Origin: Lysobacter solisilvae
Lineage (GTDB): Bacteria > Pseudomonadota > Gammaproteobacteria > Xanthomonadales > Xanthomonadaceae
Direction of reading: 5' to 3'
Length of the DNA: 64,000 bases
Assembly (NCBI RefSeq): GCF_016613535.2
Contig: NZ_CP071518.1
Span: 3,869,293-3,933,292, forward strand
Shown: positions 1 to 64,000 of the stretch, one piece after another
How the letters are laid out: every line of letters begins with the position of its first letter
Numbering within the stretch: the stretch's first letter is position 1
The notes under the pieces: generated by a model
Database searches by the model: none
The model's input: only the letters and a program-made list of their open reading frames with translations
What the model was told of the DNA's origin: nothing
Position numbers and translations under genes: made by a program

Positions 1-201
1 TCGCTGGCGGGACGGCTGGATCCGGCGACCCACCTGCGCATCCACCGCTCCACGATCGTCAACCTGCGCCAGGTGCACGGCCTGCGCCGCCGCGGACCCA
101 AGGCCATGTCGCTGACCCTGGCCGGCGGCGGTGATTTCGCGATCGGCCCCAACTACGTCGAATCGGTGCTCAAGCTGGTCAACGCGCGCCGCTGGCGCTG
201 A
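1..201 (+). CDS. LytTR-family response regulator, C-terminal fragment
   Basis: The reading frame is open from the window edge to TGA at 199-201 and gives 66 residues. They match the end of a LytTR DNA-binding domain: the RIHRSTIVNL core, in which the family normally has F/LRxHRSxIVN, then the closing beta strands and the NYVESVLKLV stretch. Such domains bind paired DNA repeats and usually follow a CheY-like receiver, which would lie outside the window. The target genes cannot be inferred. Family assignment is fairly sure; the full architecture is not visible. Confidence 0.8.
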   Translation, partial: SLAGRLDPATHLRIHRSTIVNLRQVHGLRRRGPKAMSLTLAGGGDFAIGPNYVESVLKLVNARRWR

Positions 202-302
202 GGCACCACCGCGGGTCCGCGCGAGCGACCGGTCTGCTCGGAAGGACGCCGCGAATGCCCGGCTTCGTGACCGCCGACGGCGGGCCGCCCGGCACGGCCA
301 CG

Positions 303-308
303 TATAAT
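303..308 (+). promoter_or_regulatory. -10 hexamer of ispB, probable leaderless promoter
   Basis: A perfect TATAAT lies only 8 bases before the ispB ATG at 317. Transcription would therefore start at about 315-317, giving a leaderless or near-leaderless mRNA. No good -35 element is seen 17 bases upstream, and there is no Shine-Dalgarno sequence. The hexamer is seen directly; the leaderless reading is inference. Confidence 0.5.
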
Positions 309-316
309 CGCGACCC

Positions 317-1384
317 ATGTCCGGTCCCCCTGCACGCTCCGTGAGCCCACCCGCCCCCGATCATTCCGGCCCGGCGCCGGCCGGCTCCCCGCGTCCGGCC
401 GCCGACCTGCCGACCGTCCAGGCGCTCGCCCGCGACGACATGGCGGCGGTCGATGCCCTGATCCGCCACCGCCTTGCCTCCGACGTGGTGCTGATCAACC
501 AGGTCGCCGAGTACATCATCGGCGCGGGCGGCAAGCGGCTGCGGCCGATGCTGCTGCTGCTCGCCGCCGGCGCGCTGGGCGGCACGCGCGAGGGCCGCAT
601 CGGCGCCGACGCGCACCAGCTCGCCGCGGTCATCGAGTTCATCCACACCGCCACCCTGCTGCATGACGACGTGGTCGACGAATCCGACCTGCGCCGCGGC
701 CGCAAGACCGCCAATGCGGTGTGGGGCAATGCCGCCAGCGTGCTGGTCGGCGACTTCCTGTACTCGCGCAGCTTCCAGCTGATGGTGGAACTGGACCGCG
801 TCGAGGTGATGCGGATCCTGGCCGACACCACCAACCGCATCGCCGAGGGCGAAGTGCTGCAGCTGCTGCACGTGCGCAACCCCGACACCGACGAGGCCGC
901 CTACCTGCGCGTCATCGAGCGCAAGACGGCCGTGCTGTTCGCCGCCGCCACGCGCCTGGGCGCGCTGCTGGCCGGCGCCGACGCAGCCACGTGCGACGCC
1001 CTGCACGAGTACGGACTCCACCTGGGCTACGCCTTCCAGATCGCCGACGACGTGCTCGACTACGCGTCCGATGCGCAGACGCTGGGCAAGAACCTCGGCG
1101 ACGACCTGGCCGAAGGCAAGGCCACGCTGCCGCTCATCCGCGCCATGGCGCACGCCGACCCGGACACCCGCGCGGCGCTGCGCGCGGCAGTCGAGCACGG
1201 CGACACCGACGCCCTGCCCGCCGTCGTCGCCGCGATCCACGCCACCGGTGGGCTGGACTACAGCCGCCAGCGCGCCGTGGACTACGCCCGCGCCGCAGAG
1301 CAGGCGCTGGACGGGCTGGACGACAATGCCTACACCGCCGCGCTACGCGGCCTGGCGCAGTACGCGGTCGGCCGGGATCACTGA
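317..1384 (+). CDS. ispB: Octaprenyl diphosphate synthase
   Basis: This is a trans-prenyltransferase of 355 residues. It condenses isopentenyl diphosphate onto farnesyl diphosphate to make the side chain of ubiquinone. Both aspartate-rich motifs that bind Mg-diphosphate are visible: LLHDDVVDE with its following RRG near residue 115, and FQIADDVLD near residue 240. GGKRLRP near residue 75 is the IPP-binding segment. The first 45 residues are Pro/Ala-rich and poorly conserved, so a later start is possible, but the TATAAT 8 bases upstream supports 317. The chain length (C40) is inferred from family and organism, not from the sequence. Confidence 0.93.
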   Translation: MSGPPARSVSPPAPDHSGPAPAGSPRPAADLPTVQALARDDMAAVDALIRHRLASDVVLINQVAEYIIGAGGKRLRPMLLLLAAGALGGTREGRIGADAHQLAAVIEFIHTATLLHDDVVDESDLRRGRKTANAVWGNAASVLVGDFLYSRSFQLMVELDRVEVMRILADTTNRIAEGEVLQLLHVRNPDTDEAAYLRVIERKTAVLFAAATRLGALLAGADAATCDALHEYGLHLGYAFQIADDVLDYASDAQTLGKNLGDDLAEGKATLPLIRAMAHADPDTRAALRAAVEHGDTDALPAVVAAIHATGGLDYSRQRAVDYARAAEQALDGLDDNAYTAALRGLAQYAVGRDH

Positions 1385-1479
1385 AACCCGGTTCCCGCCT
1401 TCTCGTAGGCTGGGTTGGCTCCTCCAACCCTGAAACCCGGTTCCCGCCTTCTCGTAGGCTGGGTTGGCTCCTCCAACCC
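1382..1479. repeat. Tandem duplication, 2 x 49 bp, starting in the ispB stop codon
   Basis: Positions 1382-1430 and 1431-1479 are identical 49-base copies. The first copy begins with the ispB TGA itself. Each copy contains a palindrome (GGGTTGG, short loop, CCAACCC) that can form a stem-loop, so the pair may end ispB transcription or be a dispersed palindromic repeat. No T tract follows. Confidence 0.85.
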
Positions 1480-1551
1480 AGCCCGGCTCCACCGCGCGCA
1501 CAAAGGGATACGCGCTGGCACTCACGGGCCGGGGCAACGCCACAACCTGAT

Positions 1552-1576
1552 GCCGGGTTGATGAAGCCAACCCGGC
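1552..1576. repeat. Palindromic element related to the 49-bp repeat
   Basis: GCCGGGTTG and CAACCCGGC flank a 7-base loop. It shares the GGGTTG/CAACCC core of the duplicated element at 1382-1479 and lies between the convergent ispB and the dienelactone hydrolase gene. It is probably a third, diverged member of the same intergenic repeat family, and it could serve as a weak bidirectional terminator. Confidence 0.6.
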
Positions 1577-1630
1577 CTGCGTCCGCCCCGTCCTGCGCAC
1601 CACCGCGCGCCCGAAAGTGAGGCGTGCCTC

Positions 1631-2428
1631 CTACTCGGTCGCGAACCGCTCCTCGAAGAACGCGCGCAGCATCTGGAACGCGCGGCGGGCGGCGCGTTCG
1701 TCATAGCGACAGTTGTCCTGCGGGTCGGCCGGCTGGCTTTCGGGCTGGCTGAAACAGTGGCGGGCGCCACTGAAATCCACGAACTGCCAGTCCGCGTGCA
1801 GGCCGTCCATTTCCTTCTCGAAGGCGGCGATGTGGGCGTCGGTGACCGAGCTGTCGTCCGCGCCGTTGAGGACCAGCACCGACGCGCGCACGCCGGTGGC
1901 CGAGGGCGGCAGGTAGGTGCCCAGGTCGCCATGCACGCTGACCACGCCGGCGATCCCGGCACCGCTTCGCGCCAGTTCCAACACCGCCCCGCCGCCGAAG
2001 CAGAAGCCGAACGCGCCGATGCGCGCCGCGTCCACCGGCGCGGCCGGCGCCTGCGCCTGCAGCGTCGCGACCGCGGCCGCCACCCGCTGCCGCACCGTCG
2101 TGCCGCCATCGACATACACCTTGCGGACCTGGGCCAGCGCCTGGGCACTGTCGGCGGGACGCACGCCCTTGCCGTAGAGGTCGGCCACCAGCACGACGTA
2201 GTCGTCACCGGCCACGTCCTTCGCGCGCCCGACGGCCGTGTCGGTGACGCCCATCCAGTTGGGCACCATCACCAGGCCCGGACGCACGGCGCTGGTGGCG
2301 TCGTCGTACACGAGCACGCCGCTGAAGACCTCGCTGCCCACCTTCCATTCCACGGGCTGCTCGCGCAGCGCGGCGAAGGCAGGCGCGGCGGACGCGGCGA
2401 GCAGGAATGCCAGGACGAAACGGCGCAT
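1631..2428 (-). CDS. Dienelactone hydrolase family protein, exported
   Basis: An alpha/beta hydrolase of 265 residues. The start at 2428 gives a clean signal peptide (MRRFVLAFLLAASAAPAFA) and has GGAG seven bases upstream; the longer in-frame extension to 2533 is not convincing. The nucleophile elbow GFCFGGG carries the cysteine typical of dienelactone hydrolases near residue 135, and the catalytic histidine is in GARHCFS near residue 230. The substrate is unknown; many members are general esterases rather than chlorocatechol-pathway enzymes. It lies 175 bases downstream of murD2 on the same strand. Confidence 0.85.
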   Translation of the reverse strand: MRRFVLAFLLAASAAPAFAALREQPVEWKVGSEVFSGVLVYDDATSAVRPGLVMVPNWMGVTDTAVGRAKDVAGDDYVVLVADLYGKGVRPADSAQALAQVRKVYVDGGTTVRQRVAAAVATLQAQAPAAPVDAARIGAFGFCFGGGAVLELARSGAGIAGVVSVHGDLGTYLPPSATGVRASVLVLNGADDSSVTDAHIAAFEKEMDGLHADWQFVDFSGARHCFSQPESQPADPQDNCRYDERAARRAFQMLRAFFEERFATE

Positions 2429-2603
2429 GAGCAATCTCCGGGAGGATCCTGCCCGGATACTGTCATCGTCACGGCGCAGGCGCAGCGGCCTGTATTGGCG
2501 CGAAGCGGCGGGGGCGGATTTCCCCTCGGGCAATGCAGTCCACTCGGCCGTCCGGCAGAGGCCGCCGGCTTCGGCTAGCCATCAGCCTGTCTGCGCCGGC
2601 GCG

Positions 2604-4022
2604 CTAGGCGATCCCCAACCCCGGAATGGCGCTGATCGAGTCGGGATCGTAGCCGGCCAACCGGGCGAAATCCCGGCCGCGGGCCACGTAGTCGCGATAG
2701 GCGCCGAAGCTCGGCGCGCCGGGCGACAGCAGCAGCACGCCTTCACCGTCCAGGGCGGCGATGCCCAGGGCCATTGCCTCCGCCAGGTCGCGCGCGGCGA
2801 GCAGGCTGAAGCCGGCTTCCCCCGCAACCGGCCGCAGCAGGTCATGGATGCGCGGGCCGTTCTGCCCCATGGTGATGATCGCTGCCGGCGCCCAGGCCCG
2901 CATCTCGGCCGCGAACTCCTCCCATGGCAGCCCGCGATCGTGGCCGCCGACGAGCAGCGCGACGCGACGCCCGCGGAAGACGTCCAGCGCCGCCAGGCTG
3001 GCGTAGGGCGTGGTGCTGATCGAATCGTTGACGAAGGTCACGCCGTCGCGGGTGCCGAGCGTCTGCAGGCGGTTGGGCAGCGGACGGAAGCTGGCGGCGT
3101 GTGGCGCGAGCGCGACGGCATCCAGCCCCAGGGCTTCCAGCGCGGCGAGCACGGCGCACAGGTTGCTGCGGTTGTGGCGGCCGGGCAGCGGCAGGCCAAG
3201 CGTATCCATGACGAAGGCGTCGCCGCGATACAGCGCGTCCTCACGCAGGTGCCAGCCCCGTGGCTCGTTGAACCAGTGCACGGAACTGCCCGGCAGCGAC
3301 AGCGTCGACAGGATGGGATCGGCCGCGTTGAGCACGGCGACATGCGGCGCCGCCTGGGTCAGCAGCGTCAACTTGTCGGCGATGTAGCGTTCGTGCGAGC
3401 CGTGCCAGTCCAGGTGCTCGGGAAAGATGTTGAGCGCCACGGCGACGTGCGGCTGCGTGCCGCTGGCCGCGACGTCGCCGGTCTGGTAACTGGACAGCTC
3501 CACCGCCCAGAACTCCGGCTCGACGGGCGGGTCCAGCACCTCCAGCAGCGGCAGCCCGATGTTGCCGACCAGGCCCGTCACGTGGCCGCCGGCGCGCAGC
3601 AGGTGCGCCAGCAGCGCGGTGGTCGTGCTCTTGCCCTTGGTGCCGGTGACGCAGATCGTGTTGCGCGCGGTTCCGCCCGGGTCGGCGCGTTCTGCGAACC
3701 ACAGCGCGGTGCCGCCGATGAAGCGCGTGCCCTGGGCGGCCGCCGCGACGGCTTCGTCCCCATACGGACTGATGCCGGGGGACTTGACGATCACCGCGTA
3801 CGCCGACAGCACCGTGGCGGTGACCTGCGTCTCCACCCGCAGGTGCGCGTCGCCCAGTGCGCGCGCCTGGTCGGCCTCGTCGGCGCTGCACAGCAGGGTC
3901 AGCGGCAGCGCGGGCAGCCGCGAACGGATGGCCTCGTAAGCCGCCCGGCCTTCGCGACCCCAGCCCCACAGCGCGATGCCTCCGCCCTGCGCGGCGATCG
4001 CCTCAAGCTGCGAAATGCGCAC
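2604..4022 (-). CDS. murD2: UDP-MurNAc-L-alanine--L-glutamate ligase (MurD2 type)
   Basis: A 472-residue Mur ligase with the ATP-binding loop GTKGKSTTT near residue 128 and the [11 protein letters not shown] and VNDSISTTP blocks typical of the MurD fold. Its overlap with murL (20 bases at 4003-4022) identifies it as MurD2. In Xanthomonas oryzae MurD2 adds L-glutamate to UDP-MurNAc-L-alanine and MurL then inverts that residue, so D-Glu reaches peptidoglycan without free D-glutamate. The N-terminal region differs from classical MurD, as expected for this branch. The role follows from family knowledge and gene pairing. A standard murD inside a dcw cluster is not in this window. Confidence 0.88.
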
Positions 4023-5364
4023 GCACGCGCTCCCACAACGCAGGCGGGATCCGCTGTTCCTGGTCGATCTCCAGCAGGGGCTCGATCCCCAGCTCCGCCG
4101 GGTCGAGCTGCGGGAGGATCTCGCGGGCGAACCGCTCGACCAGCGCGTCCTCGCGCCACTCCGGGCGATGCGTCAGCGCGGTCATCGCGGCGCGGGACTC
4201 GCGCCCCTCCCCCACGCACTCGAAGGGCTTGTGGTCCTGGTATTCCAGCAGCGCGTCGAAGCCGGCGGTCTGGCCCGGGTCATCGAGCAGGTTGCGGCCG
4301 AAGATGCCCACCAGGCGCGGCTTGGACATGAACGGCGCCAGCGCGAGGAACACGAAGTGGCACTTCGGGCACACGCCGCACCAGCGGTTGGCCGGACGCT
4401 CGCCCATGATGTGGAAGTTGCGGTTGCAGCTGGAAAAATGCGCGTCGTAATGATCCTGCCGGGCGAACTGGCGCGCGACGGCCAGTTCGCTCAGCGGCCG
4501 CAGCAGCGAGTAGTAGTGGAGGTCGGCGGCGATCGCCCGTTCCACGTACCCGCCCAGCGCCGCCTCGCAGGCCCAGCCCTTGGACCACTGGTGGTTCACC
4601 TCGCCCGTGCCTTCGATCAGGCTGCCGTAGCTGGCCGAGCGTTCGTTGGAGAACACCACCTGGTCGAAGCCCAGCACCACGGCCGCGAACACCAGGATGG
4701 CCGAGTTCACCGCCGTCACCGGGATGTGTCCGTTCCAGGCGCCCTCGCGGTTGTAGTCGAACAACTGCGGCGCCAGCGCGCGGCCCAGGTTGAGCGTGGG
4801 CAGGCCGGTGCGCGCCGCGCAGGCGCGGATCAGCTGCGAGCCGCCGACCCAGGTGACCGTCTGGGCGACCCCCAGCGTGCGCAGCGCCTCGATGCTGACC
4901 AGTGAATCCTTGCCCCCGCCGATGGCCACCAGCGCCTGATGCGGCAGGCCGAGCGTGGGCGCGGGCGGCGTGGCGCCGGCCTCATGCGGGAAACGGATGC
5001 GGCCGTGCAGGTTCAGGCCGTTGCGGTAGGCGAATTCACCCAGGCCGTTCTCGTAGATGGTGGTTAGCAGCGCCGCGGTGTCGGCATCGATCGTGTAGCC
5101 CTCGATGCGGATGTCGCCCGGCACCGCCGCCTTGTAGTAGCTCACGCCCGCGATCAGGTGCAGCAGCTGCAGCGCGCGCTGCGCGGCGGCCGCGCGTTCC
5201 GCGTCCAGCGTGAAGGGCGCGCCCGGCAGCGTGATCGTCTCGACCAGCTCCGGGCCGTCGTCGAACGCGTACACCAGCTCCGCCACGCCCGTGGCCGCGT
5301 CGAAGGTGCAGCGCTTGAAACGGAAGGACCCGATCGCGTCGCGTTGGAATTTCCACTCGCTCAT
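4003..5364 (-). CDS. murL: UDP-MurNAc-L-alanyl-L-glutamate epimerase
   Basis: A 453-residue protein that matches MurL, the epimerase of the terminal glutamate of UDP-MurNAc-L-Ala-L-Glu. Near residue 165 it has the PP-loop-like GGGKDSLVS, consistent with ATP dependence. Near residue 345 a cluster, [10 protein letters not shown], resembles a metal-binding cysteine group. The start at 5364 (MSEWKFQRD) is preferred over the in-frame ATG at 5427, because the extra residues are low-complexity. Its 3' end overlaps murD2, which implies coupled translation in one operon. Confidence 0.9.
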
Positions 5365-5443
5365 TGTCTTGCTCGATGTCTTGCTTGTTGTTCTTCTGCC
5401 ACGAAGCCCGCGTGTCCGGACCGCCATGACGGCGGCCGGCCGC

Positions 5444-8032
5444 TCACGGACCGATGATGTCCTGCTGCGGCAGTGCGCGCAGGTTGTAGGTGTTGGCCAT
5501 CGCCATGCCGTAGGCGCCGGCGTCGGCGACCAGCAGCACGTCGCCTTCCGCGGTCGCGCCCGGCAGCAGGCGGTTGCGTCCCAGCACGTCGCCGCTTTCG
5601 CAGATCGGCCCGACCACGTCGAAGGCGGTGTCGTTGGCCTCGTCGAGCCGGCTGAGGTTGTGGATGCCGTGCCAGGCTTCGTACATTGCCGGCCGCATCA
5701 GCGCATTCATGCCGGCATCGGCGCCGACCCGGCGCACGCCGTCCTTCTCGATCACCTGGGTGACGCCCAGCAGCAGCACGCCGCACTCGGCGACCAGGTA
5801 GCGCCCCGGCTCGACCACCAGGCCGTAGCGCGGATAGGCGGCCTTGATCTCCTCCAGCCCGTCGCGCCACAGCGCCAGGTCGAAGTCCTGCGCGTCGGGC
5901 GTGTACGGAATCGGCAGGCCGCCGCCGATGTCGATGGTTTCCACCGTGCCGACGTTGTCGGCCAGCCCGGCCAGTTGCGCGTACACCTCGCGCCAGTGCC
6001 TCGGGTTGTCGATGCCGCTGCCCAGGTGCGCATGCAGGCCCGTGATCCGCAGGTCCAGGGTGCGCGCCAGGGCGAGGAAGGCGTCGAAGCGCGCGACCGG
6101 CAGGCCGAACTTCGCCGCCACGCCGCCGGTACGCACCTTCTCGTGGTGACCCTCGCCATGGCCCAGGTCCAGGCGCAGCCACACGCGCTGCCCACGGAAG
6201 ACCTCCGGCCACTTCTGCAGCGCTTCCACGCTGTCGATGGTGACGGTCACGCCGCGGGCGAACGCCGCCTCGTACTCACGGCGCGGCGCGAAGCTGGGCG
6301 TGAACAGCACCCGTTGCGGCAGCAGCGACGGCACATGCGCGAACACGTGATCGAGTTCGGCCTGCGACACGCATTCCAGCCCGAAGCCTTCCTGCACGAG
6401 TGCGCGCAGCAGTTCCGGATGCGGATTGGCCTTCATCGCGTAGAAGCAGTGGCTGATGGCCTCCACCGAACGCAGGGCGCGGGCGCGCTCGCGCATCGTG
6501 GCCAGGTCGTACACGTAGCGCGGCGTGCCCGTCCGCGCGGCATCCAGCAGCGCCGGACGCGCGCCCGCCCACCACGGCGCCGGACGCGCGAGCTTGCCGT
6601 GCGCGATCTCGCGCCAGCTCGGCCCGAACACGCTGGCATCCAGCACCGGCATCGCGCCGCCGCGCACGAGTTCGGCGTGGAGCTGCGGCAGCATGCCGTC
6701 GGCATCGGCCTCGTCGATGACGAAGGTCAGGTTGAGGTCGTTGGACGACTGCGAGATGAGATGCACGCGCTCGCGGCCGAACGTGGCCCAGATGTCGGAC
6801 AGCTTGTGCAGCAGCGAACGCATGCCGCGGCCGACCAGCGTGATCGCCGCGCAGGGCGCGATCACCTTCACCCGGCACACCTGCGACAGGTCGGCGGACA
6901 GCGCCTCGAGCACGTTGGTGGTGACCAGGTTCTCGCTGGGGTCCAGCGACACGGTGACGTTCGTCTCCGACGAACCGATCAGGTCGACCGACAGGCCATG
7001 GCGCTTGAAGCGTTCGAACACGTCGGCCAGGAAGCCGACCTGCTGCCACATGCCGATGCTTTCCATCGACACCAGCACGATGCCGTTGCGGCGGCTGATC
7101 GCCTTGACGCCGGCCACGGTGGTGGCGCTGGCATCGATGCGGGTGCCGGGCAGGTCGAAGCGTTCGGTATCCAGGATCGCCATCGGCACGCCGGCGTCGC
7201 GGCAGGGCGCGATCGAACGCGGATGCAGCACCTTGGCGCCGGTGGTGGCGATTTCCTGCGCCTCGGCGTAGTCCAGGCGGGTGAGCAGCCGGGCGTCGGG
7301 CACCTCGCGCGGATTGGCGGTGAACATGCCCGGCACGTCGGTCCAGATCTCGACGCGGCGCGCCTTCAGCAGGGCGCCGAAGTACGCGGCCGAGGTGTCC
7401 GAACCACCGCGTCCCAGGATCGCCGTGCCGCCATCGCCATGGCGGGCAATGAAACCCTGGGTCAGCAGCATCGGCGCGGCCTGCGTGCCGAAGCGCTCGA
7501 GGAATTCGGCGCTGCTCTCGTGCCGGCAGTTCACCGCCAGGCGCTGCGCCCAGTCGCTGGCGTTGGGCAGCGATACCGCGTCCAGCCACTGGCGCGCGTC
7601 GCACCAGCCGAAGTCCAGGCCCTGCGTGCGCAGGTACGCCGCGCCCAGCGTGGAGGAGAGCAGTTCGCCCTGCGCGAGGACCTCGGCCTGCCAGTCCAGC
7701 GGCCTGGACTGGGCCCGCGGGTCGGTGCCCAGCGACTGCAGCGCCCCCAGGCGCTGGCCGAGCACGGTTTCGGGATCCAGGTCGAGTTCGGCGCAGAAGG
7801 CGCGATGGCGGTCCACCAGCGCACCGATGCGCGCGTCCACGGCGTCGCCCTGGCTGATGGCCTGCAGCTCGTTGGTCACGCCCGACAGCGCCGACACCAC
7901 GACCAGCACGCGCACGTCCTCGTCGGCCATGCGTTTGGCAGCCAGGCGCCCGATGGTGTCCCAACGATTGCGGCGCGAAACCGACGTGCCGCCGAACTTG
8001 AGTACTACCCAGGGACGCGCTCCCGCTGTCAC
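5444..8032 (-). CDS. lysA: Bifunctional aspartate kinase / diaminopimelate decarboxylase
   Basis: An 862-residue fusion. The N-terminal half is aspartokinase (VVLKFGGTSV at residue 9, an STSAAY-like GGSDTSAAYF block near 230, and two ACT domains near 310-450). The C-terminal half is the PLP-dependent DAP decarboxylase: CFYAMKANPHPELL carries the PLP lysine near residue 535, and IDIGGGLPIPY binds phosphate. It joins the first and last steps of lysine synthesis in one chain, an arrangement known from Xanthomonadaceae. The GTG start at 8032 has AAGGAAG at ideal spacing; the upstream ATG at 8152 has poorer support. Fused ACT domains suggest lysine feedback control (inference). Confidence 0.93.
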   Translation of the reverse strand: MTAGARPWVVLKFGGTSVSRRNRWDTIGRLAAKRMADEDVRVLVVVSALSGVTNELQAISQGDAVDARIGALVDRHRAFCAELDLDPETVLGQRLGALQSLGTDPRAQSRPLDWQAEVLAQGELLSSTLGAAYLRTQGLDFGWCDARQWLDAVSLPNASDWAQRLAVNCRHESSAEFLERFGTQAAPMLLTQGFIARHGDGGTAILGRGGSDTSAAYFGALLKARRVEIWTDVPGMFTANPREVPDARLLTRLDYAEAQEIATTGAKVLHPRSIAPCRDAGVPMAILDTERFDLPGTRIDASATTVAGVKAISRRNGIVLVSMESIGMWQQVGFLADVFERFKRHGLSVDLIGSSETNVTVSLDPSENLVTTNVLEALSADLSQVCRVKVIAPCAAITLVGRGMRSLLHKLSDIWATFGRERVHLISQSSNDLNLTFVIDEADADGMLPQLHAELVRGGAMPVLDASVFGPSWREIAHGKLARPAPWWAGARPALLDAARTGTPRYVYDLATMRERARALRSVEAISHCFYAMKANPHPELLRALVQEGFGLECVSQAELDHVFAHVPSLLPQRVLFTPSFAPRREYEAAFARGVTVTIDSVEALQKWPEVFRGQRVWLRLDLGHGEGHHEKVRTGGVAAKFGLPVARFDAFLALARTLDLRITGLHAHLGSGIDNPRHWREVYAQLAGLADNVGTVETIDIGGGLPIPYTPDAQDFDLALWRDGLEEIKAAYPRYGLVVEPGRYLVAECGVLLLGVTQVIEKDGVRRVGADAGMNALMRPAMYEAWHGIHNLSRLDEANDTAFDVVGPICESGDVLGRNRLLPGATAEGDVLLVADAGAYGMAMANTYNLRALPQQDIIGP

Positions 8033-8315
8033 AGACGTGCTTCCTTTGAAATGGAGGGTGGAGGGACGGACGTGTGGAACCGCACAGGCGGCGGCACGCC
8101 CTGCGGACGGTTCCAGCAGGACCGACCCGAATGGCCCGACACTGATGAACAACCGAAATGTCCGCGACGGTCGCCCGCCCTCTAGAATTCCGTATCCGGG
8201 CGGCCCGGCGGCGCAGGCGCCGCTGGGCGGAAGGACGATCCTGGAAGGGGACGATTCCAGAAGAGGATTCTAGTCGAACCCGTCCCCTCCTCCCCGACCG
8301 GATGCGCCCCCCGTG

Positions 8316-9191
8316 ATGAAACGTCGTTATCTGCAGCTGGACGTGTTCGCCGGCCATCCCGGCGATGGCAATCCCCTCGCCGTCGTGCTCGACGCGCAGG
8401 GCCTGGACGACGTCACGATGCAGGCCATCGCGAAGTGGACCCGGCTCCCGGAGACCACCTTCGTCTTCCCCCCGACGCAGCCCGGGGCGAGCTACCGGAT
8501 CCGCATGTTCAGCCCGCGCCGCGAGGTGCCGTTCGCCGGCCACCCCAGCGTGGGCACCGCGCACGCGGTGCTGGAGGCGGGTCTGGCGACGCCGCGCGAC
8601 GGGTTGCTGATGCAGGAAGGGATCGCCGGCGTGCTGCCGCTGCAGGTCGTCGGCGAGGGCCGCACGCGCACCATCGCGGTCCGTACCCCGCGCGCCCGCG
8701 TGGTCGAAGTCGCCTCCGCGCAGGACCCCCGCCTGGCCCCCGCGCTGCGCGGCCTGGCCCTGGGCGCGCTGCCCCCGGCGCTGATGGACGGCGGCCGCCG
8801 CTGGTGGCTGGCCGAACTGGCCGACGAGGCCGCACTGCGGGGCGCCGAACCGGACTGGGACGCCATCGCGCGGCTCGCCCAGGACACCGAGAGCATGGGC
8901 CTGTTCGTCTACGCGCGCAGCACGGACCCGGTCTACTACTACGCGGTGCGGGCCTTCGTCGGCGCGCCCGCGAGGTTCGAGGACGCCGCCTCCGGCGCGG
9001 CCAACGCAACCCTCGCCGCCTGGCTGGCGTCGCGGGACGCGCTGCCCTCCGCGGACGGCCGCTACCGCGTCAGCCAGGGCCGCGAAGTGGGCCACGACGC
9101 GATCATCGACCTGCGCGTGGACGCCGACGGGGAAGTGTGGTCCGGCGGCCGCGTCTGCGACGTGGTCTCGGGCGAGATCGGCTGGGAGTAA
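8316..9191 (+). CDS. PhzF-family isomerase/epimerase-like protein
   Basis: A 291-residue protein of the PhzF/YddE fold. The N terminus YLQLDVFAGHPGDGNPLAVV has the family's F..G.NPLAV signature. LPETTFV carries the catalytic glutamate near residue 47, and the FAGHPSVGTAHA and EDAASGAANATLAAWL blocks are conserved. Members catalyse isomerisation or epimerisation of small metabolites; the substrate cannot be deduced, and there is no phenazine cluster nearby. A GTG directly before the ATG (8313) is an equally possible start. The gene is divergent from the AK-LysA fusion across about 280 bases. Confidence 0.88.
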   Translation: MKRRYLQLDVFAGHPGDGNPLAVVLDAQGLDDVTMQAIAKWTRLPETTFVFPPTQPGASYRIRMFSPRREVPFAGHPSVGTAHAVLEAGLATPRDGLLMQEGIAGVLPLQVVGEGRTRTIAVRTPRARVVEVASAQDPRLAPALRGLALGALPPALMDGGRRWWLAELADEAALRGAEPDWDAIARLAQDTESMGLFVYARSTDPVYYYAVRAFVGAPARFEDAASGAANATLAAWLASRDALPSADGRYRVSQGREVGHDAIIDLRVDADGEVWSGGRVCDVVSGEIGWE

Positions 9192-9342
9192 GCCGGGCGC
9201 GGCGCCGTCGCGGTGGCGACGGGCGACGAGATGGCATCCTTCCTCCACCGGGCCGGAACATTGCCATGCGTGTGGCTTCGCAACCCGAAGCCAGCCCTGA
9301 GGTTCCCCTACCCCACCCCCTTTCCCGCCTCCGGCTCCCCCC

Positions 9343-10140
9343 ATGACCCAGCTAGCCCACCAGATCGTCTGGATCACCGGCGCTTCCAGCGGCATCGGCG
9401 AGGCGCTCGCCGTCGCCGCCAGCCGGCGGGGCGCCCGTCTCGTGCTGTCCGCGCGGCGCGAGACGGAACTCGAACGCGTGCGCCAGGCCTGCGCGCGGCC
9501 GGACCAGGTCGCATTGCTGCCGGTGGACCTGGCCGCGCTCGAGGATGCCGATGCGCTGACCCGACGAGCCGCCGCCTGCTTCGGCCCCATCGACGTGCTG
9601 GTCAACAACGCCGGCATCTCCCAGCGCACGGCCCTGCTGGACACCGACATGGCGTCCTACCGCCGGCTGTTCGAGGTCGACCTGTTCGCGCCGATCGCGT
9701 TGACGCGCGCGCTGGCACCCGGCTGGGTGGAGCGCGGCGCCGGCCACGTGGTCGTGGTGAGTTCGGTGTTCGGCCACATGGCGATGGCGCGGCGCACCGG
9801 CTATGCGGCCGCCAAGCATGCGCTGCACGGCTTCTTCGACAGCGCACGGATCGAACTGGAACCGCGCGGCGTGCGGTTCACGCTGGCGTGCCCCGGCTTC
9901 GTGCGCACGAACATCTCGGTCAACGCGCTGGGCCCGGGCGGCCAGCCCTTCGGGCGCTCCGACCACGACATCGACGGCGGCATGCCGCCTGCGGTGTGCG
10001 CGGAAAAGATCTGGCGCGCCGTGGAGGCCGATCGCCTGGAAGTGATGATCGCGGGGATCGAACGCGTGCCCGTGTGGATCAAGCGCTACCTGCCGCTGCG
10101 CTGGTATACGGCGTTTGCGCGGCGCTTGAAGGTCAACTAG
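9343..10140 (+). CDS. Short-chain dehydrogenase/reductase
   Basis: A 265-residue classical SDR. TGASSGIG near residue 13 binds NAD(P), followed by NNAG near 92, VVSSVFG with the catalytic serine near 143, and YAAAK with the catalytic Tyr/Lys near 155. Arginine residues after the first strand (SARRETELER) favour NADPH. The C-terminal part resembles DHRS7-like bacterial oxidoreductases. The substrate is unknown. It forms the left boundary of the integron cassette array. Confidence 0.9.
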   Translation: MTQLAHQIVWITGASSGIGEALAVAASRRGARLVLSARRETELERVRQACARPDQVALLPVDLAALEDADALTRRAAACFGPIDVLVNNAGISQRTALLDTDMASYRRLFEVDLFAPIALTRALAPGWVERGAGHVVVVSSVFGHMAMARRTGYAAAKHALHGFFDSARIELEPRGVRFTLACPGFVRTNISVNALGPGGQPFGRSDHDIDGGMPPAVCAEKIWRAVEADRLEVMIAGIERVPVWIKRYLPLRWYTAFARRLKVN

Positions 10141-10211
10141 GCCCTCCCTCTTCCACGGTCGGCAGGGCGAAGAGTCCTGGAGGCTCATGCGGGAACTGTC
10201 GGGTTCGTGGG

Positions 10212-10284
10212 GCCTGACGCCTGAATTAAGCTGGCAGACCAATCGCGTAACGATTGGTCTGTCGGCTTGAATGAATTATCAGGC
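10212..10284 (-). other. attC recombination site 1 (last in the array)
   Basis: The minus strand reads GCCTGAT...CATTCAAGCC, a long central inverted repeat (AGACCAATCG/CGATTGGTCT), then GGCAGCTTAATTCAGGC and GTCAGGC. Both outer boxes deviate by one or two bases from RYYYAAC/GTTRRRY. It terminates the 110-residue cassette ORF and the array as a whole. Confidence 0.78.
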
Positions 10285-10346
10285 CCGCTCACGCGCCGCC
10301 TTCCTGGTACTTGATTGTTCCGGTTAGGCCCCATCACCGGCGACAC

Positions 10347-10679
10347 CTAAGCATTCCCGATTATGAACTGTGCATGCTCTAGCGAGGAGCCGGCGAGGCC
10401 AGGAAGAAGCTTCTCAACTTGACCGACGGGTAGGCGAAGCAAGGGCCAGTTGCACTTGGCATTTGCGATGGCATTGAGAATGCTCTTACCCACCACCGCA
10501 TCCGTTTCACTCGTTAGAGCGTCTCCAAGTGCGTCAAGGACAACTTGAAGCTCACTCGCAGTGATGGATGCGCCCGCTTGCACGAGATCGCCGAGCTCCT
10601 CAGCGGCGAGGTCGCGGCGACGCTCATCACCGTGCGTGAGGTCATCAATAGCTGCTTGGATGCGCGGGATAGTGTCCAC
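10347..10679 (-). CDS. Cassette-encoded hypothetical protein, helical, 110 aa
   Basis: I do not recognise this protein. It is mostly predicted helical, with leucine- and alanine-rich repeating blocks (around residues 20-85) that resemble HEAT-like or immunity-protein folds; this is a guess from composition. The GTG start at 10679 lies only 3 bases beyond attC 2, as often seen in compact cassettes; no good ribosome binding site is seen. It ends 62 bases before attC 1. Confidence 0.65.
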   Translation of the reverse strand: MDTIPRIQAAIDDLTHGDERRRDLAAEELGDLVQAGASITASELQVVLDALGDALTSETDAVVGKSILNAIANAKCNWPLLRLPVGQVEKLLPGLAGSSLEHAQFIIGNA

Positions 10680-10682
10680 AGA

Positions 10683-10738
10683 GCCTAACGCCTGAGTTAA
10701 GCCGCGCCGAAGCCGTCGGCTTCAATGACTAATTAGGC
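10683..10738 (-). other. attC recombination site 2
   Basis: A short 56-base attC. The minus strand begins GCCTAAT, contains CATTGAAGCC and GCGGCTTAACTCAGGC as inner boxes around a GC-rich hairpin, and ends with a perfect GTTAGGC. The stop codon of the next cassette ORF (10733-10735) lies inside it. Confidence 0.85.
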
Positions 10739-11002
10739 ACTGACCGCAGGGAAGGACAACCCAACCTTGCAGTCGGTGCAATAGAAGCCCTCGTCGGCGG
10801 AATTGTGCGGGGTGCGAGGCGAGGAGTAGTACTGGACAGGTGCCAACGTGTCGCAGGCGGCACGAAGGGCTAGCGGCATTCGCTGAGAGAAGTGGACGAC
10901 TTGGCGTGCTTCGGACCAGCCGCTCGAAGTTTCACTTACAGGACAGCCGAGCGCGGTAGCCTGACTGTAGAGCACCGCCAAGTGGCTACACGTTTCAGTC
11001 AT
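10733..11002 (-). CDS. Cassette-encoded hypothetical protein, 89 aa
   Basis: An 89-residue ORF from ATG at 11002 to a TAA that overlaps attC 2. No family is recognised. It has one CxxC pair near the C terminus (FYCTDCKVG) and two more cysteines earlier (CSHLA and ALGCPV), which could bind metal. No signal peptide or membrane segment is evident. Position, orientation and stop codon within attC are those of a genuine cassette gene. Confidence 0.6.
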   Translation of the reverse strand: MTETCSHLAVLYSQATALGCPVSETSSGWSEARQVVHFSQRMPLALRAACDTLAPVQYYSSPRTPHNSADEGFYCTDCKVGLSFPAVSA

Positions 11003-11014
11003 GCCCGTTCCAGT

Positions 11015-11074
11015 GCCTTACGCTTGAATCAAGCCGAGTGGCGAAGCGGCATCGGCTTGAATGGATTGTTAGGC
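11015..11074 (-). other. attC recombination site 3
   Basis: A 60-base site. On the minus strand it runs GCCTAAC, AATCCATTCAAGCC, a GCCGCTTCGC centre, GGCTTGATTCAAGC, and ends GTAAGGC (one mismatch to GTTRRRY). Its inner boxes nearly equal those of the aadA attC. Confidence 0.87.
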
Positions 11075-11272
11075 ATTGTCGGCTTCCAGCTGATTCAAGG
11101 CGAATGTTGCATTCTCATATGCCTCAACGGCAGCTTCGGCGAGCTTCTTCCGGCGATCGCCAGATGCGCGACCACCATCTGTGTATTTGGCATCAAGTTC
11201 CTCCATTCGTTCCGAAACTTCGCGGTCCAGGAATTGGGTGAACACAATTTTGTAGACTTCATTTCGATCCAC
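11069..11272 (-). CDS. Cassette-encoded small hypothetical protein, 67 aa
   Basis: A 67-residue, highly charged and probably all-helical protein. It has Glu/Arg/Lys-rich segments and no cysteine or membrane span. The ATG at 11272 lies 18 bases after attC 4, with GGAG-like purines upstream, and the TAA overlaps attC 3. No known domain is recognised. Confidence 0.6.
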   Translation of the reverse strand: MDRNEVYKIVFTQFLDREVSERMEELDAKYTDGGRASGDRRKKLAEAAVEAYENATFALNQLEADNA

Positions 11273-11290
11273 GATCGTCTCCTGAAGAAA

Positions 11291-11351
11291 GCCTAACGCC
11301 AGAATTAAGCCGAGTCGCGAAGCGGCTTCGGCTTGAATGAATTGTCAGGGC
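11291..11351 (-). other. attC recombination site 4
   Basis: The minus strand reads GCCCTGAC, AATTCATTCAAGCC, a hairpin centre with AGCCGCTTCGCG, GGCTTAATTCTGGC, then a perfect GTTAGGC. The first outer box is degenerate at its edge, so the exact 5' limit (11350 or 11351) is uncertain. Confidence 0.83.
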
Positions 11352-11801
11352 TCATGCCCACCGACGCACAGCCCGCTTGTACGCAGCGTACTCCGCCGGG
11401 AAGCGGGCGGACAGTTGACGCTCCTCAGGCAGAATCTGGAAGCGCGTGACGTAGCCGATGAAGATTGCGACTGCGCCCAGGCCAAGGAGCTTGCCTTGGC
11501 AGATGACCCAGCCCAATAACGCCAATGCGTAGCCCAAGTACATGGGATTGCGCGAGTACCGATACAGCCCCGACGTGATCAGGACAGAGGATCGCTCCGG
11601 GTGGAGAGGGTTGACCGTAGTGCCAGCGCGTCGGAACAGACTCTTGGGCCACGCGTTGATTGAAAGGCCGAGCAAGAGTGCCGGCACCCCAATCGCGGTG
11701 TGCACAGGTGAGTAGATCGATCCGGGCAGTGCCCAGACGATCGTCGCCAACGTGAGAAACAAGAATGGTGGCGGAACCCTTGTTTCGAGAGCCGAGAACA
11801 T
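11352..11801 (-). CDS. Cassette-encoded isoprenylcysteine carboxyl methyltransferase-like membrane protein
   Basis: A 149-residue integral membrane protein with about four hydrophobic segments. The C-terminal half has the family's SAM-binding landmarks: GLYRYSRNPMYLGY near residue 78, LPEER near 128, then F..EY..YK..VRRW at the end. The ICMT/PEMT-like family includes lipid and isoprenyl methyltransferases; the substrate cannot be inferred. It is the only cassette gene here with a recognisable enzymatic fold. The TGA lies exactly at the attC 4 edge. Confidence 0.82.
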   Translation of the reverse strand: MFSALETRVPPPFLFLTLATIVWALPGSIYSPVHTAIGVPALLLGLSINAWPKSLFRRAGTTVNPLHPERSSVLITSGLYRYSRNPMYLGYALALLGWVICQGKLLGLGAVAIFIGYVTRFQILPEERQLSARFPAEYAAYKRAVRRWA

Positions 11802-11811
11802 CCGTCTATGA

Positions 11812-11884
11812 GCCCTAAAGCATGAATTAGGCCGCGGACCAATCGCGCGGCGATTGAGCTGTCGGCTTGAATGAAATGTTAGGC
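11812..11884 (-). other. attC recombination site 5
   Basis: The minus strand begins GCCTAAC, then ATTTCATTCAAGCC, a large centre containing CAATCGCC and GGTCCGCGG, GGCCTAATTCATGC, and a degenerate final box TTTAGGGC. The central arm shares the ACCAATCG block with attC 1. The 3' box is off consensus, so the exact boundary is uncertain by one or two bases. Confidence 0.8.
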
Positions 11885-12393
11885 CTCAGCTGTGCATCTT
11901 GCGGGGGCGGACAAGAACTGTCTGTTGCCACACACACCTCTATGGGCTCTCCGCGCACGCCCGACGCGGAAACAGGTATCACCTCAAAGCGCCACCTCAC
12001 GTGACCATCTTCATCTGGCGTGAGACTAACCCAGCCCCAGGTGAGCGTAAGGGTGCGGCGCCTGATGACGTGTGGTGCCAATGCATGGGAAGGAAAGAGG
12101 CCAGGGTCTCTGACACCTGCAACTGGCCGAACAAAGAAGCCTTGCTTCTTAAGGTGGAGAAATTGCTTCCCAGTGAGTGTGACAACAATAAATCCCACGC
12201 CTGAGCAGCTATCTCCCTCCCCGTCTCCTATGTTGGGGACCAGGTCAACCGACTTCAGCTGAGCTGGAACAGGAGGTTCTTCCGCGGAGTTGGCAGCGTC
12301 GGGCGTGAACGGCTTTGACAAGCTCAGACTGCACGCCAATACATGAGCGGGGGAAGTAGCGAGCAGGAAGAAGAGCGCGAAGAATGCTTTCAT
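11827..12393 (-). CDS. Cassette-encoded exported protein, possible lipoprotein
   Basis: The start at 12393 gives MKAFFALFFLLATSPAHVLAC, a signal peptide that could end at Ala-Cys (weak lipobox VLAC). The mature part has no recognised domain; it contains a Trp-rich strand region (TLTWGWVSLTPDEDGHVRWRFEV) and several cysteines. The last 20 or so residues (RPNISFKPTA...) are simply translated attC 5 sequence, so the frame runs into the recombination site. The in-frame upstream extension to 12477 is likewise translated attC 6 and is rejected. Confidence 0.7.
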   Translation of the reverse strand: MKAFFALFFLLATSPAHVLACSLSLSKPFTPDAANSAEEPPVPAQLKSVDLVPNIGDGEGDSCSGVGFIVVTLTGKQFLHLKKQGFFVRPVAGVRDPGLFPSHALAPHVIRRRTLTLTWGWVSLTPDEDGHVRWRFEVIPVSASGVRGEPIEVCVATDSSCPPPQDAQLRPNISFKPTAQSPRDWSAA

Positions 12394-12396
12394 GAG

Positions 12397-12457
12397 GCCT
12401 GACGCCTGAACTAAGCCGCGCCGCGAAGTGGCGTTCGGCTTGAATGAATTGTTGGAC
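12397..12457 (-). other. attC recombination site 6 (first in the array)
   Basis: The minus strand begins GTCCAAC, a perfect RYYYAAC, then AATTCATTCAAGCC, a centre with CACTTCGCGG, GGCTTAGTTCAGGC, and GTCAGGC. It separates the possible lipoprotein cassette from the 62-residue ORF at the high-coordinate end of the array. Confidence 0.85.
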
Positions 12458-12461
12458 GTGC

Positions 12462-12650
12462 CTACGCAGACCAGCAATACAGGGGGCTGCCGAACACGCC
12501 GTGTGCGCCAAGGTTGCTTGGACTCTCACCCCAAAAGCAACAGAAGCGGTCCTGTTCTGGCTGGTACACAAGCCAGTAGCCAGCTTGATGAGCGATGCCT
12601 TGGCCAGAAATGACATTGCCTGGGGCCATGTCCGGGAAGCCAGGTGACAT
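12462..12650 (-). CDS. Cassette-encoded hypothetical protein, 62 aa
   Basis: Start at 12650 (MSPGFPDMAPG), with an alternative ATG at 12629; the stop lies 4 bases before attC 6. It is rich in aromatics and Gly (AGYWLVYQPEQDRFCCFWG). No family is recognised. The frame stays open upstream to 13049, but that part crosses the tandem repeats and is not protein-like. No attC or attI box is found upstream of it, so its own cassette boundary at the high-coordinate side is missing or destroyed. Confidence 0.55.
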   Translation of the reverse strand: MSPGFPDMAPGNVISGQGIAHQAGYWLVYQPEQDRFCCFWGESPSNLGAHGVFGSPLYCWSA

Positions 12651-13323
12651 GACCGTGGCACTCGCCGCGGCAGTCCGACGGTGCGCCGTCGGCGGCCCGG
12701 CGACGCATGCCGGCGAGTGCTCGGGTTCGCCAAATCGGTGCCCGCGAGGACCTGCCGGTGTTCCCGGCCGGGCCGCGCCGGTGCTCGGCCGGCCCCGCGG
12801 TGCTAGGCAGCATGTCGACGCGTGCTCGGGTTCGCCAAATCGGTGCTCGCGAGCACCTGTCGGTGTTCTCGGCCGGGCCGCGCCGGTGCTCGGCCGGGCC
12901 CCCGCGGTGCTAGGCAGCATGTCGACGCGTGCTCGGGTTCGCCAAATCGGTGCTCGCGAGGACCTGCCGGTGTTCTCGGCCGGGCCGCGCCGGTGCTCGG
13001 CCGGGCCCTCGCGGTGCGAGGCAGCATGTCGGCGCGTGCGTCGCTGCACCGATTTGGTGCGTCAGCGGGTGCGGCGGGGCCGACGCAGAACGCTGCCCCG
13101 TGCTCGGCTGGACCGCGGTGGCGAGCTGGAGGACCGCAGCCGGTGCTCGCCCTGCCCTCCCCGCCAGTGGAAGCGCTCCAGCGTTCACCCCGGGCGGCAG
13201 GGTGGCGGGGCCAAGGAGCGCGGGCGACCGGACCAGGTCTCCCGCAGCGAGGGCGCGGCGTGGCGGCCCAGGTCTACCCGCCGGCGGTGCCGATCCGCGC
13301 AAGCGGGCGAAGGAGTACCCCCA
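12651..13323. other. Gene-free GC-rich interval with minisatellite
   Basis: No credible coding sequence is seen. It holds a perfect hairpin at about 12675-12692 (CCGACGG/CCGTCGG), three 105-107 bp tandem repeats, an inverted partial copy near 13047-13061 (GCACCGATTTGGTGC), and then unstructured GC-rich sequence up to the terminator of the glycine-zipper gene. Open frames here exist on both strands but shift between repeat copies. Confidence 0.7.
12718..13036. repeat. Three tandem repeats of 105-107 bp
   Basis: Copies are at 12718-12822, 12823-12929 and 12930-13036. Each begins TGCTCGGGTTCGCCAAATCG and ends at GCATGTCGRCGCG. They differ at a handful of bases plus a 2-base indel. Unit lengths of 105 and 107 bp break any shared reading frame, which argues against a coding repeat. 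The array sits exactly where an integrase/attI would be expected beside the cassette array. Confidence 0.9.
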
Positions 13324-13324
13324 T

Positions 13325-13350
13325 AAAAAAAGGGGCCCGAAGGCCCCTTT
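13325..13350 (-). terminator. Rho-independent terminator of the glycine-zipper gene
   Basis: Read on the minus strand: a 9-bp stem AAAGGGGCC/GGCCCCTTT with a TTCG tetraloop, followed by a run of seven T. It lies 25 bases after the stop codon at 13375. Confidence 0.92.
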
Positions 13351-13374
13351 CCAGTTCACGCGGCAGCGGTCGCG

Positions 13375-14160
13375 TCACTCCGCATGCACGTCCACGCGCA
13401 CGCGGATGCGGTCTCCGGGGTGGTAGCTGGTGCGCGCGGTGTACTGCTGGCCCGCGTACTCGTAGGTCACGTCGTAGGCATTCACCGAACGGTCGCCCGA
13501 CTGGCCGGTCTGGTAGCTGTCGTACGGACGGTCGGCCGGGACGGGATCGCAGACGGTGACGGTGCCGACGCGGGCCTGCTGCTGCGCGGCGCGCTGGCGC
13601 TGTTCGTAGACGCTGCGGCCGGCCATGCCGCCCACCATCGAGCCGATCGCCGAGGTCGCGTAGCGCGCGCTGCCGCCGCCCACCTGGCTGCCGATCGCCG
13701 CGCCCAGGATGCCGCCGATGACGGTGGCGACGGTCGCGCCGGTCTGGGTGCCGTAGCGGCGGTTGCCGTACTGATCGTAGGCGCCGTCGTTGTAGCCGTT
13801 GTTGTTGTAACCGTTGTTGCTGTAGCCGTTGTTGCTGTAGCCGCCGTTGTTGTAACCGTTGTTGCTGTAGCCGTTGTTGCTGTAGCCGCCGTTGTTGTAA
13901 CCGTTGTTGTTGTAGCGGTCGCCGGCCACTTGCTGCTGGCGCTCGTAGCAACGCTGACCCGAGGTCGGGTAGCTGCCGCCGTTGTATCCGGAATCGAAAA
14001 CCGGATCGACCCGCAGCACGCGCGCATAGTCGTAACGCGTGCCGGTGGACTGTCCGTACGACTGTCCATTGGAGGACGAGCCGTTGTAGGTCTGCGCCTG
14101 GGCCAGGCCGGTCGTGGCGGCCAGGCACAGGGCCAGGGAGGTAACGAGCACGCGCTTCAT
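13375..14160 (-). CDS. Glycine-zipper 2TM-domain outer-membrane protein
   Basis: A 261-residue exported protein. The start at 14160 gives signal peptide MKRVLVTSLALCLAATTGLAQA. Residues about 80-130 are a tandem Asn/Gly/Tyr repeat (NNGY, SNNGY, NNGGY units). A glycine-zipper segment (ATVIGGILGAAIGSQVGGG ... IGSMVGGMAG) follows near 140-175, as in SlyB/Rick17kDa-type envelope proteins. A C-terminal beta-rich region (YDVTYEYAGQQYTARTSY) completes it. The Asn/Tyr repeat arises from repeated codons and probably varies between strains (inference). Confidence 0.87.
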   Translation of the reverse strand: MKRVLVTSLALCLAATTGLAQAQTYNGSSSNGQSYGQSTGTRYDYARVLRVDPVFDSGYNGGSYPTSGQRCYERQQQVAGDRYNNNGYNNGGYSNNGYSNNGYNNGGYSNNGYSNNGYNNNGYNDGAYDQYGNRRYGTQTGATVATVIGGILGAAIGSQVGGGSARYATSAIGSMVGGMAGRSVYEQRQRAAQQQARVGTVTVCDPVPADRPYDSYQTGQSGDRSVNAYDVTYEYAGQQYTARTSYHPGDRIRVRVDVHAE

Positions 14161-14253
14161 GGTCGACTCCAGCACGCCGGGAATTGGCGTGGGCGGATCG
14201 TCGGTCCGCCGCGTCCAACCCGGGCTGAATCTGGCCGCCGCTTGATGTTCCGT

Positions 14254-14937
14254 TCACACCCCCGACAGCCACCGTGCCACGCGGTCGGCCAGGCCGTTGG
14301 CGCCCATACCGAGCAGCGGACCGGCGTGGCTGGGCGAATCGGCTTCGAGGAGGGTGGCCGGCAGCGCCTGCGCCAGGGCCCGCGTCAGGGCGGGCGGTAC
14401 ATCTTCGTCAGCCGCCGACACCACGCACAGCACCGGCACGGACGGCGGCGGCAGCGCCAGGCCTTCGTGGGCCGCGCGCAGCACGGCGCCCGACTCATCG
14501 CGCCAGTGGCGCATCGCGTACAGCGCGGTCGCCGGGTCCGCGTCGGGGATTGCGCGCCGCGTCGACGACAACCGCGCCTGGCATCCCCATGGCACCACCG
14601 CCGGCCACTCCCGCGACGGCAGCCGCGAGGCCCAGGGAGCCGGCGGCAGTGGATTCACCAGCACCAGCGCGTCGGCGGCCTCGGCGCAGGCCCAGGCGAG
14701 CAGACCGCCCAGGCTGGCGCCGATGACGGCGCGCGGGCGCGGCAACGCGTCGAGCGCCGCCCGCGCCTGTTCGACGTAGTCCGCCAGGGTGGTGGCGGCC
14801 AGACCCGCCGCGGCGGGCTGCAGGTCCGGCGCGGCGACCGTGATCCCGTGCGCGGCCAAGGCGCCGTGCCAGCGGTTCCATTCCCAACCTCCGCCGCCGG
14901 CACCGTGCAGCAGCAGCGCGTGCCGGCAGGCGGGCAC
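14254..14937 (-). CDS. Alpha/beta-hydrolase
   Basis: A 227-residue hydrolase with the oxyanion motif LLHGAGGGG at residue 9, the nucleophile elbow IGASLGG near 72, an acidic residue in SAADEDVP near 175 and a histidine in SPSHAGPL near 203. The substrate is unknown. It starts 7 bases after the osmC stop codon, so the two are probably co-transcribed. Confidence 0.82.
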   Translation of the reverse strand: MPACRHALLLHGAGGGGWEWNRWHGALAAHGITVAAPDLQPAAAGLAATTLADYVEQARAALDALPRPRAVIGASLGGLLAWACAEAADALVLVNPLPPAPWASRLPSREWPAVVPWGCQARLSSTRRAIPDADPATALYAMRHWRDESGAVLRAAHEGLALPPPSVPVLCVVSAADEDVPPALTRALAQALPATLLEADSPSHAGPLLGMGANGLADRVARWLSGV

Positions 14938-14944
14938 GCCCGGC

Positions 14945-15382
14945 TCAGGCCTGCAGCGTGGCCGAGAGCGTCACCGGCACCGACAGCGCGCGCGAAATCA
15001 CGCAACCGGCCTTGGCCGCCTCGGCGATCTGCTGGAACTGCTCGGCGCTGATCCCCGGCACGCTGGCCTCCACGATCAGGTGCACGCCGGTGACGGTGGG
15101 GCCCGGGTCCATGCCCGGCTCCATCATGGCCTCGGCCCGCGTGCTGATGCGGTCGGGGGTGAAGCCGCTCTTACCCAGTACGGCCGACAGCGCCATGCTG
15201 AAGCAGCCCGCGTGCGCGGCGGCCAGCAGTTCTTCGGGATTGGTGCCCTTCTCGTCGCCGAAACGGGTCTTGAACGAGTAGTTCTGGTCGGCGAACAGGC
15301 CGCTCTGCGGCGTGCTCATCGTGCCCTTGCCGGCCTGCAGGTCGCCGTTCCAGACGGCCGTGGCGTAGCGCTTGAAACCCAT
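14945..15382 (-). CDS. osmC: OsmC-family peroxidase
   Basis: A 145-residue OsmC/Ohr-fold thiol peroxidase that reduces organic hydroperoxides. Both redox cysteines are seen: AAHAGCFSMALS near residue 60 and AAKAGCVISRAL near 125. The NPEELLAAAHA block is typical of the OsmC branch rather than Ohr. The ATG at 15382 is preceded by AAGGAG at good spacing. It is divergent from the EF-G-like gene. Confidence 0.9.
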   Translation of the reverse strand: MGFKRYATAVWNGDLQAGKGTMSTPQSGLFADQNYSFKTRFGDEKGTNPEELLAAAHAGCFSMALSAVLGKSGFTPDRISTRAEAMMEPGMDPGPTVTGVHLIVEASVPGISAEQFQQIAEAAKAGCVISRALSVPVTLSATLQA

Positions 15383-15646
15383 GGTGGTGCTCCTTCGGGG
15401 GAAAGAGCCGGTAGCGTACCCGGCGCCGCCCGGCGCGCGGAGCCCCCTGCCGCCTCCCCCGCCGTGCGGTCGTCCCGCTGCGCCGTCCCTTGACCCGTCC
15501 GTCCGGCTGCGGGATGGTTGACCTACCGGCCCCGCGCCGGCCCCGCCATGACCGCCCGCCGAGCGCCTGCTCGGACGGCAGCGCTTCCTTCGCGGACAGC
15601 CATGACGGCCCTTCTCACCCGACAGAACAACGGGAGAAACGGCCTC

Positions 15647-17710
15647 ATGTCCTACTCGACACCCACCATCCGCAACGTGGCCCTCGCGGGCCATCCCGCC
15701 GCCGGCAAGACCACGCTCTTCGAAGCCCTGCTGCAGGCCGGCGGCGCGATCCAGACAGCAGGCAACGTCGAGCGCGGCAGCACGGTCTCGGACTTTGATC
15801 CGATCGAGCGACAACGCGGACATTCCCTCGACGTGGGCATCGCCAGCATCGACCGCGCCGCGGCTGCTGGACAGCACTTCCACGTCAACCTGATCGACAC
15901 CCCCGGCTATCCCGATTTCCGAGGCCCCGCGCTGTCCGCGCTGGCGGCGGTGGAGACGGTCGCGATCGTGGTGGACGCCGACAACGGCGTGGAGTACGGC
16001 ACGCGCCGCATGATGGAGTACGCCAAGGCACGCGGACTGTGCCGGGTGCTGGTGGTCAACAAGATCGACCACGCCGACGCGAAGGCCGGCCAGGTGCTGC
16101 AGGACCTGCGCGACGCCTTCGGCCCCGAGTGCCTGCCCCTCAACCTGCCCGCGCAGGGCGGCAAGGCGGTCATCGACTGCTTCGGCAACACCCAGGGCGA
16201 GAGCGATCTGGGCGCGGTGGCCGACTGGCACCAGAAGATCATCGACCAGGTGGTCGAGGTGAACGAGACGGTGATGGAGCACTACCTGGACCTGGGCGAA
16301 GGCGGCCTGTCGGGCGAGGAGCTCCATGACGCGTTCGAGCAGTGCCTGCGCGAGGGCCACCTGGTGCCGGTGCTGTTCTGTTCGGCGCGCAGCGGCGTGG
16401 GCATCAAGGAACTGCTCGACACCGCCGAGCGCCTGTTTCCGCATCCGGGCGAAGCCAATCCCCCCGCCTTCGCCAAGGGCAGCAACGGCGCGAGCGAACC
16501 GGTCGAGTCCACGCCCGATCCGTCGCGCCATGTGATCGCCGACGTCTTCAAGATCACCAACGATCCCTTCGTCGGCAAGCTCGGCATCTTCCGGGTGTAC
16601 CAGGGGACGGTGAAGAAGGACACGCAGCTGTTCGTCGGCGACGCCAAGAAGCCGTTCAAGGTCGGCCACCTGTTCAAGCTCAAGGGCAAGGACCACATCG
16701 AGATCGACCAGGCCATTCCCGGCGACATCGCCGCGGTGGCCAAGATCGACGACCTGCACTTCGACGCGGTCCTGCACGACAGCCACGACGAGGACCAGAT
16801 CCACCTGGCGCCGCTGGACTTCCCCAAGCCGATGTTCGGCCTGGCGGTGGAGGCCGCGCACAAGGGCCAGGAGCAGAAGCTGGCCACGGCGCTGCACAAG
16901 CTGGCCGAGGAGGATCCGTGTTTCGTCGTCGAACACGAACCGGAGACCAACGAGACGGTGATCCGCGGCCTGTCCGACCTGCACCTGCGCGTCAACATCG
17001 ATCGCCTCAAGGACCGGTACGGCGTCGAGGTGACCTCGCGCCCGCCGCGCATCGCCTACCGCGAGACCGTCGCCGGCAAGGCCGAGGGCCACCACCGCCA
17101 CAAGAAGCAGACCGGCGGCGCGGGGCAGTTCGGCGAAGTGTTCCTGCGGGTGGAGCCGCTGCCGCGCGGCACCGGCTTCGAGTTCGTCGACGAGGTCAAG
17201 GGCGGCACGATCCCCGGCCAGTTCATGCCCGCGGTGGAAAAGGGCGTGCGCCAGGTGCTCAAGGGCGGTGCGATCGCCGGCTATCCGATGCAGGACGTCC
17301 GCGTGATCGTCTACGACGGCAAGCACCACCCGGTGGACAGCAAGGAGGTGGCCTTCGTGGCGGCCGGCAAGAAGGCCTTCATGGACGCGATCATCAAGGC
17401 GCGGCCGCAGGTGCTGGAGCCGATCGTCGACCTGGAGGTCAACGCGCCCGAGCAGAACATGGGCGACATCAGCGGCGGCCTGGCGAGCAAGCGCGCCCGC
17501 ATCAACGGCACCGATTCGACGCGCGGCAACGAGATCATCGTCAAGGCGCAGGTGCCGCTGTCGGAGCTGGAAGGGTATGCCGCCGAGCTCAAGTCGGTGA
17601 CTGCGGGACGGGGGCGGTATTCGCTGGATTTCAGCCACTACGAGCCGGTCCCGCCGCAGGTGCAGCAGAAGCTGGTGGAGTCGTTCAAGCCGCATGTGGA
17701 GGAGGATTAG
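15647..17710 (+). CDS. EF-G-like translational GTPase (EF-G2 type)
   Basis: A 687-residue protein with full EF-G architecture: G domain, domain II, III, IV, and V with the C-terminal Ser/Tyr-rich GRGRYSLDFSHYEPVP. The start at 15647 follows GGGAGAAA; the upstream in-frame extension is not protein-like. G1 is GHPAAGKTTL and G4 is NKID. The G3 motif reads DTPGYPDF, with Tyr where canonical EF-G has the catalytic His (DTPGHVDF). That is a mark of EF-G2-like paralogues, some of which (mycobacterial EF-G2) lack ribosome-stimulated GTPase activity. It stands alone, away from rpsL/rpsG/tuf, which supports a paralogue. Confidence 0.88.
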   Translation: MSYSTPTIRNVALAGHPAAGKTTLFEALLQAGGAIQTAGNVERGSTVSDFDPIERQRGHSLDVGIASIDRAAAAGQHFHVNLIDTPGYPDFRGPALSALAAVETVAIVVDADNGVEYGTRRMMEYAKARGLCRVLVVNKIDHADAKAGQVLQDLRDAFGPECLPLNLPAQGGKAVIDCFGNTQGESDLGAVADWHQKIIDQVVEVNETVMEHYLDLGEGGLSGEELHDAFEQCLREGHLVPVLFCSARSGVGIKELLDTAERLFPHPGEANPPAFAKGSNGASEPVESTPDPSRHVIADVFKITNDPFVGKLGIFRVYQGTVKKDTQLFVGDAKKPFKVGHLFKLKGKDHIEIDQAIPGDIAAVAKIDDLHFDAVLHDSHDEDQIHLAPLDFPKPMFGLAVEAAHKGQEQKLATALHKLAEEDPCFVVEHEPETNETVIRGLSDLHLRVNIDRLKDRYGVEVTSRPPRIAYRETVAGKAEGHHRHKKQTGGAGQFGEVFLRVEPLPRGTGFEFVDEVKGGTIPGQFMPAVEKGVRQVLKGGAIAGYPMQDVRVIVYDGKHHPVDSKEVAFVAAGKKAFMDAIIKARPQVLEPIVDLEVNAPEQNMGDISGGLASKRARINGTDSTRGNEIIVKAQVPLSELEGYAAELKSVTAGRGRYSLDFSHYEPVPPQVQQKLVESFKPHVEED

Positions 17711-17859
17711 GCGTCGGCGGGCTTTCCAACCTTGTGAGCGGGGGAAGAGGGTGATTCGCGGCGATCTGCCGCCCCCATCCCAACCGTCCCGGCCAGCAGG
17801 CCTAGCCTGCTGGCGTTCGATGACGCGCGGACCAGTGGTCCGCAAGCGCGTCCTCTCAC

Positions 17860-17915
17860 CCCCCGCGAAGCGGGGGAAGGGGCTTCAACTCCCTCCCCCG
17901 CTGTGCGGGGGAGGG
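17860..17915. repeat. Two adjacent palindromes, dispersed intergenic repeat
   Basis: Hairpin 1 is CCCCCGC-GAA-GCGGGGG (17860-17876). Hairpin 2 is CCCTCCCCCGC-TGT-GCGGGGGAGGG (17891-17915), a perfect 11-bp stem followed by G-rich sequence. It resembles a common GC-rich palindromic repeat in intergenic DNA of proteobacteria. It lies in the 294-base gap after the EF-G-like gene and may reduce read-through. Otherwise nothing is seen in 17711-18004. Confidence 0.7.
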
Positions 17916-18004
17916 TTGGGGTGGGGGCCGACGGTCGCGGCGCCGCATCACCGCACCTCCGCGCGCACAGGCACACTGCGCATCCATCCCAAGCGCGACC
18001 TGCC

Positions 18005-18580
18005 ATGAAACAGTTCCTCCTCACCCTGCTCGGCGCGCTCACCGCGGTGGTGGTCGCCCTGGTCGTCTACGACCGCCTGGTGGTGGCGCCGCGGCAGGCG
18101 GCGCAGCTGGAGGCCGCGCAGCAAGCGCACCAGATCAGCGTGGCCAGCGCCGATGCGCAAGCGCAGCAGATCGCCGCGTCACTCGACGCTTCGGTAGACC
18201 GCAGCGTGGCCGATGCGCAGCAGGCGATGGATGACCTGGCCAACGAGCAGGATCGGCGGCGGCTCGCCGCCGATGCGCTGGCGCGGGCGTCGATGATGCG
18301 GGCCGCGCTCGCCGAGTACTACATGTCCGAAGGTCGCTGGCCCCCCAACGCCGCGGCGGCGGGCATCGGCGCCCCGGACAGTTTCGCCGGGGGCGCGGTG
18401 GCCGGCATCGACGTCGACAACAGCGGCGGGATCGCCATCCGCTTGAATGCGAAGCTGTCCGCCGACGCCCGCATCCGGCTCACCCCGCGCGTGTCGCCGG
18501 ACAACGGCATGATCCAGTGGCGGTGCGTCGTGCAGGGATCGCCTGAAGTGTCGCGCTACCTGCCGGCCTGTCGCGACTGA
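18005..18580 (+). CDS. Membrane-anchored pilin-like domain protein
   Basis: A 191-residue protein. It has an N-terminal hydrophobic anchor (residues 4-24), a long Ala/Gln-rich helix (30-100, probably coiled coil), and a C-terminal domain with the pilin-like pattern YYMSEGRWPPNAAAAGI...GIDVDNSGGIAIRL...WRCVVQG...LPACRD, including the two cysteines that form the D-loop in type IV pilins. It lacks the G-FTLIE prepilin cleavage motif, so it may stay as a fixed inner-membrane protein rather than be assembled into a fibre (inference). No pil genes are nearby. Confidence 0.7.
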   Translation: MKQFLLTLLGALTAVVVALVVYDRLVVAPRQAAQLEAAQQAHQISVASADAQAQQIAASLDASVDRSVADAQQAMDDLANEQDRRRLAADALARASMMRAALAEYYMSEGRWPPNAAAAGIGAPDSFAGGAVAGIDVDNSGGIAIRLNAKLSADARIRLTPRVSPDNGMIQWRCVVQGSPEVSRYLPACRD

Positions 18581-18656
18581 GGACCACGGCGCCAGGCGAA
18601 CCACGGGGGCTACGCGGCACCTGCAAGCACCAGTTGCGGTACTCCGACATTTCTCT

Positions 18657-18795
18657 TTACGGTCGAGCTGCGGCCCGCCGAACAGTCCTGATTACGGTCG
18701 AGCTGCGGCGCACCGAACACTTCGATTACGGTCGAGCTGCGGTGTGCCGAACCGCCCTTCCACGGTCGAGCCACATCGCGCCGACCTGCTTGCCT
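18657..18795. repeat. Degenerate tandem repeat, about four units of 34-35 bp
   Basis: Units begin near 18657, 18692, 18726 and 18761 with TTACGGTCGAGCTGCGG-like sequence and then CCGAAC. A fifth, more diverged start (TACGGCCGAGCC) is near 18793. Later units are increasingly degenerate. It lies in the 423-base gene-poor gap between the pilin-like gene and a small ORF. There are no spacers between units, so it is not a CRISPR. The rest of 18581-19003 shows nothing. Confidence 0.75.
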
Positions 18796-19003
18796 ACGGC
18801 CGAGCCACCGGCCGGCGCCGCCGGTTCTTGAGACCGCCCGCCGGCCGCCACGCACCCCGGCATGCGCTTTGCAGCGCCGATCACACTTCGGAAGATGACG
18901 CCCCGTTCACGCCGCGGCGCAGGCTCCCGGGTGTGACTTCAATCGCAGAAGCGCATCGCGAACGCGGGTTTCATCGGTGCTGCCTACAGGGGGGCACATC
19001 GAT

Positions 19004-19147
19004 ATGAACGCTGGTCGCCACACTCCATCCTTCAATACCTCCGAGCGGATCGTCCGCAGCCTGCTCGCCGCCGCACTGATCGCGGCGGTCATCTGGTCGC
19101 TCACCGGCAACGCTTCGCCGGAAGTCATCGTCAGCCGCTTCTGGTAA
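19004..19147 (+). CDS. Small single-span membrane protein, 47 aa
   Basis: ATG at 19004 to TAA at 19145, with AGGGGGG about ten bases upstream. The product has a charged N terminus (MNAGRHTPSFNTSERIVRS), one hydrophobic helix (LLAAALIAAVIWSL) and a short tail. No family is recognised. Sequence just after the stop (19148-19195) contains degenerate AACGGCTGGTAA-like short repeats. It could be a spurious ORF. Confidence 0.45.
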   Translation: MNAGRHTPSFNTSERIVRSLLAAALIAAVIWSLTGNASPEVIVSRFW

Positions 19148-19285
19148 ACAACGGCTGGTAAGCAACGGCTCGTAACAACGGCTGGCAACGGCCGGGCCAG
19201 CACCCGCCAGGCAACTTCGGGCAGGACATCAGGCAGGAACCGGTCCCGCGGTGCGGGCTCCTCCCGCGGACCGGACGCGACCGGC

Positions 19286-19291
19286 TAGCAT
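19286..19291 (+). promoter_or_regulatory. Candidate -10 (TAGCAT), leaderless start of the thioredoxin-like gene
   Basis: TAGCAT ends 6 bases before the ATG at 19298, and no ribosome binding site is present. This matches the arrangement seen at ispB and suggests a leaderless transcript. The evidence is the spacing only. Confidence 0.35.
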
Positions 19292-19297
19292 CGGCGC

Positions 19298-19663
19298 ATG
19301 GAAGACTCCGCCCATCCCCGCTTCTTCGACCACTTCCCCATGCGCCGCGTCACCGCGGCCTCGCTGGACGACGCGCTCGCCGCCGATGGCGCGCTGCGGA
19401 TCGTGTTCCTGTGGGGGAAGGACTGTCCGAACTGCGACATCGCCAAGGGCCAGATGCTGCTGACGCCGGAACGGTTCACCTGGCCGGACGTGGAGTGGCT
19501 GCACGACAACGTGTACGAAGACCCGGCGATGGCCACGCGCATGGGCCTGCACGGCATTCCGGCGTTCTTCGTCTACCGCGGGGCCACGAGGCTTGGCCGC
19601 ATGAGCCAGTGGCCGGGGACGGCCGAGTTCGTCCAGGCCATTGAAAGGCTGCGCGCGCGCTGA
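19298..19663 (+). CDS. Thioredoxin-fold protein
   Basis: A 121-residue cytoplasmic thioredoxin-like protein. The redox pair is GKDCPNCD near residue 46 (CPNC instead of CGPC). The cis-proline loop is GIPAFFVYRG near 88, and a short C-terminal helix follows. The altered active site implies a different redox potential or partner from TrxA. There is no signal peptide. A start at the inner Met (19340) is possible. Confidence 0.82.
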   Translation: MEDSAHPRFFDHFPMRRVTAASLDDALAADGALRIVFLWGKDCPNCDIAKGQMLLTPERFTWPDVEWLHDNVYEDPAMATRMGLHGIPAFFVYRGATRLGRMSQWPGTAEFVQAIERLRAR

Positions 19664-19766
19664 CCGGGCCGTTGCGCAGACGCAACAGCTCGTCCGCGCC
19701 AAGGGCTACGCGCCGGCTGCCCGCGCGGGCACACTCTCCAGCCTCCCCCTCGCCAGGTGCGACGCC

Positions 19767-20450
19767 ATGCCCCTGTTCGATACCTCCACCTTGCTGGCCT
19801 ATCTCGCCGCGGCGGTCGTGCTGGTGCTGGTCCCCGGTCCCGGCACCGCGTGGATCGTGGCGCAGACGGTGGCCGGCGGCACCGCGCGTGGCCTGCGCGC
19901 GGGCCTGGGACTGGAAACCGCCACGCTCATCCACGCCCTGGCCGCGGGCCTGGGGCTGTCCGCGATCCTGGCCACCTCGGCGTTGGCCTTCGACCTGCTC
20001 AAGTACGCCGGCGCCGCCTACCTGGTCTGGCTGGGCATCCGCGCCTGGCGCGGCGCGCCGGCGGACGACGCGCGGGCAGATGACGCCCTGCCCGACCTGG
20101 CAGGGCCGGTCGAAGCGGGCACGGCGGCCGCGTCCGTCCCGACCCCCGCCCGCGCCGTCTATTGGCGCTCGGTGGTGACCGGCGTGCTCAACCCGAAAGT
20201 CGCGCTGTTCTTCCTCGCCTTCCTGCCGCAGTTCGTGCATCCCGAGCGCGGCCACGTCTGGCTGCAGTTCTTCGTGCTGGGCGTGCTGCTGTCGATGATC
20301 GGCATGAGCCACAGCGCCGTGCTCAGCGTGACGATCGGCCGGGTCGGCCGGCGCCTGCGCGGCAGCGCGCGTGCGGCGCGCTGGCGCCAGCGGACCCTAG
20401 GTGCCTTCTTCGTCGGCCTCGGCGTGCGGCTGGCGGTGCAGCAGCGCTAG
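19767..20450 (+). CDS. LysE/RhtB-family amino-acid exporter
   Basis: A 227-residue inner-membrane protein with about six hydrophobic segments. The N-terminal LVLVPGPGTAWIVAQTVAGG is the hallmark of the LysE/RhtB family, which exports amino acids or homoserine lactones. GLGLETATLIHALAAGLGLS and LNPKVALFFLAFLPQFV are the other conserved blocks. The middle loop (residues 120-150) is longer and Ala/Asp-rich. The substrate is unknown. The start at 19767 begins the first transmembrane segment; the upstream in-frame extension is not protein-like. Confidence 0.88.
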   Translation: MPLFDTSTLLAYLAAAVVLVLVPGPGTAWIVAQTVAGGTARGLRAGLGLETATLIHALAAGLGLSAILATSALAFDLLKYAGAAYLVWLGIRAWRGAPADDARADDALPDLAGPVEAGTAAASVPTPARAVYWRSVVTGVLNPKVALFFLAFLPQFVHPERGHVWLQFFVLGVLLSMIGMSHSAVLSVTIGRVGRRLRGSARAARWRQRTLGAFFVGLGVRLAVQQR

Positions 20451-20551
20451 CGACACCCGGGCACGGCCCAAGCGGCTTTGCGCGACGCCGTTCACGCGTG
20501 GTCCAAGGCGGGCGATGCCATGCTGGCGTCCCTCCCGACCGAGTGCGAACC

Positions 20552-21127
20552 ATGAATCCGCAGCGACGCCAGATCGTTCTCGCCACGCTCGCCGGCGGCG
20601 CCGTGCTGCTGACCAGTGGTTGCTCCACGCTCGAGGCCGTCGGCGCGCTGCTGGGCAACCAGCTCAACTTCAGCCAGGGCCAGCTGCAGCAGGCGCTGGA
20701 CCGCAACTTTCCCAAGCACTACGACAAGATGGGCGGCCTGATCTCGATGACACTGCTCAACCCGCGGCTGTCGATTCCGCAGGGTTCCAGCCGCCTGCGG
20801 CTGGATTTCGACCTGGGCATGGGCGCGCTGGGCAGCGACAGCAGCCGCGCCGACGGCCACTTCGCCCTCACCAGCGCGCTGCGCTGGGACGGCAACACGC
20901 GCGGGCTGCACCTGCAGGAACCCGCGCTGGAACACGTCGAGGTGCCGGCGCTGGGCGGCGTGATGAATTCATCGGCACGCGGACTGCTCAACACCTGGCT
21001 GGCACAATACGCACGCGACGAACCGGTCTACCGCTTCGACAACACCCTGCTCGACCGGCTGGGCTCGCGCCGCATCGGCCGGACCGACATCGAAAACGGC
21101 CAGGTCACGGTCCACCTGGATAACTGA
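20552..21127 (+). CDS. DUF1439 lipoprotein (YceB-like)
   Basis: A 191-residue exported lipoprotein. The signal peptide MNPQRRQIVLATLAGGAVLLTSGC has lipobox TSGC. The remainder has the DUF1439/tubular-lipid-binding-like pattern: NFSQGQLQQALDRNFPKHY, then beta-rich stretches, RLDFDLGMGALGS, and a C-terminal IENGQVTVHL. The function of the family is unknown; a lipid-binding role is inferred from related folds. Confidence 0.85.
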   Translation: MNPQRRQIVLATLAGGAVLLTSGCSTLEAVGALLGNQLNFSQGQLQQALDRNFPKHYDKMGGLISMTLLNPRLSIPQGSSRLRLDFDLGMGALGSDSSRADGHFALTSALRWDGNTRGLHLQEPALEHVEVPALGGVMNSSARGLLNTWLAQYARDEPVYRFDNTLLDRLGSRRIGRTDIENGQVTVHLDN

Positions 21128-21139
21128 CACACCCGCCCC

Positions 21140-21919
21140 ATGCCTGCCTTCGCTTCGACCGCTTCGCCCCGCCCCCTCCCTGACGGCGTCCTTTCGCCCC
21201 GTCGTGCGCTCGCCGTGCTGGCGGCCACGCTGCTGGTGCTGGGCCTGTCGGCCTGCGGCGGCAAGGGCGGCTCGGACCCCACGGGTCGCGCCGATGGCAA
21301 AGGCGGCAGCGAACAGCTGCCCGCGCCCACCGGGACGGCGGGCGGCGTGACCGGCATGCCGACCGCGCCGGGCCCGGGCCACGTCGGTCCGCCGACGGAG
21401 GAGATGGCCGAAGGCGTCGTCCTGGATGAGAACGGCAATCCCCTTCCGCCGGCGCTGGGTCCGGACGGCGAGCCGCTGGATCCGGCGACCCTGCCCGCCG
21501 CCGCCATGCCGCCCGGCGCCGAGGACGCCTTGCCGCTCCCGCCCGAACCCACCCCGGAAGACGCGGTGGCCGTCGTGCGCGACTACTACGCGGCTCTCAA
21601 CGGCGGCGACTTCCCGCGCGCCCATGCGATGTGGGCCGACGAAGGCCGCGCCAGCGGGCAATCCGCCACGCAGTTCGCGGCCGGCTTCGCCGACGCCACC
21701 GGCATCTCGGTCGAAGTGATGCCGCCGGGCCGCATCGATGCGGGCGCCGGACAGCGGCACATCGAAGTGCCGGTGGCCTACACGGTCACCCTGCGCGACG
21801 GCAGCCTGCGTCGCTACGTGGGCGCCTACACCCTGCGCCGCACCGTGGTCGACGGCGCTAGCGCCGAGCAGCGTGCGTGGCGGATCGGCTCGGCGGACAT
21901 CCGCCAGCTGGACCGCTGA
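21140..21919 (+). CDS. Lipoprotein with NTF2-like C-terminal domain
   Basis: A 259-residue protein. The hydrophobic stretch near residues 23-38 ends in lipobox LSAC, then comes a long disordered Gly/Pro linker (40-135), then a compact domain (TPEDAVAVVRDYYAALNGGDFPRAHAMW... to the end) with the SnoaL/NTF2-like pattern. It lies 13 bases after the DUF1439 lipoprotein gene, so it is probably in the same operon. No catalytic role can be assigned. Confidence 0.75.
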   Translation: MPAFASTASPRPLPDGVLSPRRALAVLAATLLVLGLSACGGKGGSDPTGRADGKGGSEQLPAPTGTAGGVTGMPTAPGPGHVGPPTEEMAEGVVLDENGNPLPPALGPDGEPLDPATLPAAAMPPGAEDALPLPPEPTPEDAVAVVRDYYAALNGGDFPRAHAMWADEGRASGQSATQFAAGFADATGISVEVMPPGRIDAGAGQRHIEVPVAYTVTLRDGSLRRYVGAYTLRRTVVDGASAEQRAWRIGSADIRQLDR

Positions 21920-21956
21920 GGCCGCGCGCGGCGTGCACACGCCGCGACGAAGTGTC

Positions 21957-22523
21957 GTGACCGGTTCCGGTTCCCTGCGCAGCGCGGATACTTCCGTGGC
22001 CGATGTCCCCGCGGTCATCGCGGTGCTGGATACGAACGTGTGCCTGGACCTGTTCGTGTTCGACGACGCCCGCGCGGCCCCGCTGCGGCACGCATTGCAG
22101 CAACGCACGCTGCAGGCAATCACCGATGCCGATTGCCGCGACGAATGGCGGCGCGTGCTGGCCTATCCGCAGTGGATGCTGCCGGCGGCGGCCCAGGCCG
22201 CGCACCTGGCGCGGTTCGATGCGATGGTCACGATCACCGCGACTACGCCGGGCGACCCGATGCCCAGCGTCGCCGTGCCCCGCTGCCGGGATGGCGACGA
22301 CCAGAAGTTCCTCGATCTGGCCGCGCGCGTCGGCGCGCGCTGGCTGCTCACCCGCGACAGCGAACTGCTGCGCCTGTCGCGGCGCACGCAGCGCGACTTC
22401 GGCTGCGTGGTGCTGACGCCGCAGGCGTGGGCCGATTCGATGCAGGCCGATCCGACAGGACCCGATCCGATGCGGGCCGATCCGACAGGACCCGGTTCGG
22501 TCGGCGCCACTGGACCGGGCTGA
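21957..22523 (+). CDS. PIN-domain protein (COG1569-like)
   Basis: A PIN-fold nuclease domain. VLDTNVCLDLFVF carries the first acidic residue near position 24, DCRDEWRRVL the second, and CRDGDDQKFLDLAARVGARWLLTRDSELL the C-terminal acidic pair. This subfamily is annotated as toxin of toxin-antitoxin systems, but no antitoxin gene adjoins it. The start is unsure: GTG at 21957 or GTG at 21996, neither with a clear ribosome binding site. The C terminus contains a 30-bp duplicated segment encoding two copies of M-A/R-ADPTGP. Confidence 0.75.
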   Translation: MTGSGSLRSADTSVADVPAVIAVLDTNVCLDLFVFDDARAAPLRHALQQRTLQAITDADCRDEWRRVLAYPQWMLPAAAQAAHLARFDAMVTITATTPGDPMPSVAVPRCRDGDDQKFLDLAARVGARWLLTRDSELLRLSRRTQRDFGCVVLTPQAWADSMQADPTGPDPMRADPTGPGSVGATGPG

Positions 22524-22547
22524 GGGCGAGTCGCCCCCGCCCGCCGA

Positions 22548-24797
22548 TCAGATCTCGAACCGGTACGACAGCTTCACCAGGAACTGCTCGCTGTCGCGCA
22601 GCTGGAAGGCGTCGATGAACTCGTCGCGAGCGCGATACCGGCCCAGGATGTCCTCTTCGTAGAACGAGCCGCCGCGCACGTAGGCGATGTACAGGTAGGA
22701 CAGCGGCGCCAGCTCGTAGCGGTAGCGGACCTGGAAGCCCAGGTTGCGCAGGCCCAGGTCGGGGATTGCCTCGGTCGACCGCACCGGCTCGCCGTCGGGC
22801 GCCACGCGATAGGCCTGCGCGGCCTTGGCGTCCAGGCCGATGGATTCCAGGCGCACGCGCAGTTCCTGCTTGTCGTTGATCAGCCACACGCTGCCGGCAT
22901 TGAGCAGGATCATCTCCTCCTCGTAGCTGCCCAGCAGGTTGTCGCCGCGCCACAGCAGCCAGTCGTCGTTGCGCTCGTAGTACCAGGACGTGAAGAAGCT
23001 CAGGCGGTCATTGACGTGGTAGGTCGGGTTGAACTCGGTCTGCACGTTGAGCTTGCCCGGCGTGTCCAGCCCTTCGGAGGTCACGCGCAGGTTGCCGTAG
23101 AAGCTCCAGTGGCCGTCGCCCTGGCGCGGACGATCACGCTCGTAGAAGACGAAGTATTTCGCCGGCATCCTGACCACGCCGTTGCCGCGCAGGATCAGGT
23201 CGTCGTGCCCCGACGACCAGCTGGCCAGCTCGATGAAGTCACTGCCGCCATCGCGGCGCTGGCCGCTGCGGTTCATCGCCACCGCGTCGGCGATGTGCAG
23301 CCCGCCATCGTTGAAGCGGCGCGACGCCGCCCAGTGCCAGTCGCTGGCGCTGTACTTGGAGGTCTCGGGGAAGCTGGTGAAACGCTTGCCCAGGTCGTAG
23401 CGGGCGTAATTGAAGTTGTTGCGTTCCAGGTAGCCGAAATCGTTGAGCTGCAGGTCGCGGCCCAGGTGCACTGCGTAAAGCTGCTGGCGCCAGCCCTCGC
23501 CCATGTCCCAGTCCACGCGCACCTGCCCGCCGCTGTCGCGCGTGGTGGCGCCGGACTGGCGGATGTCGGAGGCCACCACGGTGCTGCGGATCGACCAGGC
23601 CGCGTTCGGCGTCCAGCGATGGTCCATTTCGTACACGTTGGCCTGCCGGTCCAGGAACGGCCGCTCCACGCGCGTGACCATGCCGCCCAGGCCCTGCTTG
23701 TCGCCGTCGCGGCTGGCGCGCAGCGCGTAGAAGTCGCGGCCGACCTCGTCGCCCTCGGTCGCGGCGAACACGCCGTAGTTGAGCCCGCCGATGCTGCCAT
23801 TGAGCTTGACCGCCGCGGTCACGTCGCCCGATTCCTCGCCGTCGTCGGTGGTGGCGCCCACGCGGCGGGTGTAGATCAGCTTGTTGCGGGTGCTGAGCGA
23901 GCCGAAAGGCACGTCGAAGTAGCCCTGGTTCTCGGTGAAGAACGGGCGCTTGTCACTGAAGAAGGTCTCGATCGCGCCGAAGTTCACCACCAGCTGGTCG
24001 CTCTCGACCTGGCCGAAGTCCGGGTTGAGCGTGGCGCTGAGCTGGAAGCGGCCGTTGGGCTTCCAGAAGATGTCGGCCCCGGTGTCGAAGTCGGACTTCT
24101 TGCCGACGTTGTCGTACACCATCGACGCGTACGGCGTGATCGCCAGCAGCGACTGGCTGTAGGCCGGGACCTGCACCTTGTTGAGCGCGGTGAGGAAGCG
24201 CGTTTCCTGGTAGCTCACCGCCGGCCAGGCGACGCGCTCGCCGGTGGCGCCGATGACGCGGTCCAGCTGGATGCCCAGCGTGCGTACGTCGCCCTTGGCG
24301 TCGCGCATTGGCGCCAGGTGCCAGGGGATCAGCATCTCGGCCGACCAGCCCGCCTCGTCCTCGGTGGTGGCGTGGCGCCAGTCGCCGTCCCAGTCGGGGT
24401 TGAACTGGTTCTCGTTGGTGATGGTGGTGTCGATGATGCTGTTGGACAGCAGCACGGTGAAGTTGTAGCCGCTGCGGCCGTCGCCGTCGAAGTCGACGTA
24501 GAGGTTCACGCGGTCGGCCTGCGCGCCCTGGTCGCGCTGCGCCTCCTGGCGCGTGCGCGGGATCGACGGGGCCTGGATGTTGCGGAAGCCGATCGCCAGA
24601 CCGTCCTCGGTCGCCAGGATCCAGGCTTCGGTCGGCTGCACCGTGGGTTCGCGCGAGAGCGGCTGGGTGAAGCGGAAATCGGTGATGTGCTGCGCACCCT
24701 GCCATTCGGCGGGGTCGATCCGGCCGTCGATCTCGACGGCAAAGACAGGCGGCGCCGCGAGTGCGGCCAGGACGGCGGTGGTGAGCGTGGCGCGCAT
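22548..24797 (-). CDS. DUF5916 outer-membrane beta-barrel protein with CBM9-like N domain
   Basis: A 749-residue exported protein. The signal peptide starts at 24797 (MRATLTTAVLAALAAPPVFA). Residues about 20-200 match the carbohydrate-binding CBM9-like module (IDGRIDPAEWQGAQ, and VNLYVDFDGDGRSGYNF). The remainder has the alternating aromatic strand pattern of a beta barrel (SLLAITPYASMVYDN; the FFTENQGYF block) ending LVKLSYRFEI, a typical outer-membrane terminus. The biological role of the family is unknown. It is convergent with the PIN gene. Confidence 0.85.
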   Translation of the reverse strand: MRATLTTAVLAALAAPPVFAVEIDGRIDPAEWQGAQHITDFRFTQPLSREPTVQPTEAWILATEDGLAIGFRNIQAPSIPRTRQEAQRDQGAQADRVNLYVDFDGDGRSGYNFTVLLSNSIIDTTITNENQFNPDWDGDWRHATTEDEAGWSAEMLIPWHLAPMRDAKGDVRTLGIQLDRVIGATGERVAWPAVSYQETRFLTALNKVQVPAYSQSLLAITPYASMVYDNVGKKSDFDTGADIFWKPNGRFQLSATLNPDFGQVESDQLVVNFGAIETFFSDKRPFFTENQGYFDVPFGSLSTRNKLIYTRRVGATTDDGEESGDVTAAVKLNGSIGGLNYGVFAATEGDEVGRDFYALRASRDGDKQGLGGMVTRVERPFLDRQANVYEMDHRWTPNAAWSIRSTVVASDIRQSGATTRDSGGQVRVDWDMGEGWRQQLYAVHLGRDLQLNDFGYLERNNFNYARYDLGKRFTSFPETSKYSASDWHWAASRRFNDGGLHIADAVAMNRSGQRRDGGSDFIELASWSSGHDDLILRGNGVVRMPAKYFVFYERDRPRQGDGHWSFYGNLRVTSEGLDTPGKLNVQTEFNPTYHVNDRLSFFTSWYYERNDDWLLWRGDNLLGSYEEEMILLNAGSVWLINDKQELRVRLESIGLDAKAAQAYRVAPDGEPVRSTEAIPDLGLRNLGFQVRYRYELAPLSYLYIAYVRGGSFYEEDILGRYRARDEFIDAFQLRDSEQFLVKLSYRFEI

Positions 24798-25085
24798 GGG
24801 GAGCCCGGTTGGAGGTGTCGCGGCGGACGAGCGTCGCCGCCCTGGTGCGGGTGGCGTCCGGTGTCGCACAAGTGCCGCAAGGGTATGGGTATGTCGGCCT
24901 GTCACCGACTGACGGAAGTCATGCCAACCAATTGCCTACCTCGCGCATCGCGCAGGCGGCCGCGGCCGGCGCGTCCCGTGCGGATGCGACGTCGCGCCAA
25001 CAATGCGCAATCGGTGGTCGGAGGGTGGCGGGCGGAGCGACGCGGGGTCGCACGCCGGGGCGGCGGTGGCGGACCGCCTTGCGGG

Positions 25086-25886
25086 TCAGCGGGCCTTGCG
25101 GGTCGCGGACCTGCTGGTTGCGGTCTTGGCGGGCGCGGTCTTGGCGGGCGCGGTCTTCCTGGTTGCGGCCTTCCTGGTCGCGGCCTTGCTGTCCGCTGTC
25201 TTCCGGGTCGCGGCATTCTTCTTCGTGGCCGGCTTCGACGGCGCCTGCTTCGACGGCGCCTGCTTCGAAGCGCCCTGCCTGGACGGCTGCTTTCGGGCTG
25301 AAGCGGTCTTCGCCGCGGCGTCACCCGGGGACTTGGCCGCCTTCTTCGCGGCGGACCGGGCCTGGGCGTCCGCCTTCAGCGCTTCGGCCTTGCGGGCGTC
25401 CTGGCGGGCCTGCTTCTTCTTGCTCTTGGGCTGCAGCATCGTGCCGGTGCACGCCGGCGAGCCGCAGCGGCATTCCCAGATCTTCTTCAGCTCCGGCGTG
25501 TGCTTTTCTTCCAGGCGGATGCCGTAGTTGTAGGACAGCTCCTCGCCAGGCTTGATGCTGCGGATCGCCTCGATGAAGACGCGGTCCTTGCGGCGGTCGT
25601 CACCCTCGTCCTCTTCCAGCACCGCCTCACAGTTCGGATTGCAGCTGTGGTTGATCCAGCGCGCGTCGTTGCCGTCGAAATTGGCGTCGATCACGTATTC
25701 GTCGTTGAGGGTGAACAGGAAGGTGTGGCCGGAATCCGCATCGCCGCTGTCGCCGGCATCCACCTGCTCGTGCGTGCGCCGGGCGCCCTTGTACTCGATC
25801 AGGCGTTCGCCCTTGGCGATCGGGGCGACGGCGAACATTCCGTTGCCGTGGATGGCGGAACGGCGGGTGGTGATCTTGCGCGACAT
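25086..25886 (-). CDS. SET-domain lysine methyltransferase with histone H1-like tail
   Basis: A 266-residue protein. The SET core spans roughly residues 5-130: HGNGMFAVAPI, the pseudoknot motif RWINHSCNPNCEA near 78, and GEELSYNYG near 115. A post-SET zinc site, CRCGSPACTG, follows near 138-147. Residues about 155-266 are an Ala/Lys/Arg/Pro/Thr-rich tail with repeated TRKTAPAK-like units, very similar in composition to histone H1 or bacterial H1-like proteins. SET enzymes transfer methyl from SAM to lysine; the tail suggests DNA binding (inference). The frame stays open upstream across the 21-bp repeats, but the start at 25886 begins the conserved domain. Confidence 0.87.
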   Translation of the reverse strand: MSRKITTRRSAIHGNGMFAVAPIAKGERLIEYKGARRTHEQVDAGDSGDADSGHTFLFTLNDEYVIDANFDGNDARWINHSCNPNCEAVLEEDEGDDRRKDRVFIEAIRSIKPGEELSYNYGIRLEEKHTPELKKIWECRCGSPACTGTMLQPKSKKKQARQDARKAEALKADAQARSAAKKAAKSPGDAAAKTASARKQPSRQGASKQAPSKQAPSKPATKKNAATRKTADSKAATRKAATRKTAPAKTAPAKTATSRSATRKAR

Positions 25887-26056
25887 GCAGGCGTCCGGTG
25901 ATGCGGGAGCGAGGGGCCGCGATTGTGACCCGAAACGGGTGAGCAGGTCATGGAGTAGCCCGCGCATGCCGGCGTGGTGGCCGCGGGCGACGGCCCGGCC
26001 TGGTGTCTTGGCCCTGCCCCTGTTCGCCTGGGCGTGTGGCGCCGCCCGGACCGCGA

Positions 26057-26350
26057 GCGCTGGGCGTTCGGACCCCAGCGTTTGGCTTTCAGCGCCCAGC
26101 GTTTGGCTTTCGGACCCGAACGTTTGGCTTTCAGAGCCCAGCGTTTGGCTTTCGGACCCCAACGTTTGGCTTTCAGAGCCCAGCGTTTGGCTTTCGGACC
26201 CGAACGCTGGGCTTTCAGAGCCCAGCGTTTGGCTTTCGGACCCGAACGTTGGGCTTTCAGAGCCCAGCGTTTGGCTTTCGGACACCAACGTTGGGCCTTC
26301 AAAGCCCAACTTTCGGCTTTCAGACCCCAACGTCCGGCTCCCAGCCCCCA
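26057..26350. repeat. Fourteen contiguous 21-bp repeats
   Basis: Exactly 14 units of 21 bp without spacers. Two unit types largely alternate: GCGTTTGGCTTTCGGACCCNA and NCGTTTGGCTTTCAGAGCCCA (some with GTTGGGCTTT), forming a 42-bp higher-order repeat. The second type contains the small palindrome GGGCT/AGCCC. Because 21 is divisible by three, all six frames pass through with heptad peptides (for example SESQTLG on the minus strand). The end units are most diverged. Confidence 0.95.
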
Positions 26351-26437
26351 AGGCGCGCCTTTCCAGCGCCACACGAGCCCTCCGGCCTCGGTTCTGGCTC
26401 CGGCGGCCCCCTGACTCGACCGCCCCGCGCGCAATCA

Positions 26438-26452
26438 GTACAATAACGGTAC
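26438..26452. promoter_or_regulatory. Candidate Rrf2-type operator / promoter of the SUF operon
   Basis: The inverted repeat GTAC-AATAACG-GTAC lies 22 bases before the regulator's ATG, inside the only AT-rich stretch of the region. Rrf2/IscR-family regulators commonly repress their own operon from such a site overlapping the -10 region. The palindrome is seen; the binding is inference. Confidence 0.5.
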
Positions 26453-26473
26453 GAATTACCCCCGGCGCCCCCC

Positions 26474-26938
26474 ATGCTCCGCGTCACCAAGCTCACCGAC
26501 TACGCCACGGTCGTCATGACCGTGCTGGCCAGCCACCACCTGATCGCCCCGGATGCCGTCCTGAGCGCGTCGGAGCTGGCTGAACGGGCGGGTCTGGAAA
26601 CTCCGACCGTGGCCAAGCTGCTCAAGCCGCTGGCCCAGTCGGGCCTGGTCGCGGCGTCGCGGGGCGCCAGCGGCGGCTATCGCCTGGCGCGGCCGGCGGG
26701 CCAGATCGGCCTGATCGACATCGTCGAGGCACTGGAAGGCCCGCTGGGCATGACCGAGTGCAGCGTCCACGCCGGCAGCTGCGGCATCGAGCAGTCCTGC
26801 GGCGTGCGCGCCAACTGGCGCCGCATCAACGACGTGGTGATCGACGCGCTGCGCGGCATCACCCTGGCCCAGATGCTCGAGCCGCCACCGCCCCTTTCCC
26901 CCGCCCGGCGTATCGACGTGCGCCTGGCCACGACATGA
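26474..26938 (+). CDS. sufR: Rrf2-family SUF operon regulator
   Basis: A 154-residue Rrf2/IscR-like regulator. The winged helix-turn-helix covers residues 1-75 ([17 protein letters not shown]-like [32 protein letters not shown]). Three cysteines near residues 95-110 ([16 protein letters not shown]), spaced C-x6-C-x5-C, probably ligate an Fe-S cluster that senses cluster status. The gene opens the suf operon 47 bases before sufB, consistent with autoregulation. The symbol follows usage for SUF-linked Rrf2 genes; it is not the cyanobacterial SufR family. Confidence 0.88.
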
Positions 26939-26985
26939 GCGGGCCCGCGCCCGTCCATGCAGCAACGAACCCAGTAGGCAGCCCC

Positions 26986-28437
<1,452 letters not shown>

Positions 28438-28512
28438 TCCGGGGCGGACCTGCGTCCGCCATCGCCATGCAAACAACCGGTGGGCGATGGCCCACCCCAC
28501 GGAAACGAGCAC

Positions 28513-29273
<761 letters not shown>

Positions 29274-29277
<4 letters not shown>

Positions 29278-30578
29278 GCGCGCTGCTCGACTCGCTGGCT
29301 TCGGGCTACCAGGCACTGCCCGGCCGCACCGAACTGGAAGACTCGCGTCGCGCGGCGCTGGCCGACGCGCTGCGCGACGGCCTCCCCGGCACCCGCAGCG
29401 AACGCTGGAAGTACACGCCGCTGCGCGCGTTCGAACGCCGCAGCTTCGTGCCGGCGCGCCAGCACGAGGCCACGCTGGACACGCAGGCCCTGGATCGGCA
29501 GGCCCTGTCCGCGATCCCCGCGCCGCGCCTGGTGTTCGTCAACGGACGCTTCGATGCGGCCGCCAGCGATGTCGCCGGCCTGGACGCGGGTGTGAGCCTG
29601 CAGACCTTGTCCGGCCTGCTCGGCGACGGCGACGCGCGCGAGGTGAACTTCCTGGCGCGCCGCTTCGACCGCGCCGATGAAGTGTTCGCCCGCCTCAACG
29701 CCGCCTTGGCCGAGGAAGGCGTCGTCCTGCGCGTGCAGGACGGCGTCCGGCAGACCGCGCCGGTCCACCTCGTGTTCGCCGGCGCGCCGGCCGGCGCCGA
29801 CCTGGCCTGGCATTCGCGCCATCTGATCGAGCTGCGCCAGGACGCGCGGTTGACGGTGATCGAGCATCACCTGGCGGGCGGCGCCCACCAGCACCTGGCC
29901 AACACGCTCGCGCACGTGCACCTGGGCGCCCGCGCGCAGCTGATCCACCTGCGCCTGCAGGACGACGCCGTCGGCGCCTCGCAGCTGCTGCGCACCGACG
30001 CGGTGCTCGCCCGCGAAGCCGTGTACCGGCGTCTGGACGTGGAACTGGGGGCCGCGCTGTCGCGCCATGAACTCAACATCGCCCTGCAGGGCGAAGGCGC
30101 GAAGGCGATTGCCAACGGCATCCTGCTGGCCGACGGCAAGCGCCACCTGGATACCCGCCTGGGCATCGATCACATCGCCCGCGACACGGCCTGCGACCTG
30201 CTGTGGCGCGGCCTGGGCGCCGGGCGTTCGCGCGCCGCGTTCCACGGCGGCATCCTGATCCGGGCCGGCGCCGACGGCAGCGCCGCGTCACTGTCCAACA
30301 AGAACCTGCTGCTGTCGGCGGGCGCGGAGATCGATACCCAGCCGGTCCTGGAGATCCACGCCGACGAGGTGCAGGCAGCGCACGGCGCCGCCGTCGGCCA
30401 GCTCGACGCGGCTTCGGTGTTCTACCTGCGCAGCCGCGGCATCCCCGAGGCGCAGGCGCGCGCCATGCTGACCGCGGCGTTCTGCCGCCAGGCGCTGGAC
30501 GTGATCGGCGATGCCGCGCAACGTGCCCTGTTCGAAGGACCACTCGATGCCGCGCTGGCAAGGCTGGAGGCCGCATGA
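29274..30578 (+). CDS. sufD: Fe-S cluster assembly protein SufD
   Basis: A 434-residue SufD, a paralogue of SufB and partner of SufC. The GTG start overlaps the sufC TGA (GTGA). The N-terminal domain is variable; ERWKYTPLRAFERR near residue 43 and the C-terminal AGAEIDTQPVLEIHADEVQAAHGAA, FYLRSRGIPEAQARAML block are diagnostic, including the Cys/His pair region of the cluster-forming interface. The stop overlaps the sufS start (ATGA). Confidence 0.95.
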
Positions 30579-31828
30579 GCGCGTCCACGCACGGCACCGA
30601 CCTGGCCTCGACCAGCGTCGACTGGGACCGCGTGCGCAGCGATTTCCCGCTGCTGACGCGGCAGGTCCACGGCAAGCCGCTGGTCTACCTGGATTCGGCG
30701 AACACGGGGCAGAAACCCGCGGTCGTGATCGACGCCGTCGACGACTTCTACCGGCGCCACAACGCCAATGTCAGCCGCGCGGTGCACGCACTGGGCACCG
30801 AGGCGACCGAATCCTACGAAGGCGCGCGTCGCAAGCTGGCCGCGTTCTTCAACGTCCGCGCGGACGAGCTGGTGCTGTGCAGCGGGACCACCTTCGCGCT
30901 GAACCTCGTGGCCTACTCCTGGGCGCTGCCACGGCTGCAGCCGGGCGACGCGATCGTGCTCACGCGCATGGAACACCACGCCAACATCGTGCCCTGGCAG
31001 CTGGTGGCCCAACGCACGGGCGCGACCATCAAGGTGGCCGACATCGATGCACGCGGGGAACTGGACCTGCCTGCGCTGTACGCGCTGCTGACCCCGGAAG
31101 TGAAGCTGCTCTCGCTCACCCACGTGTCCAACGTGCTGGGCACGGTCAACCCGGTGCGCGAGATCTGCCGCGAAGCCCGGCGCCGCGGCATCGTCACCGC
31201 CATCGACGGCTCGCAGGCCGCGCCGCACCGGCCGGTCGACATCGCCGCGATCGGCTGCGACTTCTATGCCTTCACCGGGCACAAGATGTGCGGCCCCACC
31301 GGCACCGGGGCGCTGTGGGCGCGCCGGGAGCACCTGGCCGCGATGCCGCCCTTCATCGGCGGTGGCGAGATGATCCGCGAGGTGCGCTTCGAGGGCACGG
31401 TCTACAACGATGCGCCGCACAAGTTCGAAGCCGGCACGCCGAACATCGCCGGCTTCATTGGGCTGGGTGCGGCCGTGGACTATCTGTCGGCACTGGGCAT
31501 GGCGCAGGTCGAGGCGCGGGAGCAGGCGCTGCTCGAGCATGCCACGCAGGCCCTGTCCGCGATCGAGGGGCTGCGCATCTTCGGCCAGGCGCGCGAGAAG
31601 GCCGCGGTGATCAGCTTCCTGGTGGAAGGCGCGCACGCGCACGACCTCGCCACGCTGCTGGACCTCGAAGGCGTGGCGATCCGTTCCGGACATCATTGCG
31701 CGCATCCGCTGATGCATTACTTCGGCGTGCCGGCCACCTGCCGGGCCTCGTTCGCGTTCTACAACACGCACGAGGAAGTGGATGCCTTCGTGGCCGCGCT
31801 GCACAAGGTCCGCCGGCTGCTGGCCTGA
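30575..31828 (+). CDS. sufS: Cysteine desulfurase SufS
   Basis: A 417-residue group II cysteine desulfurase that provides sulfur for cluster assembly. YLDSANTGQKP near residue 38, YAFTGHKMCGPTG near 230 with the PLP-binding lysine, and RSGHHCAHPLM near 370 with the catalytic cysteine are all present. Start and stop context (ATGA overlap with sufD) shows translational coupling. No sufE is found next to it. Confidence 0.96.
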   Translation: MSASTHGTDLASTSVDWDRVRSDFPLLTRQVHGKPLVYLDSANTGQKPAVVIDAVDDFYRRHNANVSRAVHALGTEATESYEGARRKLAAFFNVRADELVLCSGTTFALNLVAYSWALPRLQPGDAIVLTRMEHHANIVPWQLVAQRTGATIKVADIDARGELDLPALYALLTPEVKLLSLTHVSNVLGTVNPVREICREARRRGIVTAIDGSQAAPHRPVDIAAIGCDFYAFTGHKMCGPTGTGALWARREHLAAMPPFIGGGEMIREVRFEGTVYNDAPHKFEAGTPNIAGFIGLGAAVDYLSALGMAQVEAREQALLEHATQALSAIEGLRIFGQAREKAAVISFLVEGAHAHDLATLLDLEGVAIRSGHHCAHPLMHYFGVPATCRASFAFYNTHEEVDAFVAALHKVRRLLA

Positions 31829-31912
31829 GGCCGCCGGCGTGGGTGACGCGGCCCCTGCGGACGGCCGCCGGAGTGCGCTAGGCTAATTGCACCCTCCTCC
31901 GGTACCAAGACG

Positions 31913-32167
31913 ATGGCGGACGATCCCGAGATTGCCGGCCTGATCCGCGAGATCCGCGACCAGCAGCGCGAAGCGCTGGCGCTGCAGCGCGAACACCTGG
32001 TCATGTACCAGCGGCAACTCGACCGCGTGGAGCGCATCAACGATCGCGCCGAAGCGATACAGGCCCGTGCCTCGCGCGCGGTCCGGCTGATCCTGATGGT
32101 CGCCCTGCCGCTGGTCTTCGTGCTGCTGGGCCTGATGTTCCTTCCCTACGTGCTGCGCCTGTCCTGA
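31913..32167 (+). CDS. Small coiled-coil membrane protein in the SUF operon
   Basis: 84 residues: a hydrophilic Gln/Glu/Arg-rich helix (1-55, strong coiled-coil pattern LxxEIRxQQREALALQREHL) followed by one membrane span (58-80). No known domain. It lies between sufS and the GNAT gene, in the same direction and with a 3-base gap to the latter. The role is unknown; location suggests a link to SUF or merely co-transcription. Confidence 0.7.
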   Translation: MADDPEIAGLIREIRDQQREALALQREHLVMYQRQLDRVERINDRAEAIQARASRAVRLILMVALPLVFVLLGLMFLPYVLRLS

Positions 32168-32170
32168 AAA

Positions 32171-32719
32171 ATGACCACGACTCAAACCGTCCAATTCCGC
32201 GCCGCCACGCCTGCCGACACCGGCGCCCTCGTCGCCCTGGTCGAATCGGCCTACCGCGGCGATGTCAGCAAGCAGGGCTGGACTACCGAGGCCGACATGC
32301 TCGACGGCCGCCGCACCGGTCCTGACGACATCCACGAATGCCTGGCCCGGCCGGGCAGCCGCATCGTGATCGCCGAACGCCCGGGCAGCGACGGATCGAC
32401 CGAACTGCTCGCCTGCGCGCACGTGGCCATCGAGGACGGCGCCGGCTACTTCGGCATGTTCTCGGTCCGGCCCGACCTCCAGGGCGCCGGGATCGGCAAG
32501 GTCCTGCTGGCCGAAGCCGAGCGCGTGGCCCGGCAGGAATGGGAGCTGCCGGCCATGCGCATGACCGTGATCGACATCCGCGACGAGCTGATCGCGTTCT
32601 ACGAGCGTCGTGGCTACCGGCGCACCGGCATCAAGAAGCCGTTTCCCTACGGCGACGAGCGCTACGGACTGCCGCGGCGCGACGATCTGCAGTTCGAGAT
32701 CCTCGAAAAGGCACTGTGA
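32171..32719 (+). CDS. GNAT-family N-acetyltransferase
   Basis: A 182-residue acetyltransferase. The acetyl-CoA loop is FSVRPDLQGAGIGKVLLAEAE near residues 97-117, and the C-terminal ELIAFYERRGYRRTG motif is typical of GNAT proteins. The substrate is unknown. It overlaps the Rieske gene by one base (TGATG), which places it inside the suf operon. Confidence 0.88.
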   Translation: MTTTQTVQFRAATPADTGALVALVESAYRGDVSKQGWTTEADMLDGRRTGPDDIHECLARPGSRIVIAERPGSDGSTELLACAHVAIEDGAGYFGMFSVRPDLQGAGIGKVLLAEAERVARQEWELPAMRMTVIDIRDELIAFYERRGYRRTGIKKPFPYGDERYGLPRRDDLQFEILEKAL

Positions 32720-33042
32720 TGGGCGACTGGGTGTTCGTCTGCGCGACCTCGCAGCTGCTGCCGGGCGAATCCGTCGTGGCCTGGGACGGCGATACGCCGA
32801 TCCTGGTGCTCAACTACGACGGTGACTACTACGCGCTCGAGGACAAGTGCTCGCACGAGGACTTCGAACTATCCGCGGGTCACTTCGATGCGGAAGACGC
32901 CACGGTGGAATGTGCACTGCATGGCGCCAAGTTCGACGTGCGCGATGGCCGGCCGCTGTGCGCGCCGGCCTATGAGCCGGTGGTGCGCTTCCCGGTGAAA
33001 ACCGACGACACGGGTGTGTGGACCCGCGACGATCGCGAGTGA
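32719..33042 (+). CDS. Rieske-type ferredoxin, SUF-associated
   Basis: A 107-residue soluble Rieske protein. The 2Fe-2S ligands are CSH (DKCSHEDFEL, near residue 44) and CALH (VECALHGAKFD, near residue 64). It resembles the ferredoxin subunit of non-heme iron oxygenases, but no oxygenase is nearby; its place at the end of the suf operon suggests an electron-transfer or Fe-S-related role (inference). Confidence 0.9.
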   Translation: MGDWVFVCATSQLLPGESVVAWDGDTPILVLNYDGDYYALEDKCSHEDFELSAGHFDAEDATVECALHGAKFDVRDGRPLCAPAYEPVVRFPVKTDDTGVWTRDDRE

Positions 33043-33472
33043 GGCGAACGGGTTTCGCCCGTCGTTCCACCGCGGCGATGATCGTCGTTGCGCCCCAGGC
33101 GCGCCTGCCCTCGCGTACTCGCCCGATGCCATGGCCGCTGCGCTGGCGTGCCGGTTGCTGCGGTCTGCGCGCGCTGAAGCCGGGCGACCGAAACTGGTCG
33201 CGGGGCGAGCGGCTACGGAGTTGTCGCCGGCGTTGAGGGGGATCACCCCGGGGATTGCCCTTCTGCTCACCAGCGACCGGGGTCCAGCCGGAGCTGTCCC
33301 GCGGAGGCACCCTCAATCAAGCCGGTCCGCCACTCTGGCAATGGCGGAACGCCGGCGGCATCCGCTGCCCCGTCGCCGCACACCAAACGCGAATCGTTTG
33401 CATCTGCGAACCGTTCTCATTTAACATGTGCCCCGCCGCGGCGCGCAGCCGCATTCTTCAGTCTCAGACCCC
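33043..33472. other. 430-base intergenic region upstream of the TonB receptor gene
   Basis: No credible gene is seen. The first 320 bases are GC-rich, with open frames of arginine-rich nonsense. The last 90 bases become AT-richer and include the candidate Fur site and a poorly defined promoter for the receptor gene. Confidence 0.6.
33389..33424 (+). promoter_or_regulatory. Candidate Fur-binding site
   Basis: The stretch GCGAATCGTTTGCAT followed by GCGAACCGTTCTCATTT is AT-rich against its background and contains two overlapping half-site-like blocks of the GCGAATNNTTTGCAT/TTCTCATT type found before xanthomonad TonB receptor genes. It lies 50-85 bases before the receptor start. Iron control is also expected from the gene content. 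The match is imperfect. Confidence 0.4.
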
Positions 33473-35593
33473 ATGCCCGTCAGGAAGATTCCGGCCCCCG
33501 CGCCGCTGGCCGCCGCCCTTGCGTTCGCGCTCGCGTCCCCCGTCCACGCCTTCGAGGCCGCCGCGACCGACCTCGATGCCGTCGAAGTCCAGGGCGTCCA
33601 CGAGAAACGTCCCGTCTCCCCGAAGTTCACCCAGCCGCTGCTGGATACGCCGCAGTCCGTCACGATCGTGCCTGCGGAACTGATGCGCGAACAGGGCGTG
33701 ACCAGCCTGCGCGATGCGCTGCGCAACGTGCCGGGCATCAGCATGCAGGCGGGCGAAGGCGGCGTGCCGGCGGGCGACAACCTGACCCTGCGCGGCTTCA
33801 GCGCGCGGACCGATCTGTTCATCGATGGCATCCGCGACTTCGGCGGCTATTCGCGCGACCCGTTCAACCTGGAACAGATCGAAGTCGTGAAGGGCCCCTC
33901 GTCCACCCACAGTGGCCGCGGCTCGACGGGCGGTTCGATCAACCTCGCCAGCAAGACGGCCCGCGCCGGCAATTTCAACGACATCGGCGTGAGCGCCGAC
34001 GATGGCGGCATGGCGCGCGTCACCGCCGACTTCAATCGCGAACTGGGCCAGACCAGCGCGTTCCGCGTGAACTTGATGGGCCACCACGGCGGCATCAACG
34101 GCCGCGACCATGTCGAGAACCAGCGCTTCGGCGTGGCGCCGACGCTGTCTTTCGGCCTGGGAACCGACACCACGACCACCGTCAGCCTGTTCCACCTGGA
34201 ACAGGACAACGTGCCCGATTACGGCCAGCCGTGGGTGCCGGGCACCAACAACGCCCTTCCGGAAAGCCGTAACCGCACCGCGCCAGTGGATCGCAGCACG
34301 TGGTACGGCATCCTGGAACGCGACTACGAGAACACGCGCACCGACCTGGCCACCGTCACCGTGCAGCACGCTTTCGGCGACACGGTGAACCTCGAGAACA
34401 TCACGCGCTGGGGCGCGTCGTACCGCGACTCGGTCATCACCGCGCCCCGCTTTACCGCCGATCCGGGCAGTACGGACATCACCCGCGCAGCGCCGAAGAC
34501 CCGCGACAGCCGCGACGGCATCCTCACCAACGTCACCAACCTGCGTGCCGACCTCACTACCGGCTCGATCGAACACGCGCTGCTGGTCGGCCTGGAACTG
34601 GCACACGAGAAATCCAGGAACCATGCGCGGATGGAGGACACCTCGGCCGGCACGACGCCGCTGACTGACCTGTTCAACCCGGATCCGCATGGCGCGTTCG
34701 CGCCGCTGGCGCGCGATACGCACAACGATGCGCGTGCCGAGGCCGATTCCGCGGCGATTTACGTGTTCGACACGGTCACGTTCAATCCGCGCTGGGAACT
34801 GTCCGGCGGCCTGCGCTGGGACCGCTTCGAGACCGAGGCGCTCACCCAGGGAGTGACGTACGGCCGGACCGATACCGAACTCAACGGGCGCATCGGACTG
34901 GTGTTCAAACCCGTCGAGAACGGCAGCATCTATGCCGCCTTGGGCACCTCGTTCAATCCCTCGGCCGAGGGCATGAGCCTGAATGCCGCCCTGGCCGACG
35001 TGGCGCCGGAGGAAAGCCGCACCGGCGAACTGGGCACCAAGTGGGACCTGCTGGGAGGCAGGCTGTCGCTGACCTCGGCGATCTTCCGCACCGAGAAGAC
35101 CAACGTCCGCATCGACGTCGATCCCACGGCCTCCACCACCTACGCCCTGGATGGCAAGCAGCGCGTCGACGGCTTCGAGGTCGGGGCCGCTGGCCGCATC
35201 ACGCGCGACTGGACGGTCAATTTCGGTTACGCGTTCCTGGACAGCGAGATCCTCAGCAATCGCGCCCTGCCGGCGGAAGTGGGCAATGAAATGCCCAACA
35301 CGCCGCGCCACAGCGCGAACCTCTGGACCAGCTACCGGATCAACGACAGCTTCGACGTCGGGTTCGGGGTGCAGCATGTCGGATCGCGCTGGACGAGCAC
35401 CGCCAACGAGCGCCTGGCGAAGTCGTACACCACGTACGACGCGATGGTCGGCTACCGCATCAACGAGGCCGTCGGCCTGCGACTGAACGCCTACAACCTG
35501 AGCAACAAGGAATACGTGGATCGCGTGGGCGGCGGGCACTACATCCCCGGCGCCGAGCGCACGGTCATGCTGAGCGCGGATTTCAGCTTCTGA
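33473..35593 (+). CDS. TonB-dependent siderophore receptor (Fiu/PiuA type)
   Basis: A 706-residue outer-membrane receptor. The signal peptide (residues 1-25, ending SPVHA) is followed by a short TonB box region (DLDAVEVQG), the plug (TPQSVTIVPAELMREQGVTSLRDALRNVPGI near 65; FIDGIRDFGGYSRDPFNLEQIEVVKGPSS near 125) and a beta barrel ending SADFSF. The downstream piuC-like gene identifies it as the Fiu/PiuA group that takes up catecholate iron complexes. The start at 33473 was chosen for the signal peptide. Confidence 0.92.
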   Translation: MPVRKIPAPAPLAAALAFALASPVHAFEAAATDLDAVEVQGVHEKRPVSPKFTQPLLDTPQSVTIVPAELMREQGVTSLRDALRNVPGISMQAGEGGVPAGDNLTLRGFSARTDLFIDGIRDFGGYSRDPFNLEQIEVVKGPSSTHSGRGSTGGSINLASKTARAGNFNDIGVSADDGGMARVTADFNRELGQTSAFRVNLMGHHGGINGRDHVENQRFGVAPTLSFGLGTDTTTTVSLFHLEQDNVPDYGQPWVPGTNNALPESRNRTAPVDRSTWYGILERDYENTRTDLATVTVQHAFGDTVNLENITRWGASYRDSVITAPRFTADPGSTDITRAAPKTRDSRDGILTNVTNLRADLTTGSIEHALLVGLELAHEKSRNHARMEDTSAGTTPLTDLFNPDPHGAFAPLARDTHNDARAEADSAAIYVFDTVTFNPRWELSGGLRWDRFETEALTQGVTYGRTDTELNGRIGLVFKPVENGSIYAALGTSFNPSAEGMSLNAALADVAPEESRTGELGTKWDLLGGRLSLTSAIFRTEKTNVRIDVDPTASTTYALDGKQRVDGFEVGAAGRITRDWTVNFGYAFLDSEILSNRALPAEVGNEMPNTPRHSANLWTSYRINDSFDVGFGVQHVGSRWTSTANERLAKSYTTYDAMVGYRINEAVGLRLNAYNLSNKEYVDRVGGGHYIPGAERTVMLSADFSF

Positions 35594-35794
35594 TGCAGGC
35601 CGCATCGGTGCGCGCGGCCGTGACGGCGCACAGCGCGTTGGCATGGCCGGACGCGATGGAGCTGCGATACCCGCGGCGGGACCGCCTGGATCCCCCCGCA
35701 TTGGCAGGGAAGCCGCCAACAGGCACGCTGTAGGGCCGGCTCGCGCCGGGCTCGTGGGTTTGACGCACATGACCCGTGTGCATCCGGAGGCTCC

Positions 35795-36475
35795 ATGCTG
35801 CTGCAGGTACCCCAGGTTCTAAGCCAGGAACAGGTCGCCGAGTTCCGACGGGCACTGGACCAGGCCGAATGGGCCGACGGCCGCATCACGGCGGGTTACC
35901 AGTCGGCGCAGGCCAAGCACAACCAGCAACTGCCGGAGGACTCACCGGTGGCGCAGCAGCTGGGCGACGTGGTCCTGCAGGCGCTGCAGCGATCGCCACT
36001 GTTCATCTCCGCGGCGCTGCCGTTGAAGGTTTTCCCGCCGCTGTTCAACCGCTACGAAGGCGGCCAGTCCTTCGGCAGCCATGTCGACAACGCCATCCGC
36101 CAGGTACGCGGCACGCCCCACCGCATCCGCACCGACCTGTCGGCGACGCTGTTTCTGAGCGCGCCGGACGAATACGACGGCGGCGAACTGGTGGTCGAGG
36201 ACACGTACGGCCTGCACAACGTCAAACTGCCGGCCGGCGACCTGGTGCTGTATCCGGCCAGCAGCCTGCATCTGGTCCGCCCGGTGACGCGCGGTGCGCG
36301 CGTGGCCTCGTTCTTCTGGATCCAGAGCATGGTGCGCGACGACGGCGAACGCACGCTGTTGTATGACCTTGACCGCGCCACCCAGCAGGTCCACCGCGAC
36401 CTGCCCGATTCACCCGCAGCCGTGCAGCTGACCGGCATCTATCACAACCTCCTGCGGCGCTGGGCCGACACCTGA
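35795..36475 (+). CDS. piuC: PKHD-type Fe(II)/2-oxoglutarate hydroxylase (PiuC/YbiX)
   Basis: A 226-residue dioxygenase. Iron ligands are HVD (GSHVDNAIR, near residue 97) and the histidine of [14 protein letters not shown] near 158, whose following arginine binds 2-oxoglutarate. [16 protein letters not shown] and [14 protein letters not shown] are family blocks. It sits 200 bases after the receptor gene; PiuC homologues accompany Fiu/PiuA receptors and probably help release or modify the siderophore (inference). Confidence 0.93.
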
Positions 36476-36509
36476 GCCGCCGCACGCGCCTGACCGAACA
36501 AGACCTGCC

Positions 36510-37145
36510 ATGAACGCCACGACCGCCACGCCCGCCGAACTCGCCCGCCGCCGCAGCAACACCACCTACCGCTTCGTGCGCCAGCTGCATCTGTGGATCG
36601 GCGCGTGGGGCGCGCTGGCCGCGATCATCTACGGCTTCACCGGGCTGGTGATGAACAACCGCTTCGGCGACAACGCCTGGCCACAGGGCAAGACCGAAGA
36701 GGCTGGCCGCATCGAACTGGCCGTACCGGCCACCGCCAGGGCCACCCCGGAAGAACTGTCGCTGTGGCTGCGCCAGACCCAGGGACTGGATGCGCAGGTG
36801 ATCCGCAAGGGCGGCAAGGACAAGAAGGGCCCGATGAAGTGGAGTTTCAGCGGCGGCACGGCAAGTGATTCGTGGTCGGTGGAATATGCGCCCGGCAGCG
36901 ACAAGGCCGAGGTCAAGCGTGCCAGCCACTCGTTCCTGGCTGCGATCGGGCGCCTCCACAAGGGGAGCGGCGGCGGCTGGTTGTGGAATCTGCTGGCCGA
37001 CAGCTTTGCCATCGGCATGCTGCTGCTGGGTCTGTCGGGCATCTGGATGTGGGCCCGCGGCCGTACGGCGAAGGACATGATCGCCAGCATCTTCGGCCTG
37101 TCCGCGTTGATCCTGGCGGCGGTGCTGATCCCGGCGCTGGTGTGA
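36510..37145 (+). CDS. PepSY-associated membrane protein
   Basis: A 211-residue inner-membrane protein with a membrane span near residues 30-48 (LWIGAWGALAAIIYGFTGLVM), a periplasmic PepSY-like domain (about 65-150, ending HSFLAAIGRLHKGSGGGW), a second span near 155-180, and a third at the C terminus. Such proteins accompany TonB receptors and can act as ferric-siderophore reductases. It is 34 bases downstream of piuC in the same direction, completing an iron-uptake operon. Confidence 0.85.
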   Translation: MNATTATPAELARRRSNTTYRFVRQLHLWIGAWGALAAIIYGFTGLVMNNRFGDNAWPQGKTEEAGRIELAVPATARATPEELSLWLRQTQGLDAQVIRKGGKDKKGPMKWSFSGGTASDSWSVEYAPGSDKAEVKRASHSFLAAIGRLHKGSGGGWLWNLLADSFAIGMLLLGLSGIWMWARGRTAKDMIASIFGLSALILAAVLIPALV

Positions 37146-37315
37146 CCGCCGAACGTCCTGAACGGATTGACGGCATCGGTCGTCCGGGTAGCGCGCCAAA
37201 CGAATTCCGGCCCTGAAGACCCGGTCCGAACCGAGCCATTCCGGTGATCCCGGCGGGCCCGCTGCAGTGCCCCACTGTTCGACCGACGGGCTTCAGCGGG
37301 TTGCAGCCATTGGGG

Positions 37316-37927
37316 TCAACCGCTGGGAATGCGCGGTTGGACCCGCACCACCAGCAGTTCGCCGCCGCCTTCTATCACGTGCCGCAGGCGATGGTCCGGC
37401 CCGGCCTGGAAGATGGCGGTGTCGCCGGCTTCCATCGGCAACAGGCCAGACTCGTCGGCAAACCGGACCCGGCCTGCCAGCAGGTGCACGGCCCAGGTCG
37501 CGCCGGCATCGGCGAAGATCACCATCGGCCCCACCAGCGGCCGGTGCCAGAGTTCGGCGCTGACCTTCTCCCGCCGCCACATGAGGTTGAAATCGTGCGT
37601 CGGACCGTCGATCAATTCACCGGTGACGCCCCGCTCGCCCTGGAACCTGAGCTTGTCGTGCGGTGGCAGCAGGTCGTGGACCTCGCCATCGTCGAAGCGC
37701 AGGCGCACGCCGTTGCCCGACAGCAGCACCAGCTCGCGATCCACGCCCGGGAAAGATGAAAACGCCGAATCACGTTCGATTTCGGCAATCGACAGGCGCC
37801 AACTCCAGTCGCCGTCGGCGGGAGCCCGATGGATTTCGCGGGTCCAGCCCTGCTGGTTGCGCCAGCGTTCGCGGCGATATTCGTTGGCGGGAATGACCCA
37901 GGACCGGCGGACGTCGGATTCGAGCAT
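37316..37927 (-). CDS. HutD-family protein (DUF886)
   Basis: A 203-residue cupin-like protein of the HutD/Ves family. WRLSIAEIERDSAFSSFPGVDRELVLLSGNGVRL near residues 42-75 is the family core. The C-terminal half has the second beta barrel (TWAVHLLAGRV..., HRLRHVIEGGGELLVVRV). HutD is often linked to histidine use, but no hut genes are nearby. Biochemical function is unknown. Confidence 0.87.
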   Translation of the reverse strand: MLESDVRRSWVIPANEYRRERWRNQQGWTREIHRAPADGDWSWRLSIAEIERDSAFSSFPGVDRELVLLSGNGVRLRFDDGEVHDLLPPHDKLRFQGERGVTGELIDGPTHDFNLMWRREKVSAELWHRPLVGPMVIFADAGATWAVHLLAGRVRFADESGLLPMEAGDTAIFQAGPDHRLRHVIEGGGELLVVRVQPRIPSG

Positions 37928-38078
37928 GCCGACAGTCTAGCGGGCGTTCGCGGGCCCGGCAGCCGTGACCCGGGGGCGAGTCCCTTCGCCGACGGGCCAC
38001 CACATCCATGTCCGGCGGCCCTGTCGTCCCGGGGGCCTGAACTCCTCGGGGCATCGTGGCCCCCGAATGTTGCAGCCG

Positions 38079-38411
38079 TCAGCGTTTGGCGGCGCGGGCC
38101 GCGGGTGCCGGGCCCTTCTTCGCCGCGGGCGGCGCCGCGCCCCCGGCGAAGACGATGCGGTCGCGGTTCTTCTCGATGGTCTTCAGCCCGATGCCCTTGA
38201 CCAGGGCCAGTTGGTCGGCGCTCTTGAAGGCACCGTTGGCCTTGCGGTAGGCCACGATCGCCTCGGCCTTGCTGGGGCCGATGTTGAGCAGGACCCGGTC
38301 GATGGTGGCCGCGTCGGCCGTGTTGATGTTGACCCGGTCCGCCGCGAAGGCGGCGCCCGAGAGCAGCAGGGTGAGGGTCAGGGACTTGAGCAGGGTGGCG
38401 AACGCGTTCAT
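38079..38411 (-). CDS. ComEA-like helix-hairpin-helix protein
   Basis: A 110-residue exported protein. The start at 38411 has AAGGAG upstream and gives signal peptide MNAFATLLKSLTLTLLLSGAAFA. The mature part RVNINTADAATIDRVLLNIGPSKAEAIVAYRKANGAF... is the paired HhH DNA-binding domain of ComEA (residues 25-85), followed by an Ala/Pro/Lys tail. It may bind DNA in the periplasm during uptake; small single-domain homologues are common and not all act in competence. Confidence 0.87.
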   Translation of the reverse strand: MNAFATLLKSLTLTLLLSGAAFAADRVNINTADAATIDRVLLNIGPSKAEAIVAYRKANGAFKSADQLALVKGIGLKTIEKNRDRIVFAGGAAPPAAKKGPAPAARAAKR

Positions 38412-38566
38412 GACAGCTCCTTGTACGGGTTTGAGGGAATTCCATTCCGGCGGGCGTCCGTCGGTGGGCACAGTCTCGACGGCCGGGTCCGGCTGCGCGT
38501 CGGCATTCACGGCCTCCGCGGACCGGAATCCGGCGACCCGCCGGGTAGGAAAAATCCCACCTGCGC

Positions 38567-38572
38567 TAGACT
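38567..38572 (+). promoter_or_regulatory. Candidate -10 of the M20 peptidase gene
   Basis: TAGACT is located 59 bases before the ATG at 38632, in a sequence with GGAAAAATCCC upstream. It fits the TANNNT pattern also seen at ispB. No clear -35. Confidence 0.3.
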
Positions 38573-38631
38573 GGCCGCCATTTCACGGCCCGGCTCCGGG
38601 CCGGTCCGGTCCGGTTCGCAAAGGAAACCCC

Positions 38632-40122
38632 ATGGACAGCCGCAAGATCGAGCAGTTCGTCGCCGCCAAATGGGACGAGGAAATCGTTCCGCAACTCGTC
38701 GAGTACATCCGCATCCCCAACAAGTCGCCCATGTTCGACGCCGACTGGGTCGCCCATGGCTACATGGATGCCGCGGTGGCGCTGATGGAGAAGTGGGCGC
38801 GGGCGCAGACGATCCCGGGCATGGTGCTGGAGGTGGTGCGGCTGGAGGGGCGCACGCCGCTGATCTTCATCGAGATCCCGGCCAGCAACGGCGGCAGCGA
38901 CGAGGATTGCATCATCCTCTACGGGCATCTGGACAAGCAGCCCGAGATGACCGGCTGGGACGACGACCTCGGCCCGTGGAAGCCGGTGATCAAGGGGGAT
39001 CGTCTCTACGGCCGTGGCGGCGCGGACGACGGCTACGCGATCTTCGGCTCGCTGACCGCGATCATGGCGCTGCAGGAGCAGGGCCTGCCCCACTCGCGTT
39101 GCGTGGTGCTGATCGAGGCGTGCGAGGAATCGGGCAGTTACGACCTGCCGGCCTACGTCGACCACCTGGCCGCCCGCATCGGCAAGCCGTCGCTGGTGGT
39201 GTGCCTGGACTCGGGCTGCGGCAACTACGAGCAGCTGTGGTGCACGACGTCGCTGCGCGGGCTGGCCGGCGGCAACTTCACCGTCAAGGTCCTGGATGAA
39301 GGCGTCCATTCGGGCGACGCCTCCGGCATCGTGCCCTCCAGCTTCCGCCTGGTCCGCCAGCTGCTCTCGCGCATCGAGGACGAGGATACCGGCCGCATCC
39401 TGCTGGACGGGCTGCACGCGGAAATCCCCGCCGAGCGCCAAGCGCAGGCGAAGGAAGCCGCGCGCGTGCTCGATACGGCGGTGTTCGACAAGTTCCCGCT
39501 GCTGCCGGGCATGACGCCGATGGCGTCGGAGCTCAACGAACTGGTGCTCAACCGCACCTGGCGTCCGGCGCTGTCGGTGACGGGCGTGGACGGCATGCCG
39601 CCGCTGTCGTCGGCCGGCAACGTGCTCCGGCCCTTCACTTCGGTGAAGCTGTCGCTGCGGTTGCCGCCGACGCTCGATGGGCGCAAGGCCGGCGACCTGC
39701 TCAAGCACGAGCTCGAGCGCGACCCGCCCAATGGCGCCCAGGTGATGCTCGACCTGGAAAAGGCGAGTACCGGCTGGAATGCGCCGGCGATGTCGCCCTG
39801 GCTGGAACAGGCCATCGACACGGGCAGCCGTGAGTTCTTCGGTCAGCCCGCGATGTACATGGGCGAAGGCGGCACGATCCCGTTCATGGGCATGCTGGGC
39901 GAGAAGTTCCCCGGAGCGCAGTTCATGATCACCGGCGTGCTCGGCCCGCATTCCAATGCGCACGGCCCCAACGAGTTCCTGCACATCCCGATGGGCAAGC
40001 GCGTCACCGCTTGCGTTTCGCGGGTGATCGCCGCGCACCACGAGGCCAGCCAGCGGGGCGAAACCCGCGGCGTGGCGGCGGTGGCCGGCGGCGAGCAGCA
40101 CGGCGACCACGGCTGCTGCTGA
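38632..40122 (+). CDS. M20-family metallopeptidase (dipeptidase)
   Basis: A 496-residue zinc peptidase. ILYGHLDKQPEMTGWDDD near residue 104 supplies the first metal histidine and catalytic Asp, GRGGADDGYAIFG near 130 the bridging Asp, EACEESGSYD near 165 the general base Glu and metal Glu, and PHSNAHGPNEF near 445 the last His. The dimerisation domain (residues 215-330) is inserted as in M20F carnosinase-like enzymes. The start has AAGGAAA upstream. Substrates are probably dipeptides. Confidence 0.92.
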   Translation: MDSRKIEQFVAAKWDEEIVPQLVEYIRIPNKSPMFDADWVAHGYMDAAVALMEKWARAQTIPGMVLEVVRLEGRTPLIFIEIPASNGGSDEDCIILYGHLDKQPEMTGWDDDLGPWKPVIKGDRLYGRGGADDGYAIFGSLTAIMALQEQGLPHSRCVVLIEACEESGSYDLPAYVDHLAARIGKPSLVVCLDSGCGNYEQLWCTTSLRGLAGGNFTVKVLDEGVHSGDASGIVPSSFRLVRQLLSRIEDEDTGRILLDGLHAEIPAERQAQAKEAARVLDTAVFDKFPLLPGMTPMASELNELVLNRTWRPALSVTGVDGMPPLSSAGNVLRPFTSVKLSLRLPPTLDGRKAGDLLKHELERDPPNGAQVMLDLEKASTGWNAPAMSPWLEQAIDTGSREFFGQPAMYMGEGGTIPFMGMLGEKFPGAQFMITGVLGPHSNAHGPNEFLHIPMGKRVTACVSRVIAAHHEASQRGETRGVAAVAGGEQHGDHGCC

Positions 40123-40146
40123 GCCCGCGCTCCATCGCAACGGAAA

Positions 40147-40174
40147 ACGCCCGGATCATCCGGGCGTTTTTTTT
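40147..40174 (+). terminator. Rho-independent terminator
   Basis: The stem CGCCCGGAT/ATCCGGGCG with a one-base centre is followed by eight T. It lies 25 bases after the M20 peptidase stop codon, between it and the convergent cysNC. An A run on the other side (AAAA) could also help cysNC termination. Confidence 0.92.
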
Positions 40175-40204
40175 CCGCGGTGTTGATGCGCTGCCGGCGG
40201 TGCC

Positions 40205-42091
40205 TTATTCCAACAGGCGATCGATGACCAGCTGCGCCAGCGCTTCGGGCGTCTGCTCGACGGTATCCAGCACCAGCTCCGCGCGTTCGGGCACTTCGTA
40301 GGGCGAATCGATGCCGGTGAAATTCGGGATGCTGCCGGCGCGGGCCTTGGCGTACAGGCCTTTCACGTCGCGTCCTTCAGCCACTTCCAGCGGCGTGGAG
40401 ACGAACACCTCGATGAACTCGTCCACGTCGAACAGCGCGCGCGCCATGCGGCGCTCGGCGCGGAACGGCGAGATGAAGCTGACCAGCACGATGAGGCCGG
40501 CATCGACCATCAGGCGCGCCACTTCGGCCACGCGCCGGATGTTCTCCACCCGATCCTCGTCGGTGAAGCCCAGGTCCTTGTTGAGACCGTGGCGGACGTT
40601 GTCGCCGTCCAGGATGTAGCAGTGGTGCCCCATCGCGTGCAGACGCTTCTCGACCAGGTTGGCGATGGAGGACTTGCCCGAACCGGAGAGCCCCGTAAAC
40701 CACGCGCAGCGCGGCACCTGCGCCTTGCTGCGGGCGCGCGCGGCCTTGTCGACATCCACGTGCTGCCAATGGATGTTGCCGGCGCGGCGCAGGGCGAAGT
40801 CCAGGGTTCCCGCGCCCACGGTCGCGTTGGTCTGGCGATCGATCAGGATGAAGCCGCCCAGCGCCCGGTTGTCGACGTAGGCTTCGAACGCAACGGGCTG
40901 GTCCAGGTGCAGGTTGCAGTAACCGACCTCGTTGAGGCCCAGGTGCTTGGCGGCGAGCTGCTCCTGCGTGTTGACGTCGATGCGGTGCTTGATCTCGGTG
41001 ACACTCGCACTCACCTTGCGCGTGCCGATCCGCAGCCAGTACGGCCGGCCCGGCAGCAATGGCTGGTCGCCCATCCACAGCAAATGCGCGGCGAACTGGT
41101 CGGCGACCTGGGCCGGCTGCGCGGCCGAGGCAATCACGTCGCCACGACTGATGTCGAGTTCGTCGGTCAGCGTGAGCGTGACCGCCTGGTCCGCCGAGGC
41201 GGCAGTCGCATCATCCCCACCGGCCGCGATCACGCGCGCCACGCGCGAGCGGCGGCCCGAAGGCAGCGCGACGACCTCGTCTCCCGGCTTCACCGCGCCG
41301 GATGCGATCGTGCCGACGAACCCGCGGAAATCCTGGTGCGGGCGGTTCACCCACTGCACCGGCAGGCGGAAGCCGACGTCGCGTCCATGCGGCTGTATCT
41401 GCACGCCCTCGAGGTGCTCGATCACGCTGGGCCCCTGGTACCAGGGCGTGTTCGGCGAGCGCAGGAGCAGGTTGTCGCCTTCCAGCGCGGACAGTGGAAT
41501 GGCGGTGACATGGTCGATGCCCAGCTGGCCGGCCAGTACGCCGTAGCTTTCGCGGATTCCCTCGAACACCGCCTGGTCGTATTCCACCAGGTCCATCTTG
41601 TTGACCGCCAGCAGCACGTGCCGGATGCCCAGCAGCGCGGCGATGTAGCTGTGCCGGCGGGTCTGAGTGAGCAGGCCCTTGCGCGCATCGACCAGCACCA
41701 CCGCGAGGTCCGCCGTCGATGCGCCGGTGGCCATGTTGCGCGTGTACTGCTCGTGGCCGGGGCAGTCGGCGACGATGAACCTCCGGTGCTGGATGCCGAA
41801 GAACCGGTAGGCCACGTCGATGGTGATGCCCTGCTCGCGCTCGGCCTGCAGGCCGTCGAGCAGGAGCGCGTAGTCGATGGCGTCGCCCTGGGTGCCATGG
41901 CGGCGGCTGTCGCCATCCAGCGCGGCCAGCTGGTCGTCGAACAGGCCGCGGGTTTCCACCAGCAGGCGTCCGATCAGCGTGCTCTTGCCATCGTCCACGC
42001 TGCCGCAGGTGATGAAGCGCAGCAACCCGCGCGTCTCGTGCTGTTGCAGATAGGCAGCCACCGCAGCCGATGCGTTGCGTTCGGCGTTCAT
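40205..42091 (-). CDS. cysNC: Sulfate adenylyltransferase subunit 1 / adenylylsulfate kinase fusion
   Basis: A 628-residue CysN-CysC fusion. The CysN GTPase (residues 20-440) shows [27 protein letters not shown] and NKMDL. The APS kinase domain (455-628) shows the P-loop [24 protein letters not shown] and the F-IDSPYE... C-terminal motif. It makes PAPS from sulfate with CysD. Its ATG overlaps the cysD stop by one base. The two activities are often fused in Xanthomonas and rhizobial NodQ. Confidence 0.96.
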
Positions 42092-43029
42092 CAGAAGTAG
42101 CCCTCCTGCTTCTTCTTCTCCATCGAGGCGGAGGGATCCTGGTCGATCACGCGCCCCTGGCGCTCGGACGTGGTGGCCACAAGCATCTCGGCGATCACCT
42201 TTTCCAGCGTGTCGGCCTCCGATTCGATCGCCCCGGTCAGCGGGTAGCAGCCCAGCGTTCGGAACCGGACGCGCCGGATGGACGGCTGCTCGCCCCGATG
42301 CAGCGGCAGGCGGTCGTCATCGACCATGATGAGCGCACCGTCGCGCTCGACGACCGGTCGGGGCGCGGCGAAATACAGCGAGGGCACCGGGATGCGTTCG
42401 CGGTAGATGTACAGCCACACGTCCAGCTCGGTCCAGTTCGACAACGGGAACACCCGCACCGATTCGCCCTTGTGGATGCGCGTGTTGTAGAGGTTCCACA
42501 ACTCCGGCCGCTGGCTCTTGGGGTCCCAGCGATGCTGCGCGCTGCGGAACGAGAAGATGCGTTCCTTCGCGCGCGACTTCTCCTCGTCGCGGCGCGCGCC
42601 GCCGATGGCGGCGTCGTATCCGTGCAGATCCAGTGCCTGCCTGAGCGCCTGGGTCTTCATTACGTCGGTATGCACGGTAGCGCCGTGCGTGAAGGGCCCG
42701 ATGCCCTGCGCCACGCCGTCGGGATTGGTATGCACGTGCAGCGTGGCCCCGGTCTCGGCCGCGCGGCGGTCGCGGAAGGCGATCATCTCGCGGAACTTCC
42801 AGCCGGTGTCCACGTGCAGCAGCGGGATTGGCGGACGCCCGGGGGCGAAGGCCTTGCCCAGCAGGTGCAGCAGGACCGAGCTGTCCTTGCCGATCGAATA
42901 AAGCATCACCGGCTTTCGGAACTCGGCGGCCACTTCGCGCAGGATGTGGATGCTCTCCGCCTCCAGCCGGTCGAGGTGGCTGAGCGCGGGAGGCGCGAGG
43001 ACATGGTTGAGGTCGGGCTGTGCGGACAT
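42091..43029 (-). CDS. cysD: Sulfate adenylyltransferase subunit 2
   Basis: A 312-residue PP-loop ATP sulfurylase subunit. The ATP-binding loop is [13 protein letters not shown] near residue 45; [15 protein letters not shown] near 76 and [22 protein letters not shown] (here [10 protein letters not shown]) near 142 are conserved. It forms the catalytic subunit with CysN. First gene of the minus-strand cysD-cysNC operon. Confidence 0.96.
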
Positions 43030-43299
43030 TGAGCGTGCTTTCGGTTCTTGCCGGCGGGACGGCTGCCGCGGCTATCTGACCATATCGGCACGGTCCGGGC
43101 GATGCAGGGGGAGCTGGCGAGGGGTCGTGGATCTGCGCGGTGCGCCCGGCAGCAGGCACCCGGCGGCGTGGATGCAGTATTGGAAGGCCCCGCAACGCGA
43201 GGAAATGAGCCCCGGGCATGTGCGCATAACCAAGCACCCTTTCCCCCGTTCCGGCGCGGTGCCTAGCCTCATGGCTGTCGAAATACGCCGAGCCCCGCG
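43030..43299. promoter_or_regulatory. Divergent promoter region, cysD / cysJ
   Basis: 270 bases between two divergent sulfur operons. On the plus strand TAGCCT near 43264-43269 is a possible -10 of cysJ. On the minus strand an AT-richer stretch around 43074-43090 (ATCTGACCATAT) could hold the cysD promoter. CysB-type control of both is expected from the family, but I cannot point to a defined binding site. Confidence 0.4.
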
Positions 43300-45132
43300 A
43301 TGTCCGCCTTTCCAGCCGTGTCCACGCCGCCGTCGCTGCTCTCGCAGGAGCAGGCGGCGCTGCTCGAGCGGCTCACCCACGGACTGGACGGCGCGGGACT
43401 GTGGTGGCTGTCGGGGTACGCGGCCGGCCTCGCCCGCGCACAGGGGCTACCCGCGGGACCGGGCACCCCGCCGGCGGTGGGCGACGTCGCCACGGCCTCC
43501 CCACTCACGATCGTCTACGGCAGCCAGACCGGTAATGCGCGCCGCGTGGCCGAGGCCCTCGCCCAGCAACTCGAAACGGCAGGACTGCCGACCCGACTGG
43601 TGCGCGCCGACGCCTATGCCACGCGTCATCTGAAAGATGAGCGCCATATCGCCGTGGTGATCAGCACCCAAGGGGACGGCGAGCCGCCGGACGACGCCCG
43701 CGCCTTCGTCGAGTTCCTGCTCGGCAAGCGCGCGCCCCGCGTGCCGGACCTGCGCTTCGCGGTATTCGGGCTGGGGGATTCCAGCTATCCGCAGTTCTGC
43801 GCGATCGGCCGGCAGCTCGACGCGCGCCTGGAGTCGCTGGGCGCAACGCGATGGCTGCCCCGCGTGGACGCCGACCTGGATGTCGAGACGGCGTCCGTGC
43901 CGTGGCTGGCCAGTGTCCTGGACGCCGCGCGGGAATCGCTGCGGCCGCAGGCCCCGATGGCGACGGTCACGCCGCTGCGGCCGCTCGCCAGCGCCGCCCC
44001 AGTGCACACTCGGGAACAGCCCTTCCTGGCCGAAGTGCTGGTCAACCAGCGCATCACCGGGCGCAGCAGCGATCGCGACGTGCGCCACGTGGAAATCTCG
44101 CTGGAAGGCTCGGGCCTGAGCTACGAACCCGGTGACGCCCTGGGCGTCTGGCCCGTGAATCCACCGCGACTGGTCGATGCGCTGCTCGCCGCAACCGACA
44201 TCGACGGCGCGCTGGAGGTCACCCTCGACGGCCGCACGCGGACACTGCGCGAGTGGCTGGCCCAGCACCGGGAGATCACCCGCCTGTCGCGTCCCTTCCT
44301 CGCCCGCCTGGCGGCACTGGGTCGCCACGAGGCGCTCAATGCGCTCCTCGCCCCCGACCGGACCGCCGAACTGGCGCAGGTCTTCGCGCGCGACCAGGTC
44401 CTGGACGCGCTGCGCGCGCATCCCGCCCCGTGGACGGGCGAAGAGCTGGTGGCCGCCCTGCGGCCGCTGGCGCCGCGCCTGTACTCGATCGCCTCGAGCC
44501 AGAAAGTGGTCGGCGACGAAGTCCACCTCACGGTCGCCCATGTCGAATACAGCGTGGATGGCAGCGGCGCCACCGACAGCCTGCGCTGGGGTGCGGCCTC
44601 CGACCACCTGGCGCGGGTCGCAGAAGGCCAGCGCATCCGCGTGTTCATCGAACACAACGAGCGTTTCCGCCTGCCGCGCGATGGCAGCCGCGACGTGATC
44701 ATGATCGGCCCCGGCACCGGTGTGGCGCCTTTCCGCGGTTTCGTTCAGGACCGCGCGAGCGATGCCGCCGGCGGCCGTCAGTGGCTGCTGTTCGGCAATC
44801 CGCACGCGCGCAGCGACTTCCTCTACCAGCTGGAATGGCAACGCGCACTGGAACGCGGGGAACTCCACCACCTCGATCTGGCCTTCTCCCGCGACCAGAC
44901 CCACAAGGTGTACGTGCAGGATCGCCTGCGCGAACACGGCGCCCGTCTCCACGCCTGGCTGGCCGGTGGCGCCCACCTGTACGTCTGCGGTGACGCGACA
45001 CGCATGGCGCGCGACGTGCACGCGACCCTGATCGAGATCCTGGCCGAGCATGGTGGCGTGTCGACGGCGCAGGCGCAGGAACAGTTGAACGACCTGCAGG
45101 CGCAAGGTCGCTACGCCCGGGACGTCTACTGA
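43300..45132 (+). CDS. cysJ: Sulfite reductase (NADPH) flavoprotein alpha subunit
   Basis: A 610-residue flavoprotein. The FMN flavodoxin domain covers about residues 68-210 ([18 protein letters not shown]). The FAD/NADPH reductase part begins near 240, with RLYSIASS at about 390 binding [15 protein letters not shown] at about 470 binding NADPH, and the ending GRYARDVY. It passes electrons from NADPH to CysI. First gene of cysJIH. Confidence 0.96.
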
Positions 45133-45178
45133 TGAATCCGCCCTATTCCTACTCCATCCTGTCATCCGGAGCACGCCG

Positions 45179-46879
45179 ATGAGCGCCCACTCCGTCGAGG
45201 CCATCAAGAAGGCCAGCGGCCGGCTGCGCGGCACTCTGCTTGAATCGCTTCGCGATCCGGTCACCGGCGCGCTGGCCGAACACGACCAGACCCTGATCAA
45301 GTACCACGGAAGCTACCAGCAGGATGACCGCGACCTGCGCGAGGAACGCCGCCAGCAGAAGCTGGAGCCTGCCTATGCGTTCATGATCCGCACGCGTACG
45401 CCCGGCGGCGTCGTCAGCCCGGCGCAGTGGCTCAAGCTCGACGCCGTCGCCACGACCTTCGCCGAGCGCGGGCTGCGCATCACCACCCGCCAGGCGTTCC
45501 AGTTCCACGGCGTGATCAAGGGGCGGCTCAAGCCCACGATGCAGGCGATCAACGCCGCCCTGATCGACACGCTGGCCGCGTGCGGCGACGTCAACCGCAA
45601 CATCGTCGTGGCCGCCAACCCGCATCTGTCGCGCGCTCACGCCTTTGTCCACGACCAGGCCGCCGCGCTGTCGACGCACCTGCTGCCCAACACGCGCGCG
45701 TACTACGAGATCTGGCTGGACGAGGAACGCGTGGCTGGCAGCGGCGAGGAGGAGGAAGCGATCTACGGCGCCAGCTACCTGCCGCGCAAGTTCAAGATCG
45801 GCTTTGCGATTCCGCCGCACAACGACGTCGACGTGTTCGCACAGGACCTGGGCTTCATCGCCATCGTCCAGGACGGGCGCGTGGCCGGCTACAACGTCAC
45901 GGTCGGCGGCGGCATGGGCGCTACCCATGGCGACCCGGAGACCTATCCGCGACTGGGTGACATCATCGGCTTCATCACGCCGGACCAGGTGACGGCAGTG
46001 GCCGAGGCCGTCGTCACCACGCAGCGGGACTGGGGCAACCGCGATGTGCGCAAGCGCGCGCGGCTCAAGTACACCATCGACGACCATGGCCTGGCGAAGT
46101 TCCGGGAGGAAGTGGCGCGGCGCGCGCGCGTCGGGTTCGGCGCGCCGCGATCCTTCGAATTCGTCCACAACGGGGATCGCTTCGGATGGACCCAGGGCGA
46201 GGATGGACGCTGGCACCTGACCCTGCGCATCGTCGCCGGCCGCATCTGGGACCGCGATGGCCTCACCCATCTCAGCGGCCTGCGCGAGATCGCCAGGCAT
46301 CTGGATGCCGACGGCGGCGCGGCGCAGTTCCGCATGACGCCGAACCAGAACCTGGTGATCGCCAATATCACCGACGCACAGCGCGGCGCCATCGATGCGC
46401 TGGTGGCACACCACGGCCTGGATGGCCACCGCGCCGCCTCGCCGCTGCGCCTCAATGCGATCGCCTGCGTCGCGCTGCCGACCTGCGGCCTGGCCATGGC
46501 CGAGGCCGAACGCTACCTCCCCGATCTGGTCGGTCGCGTCGAGTCGCTGCTTGCCACTCACGGTCTCCTGGACCAGCCGATCAACCTGCGCATCAGCGGC
46601 TGCCCCAATGGCTGCTCGCGTCCCTATCTGGGCGAGATCGCGCTCGTCGGCAAGGCGCCGGGGCGCTACAACCTGATGCTGGGCGCGGACCATCGCGGCC
46701 AGCGCCTGAACACGCTTTACCGCGAGAACATCGACGAGGCCACGATCCTGGCCGCGCTCGACGACCTGCTCGCGGCGTTCGCCCACGGCCGCCAGCGTGG
46801 CGAGCACTTCGGCGACTTCCTCGTTCGCGCCGGTGTGGTTGCCGCCGGCAGGCCCATTGCCCTCGAACTGGTCGCATGA
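45179..46879 (+). CDS. cysI: Sulfite reductase hemoprotein beta subunit
   Basis: A 566-residue siroheme/4Fe-4S protein that reduces sulfite to sulfide. [13 protein letters not shown] near residue 100 contacts siroheme. The cluster cysteines are [17 protein letters not shown] near 430 and [10 protein letters not shown] near 475. It starts 46 bases after cysJ, and its stop overlaps the cysH start (ATGA). Confidence 0.96.
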
Positions 46880-47619
46880 GTCCGCCCGACCCGATCACCG
46901 CCGCCGAATCTCCACGCGCACTTGCCGCGCTCAACACCTGGCTTGGCCAGCAGACCGCACCCGAGCGCGTCGCCTGGAGCCTCGCCAATCTCGCCGGTGG
47001 GCACGCCCTGTCGTCGAGTTTCGGAGCGCAGGCGGCGGTGTCGCTGCACATGGTCACCTCACACAAGCCCGACATTCCGGTCATCCTGATCGACACCGGG
47101 TATCTCTTCCCCGAGACCTACCGCTTCATCGATGAACTCACCCAGCGACTGTCGCTGAACCTGCACGTCTATCGCCCGCAGATTGGCATCGCGTGGATGG
47201 AAGCGCGCATGGGCCGCCTATGGGAGCAGGGGGTGGATGGACTGGACCGCTATAACCGCCTGCGCAAGGTCGAGCCGATGCAACGCGCGCTGCGGGAACT
47301 GGGTGCGCGCAGCTGGATTTCCGGCCTGCGGCGCGCGCAGTCGCGAAGCCGCGCCGACATCGACTTCCTGCAACTCCACGACGGCCGCTGGAAGCTGCAC
47401 CCGCTGGCCGACTGGAGCGACCGCGACGTGTGGAATTACCTGCAGCAGCACGACCTGCCCTACCACCCGCTGTGGCACGAAGGTTACGTGTCGATCGGTG
47501 ACGTGCACACCACGCGTCGGCTGGAAGACGGCATGGAGGAGGAGGACACGCGCTTCTTCGGACTCAAGCGCGAGTGCGGCCTCCACGAATCCTGGGAAAG
47601 CGCCGATCGGGCGGCCTGA
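46876..47619 (+). CDS. cysH: Phosphoadenylylsulfate reductase
   Basis: A 247-residue PAPS reductase. [14 protein letters not shown] near residue 47 is the PP-loop-like PAPS site, and KRECGLHES near the C terminus has the single catalytic cysteine. The CC...CxxC iron-sulfur motif of the APS reductase branch is absent, so it uses PAPS, consistent with an APS kinase domain in cysNC. It receives electrons from thioredoxin. Last gene of cysJIH. Confidence 0.95.
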
Positions 47620-47631
47620 TGCAGAAACAAG

Positions 47632-47660
47632 AACGGGCACGCCTTGGCGTGCCCGTTTCA
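47632..47660 (+). terminator. Terminator-like hairpin after cysH
   Basis: A 12-bp stem (AACGGGCACGCC/GGCGTGCCCGTT) with a TT loop, 12 bases after the cysH stop. Only a short T run follows, so termination may be partial. It lies before the convergent cysB. Confidence 0.7.
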
Positions 47661-47706
47661 CGTGGCGAAGCGGCGAGATGGCGCCAGGCCATCGCGCCGA
47701 CGCCCG

Positions 47707-48694
47707 TCAGACCGTGATGGTCTGGGTCATTTCAGTCCACTGGGGCGGCGCCGGCCAATGCGCTTCCTGGTTGCCCGCGAGGACCCGCTGCAGGTCGCGC
47801 ACGTCTATCTGCGGCGCCAGCGTGCGCAGCAGGTCGACCGTGTAGTCGCGCAGCACGCGTTCGCGTGGCAGCACGGCCCAGGCGATGCATTCGGGAATGG
47901 CCTTGGGGCGCGGCGAGTGCGACCAGATCAGTGTCCTCGCGTTCGCTGTACGCCATTTCGGCGAGCAGCCCGACGCCGAGCCCGGCGCGTACGTAAGTCT
48001 TGATGAGATCGGCGTCGCGCGCGGTCATGGCGAGCTGCGGTTCAAGGCCCGACTGCGCGAATGCGCGCCGCAGCGAGGAATCCGGCCGCAGGGACGATTC
48101 GTAGCTCACCATGGCGTGCGCGGCCAGCTGCGCGATCGTCGGCGCGGCGCCGCTGCGTGCGAACGCGTGGTTGCGGGGCACGAGGACAATCCGCTTCCAG
48201 CGGAACAGCGGGACGGCGATGCCACCGGCAGGCGCTTCACCCGCCGTGCTGATCAGGGCCATGTCGGCTTCGCCCCGCGCGAGCAGGTCGAGCACGTCGC
48301 CTTCGGCGCTGGGCTGCAGGTGGACCATGACACGTGGATAGGCCTGCTTGACCCGCGCGATGGCCGGAGGCAGCACGAAACGTGCCTGGGTGTGCGTGGT
48401 GGCCAGCAGGAGGCGGCCATGGCCGTCGCGGCGCTGGTTCGCGGCGTAGGAGCGGATGTTGCTCGCTTCGGCCAGCAGTCGGCGCGCGTGGGCGAGGACC
48501 TGCGAACCGGCGGGGGTGATGCTTTCCAGACTGCGTCCCTTGCGTGCGAACAGCAGGAAACCCAGTTCGTCCTCAAGCTGCTTGAGCTGCTTGGACAGGC
48601 CTGGCTGCGTCGCGTGGACGCGCTCGGCGGCGACGGTGATGTTGAGGCCGGAATCGGCGATGGCGGCGAAATAACGGAGCTGGGTCAGGGTCAT
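47707..48694 (-). pseudogene. cysB: CysB-type LysR regulator, frameshifted near its C terminus
   Basis: The ATG at 48694 starts a LysR protein of CysB type: helix-turn-helix TVAAERVHATQPGLSKQLKQL (residues 20-42) and a co-inducer domain with THTQARFVLP near 100. The intact frame runs to about residue 262, in LVALAAP. It then shifts at a run of four G on the plus strand (47905-47908). Removing one base restores KAIPECIAWAVLPRERVL and a normal CysB tail ending TQTITV, with stop at 47707-47709 (328 residues). As given, the frame ends at 47732 with a 58-residue arginine/alanine-rich tail. CysB activates cys genes under sulfur limitation. It may be a sequencing error or real loss. Confidence 0.85.
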
Positions 48695-48967
48695 GGCGGC
48701 GGCGGTGTCGATTGGGGTTCGGAGGGGTTCGCGTTGGTGCGAAGTACGGTCGACGCGTGGAAGTCCATGTGGAAACACCAGGTAATAAGGAAGGATTTCA
48801 TTTTTTGATATCTCTTTATGCGGATGAACAGATGGACATTAACCGGGCGACGGACGGGATGTCCAGCGCCGGTCATGCCGACGAGGCATGAAGCCACAGC
48901 GGGGTGTCATTTCCCGGCCCCCCGCCGCAACGCTAGGTTGCCTCAAACACCCCTGCGCAGTCCCGCC

Positions 48968-50443
48968 ATGCCCGCCCCCGATGTCGTCCCGCCTGCCGCC
49001 GCCCCGCCGGCCCCCACCCCGCTCTTTCCGGTCTTTGCCGACCTGAGGGGCCGTTTGGCGGTCGTGGTGGGCGGCGGGCCCGTGGCGCGGCGAAAGGCCG
49101 AAGCCCTGCGCGGGGCCGGGGCGCGGATCCGGGTGGTCGCGCCGGGCCCGCTCGATCCGCTGCTGGCGGCCTGGCGGGACGAGGGGTCCGTAGAACATCG
49201 CGCAGGGTGCTTCCAGGCAAGTGACCTGGACGACGCCTGGCTGGTGGTGGCGGCCACGGACGAGCGCGCGGTCAATGCCGAGGTGAGCCGGCTGGCCCAG
49301 GCCCGCCGCCTGTGGGCGAACGTCGTCGATGACGCCGACCTCTCCACGGTCCAGCTACCCGCCCGCGTGGAACGCGGGCCCGTCCAGATCGCCATCTCCA
49401 GCGGCGGCGGTGCGCCGATGCTCGCGCGCCATCTGCGGGAGACGCTGGAAGCCCAACTGGACGAAAGCCTGGGCCCGCTGGCCCAGCTGCTGACCCGGGC
49501 ACGCACCCGGATCCGCCGCAAACTACCGGACTTGGCCGCGCGGCGCCGCTTCTTCGAGCGCGTGCTGGCCGGGCCGATCCCCGGGATGCTCCGACGCGGT
49601 CAGCCGGCGCGCGCGCACCGGGCCCTGAGCCAGGCCCTCGCGGCCGAGACGGCAGCGCCCCGCGGCCGGGTGGCACTGGTCGGTGCCGGCCCCGGTGATG
49701 CCGGGCTGCTCACCCTGCGCGCGCTGCGCCTGCTCAACGAAGCGGACGTCGTCCTCCACGACCGGCTGGTCAGCCCGCAGGTTTTGGCGCTGGCCCGCCG
49801 CGACGCCGAGATGATCGAAGTCGGCAAGCGCGTGGGCGGCGACCACCAGGCCACGCAGGAGCGCATTCATGCATTGATGGTGGAACGCGCGCGCGACGGC
49901 CAGCGCGTGGTGCGACTCAAGGGCGGCGACCCCTTCGTGTTCGGTCGCGGCGGCGAGGAACTGCAGGCGCTGCACGCGCATGACATCGACTATGAAGTGG
50001 TGCCCGGCATCACCGCGGCGGTAGCCTGCGGCGCGTATGCCGGCATCCCGCTGACGCATCGCGGAATTGCGCAGTCCGTGCGTCTGGTGACCGCCCACAC
50101 CCAAGGCGGCGATGACGACCTGGACTGGGCCGCCCTCGCGCAGGAACGGCAGACGTTGGCCTTCTACATGGGCGTGGCGGGCCTCGAGCGATTGCGGGAC
50201 CGGCTGATGGCACACGGCCGCAGTCCCGACACCCCTTTCGCCATCGTCGAGAACGGCACGCGACCTGAACAGCGGGTCATCGTCGGCACCTTGGCCGAAT
50301 TGCCCGAACTCGCGCGTTTGAACGAAGTGGGCGCGCCGAGCCTGCTCATCATCGGCGAAGTGGCGGCACTGGCCACGCAGCTGCACTGGTTCGGCCAGGC
50401 GCCGCTGGGTGGCGCCGGTGCCGCACTGGAACTGGCCGCCTGA
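48968..50443 (+). CDS. cysG: Siroheme synthase
   Basis: A 491-residue bifunctional protein. The N-terminal dehydrogenase/ferrochelatase ([16 protein letters not shown], residues 36-52) is followed by a C-terminal uroporphyrinogen-III methyltransferase ([20 protein letters not shown] near 235, and [16 protein letters not shown] near 315). It makes the siroheme used by CysI. The start at 48968 follows a weak -10-like TAGGTT (48934) and lies within the divergent cysB-cysG intergenic region. An upstream in-frame extension is unlikely. Confidence 0.94.
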
Positions 50444-50537
50444 ACCGCGGACCAAACGAAACCCTTACGCGACCGGACGTCCGTACGCGTAGAAGCAGAT
50501 GTTCCCGCGCCCCTTCCCCCGCGAACACGACAGACAC

Positions 50538-51521
50538 ATGGCCATCTACGACAGCATCCTCGACACCATCGGCTCCACCCCCATCGTCCGGCTGCACCGC
50601 ATCGCCCCGCGGCACGTGACGCTCTACGCCAAGAACGAAGCCTTCAATCCCGGCGGTTCGGTAAAAGACCGCCTCGCCCTCGCCATCGTGCTCGATGCCG
50701 AACGCAAAGGCCTGCTCAAGCCCGGCCAGACCATCATCGAAGCCACTTCCGGCAACACCGGCATCGCCCTGGCGATGGTGGCCGCGGCGCGCGGCTACCC
50801 GTTTGTCGCCGTGATGACCGAGACCTTCTCGATCGAACGCCGCAAGCTGATGCGCGCCTACGGCGCGAAAGTCATCCTCACGCCTGCGGCCGAACGCGGG
50901 AGCGGCATGGTGCGAAGGGCTAAGGAACTCGCCGACAGGCATGGCTGGTTCCTCGCACGCCAGTTCGAGAACGAAGCCAACCCGGCCTACCATCGCAGCA
51001 CGACGGGCCCGGAGATCCTGCGCGATTTCGCCGGCCGGCGGCTGGACTATTTCGTCAGCGGTTGGGGCACCGGCGGCACCATCACCGGCGCCGGCGAAGT
51101 CCTGAAGCTGGCCCGCCCGGATCTCAAGGTCATTGCCAGCGAACCGGCGGGCGCCGCGCTGCTCTCGGGCAAGGAGTGGCAGCCCCACAAGATCCAGGGC
51201 TGGACGCCGGACTTCCTGCCGGCGGTCCTGAGCCGCACGATTGCCGACGAAATCCTGCCGATCGATGAGGTCGTCGCGCGCGACACCGCACGCCGGCTGG
51301 CATCCGAGGAAGGCGTGTTCGTCGGTATCTCCGCCGGCGCGACGGTCGCGGCCGCGCTGCAGGTCGCCCAGCGCGCACCCGAGGGCACCGTGTTGCTGGC
51401 CATGCTGCCCGACACCGGCGAGCGTTACCTGTCCACCTTCCTGTTCGAAGGCGTGAGCGAGGGTTCCGACGACGACTGGCTGGCGGCGCAGGAAGCCGGC
51501 GCGCTGGCGGTGGAAGCCTGA
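50538..51521 (+). CDS. cysK: Cysteine synthase
   Basis: A 327-residue PLP enzyme that replaces the acetyl of O-acetylserine with sulfide. NPGGSVKDR near residue 37 carries the PLP lysine, EATSGNTGIALAM near 71 the substrate loop, and GWGTGGTITGAGEVLK near 175 the phosphate loop. The start at 50538 lies 95 bases after cysG, so it is likely in the same transcript. CysK versus CysM type cannot be settled by eye. Confidence 0.92.
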   Translation: MAIYDSILDTIGSTPIVRLHRIAPRHVTLYAKNEAFNPGGSVKDRLALAIVLDAERKGLLKPGQTIIEATSGNTGIALAMVAAARGYPFVAVMTETFSIERRKLMRAYGAKVILTPAAERGSGMVRRAKELADRHGWFLARQFENEANPAYHRSTTGPEILRDFAGRRLDYFVSGWGTGGTITGAGEVLKLARPDLKVIASEPAGAALLSGKEWQPHKIQGWTPDFLPAVLSRTIADEILPIDEVVARDTARRLASEEGVFVGISAGATVAAALQVAQRAPEGTVLLAMLPDTGERYLSTFLFEGVSEGSDDDWLAAQEAGALAVEA

Positions 51522-51526
51522 AACCC

Positions 51527-51550
51527 GCGGGCGGCGTACGCGCCGCCCGC
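51527..51550 (+). terminator. Hairpin after cysK
   Basis: A perfect 10-bp stem GCGGGCGGCG/CGCCGCCCGC with a TACG loop, 6 bases after the stop codon and followed by AATTTCG. No long T tract, so factor-independent termination may be weak. Confidence 0.6.
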
Positions 51551-51688
51551 AATTTCGTCTTGCCGGCATCATGCGATCCGTGCCACGACGCACGGATCGC
51601 TTGCATTTGGGATCAGCACATCCCCTGGCTTGGCCCACGGAGGCGGGGCCCGTTTATCCTGTGCCCTGCCCTCCGCACGACGCCGCCA

Positions 51689-52723
51689 ATGCCAGACCTG
51701 CCGATCTCCGACCGCGAAAACGCCCGCCTGGCCTGGGCGCGCGACGCCAGCGGCCAGGCCGCACTCGAACTGCACCGCGCCTCGGTGGACGCCGGCTTCC
51801 GCAGCTACTGGCGCGCCGCCCTCACCGGTGACGGGCCTGCGAGTGTGATCGTGATGGACTCTCCACCGGACAAGGAGGACGTGCGTCCGTGGCTGCGCAT
51901 CCGCGACCTTCTGGAGACTGGCGGCGTCCGCGTCCCCCGCGTCCTGGCGCAGGACACGCAGGCGGGTTTTCTGCTGCTTGAAGACCTGGGTGCCGACACC
52001 TACCTGCATGTCATCGGTCCACACAACGCCGACGCCCTCTTCGACGACGCGCTCACCCAGTTGCTGAGGATCCAGGCCGCGCCGTGCCCCGAAGGCTTTC
52101 CCGCCTACGACGAGGCCCTGCTCGACCGCGAATTGCGCCTGTTCGATGAGTGGTATCTGGGACGCCACCTGGGCCTGTCGCTGGATGGCCAGGACATGGA
52201 CCGGCTGAACCGGGTGTACCGCCACCTGATCGATGCCGCGCTCGCCCAACCGCAGGTGCTGGTCCATCGCGACTTCATGCCGCGCAACCTGATGCCCGCG
52301 CAGGATGGCCCGGCCGTCCTGGATTTCCAGGACGCGGTGCGCGGCCCCATCGCATACGACGCTTTGAGCCTGTTCAAGGACGCATTCCTGAGCTGGCCAG
52401 TCGAACGCGTCGACGTCTGGCTGGGGCACTACCACCAGCGCGCCAGCGCGGCGGGGCTGCCCGTCCCCGACCTCGCCCGGTTCCGCCGCGACGCCGACTG
52501 GATCGGCGTGCAGCGACACCTGAAGGTCATCGGCATCTTCGCGCGCCTCTGGCACCGCGACGGCAAGCCCAAGTACCTGGCCGACGTGCCGCGCTTCTTC
52601 GGCTACCTGGACGAGGTCCTGCCGCGCTATGAGGAGTTCGCGCCCCTCATCGAACTGATCAGGACGCGCGTCAGGCCGGCGCTCGCCGAGCAGGCGCGCG
52701 CGCACGAAGGCCTGGGAGGCTGA
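51689..52723 (+). CDS. amgK: N-acetylmuramate/N-acetylglucosamine kinase
   Basis: A 344-residue aminoglycoside-phosphotransferase-fold kinase. FLLLEDLGADTYLHVI near residue 92, VLVHRDFMPRNLM near 188 with the catalytic Asp, and VLDFQDAVRGPIAYD near 210 with the metal Asp are present. Immediately followed by murU (4 bases), it matches the AmgK-MurU pathway of pseudomonads and relatives, which turns recycled MurNAc into UDP-MurNAc and lets cells bypass fosfomycin-sensitive MurA. Identification by fold and gene pair. Confidence 0.92.
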   Translation: MPDLPISDRENARLAWARDASGQAALELHRASVDAGFRSYWRAALTGDGPASVIVMDSPPDKEDVRPWLRIRDLLETGGVRVPRVLAQDTQAGFLLLEDLGADTYLHVIGPHNADALFDDALTQLLRIQAAPCPEGFPAYDEALLDRELRLFDEWYLGRHLGLSLDGQDMDRLNRVYRHLIDAALAQPQVLVHRDFMPRNLMPAQDGPAVLDFQDAVRGPIAYDALSLFKDAFLSWPVERVDVWLGHYHQRASAAGLPVPDLARFRRDADWIGVQRHLKVIGIFARLWHRDGKPKYLADVPRFFGYLDEVLPRYEEFAPLIELIRTRVRPALAEQARAHEGLGG

Positions 52724-52727
52724 CGGG

Positions 52728-53444
52728 ATGCGCGCGCTGATCTTCGCGGCGGGACTGGGCGAACGCATGCGGCCGCTCAGCACGCACACGCCCAAGCCAT
52801 TGCTGTCCGCCGGGGGCAAACCTCTGATCGGCTGGCACCTGGAAAAACTCGCCGCGATGGGCGTGCGCGATGTTGCGATCAATACCAGCTGGCTCGCCGA
52901 GCAGTTTCCCGTCGCGCTCGGCGACGGTGCGAAGTGGGGATTGCGGCTGCATTACGTGTTCGAAGGTCCACGCCCACTGGAAACCGGCGGCGGCATGCTC
53001 AATGCGTTGCCGTGGCTGAGCGATACGCCAGGCCGCGACGAACCGTTCCTGCTGGTCAACGGGGACATCTGGACGGACTTCGACTTCGCCCGGCTGCCCC
53101 GCGAGCCGGAAGGCCTTGCGCATCTGGTCATGGTCGACCGTCCCGCCCAGGCCACGCAGGGCGACTTCGCGCTGCACCCCGATGGCCACGTGCGCCGCGA
53201 AGGTGAGCGCCTGCTGACCTACGCCGGGCTGGGGATCTACCGGCCGCAGTTGCTCGAGAGCTGGCGCCGACACGCGGACGATCCCGGCATGGACGAATCG
53301 CCCCCCCGGTTCCGGCTGGCCCCCGTGCTGCGGGCCCACATGGACCAGGGCCTGGTCCGCGGCGAATACCATGCCGGCCGCTGGACCGACGTCGGCACAC
53401 CCGAGCGCCTGGCCGCCCTGGATGCGGAGTTGCGGACGCGGTGA
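52728..53444 (+). CDS. murU: MurNAc-1-phosphate uridylyltransferase
   Basis: A 238-residue nucleotidyltransferase. The N-terminal signature IFAAGLGERMRPLSTHTPKPLL at residues 4-25 is the nucleotide-binding loop, ETGGGMLNALPWL near 84 binds the uridine, and LLVNGDIWTDFDF near 107 holds a metal Asp. It makes UDP-MurNAc from MurNAc-1-phosphate. Operon with amgK. Confidence 0.93.
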   Translation: MRALIFAAGLGERMRPLSTHTPKPLLSAGGKPLIGWHLEKLAAMGVRDVAINTSWLAEQFPVALGDGAKWGLRLHYVFEGPRPLETGGGMLNALPWLSDTPGRDEPFLLVNGDIWTDFDFARLPREPEGLAHLVMVDRPAQATQGDFALHPDGHVRREGERLLTYAGLGIYRPQLLESWRRHADDPGMDESPPRFRLAPVLRAHMDQGLVRGEYHAGRWTDVGTPERLAALDAELRTR

Positions 53445-53573
53445 GCTGAGGCCAGACCTTGCCGATTGTGTCCTTTCGTGAGCGCGCTGGGGACTTGCGC
53501 GACCGGGACACGCAGCTCAAGCTGCCGCTTCGCCGGCCGTCAATGGCGACAGATCTTCACCACAGGGGGTTTC

Positions 53574-54440
53574 ATGAAGAACGTTCTTGCCGGTGCCGTT
53601 GGCGCCGCCGCACTGCTGTGCCTTTCGCCGATGGCCCATGCGCAGGAGGGCTGCTCGGTCCTCACCGTACTGCCCGTCACCATCTCACAGCCTGGTAAGT
53701 ACTGCCTCGCGCAGAACTTCACCACCGCCATCACCAGCGGCACGCTGATCAACATCGCGTCCAACGACGTCACGCTCGACTGCCAGAAGTTCACCCTGCG
53801 CAGCACCGCCACGTCCAACACCGGCAGCTCCTCGGCCATCGTCGCGATGAGCCGCAATAACATCGTGATCGAGAACTGCTCGATCGTGGGCGGCTTCACC
53901 TACGGCATCAATGTCAGCCAGGTCAACAGCCAGCCCACCCAGAGCTACTACAACACGATCCGCAACAACTACGTCGCCGGCCCGTACTACCAGGGCATCA
54001 TCGCCTTCGGCAGTGCGATCGAAGTCTCCGACAACCGTGTCTACGACGTCGGCGGCCAGCTGAACCAGCTCGCGATCGGCATCCGCGTCGGCGGCTCCAC
54101 CACAGGCGGCCCGAAGTTCCAGGTCATCCGCCACAACGGCGTGATCGGCACGAACTCGCCGGCGTCGCGCGCCTACGGCATCTACAGCGACTTCTCCATC
54201 GGTGCGCTGATCAACGAGAACCTGATCACGGGCACCGCTTCGGCCCCGGGCCAGGTGAGCTACGGCGTGCGGATTTCGCAGGGTGGCGGCAACACGATCA
54301 CCGGCAACAACATCCTCGACAACGGCTCGGGCCAGTCGGTGGGCGTATCGACCCCGGCCAGCGGCGGCTGGTGCTACGACAACCTGCTGCGCGTAGGCAC
54401 CAACACGCAGGGTTGCGACGCGACCTACGGCAACGATTGA
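53574..54440 (+). CDS. Secreted right-handed beta-helix protein
   Basis: A 288-residue exported protein with signal peptide MKNVLAGAVGAAALLCLSPMAHA. The rest is a series of Asn/Ile/Val-rich short strands (IVIENCSIVGGFTYGINV, NTIRNNYVAGPYYQGI, NTITGNNILDNGSGQ) typical of the pectin-lyase-like/NosD beta-helix fold. A catalytic site is not evident, and two Cys pairs near the ends could form disulfides. Function unknown; homologues are often carbohydrate-active or adhesive. It has a strong terminator and no operon partners. Confidence 0.78.
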   Translation: MKNVLAGAVGAAALLCLSPMAHAQEGCSVLTVLPVTISQPGKYCLAQNFTTAITSGTLINIASNDVTLDCQKFTLRSTATSNTGSSSAIVAMSRNNIVIENCSIVGGFTYGINVSQVNSQPTQSYYNTIRNNYVAGPYYQGIIAFGSAIEVSDNRVYDVGGQLNQLAIGIRVGGSTTGGPKFQVIRHNGVIGTNSPASRAYGIYSDFSIGALINENLITGTASAPGQVSYGVRISQGGGNTITGNNILDNGSGQSVGVSTPASGGWCYDNLLRVGTNTQGCDATYGND

Positions 54441-54463
54441 TTCACGCACTAGCGGTACTTTGA

Positions 54464-54493
54464 GCAGCCGCCTCCGGGCGGCTGCTTTTTTTT
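54464..54493 (+). terminator. Rho-independent terminator
   Basis: The stem GCAGCCGCC/GGGCGGCTGC with a short loop is followed by eight T, 23 bases after the beta-helix gene's stop, and separates it from the convergent hda. Confidence 0.93.
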
Positions 54494-54503
54494 CGGACGC
54501 CGC

Positions 54504-55212
54504 TCAGCCCGCCAGGAACTTGCGCAGGAACGGCACGGTGATGCGGCGCTTGGCCGCAAGCGAGGCGCGGTCGAGCTGGTCCAGCAGCGCGGCCAGGCCG
54601 CGCAGGTCGCGGCCGGTGCGATGCAGCAGCCAGTCGAAGGCGGCGCCCTCCATCACCAGGCCCCGGCGCTGCGCGCGCTGGCGCAGCACCTCGCGGCGGC
54701 CGTCGTCGTCCAGCGGCACCAGCGTGATGCGGGTGCACTGGCCCAGGCGCGAACGAAGGTCCGGCAGGGACAGGTCCAGGCCCTCGGGCTGCTCGCGCGC
54801 GGCGTACAGCAGTCCGACCCCTGCCGCGCGGGCGCGGTTGTGCATGTCGAACAGGGCCACTTCGTCCTCGCGGCCGCCGGCAATGGCCTCCAGGCCGTCG
54901 AGTGCGATGACGTCATTGCCTTCCAGCGCGTCGAGAGCTTCGCGCAGGCGGCCGGCTGCGGCCACCAGCGGCAGGTAAGCGGCGCGGCGACCCGCCGCCT
55001 CGGCGACGGCGCAGGCCGCCAGCAGCAGATGGGTCTTGCCGACGCCGGCCGGACCGGACAGGTACACCGCATCGGCCGCGGACAGGCGGGGCCCCGCCGG
55101 CGCGACCTCGGCCAGCGCGCGCAACTGCTCCAGGGACCCCTTCGGGTGCCCGCACGAACGTATCCAGCCGCTGGTCCGGCGGATAGCGCAGCGCCAGGGG
55201 CAGCTGCGCCAT
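54504..55212 (-). pseudogene. hda: DnaA regulatory inactivator Hda, frameshifted
   Basis: Most of Hda is intact: P-loop VYLSGPAGVGKTHLLLA, the AAA+ Walker B-like region VIALDGLEAI, sensor LLYAAREQPEGL, and the C-terminal lid LAAKRRITVPFLRKFL. The N-terminal clamp-binding motif QLPLALR is in a different frame. They rejoin if one C is removed from the run CCCC at 55137-55140 (plus strand), giving EGSLEQLRALAEV. The start is ATG 55212 (AGGA seven bases upstream) or GTG 55233, which overlaps the preceding gene by four bases. Intact length would be 235-242 residues. Hda stimulates DnaA-ATP hydrolysis with the sliding clamp. Confidence 0.88.
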
Positions 55213-55229
55213 CGCCTCGTCCTGCCCGT

Positions 55230-56389
55230 TCACCCCTGCTCGCGCTCCGGCGTGGGCACGTGATCGGTCAGGGAGGTGTCGATCAGGATCATCGGTGGCT
55301 GCTCGCCCGCGTACAGCCTGCTATGGGTATAGCGCTGTTCGGCATAGCGCAGCAGCACGTTCGCCACGGCTGCCACCGGCAGCGCCAGCAACATGCCCAG
55401 AAATCCGAACAGCTGGCCGCCGGCGAGCACGGCGAAGATCACGGCCACCGGATGCAGGCCGATGCGATCGCCCACCAGCTTGGGCGTCAGCCAGTAGCTC
55501 TCGATCACCTGCCCGACGCCGAACACCACCAGCACGCCGGCCACAGGTGCTGCCAGTCGCCGTACTGCACCAGCGCCGCGATGCAGCCCAGGATGATGCC
55601 GCTGGCCGGCCCCAGGTAGGGCACGAAGGTCAGCAGGCCCGCGATGATGCCGATGAGGATGCCCAAGTCCAGGCCGACGGCCCACAAGCCCGCGCCGTAC
55701 ATCACGCCCAGGATGATCATCACCAGGAACTGCCCGCGCAGGAATGCCCCCAGCACATCGCTGGACTCGCGGGCCAGCCGGCTCGCCGTGTCGATATGGT
55801 CGCGGGGAATCAGCGCAGCCACGCGGGCGACCAGCGTGTCCCAGTCGCGCAGGAAGAAGAAGGTCAGTACCGGCAGCAGCACGACGTTGGCGAGCATTGC
55901 CAGCAGTGCGAATCCGGAGCGCGAGACGTAGCCCAGCACCGTCGTGGCCATGCCGCCGGCGCGCTCCCAGTTGGTCCGGATCAGGTCGAGCAGGCGGTTG
56001 AAATCAAGCCAGCTGGAGATCTCGATGCTGGTCCGTGTCTCCAGCCACGGAATGGCGGTCTGCAGCAACCACGCCCGGTAATGCGGCATCGAGACGATCA
56101 GCGTGGCGATCTGGCGTTCGATCAGCGGCACGAGGATCACCAGCACGACCACGAGCACCAGCGTCATCGCCGCGAAAACCAGGGTCACCGCGACGTTGCG
56201 CGAACGGCCGGCCAGCTCCAGGCGGTCCACCAGGGGATCGCCGAGCCAGGCGAGCATCGCGGCGATCACAAAGGGCGTGAGGATGGGCGCCAGCAGCCAC
56301 AACAGCCAGAGCACCGCCATCGCCAGGGCAGCCCATTGCAGCCGCCGGAGGAACTTGGCGATTTCGTGTAGCGGCAGATCGTGTTCCAT
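55230..56389 (-). pseudogene. AI-2E-family (PerM) permease, frameshifted
   Basis: An inner-membrane protein of the AI-2E/PerM family. The first 281 residues contain about six spans and the conserved GLLTFVPYLGPASGIILGCIAALVQYGD block, then the frame breaks at about 55543-55545. Inserting one base restores VAGVLVVFGVGQVIESYWLTPKLVGDRIGLHP and the remaining spans to the stop at 55230. As given, the product stops at 294 residues instead of about 386. It lies between the DUF2066 gene and hda, an order conserved in related bacteria. Substrate unknown. Confidence 0.85.
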
Positions 56390-57453
56390 CAGTGCAGCCG
56401 GTAGGTCGTGGTTTCGCCTTCCCCGCCGATCAGCACGCCGTCACGATCGACCAGGCGGCGGAAGCCGGCCAGGCCGGTCGACAGTTCGAGACTGTAAGTG
56501 ACGGCATCCGGGGTGGCGCGAACCGGCGTCATCCGGCGAACGACGGCCAGTTTGTCCAGGTAGCCGGCCAGACGCATGTAATCGTCGCTGCTGCGCAGCC
56601 CGGTGAAGGTCACCGCGTAATGGCCCGGCGGACCCGCCGCGGTGCCGCGCTTGGCATAGCGGCGCATCAGCGCGTCGGCCGCGCCGTCGGCCCCGGAGGC
56701 TATGGCACGCCGGGCGTCGTTGTCCGATGTGGACCAGCTGTTGAGCACCTTGCCCCCGTCGACGAACGTCCAGTCCGCTTTCCAGCCCGCCCCGGCGCGG
56801 TAGACCTTGCCGATCAGCTGCATGGGCGGGGCATACCGCTGCGAGGCGCGTGCCACCGCGGCGCTGTCGCCCCGCCAGATCGCCCCCACCAGGGCCTGCT
56901 CGGCCGCGTTGCCCGCCGGAAGCCCCAGGCTGTAGCCGCGGTCCTTGGCGCGATTGAGCGCCGTGCGTGCAGCGTTCGCCTGCGCCAGGCCGACCAGGCG
57001 AGCGCCCTTGCCGTCATCAATGGCCAGCCACATCACGGGCTTGGGCCGCGGCTGGGCCCAGACAGGCAGGCCCAGCACGGCGATCATCTCCTCGACCTCG
57101 TCCTGGTCGAACCGCACGATCAGGGTGGTGCCGAAGGTGGGGGCACCGGTCGGGCCCACGCCCTCGTCCTGGCGATAGTCGTAGCTCTTCACGAAATCGC
57201 CGGCACGGCGCAGTTCCTGCCCCACGCCCGGTTGCGCGCTGATGGTGCGGTCCCCGGACAGCCGCTGCAGCACCTGCGACAGGGCGCGCGCGAAGCCCGC
57301 CCTGCGCTCGGCCTCGCCTTGCCCGTTGACGGACACCTCGGCCTCGAAGGCGCCCTGCGCGCCGGCGCGGTCGCCTTCGACGCGTTGCGCCGCGGCGGGC
57401 AAGCTCACCAGCAGCAGTACCGCCAGCCAGAACCCCTGGAATGCGCGAACCAT
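56389..57453 (-). CDS. DUF2066 periplasmic protein
   Basis: A 354-residue exported protein with signal peptide MVRAFQGFWLAVLLLVSLPAAA. The N-terminal half has the DUF2066 pattern (EAEVSVNGQGEAERRAGFARALSQVLQRLSGD; YDYRQDEG). The C-terminal half is beta-rich, ending GGEGETTTYRLH. No enzymatic motif is seen. The start at 57453 was chosen for the signal peptide; the long open frame upstream is antisense to purM. The stop overlaps the permease start (TGATG). Confidence 0.88.
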   Translation of the reverse strand: MVRAFQGFWLAVLLLVSLPAAAQRVEGDRAGAQGAFEAEVSVNGQGEAERRAGFARALSQVLQRLSGDRTISAQPGVGQELRRAGDFVKSYDYRQDEGVGPTGAPTFGTTLIVRFDQDEVEEMIAVLGLPVWAQPRPKPVMWLAIDDGKGARLVGLAQANAARTALNRAKDRGYSLGLPAGNAAEQALVGAIWRGDSAAVARASQRYAPPMQLIGKVYRAGAGWKADWTFVDGGKVLNSWSTSDNDARRAIASGADGAADALMRRYAKRGTAAGPPGHYAVTFTGLRSSDDYMRLAGYLDKLAVVRRMTPVRATPDAVTYSLELSTGLAGFRRLVDRDGVLIGGEGETTTYRLH

Positions 57454-57620
57454 TAGTGTCCCTGGTATGGAAAACCGGCTGGAATGGTGCCCCAGGGACG
57501 GTGAGACGTCCATTCGCGCCGCCGCAGGCCCGCCGTTGCTCGTGCTGCGGAGCCCGGCGCGGCCGAAACGGAACTTCGCCGCGCAGCGCCCCGCCGCCGC
57601 GTGCGGCCGGCCACGGCTGC

Positions 57621-57626
57621 TAAAAT
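57621..57626 (+). promoter_or_regulatory. Candidate -10 of purM
   Basis: TAAAAT lies 28 bases before the purM GTG start in the divergent gap between the DUF2066 gene and purM. It would give a leader of about 20 bases. No clear -35. Confidence 0.35.
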
Positions 57627-57654
57627 CGCCGCTTTCCGCCCAGCTGATGCCCTC

Positions 57655-58722
57655 GTGACCTCCCCGACCCCGCCCGCCAACACCCCGATGACCTACAAGG
57701 ACGCCGGCGTCGACATCGACGCAGGCAACGAAGTGGTCGCCCGCATCAAGCCGGCCATCGCGCGCACCATGCGGCCGGAAGTCCTGGGCGGGGGCATCGG
57801 CGGGTTTGGTGGCCTGTTCGACCTGTCGGGCAAGTACCGCGAGCCGGTGATGGTGTCCGGCACCGACGGGGTCGGCACCAAGCTGATCCTGGCCAAGCAG
57901 TTGGGCCGGCACGACACCATCGGCATCGACCTGGTCGCGATGTGCGTCAACGACGTGCTCGTGCAGGGCGCCGAACCGCTGTTCTTCCTGGATTACTTCG
58001 CCACAGGCAAGCTCGACGTGGCGACCACGGTGGACGTGGTCGGCGGCATCGCGCGCGGCTGCGAAATCGCCGGCTGCGCCCTGATCGGTGGCGAGACGGC
58101 CGAAATGCCCGACATGTATCCGCCGGGCGAGTACGACCTGGCCGGCTTCACGGTCGGTGCGGTTGAGAAGGCCAAGCTGATCGACGGCCGCCGCGTCCGC
58201 GAAGGCGACGTATTGATCGGCATCGCATCCAGCGGCCCGCATTCCAATGGATATTCGCTGATCCGCAGGATCCTCGCCCGCGCGGGTGCCACGCGCGAGA
58301 ACGGCGGACTGGACCTCGACCTGGGTGGCGTGACGCTGGCCGATGCACTGATGGAACCCACGCGCATCTACGTCAAGCCGGTGCTGGAACTGCTCGGCCG
58401 GCACGACATCCACGCCATGGCGCATGTCACCGGCGGCGCGCTGGTGGAAAAGATCATCCGCGTCGTGCCCGAACCGCTGGGCCTGTCGATCGACACCTCG
58501 TCGTGGCCGCTGCCTGCCGTATTCGACTGGCTCCAGCGCGAAGGCAACGTGCCGCGCGAGGAAATGTGGCGCACCTTCAACTGCGGCGTGGGCTTCGTGC
58601 TGATGGTCGCGCCGGACCAGGCCGCGGCCATTGGCGCGAACCTGGACCGCCTGGGCCTGGCGCACTGGCAGATCGGCCAGGTCACGGCCGCCGGTAGCGG
58701 CGACCGCCTGCGCATCGTCTGA
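57655..58722 (+). CDS. purM: Phosphoribosylformylglycinamidine cyclo-ligase (AIR synthetase)
   Basis: A 355-residue purine biosynthesis enzyme. The N-terminal block [16 protein letters not shown] is followed by [19 protein letters not shown] near residue 71, [27 protein letters not shown] near 92 and the [14 protein letters not shown] loop near 145. The GTG start ([11 protein letters not shown]) matches the N terminus of xanthomonad homologues; an internal ATG at 57688 is the alternative. Co-directional with a DUF2238 gene and purN. Confidence 0.95.
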
Positions 58723-58727
58723 CCCCC

Positions 58728-59354
58728 ATGACGCCGGCCAAACGCGTCGCCTACGCGTTGGTGCTGGCGACGTTCGCCCTGACCTGGATCGCGCCGGCCT
58801 GGCCGGCCGAGCAGGCGCTGCACAGCTCGCTGACCGTGATTGCGCTGGTCTGGCTGTGGCGCCACGACCGGCGTTGGCCGTTGCATCCGGGCCACTTTGC
58901 GGCGATCTGCGGATTCCTGGTAGTGCACTGCATTGCTGCACGCTGGCTGTATTCGAACGTCCCATACGACGCGTGGGTACGGTGGGCGACAGGGGGGTCG
59001 CTGCAACAGGCCATGGGCTGGGAACGCAACCATTTCGATCGACTGGTGCACCTGCTGTTCGGCCTGTGCTTCGCCGCGCCGCTGCGGGATCACCTGCGCC
59101 AGCGCTGGCCGATCGCGCCGCGGCAGGCGTTCGCGCTCAGCGTGGGCGCCATCATGTGCGTCAGCCTGGTGTACGAGTGGCTGGAGTGGGCGATCGCGCT
59201 CACGCTCGACCCGGCCGCCGCCGAGGCCTACAACGGACAGCAGGGCGACATGTGGGACGCGCACATGGACATGCTGCTGGCGACGCTGGGAGCGCTTTTG
59301 GCGTGGCCCTGGCAGCGGCAGGTCACCGCATCGCCCGTTTCGAGCCCTGCCTGA
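58728..59354 (+). CDS. DUF2238 (YjdF-like) membrane protein
   Basis: A 208-residue inner-membrane protein with about six spans. The conserved core GWERNHFDRLVHLLFGLCFA near residue 97 and VSLVYEWLEWAIA near 145, ending DMWDAHMDMLLATLGALLAW, identify DUF2238. The His/Asp/Glu residues in these helices may bind metal (inference). Function unknown. It lies 5 bases after purM, and its stop overlaps the purN start. Confidence 0.88.
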   Translation: MTPAKRVAYALVLATFALTWIAPAWPAEQALHSSLTVIALVWLWRHDRRWPLHPGHFAAICGFLVVHCIAARWLYSNVPYDAWVRWATGGSLQQAMGWERNHFDRLVHLLFGLCFAAPLRDHLRQRWPIAPRQAFALSVGAIMCVSLVYEWLEWAIALTLDPAAAEAYNGQQGDMWDAHMDMLLATLGALLAWPWQRQVTASPVSSPA

Positions 59355-60043
59355 TGCCGGCTCAAGCGCCGCCCCTGCGCCTGGCCGTGCTCGCCTCCGG
59401 ACGCGGCAGCAATCTGCAGGCGATCCTCGATGCCGTTGCGTGCGGCCGGCTGGATGCGCGGATAGCGGGCGTGTTCTCGGACAGGCGTTCTTCCCAGGCC
59501 CTTGAGCGCGCGCGGGAGGCGGGCGTGCCCGCGACGGCCGTTTCGCCCAAGGGCTTCGCTTCCCGGGCGTTGTTCGATGAACACCTGTTCAGCCTGGTGG
59601 ACGCGGTTCATCCGGACCTCATCGTCTGTGCCGGATATATGCGCCTCATCAGCGATGCGATTGTCGCGACGCGCACGGGGCGCATGATCAACATCCATCC
59701 GTCGCTACTTCCGGCATTCAAGGGCCTGCACACGCACGAACAGGCCCTCCAGGCCGGCAGCACGGAGCATGGCGCGAGCGTGCACTACGTGACGCCCGAA
59801 CTCGACGGCGGCCCGGTCATCGCGCAGGCGCGTGTGCCCGTGCAGGCGGACGACGACGCGGCGCGGCTGGGCACGCGGGTACTGGATCGGGAGCACCCCC
59901 TGCTCGTGGCGACCCTGCAGTTGTTCGCATCGGGTCGCGCTTCACTGATCGACAACCGGGTTTACCTGGACGGCCAGCCCTTGGCCGCGCCACTGATGCT
60001 CGGAGAGGACGACCGGCTGGTCGAAGGAACGAAAACACGATGA
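59354..60043 (+). CDS. purN: Phosphoribosylglycinamide formyltransferase
   Basis: A 229-residue GAR transformylase using 10-formyltetrahydrofolate. LAVLASGRGSNLQAIL near residue 9 binds the ribonucleotide phosphate, CAGYMRLIS near 96, the NIHPSLLPAFKGLHTHEQAL block near 113 carries the catalytic His, and VTPELDGGPVIAQ near 148 completes the active site. Translationally coupled to the genes on both sides. Confidence 0.95.
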   Translation: MPAQAPPLRLAVLASGRGSNLQAILDAVACGRLDARIAGVFSDRRSSQALERAREAGVPATAVSPKGFASRALFDEHLFSLVDAVHPDLIVCAGYMRLISDAIVATRTGRMINIHPSLLPAFKGLHTHEQALQAGSTEHGASVHYVTPELDGGPVIAQARVPVQADDDAARLGTRVLDREHPLLVATLQLFASGRASLIDNRVYLDGQPLAAPLMLGEDDRLVEGTKTR

Positions 60044-60912
60044 TCGATTACCGCACCACCCATCGCCGTCGCTCGGCCCAGCGCGCCTCTCCCTTGTGGC
60101 TGGGCGCAGTGGCGCTGGCGTGTACGCTGATGGCAAGCACGCCCGGCTGGTCGCAGGCGCTGGCGCCTTCGAACCCGGGGGCCGTGGGCGCCACCTCGGC
60201 CACGGCTGCGCCTGCCACGGCTGCGCCTGCCACGGCTGCGCCCGCGAAGCCCAGTCCCGCGGCGCTGGAACCGTTCGTCGCGCAATACCAGGTGTTCAAG
60301 AGCGGCAATGCACTGGGCGATGCCACGATGCAGCTGGTCAGGAACGACGCGCGCCGCTGGCGTGTGGACCTGGGCATGCGCGGAACCAGGGGCCTGCTGG
60401 GCCTGGCGGGCCTCAATGCCGAGCAAAGCACGGTATTCGACGTCGCCGGCGGGCTCTACCGCCCATTGGCGCAGAGCACGCTGCGCAAGAGTGTGTTCAC
60501 CCAGAAGCAGACGGTCGGCGTCTACGATTGGCGCTCAGGTCAGGCCCGCTGGACGGGGGACGTCAAGGAAACCCGCCGCGCGCCCGTCGCACTGCAACCC
60601 GGCGATCAGAGCGGGCTGCTGATCAATCTGGCCGTGATCCGCGATGCGCAGCCGGGCCAGTCGCTGCATTACCGGTTCGTCGACGACGGCCGTGTGCGCG
60701 ACCATCGATACAACGTGTCCACGCAACTCGAAGAAGTGAAAGTGGGCGAACTCAACTACAGCGCCATGCGCGTTACCCGGCTCGAAAGCGGCAACGAAGA
60801 AACCGTGATCTGGGTAGTCCAGGGAGTACCGACGCCAATCCGCATGCTGCAACGCGAGAATGGTGAGGACACCTTCGACCTGCGTCTGGTGGAGTACAAG
60901 GGAGCGCAATGA
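60040..60912 (+). CDS. DUF3108 protein 1
   Basis: A 290-residue exported protein. The signal peptide/anchor (residues 23-45) is followed by a low-complexity stretch made of a 15-bp repeated codon block (ATAAP x3, about residues 52-67), then the DUF3108 domain: FVAQYQVFKSGNALGDATMQL, a beta-rich lipocalin-like core (GEETVIWV-like NEETVIWVVQGVPTPIRM) and LVEYKG. It overlaps purN by 4 bases. Function unknown. Confidence 0.85.
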   Translation: MIDYRTTHRRRSAQRASPLWLGAVALACTLMASTPGWSQALAPSNPGAVGATSATAAPATAAPATAAPAKPSPAALEPFVAQYQVFKSGNALGDATMQLVRNDARRWRVDLGMRGTRGLLGLAGLNAEQSTVFDVAGGLYRPLAQSTLRKSVFTQKQTVGVYDWRSGQARWTGDVKETRRAPVALQPGDQSGLLINLAVIRDAQPGQSLHYRFVDDGRVRDHRYNVSTQLEEVKVGELNYSAMRVTRLESGNEETVIWVVQGVPTPIRMLQRENGEDTFDLRLVEYKGAQ

Positions 60913-61607
60913 GCATGAATCGACCGAACAAGTTCCTCGCCCGCACGCTGTTGGCCAGCGTCGCACTGTTGTCGGGTGCAGCCGCAGCCGCGGGCGACAT
61001 CACGCCCTTCACCGCCGAGTACCAGGCCAATTACATGGGCATGCAAGGCAATGGCCGCATGACCCTGGCCTCAACCGGTGGGAACAAGTGGCGCTACAGC
61101 CTGGACATCGGCGGCTCGATGGCCGCACTGAACCAGACCACCGTCTTCGAATCGAACGGCGGACAGCTGCGCCCGTTGTCCAACTCCGACACCTCTGCGG
61201 TGCTGATCAAGCGCAAGCAGAAGAACGCCACGTATGACTGGGCCAAGGGCGAGGCGCGCTGGACGGGCGACGTCAAACCCGAACGCGCCGGCCCGGTGAA
61301 GCTGCAGTCGGGCGATCTCGACGCGATGCTGATCAACCTGGCGATCTCGCGCGATGCGGCCGCGGGCAAGCCACTGCGTTATCGCATGGTCGACGACGGC
61401 CGGGTCAAGCAGCTCAACTACCAGGTCTCGGGCAAGGAGACGATCTCGGTCGGCGGCAAGTCGCAGGAAGCCACTCGCATCACCCGAACCGACGGCGACA
61501 AGCAGGAAGTGTTGTGGCTGGTCGACGACCTCCCGGTACCGGCCCGGATCCTGCGCCGCAAGGATGGCAAGGACGAGATGGACCTGCGTCTCAAATCGCT
61601 GCGCTGA
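60909..61607 (+). CDS. DUF3108 protein 2
   Basis: A 232-residue paralogue of the preceding protein with its own signal peptide ([28 protein letters not shown]). The shared domain is seen in [32 protein letters not shown] [11 protein letters not shown] and [20 protein letters not shown]. The tandem pair arose by duplication. The start may be 60909 or 60915. It ends the operon before a strong terminator. Confidence 0.85.
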
Positions 61608-61627
61608 GATATCGTGGCGCCAGTAAC

Positions 61628-61656
61628 GAAAAAGCCCCGCGATGCGGGGCTTTTTC
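61628..61656. terminator. Bidirectional terminator
   Basis: The stem AAGCCCCGC/GCGGGGCTT with a GAT loop is flanked by an A run on the left and a T run on the right, so it can end transcription of both the DUF3108 operon (plus) and murA (minus), which converge here. Confidence 0.92.
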
Positions 61657-61679
61657 ATGCGCGTGCTGACCGCTGGGTG

Positions 61680-63062
<1,383 letters not shown>

Positions 63063-63293
63063 TCAGGCGGCTTCTTCGGGCGTGAGGGTGCGCAGGGCCA
63101 GCGCGTGGATCTCGCCGCCCATGCGCTCGCCCAGCGTGGCGTACACCATGCGGTGGCGCGCCAGCGGCAATTTGCCCTGGAACGCGGCAGCCACCACCGT
63201 GGCCTCGAAGTGCACCCCGTCCTCGCCCGTCACGTCGGCGCGGGCGCCCGGCAGGCCCTGTTCGATCAATTCACGGATGGTTTGCGCGTTCAA
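63063..63293 (-). CDS. BolA-family protein (IbaG type)
   Basis: A 76-residue BolA-like protein. The KH-like fold with the signature GVHFEATVVAAAFQGKLPLARHRMVYATLG is complete; the His in HRMVYA is the probable cluster ligand shared with a monothiol glutaredoxin. Its position upstream of murA is that of E. coli ibaG (yrbA). Confidence 0.9.
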   Translation of the reverse strand: MNAQTIRELIEQGLPGARADVTGEDGVHFEATVVAAAFQGKLPLARHRMVYATLGERMGGEIHALALRTLTPEEAA

Positions 63294-63383
63294 GGGCCTG
63301 TTTCACCGGGGTCGGAGGGCGGAGAGCCGGAAATGGAGCGGGTATGGCGGCGTGGGCCCGGGCATTGCCCGGCGCTTTGCGCA

Positions 63384-63389
63384 TAAAAT
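63384..63389 (+). promoter_or_regulatory. Candidate -10 before the KdsD-type gene
   Basis: TAAAAT sits 37 bases before the ATG at 63427 in the short divergent gap to the bolA gene, in an AT-rich stretch. No clear -35. Confidence 0.3.
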
Positions 63390-63426
63390 GAACGAACTAG
63401 CCTAGCGGAAAGCCCCCCGGCCATAA

Positions 63427-64000
63427 ATGGCAATCTCCGAAACGGCATCGCCTACCCCCCCGCCCGCCCCGCTGGGCGCCAGCCCGGCCACCGGTTCGGC
63501 GGCCGCCCTGGCAGACAGCGGGCGCCGCGTTTTCAACATCGAAGCCCAGGCCCTCGCCGCGGTCGCCGCCCGCCTGGACGGTGAGTTCAGCGCCGCCTGC
63601 CGCCTGATCCTGGAGGCCCGCGGCCGGGTGGTCTGCACCGGGATGGGCAAGTCCGGGCACATCGCCCGCAAGATCGCCGCCACGCTCGCCTCGACCGGGA
63701 CCCCGGCCTTCTACGTGCATCCGGGCGAGGCCGCCCACGGCGACCTGGGCATGATCACGGACGCCGATGTCGTCCTGGCCCTGTCCTATTCCGGCGAGAG
63801 CGACGAGATCCTGCTTCTCCTTCCGGTGCTGCGCCGCCAGGGCAACAAGCTGATTTCGATGACCGGACGGCCCGCCTCCTCGCTGGCGCGCGAGTCCGAT
63901 GTCCACCTCGACGTCAGCGTACCGGCCGAGGCCTGCCCGCTCGACCTGGCCCCCACCGCCAGTACGACGGCGTCGCTGGCGATGGGCGATGCCCGCCGTC
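63427..64000 (+). CDS. kdsD: KpsF/GutQ-family sugar-phosphate isomerase, N-terminal part
   Basis: The window ends inside this gene; 191 residues are seen. After a variable Pro/Ala-rich lead, the SIS domain follows: RVVCTGMGKSGHIARKIAATLASTGTPAFYVHPGEAAHGDLGM, then VVLALSYSGESDEI and the start of the LDLAPTASTTASLAMGD segment. The family converts ribulose-5-phosphate to arabinose-5-phosphate for LPS Kdo. Divergent from bolA-murA, as in E. coli. Confidence 0.92.
   Translation, partial: MAISETASPTPPPAPLGASPATGSAAALADSGRRVFNIEAQALAAVAARLDGEFSAACRLILEARGRVVCTGMGKSGHIARKIAATLASTGTPAFYVHPGEAAHGDLGMITDADVVLALSYSGESDEILLLLPVLRRQGNKLISMTGRPASSLARESDVHLDVSVPAEACPLDLAPTASTTASLAMGDARR

Follow-up and report, generated by a model that had tools for sequence, protein, structure and literature searches.

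An integrase-less cassette array in Lysobacter solisilvae and its possible origin as a decapitated integron

The inserted stretch and its attC sites

In the window, the whole 64,000-nucleotide stretch of Lysobacter solisilvae DNA analysed here, a 3.2 kb insertion (10139..13328) lies between an SDR gene (9343-10140, plus strand) and a Gly-zipper gene (13375-14175, minus strand), which border it on either side. Six attC sites, all on the minus strand and together spanning 10211-12459, alternate within it with six small open reading frames (ORFs) on the same strand, and element R (12660..13267, minus strand) forms the integrase-side boundary. An earlier note, made from the sequence alone, had placed the array at 10212..12650; the array is indeed found there, but the inserted stretch extends to ~10139-13328. 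Its observation of lower GC holds: the GC of 10211-12650 is 0.576, and across sliding windows (n=616, 2440 b) the mean is 0.688 (sd 0.022) and the minimum, 0.577, falls at 10201. At gathering thresholds no Rfam family is found in the window, and tRNA and tmRNA genes, considered as an insertion site, are absent from it.

Two congeneric genomes have the SDR/Gly-zipper junction without the insertion, that is, as an empty site. The spacing between the two genes is ~120 bp in L052/L062, taken as one genome, and ~40 bp in L061; in L054, a more distant relative, it is ~100 bp. At the junction of these relatives no attC match is found at E<=1, and inspection by eye of the two stretches bordering the insertion showed no target duplication. 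The integron locus of the congeners adjoins a DUF885-like gene, and its two neighbour genes were not found in the window or in the stretches of the L. solisilvae genome examined.

On sequence grounds the six minus-strand repeats are confirmed as attC sites. A covariance model (R1) was built on the window sites and a second (R2) on 31 attC sites taken from the main integron described below, none of them from the window; the R2 training sites were chosen among R1 matches, so R2 is not wholly independent of the window. A covariance search of the kind that the earlier note had proposed finds attC at all six positions with R2, at 80.6 to 44.9 bits and E 2.5e-23 to 8.6e-12, and bears out its description of same-orientation sites alternating with same-strand ORFs. 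At E<=10 there are 12 R2 matches in total, the six others being three opposite-strand shadows of the sites (E 0.0095, 0.058 and 0.17) and three matches elsewhere (E 0.12, 0.38 and 0.69), the best of which away from the sites is at 0.12. From the integrase side, the sites are attC1 (12396..12459; R' core GTC; 70.4 bits, E 5.2e-20), attC2 (11812..11886; long stem type; TTT; 44.9 bits, E 8.6e-12), attC3 (11290..11352; GTT; 80.6 bits, E 2.5e-23), attC4 (11014..11076; GTA; 66.0 bits, E 1.3e-18), attC5 (10682..10740; GTT; 49.5 bits, E 2.8e-13) and attC6 (10211..10286; long stem type; GTC; 52.1 bits, E 4.1e-14).

Complementary R''/R' and L''/L' boxes are present around a variable terminal arm, with the R pairs mismatched in attC1 to attC4. 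As single-stranded DNA, the plus strand of attC6 folds with a z of -7.4 and attC4 with a z of -5.1; the predicted plus-strand fold of attC1 lacks the R arm. The site nearest to the main-array consensus is attC3, with 94.9% identity over 59 nt to several main-array sites. By eye, five of the six window sites can each be assigned to one of the main array's three central-arm types; the exception is attC5, with a short central arm of a type absent among the 31 aligned main-array sites. The GTT crossover core in R' is kept in two window sites (attC3 and attC5), a proportion that does not differ significantly from the 43 of 61 in the main array (p 0.085).

A blastn search of 72,556 plasmid records with 10139-13328 as the query gave matches in 3580 records, with no single place covering 80% of the query. 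Coverage is 6% among the 15 matches listed, and in 14 of these 15 plasmids a resistance cassette gene (aadA7, aadA5/aadA4 or fosE) is annotated under the match, which supports attC identity independently of R1 and R2.

Cassette genes

Five cassettes in the array are complete and one looks truncated: of the six small ORFs previously noted, five stand as whole genes and the first (12462-12650) seems to be a 3' half. Only the 3' part of the cassette 1 gene is present (12462..12662, minus strand; 62 residues from the ATG). Its relatives, present in 7 of the 296 further family genomes searched (one genome per species, the sample used for all such counts below), were read upstream in six cases and have open frames of 115-158 residues that are mutually similar there and unlike the window sequence upstream of 12462..12662. 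Cassette 1 thus appears, from these alignments, to be a truncated gene without its 5' half.

The remaining ORFs are likewise on the minus strand. Cassette 2 (11827..12393, 188 aa) encodes a product with a probable lipoprotein signal, judged by eye; its frame runs into attC2, and its first 168 residues have relatives in 26 of the 296 genomes. Cassette 3 (11352..11801, 149 aa) encodes a PEMT-type methyltransferase (PF04191, 47.2 bits, cut-off 25), the only cassette product above a Pfam cut-off, with relatives in 74 of the 296 genomes at E<=1e-10 and no match among PDB sequences. The earlier note had singled out this product as ICMT-like: a methyltransferase it is, but it passes the PEMT cut-off and misses that for ICMT. 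Cassette 4 (11069..11272, 67 aa, GTG start after AGGAG) and cassette 6 (10347..10679, 110 aa, GTG start) match no family above cut-off, and cassette 5 (10733..11002, 89 aa), also without a family, has relatives in 9 of the 296 genomes, all in a single genus. The view of the array as undescribed gene content fits cassette 6, which has zero relatives in the 296 genomes at E<=1e-5, but not cassettes 1, 2, 3 and 5, which are the four of the five products searched that do have relatives there. PADLOC reports nothing for the six products.

The resident integron and the integrase-side boundary

A tblastn search of the whole window with the IntI of this genome yielded no intI remnant (best E 1.3), and attI was likewise not found in 9000-15000 (best blastn E 0.05, over 23 nt at ~14.7 kb). 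With six sites at E <= 8.6e-12 and no adjacent integron integrase, this integrase-less array is in current terms a CALIN; a complete integron has intI and attI adjoining its cassettes, a position occupied here by element R. The statement that integrase and attI are missing therefore stands locally but fails for the genome, where the search for intI elsewhere that had been suggested gives one strong integron-integrase match, at 1.33 Mb. The 3.93-Mb contig carries a main integron there (G000:C1, ~1,327,750-1,360,180) with an open 344-aa integrase frame (TIGR02249, 496 bits, cut-off 265) and 61 plus-strand attC matches, and seven further stretches with attC-like clusters, some of them weak. The window array is thus a satellite in an integron-bearing genome, and the lack of an integrase in one stretch can be misleading when a large integron lies elsewhere. 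The main integron has attC sites like those of the window; unlike the window, it has intI and a long array, and cassette bodies are not shared. Beyond attC, no cassette body of the window recurs at the DNA level in the main array or in any other satellite, and at the protein level the only match to the main array is the C-terminal tail of cassette 2, where it reads into attC2.

Element R has a GC of 76%, contains 107-bp tandem units at 12688-13113 and is homologous to the sequence that flanks the main integron past its intI. This relative (75% over 409 nt, E 1.5e-71; local score 294, compared with 41 for the best of 200 shuffles) is the one long match to R in the genome among the 40 of 165 candidates scored, and it lies ~80 nt beyond the intI end; R is also akin to a GC-rich repeat, with weak matches at 985.6 kb. 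The order and orientation of R relative to the cassettes are the same at both loci. No match to R is found at E<=1e-3 in the seven other satellite stretches, none near intI in the relatives' loci compared, and, in 59 other genomes with no more than 11 candidates scored in each, only two short matches (51 nt in G029 and 35 nt in G010).

The alignment of R to L006 stops at 12660 and that of the cassette 1 relative L116 starts at 12662, leaving a 3-nt overlap, AGT, at 12660..12662. The integrase-side boundary thus looks like a fusion of R with a truncated cassette gene: the flank found on the integrase side of the main integron is joined to a truncated first cassette, in the orientation that a deletion of intI, attI and one half of cassette 1 would produce.

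Origin of the array and comparison with known systems

We infer, with a probability of roughly 0.6, that the array is the end of a second integron that has been decapitated. Duplication or transfer would have placed an integron end, comprising R, intI, attI and cassettes, at the SDR/Gly-zipper junction; a subsequent deletion, whose ends met at the 3-nt overlap, would have taken out intI and attI together with the 5' half of cassette 1. That intI and attI went in one such deletion, with endpoints in R and cassette gene 1, is slightly more likely than not. In favour of decapitation are the attC sites, five of them with main-array arm types by eye, the open IntI frame elsewhere, the empty site, the R match with its order, orientation and junction, the lack of an R match in the seven other satellites, the apparently truncated cassette 1 and the GTT core in only two of six sites. 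Against it, at only ~75% identity between the R copies a duplication would have to be ancient, unless the copy has another source, and the short matches to R in the 59 other genomes (no more than 11 candidates scored in each) do not support R as an ancestral integron flank. R also resembles a GC-rich repeat, the stretches searched contain no intI or attI remnant, the main array shares no cassette bodies at the DNA level, attC5 has an arm type absent from the 31 aligned main-array sites, and the GTT loss reaches only p 0.085. No intermediate with intI at the SDR/Gly-zipper locus was seen, the two congeners having empty sites. Deletion of intI and attI would deprive the array of the ability to gain cassettes via attI. 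The distant IntI could still act in trans on its attC sites, but with the GTT core in only two of six the array is probably mostly frozen.

A possible but less probable origin is that the resident IntI excised cassettes from the main integron and inserted them here, starting at a non-classical attG-type site, and that R truncated cassette 1 later, by arrival or expansion. Most window attC types match the resident integron, its IntI frame is open, and the seven other satellites without an R match indicate that satellites can exist without R. However, an attG-type insertion should leave a G followed by TTRRRY, and the side expected to carry it is lost at the R junction; moreover, it would be a coincidence that R lies at the integrase end and is oriented as expected. 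Insertion by IntI at attG is itself published (Loot 2024, as described in PMC12444791). It is unlikely that a piece of array arrived with its flank as one block, either through recombination or through transfer from a related species, intI never having been at the locus. The ~75% identity of the R copies, the lack of shared cassette bodies and the lack of a visible target duplication in the two border stretches would fit, but the fusion of R with the cassette must then predate the transfer, an extra step, and a donor with a long R match is absent among the 59 genomes (at most 11 candidates scored in each). That the repeats are some other palindromic intergenic repeat is extremely improbable: nothing was found in its favour, and the R2 matches, the main-array alignment, the plasmid resistance-cassette matches and the regular alternation with ORFs all stand against it.

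The array is of a known kind, stranded rows of cassettes being well known in this group, and the break at the integrase end is probably visible here. IntegronFinder defines CALINs by at least two attC sites and no nearby integrase, and according to PMC9024848 they average almost 6 sites, have been proposed as degraded integrons and, as integrase-less arrays, were counted 2961 times in a survey that counted 2760 complete integrons. The window array likewise has no nearby integrase and, with six sites, is near that mean, although its sites were called with R1 and R2 instead of IntegronFinder. The aadA-type layout recognised earlier was right and appears to correspond to the published Xanthomonadales-like attC type, a clade that in the account of PMC8352920 includes the aadA1a, aadA7 and fosE cassette sites and has Lysobacter among its hosts. 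The window sites appear similar to this type in sequence and layout, a likeness that rests on similarity to plasmid attC at aadA7, aadA5/aadA4 and fosE; unlike the resistance cassettes treated there, none of the window products falls in a resistance family of the libraries searched. For ~50% of Xanthomonas genomes, arrays with at least two attC sites lying away from intI are reported (PMC12444791), and these resemble the window array in that remoteness and in family and differ in genus and locus. A truncated cassette gene joined to an intI-flank element is a feature of the window and is not described for the Xanthomonas CALINs in the sections of PMC12444791 consulted. CALINs may originate as degraded integrons or by trans-insertion by IntI, and at the window junction the anatomy gives grounds to argue for the first; if the argument is correct, at least this CALIN is a decapitated integron rather than a set of cassettes scattered by IntI via attG-type sites.

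The attC sites of the array

The minus strand of the window carries, at 10211-12459, six open reading frames interleaved with six attC-like sites, numbered from the integrase-side end (attC1) to the far end (attC6). The covariance model R1 was trained on these six sites and matches them by construction; R2, trained on 31 sites from another locus, is a fairer test, though its training sites were picked among R1 matches and it is not wholly independent. R2 recovered all six of the sites that the earlier note describes (E 2.5e-23 to 8.6e-12). At E≤10 it gave 12 matches in the window, and those beyond the six sites are three opposite-strand shadows of them (best E 0.0095) and three matches elsewhere (best E 0.12). 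Support independent of both models comes from plasmid records, 3580 of 72,556 of which match the inserted stretch; no single place in any of the 3580 spans 80% of it. In 15 listed records the match spans 6% of the query, and in 14 of these a resistance cassette gene is annotated under it (aadA7, aadA5/aadA4 or fosE, among the matches listed). The low GC content claimed for the array is borne out: at 57.6% it is the minimum among 616 same-length windows (mean 68.8%, sd 2.2).

When folded as single-stranded DNA and compared with shuffles, the plus strands of attC6 (z -7.4) and attC4 (z -5.1) fold far better, and those of attC1, attC2, attC3 and attC5 modestly so (z -1.3 to -1.6). The two minus-strand folds made gave z -6.8 for attC6 and z -0.7 for attC3.

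The main integron and the loss of the crossover motif

The window lies on a single contig of 3,933,292 bases. An integron-integrase family search of the genome gave one strong match, at 1,327,755-1,328,699 on the minus strand, which at 360 bits stays below the 435-bit cut-off of the model used, and four further weak matches at two other places; the same search also gives matches in all 14 control genomes, none above the cut-off. The open frame of 344 aa scores 496 bits against the integron-integrase model TIGR02249, above its cut-off of 265. The statement that no integrase is present thus holds near the array and fails for the contig, where this open intI frame lies 2.55 Mb away in contig coordinates, or about 1.4 Mb in the opposite direction should the contig be a circular chromosome.

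To the right of intI, R2 found 61 plus-strand attC matches (E≤0.01; 8, 31 and 22 in stretches L006, L007 and L042). Seven other attC-like clusters, L043-L049, near 3.164, 2.592, 2.052, 1.774, 3.331, 2.630 and 1.552 Mb of the contig, hold 7, 4, 4, 9, 3, 4 and 2 same-strand matches at this threshold, the weaker of which may include several chance matches. Of 1857 first-look candidates in the whole genome, 150 were scored with R1, so the genome may hold further sites. Judged by eye, 31 aligned main-array sites show three central-arm types, which are fitted by window sites attC3 and attC4, attC1, and attC2 and attC6; attC5, with its shorter central arm, falls outside them.

The main integron steeply loses the R' GTT (the crossover) and the R'' AAC with distance from intI. 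By successive 8-kb blocks GTT is kept in 21/21, 15/17, 5/14 and 2/9 sites and AAC in 21/21, 15/17, 2/14 and 1/9 (G000:C1:1329000-1361000, on the same contig); the boxes were read at fixed offsets from match ends, and weak distal sites are possibly mis-registered. The window array keeps GTT in two of six sites, against 43/61 in the whole main array, a difference that is not significant (p 0.085). Among the satellites, L043 keeps GTT in 7/7 sites and the other six in 2/4, 0/4, 3/9, 0/3, 0/4 and 0/2.

Close to intI, cassettes of the main array that are apparently non-coding recur every 354 bp (5.4 copies in L007:1-1917), and units that look similar by eye occur in L006:11670-14001. The 9-kb intI stretches of two other genomes, G001 and G002 (L109, L110), match neither glmS nor the hypothetical gene next to it, and IntI of this genome is only 65-68% identical to theirs. 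On this sequence comparison, the main integron seems to occupy other loci in congeners than here.

Element R and the integrase-side boundary

At its integrase side the array abuts element R (12660-13267), which is 76% GC and consists partly of 107-bp tandem units. With 40 of 165 first-look candidates scored, one long match to R was found elsewhere in the genome, at 1,327,266-1,327,674 (75% over 409 nt, E 1.5e-71), about 80 nt past the end of intI; further matches, at 985.6 kb, are weak. The local alignment score is 294, against at most 41 in 200 dinucleotide shuffles and 37 for the opposite strand. No R match was found in the seven satellite stretches, and 59 other genomes (at most 11 candidates scored in each) gave short matches only, in two of them. 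Read along the cassettes, the order in the main integron is R, intI (opposite strand), presumed attI and cassettes, and in the window R and then cassettes.

The junction itself can be read. Homology to R extends as far as 12660, and the alignment with a relative of cassette 1 starts at 12662, with AGT common to both; at the DNA level the cassette side is defined by one relative, L116. Seven of 296 other family genomes hold a relative of cassette 1, and the six relatives that were read upstream have open frames 115 to 158 residues long (counted from stop to end; L116 contains masked stretches). These six resemble one another in the N-terminal half, in place of which the window has R. A deletion probably removed intI together with attI and the missing half of cassette 1. 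The two R copies are only about 75% identical, so the one in the window may be an old duplicate or may have come from elsewhere.

The array is inserted between an SDR gene and a Gly-zipper gene, which are 3.2 kb apart in the window, about 120 bp apart in Lysobacter sp. Root494 (L052, apparently one genome with G002), about 40 bp apart in G001, a member of that genus, and about 100 bp apart in a more distant MAG (L054). To the left, homology to congeners ends near 10138; to the right it picks up again near 13329. The six SDR loci searched gave no attC match at E≤1. This SDR / Gly-zipper junction may tolerate insertions, since in Pseudoxanthomonas yeongjuensis it also carries other DNA, about 2 kb long (L053:10795-12868) and without attC matches. 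The Gly-zipper gene has a 15-bp tandem repeat stretch (13737-13919).

Cassette genes and published counterparts

Cassette 3 (149 aa) had been described as an ICMT-like methyltransferase; it is a methyltransferase, but of the PEMT type (PF04191, 47.2 bits, cut-off 25), with ICMT at 20.3 bits under its cut-off of 24. The products of the other cassettes all stay below the Pfam and NCBIfam cut-offs, and PADLOC gave no match to the cassette products at E≤0.1. Relatives of cassette 3 occur in 74 of the 296 other family genomes, and in two of 11 fetched loci (L134, L139) attC matches flank both sides, so there too the gene is a cassette. Of the seven fetched relatives of cassette 1, a weak one (L122) lies inside an attC array, L119 has a single attC match about 1.4 kb off and five have none. 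Cassette 2 has relatives in 26 of the family genomes and cassette 5 in nine, all of one genus, with no attC match at seven and five fetched loci, respectively; for cassette 6 none was found among the 296.

By the definition in PMC9024848, the array is a CALIN, an attC cluster without an integrase nearby. About 50% of Xanthomonas genomes are reported to have CALINs apart from the intI locus (PMC12444791), and a Xanthomonadales-like attC clade with aadA-type sites is described, with Lysobacter named (PMC8352920). The kind of element is therefore already known, and it is the readable junction between R and cassette 1 that may add something.
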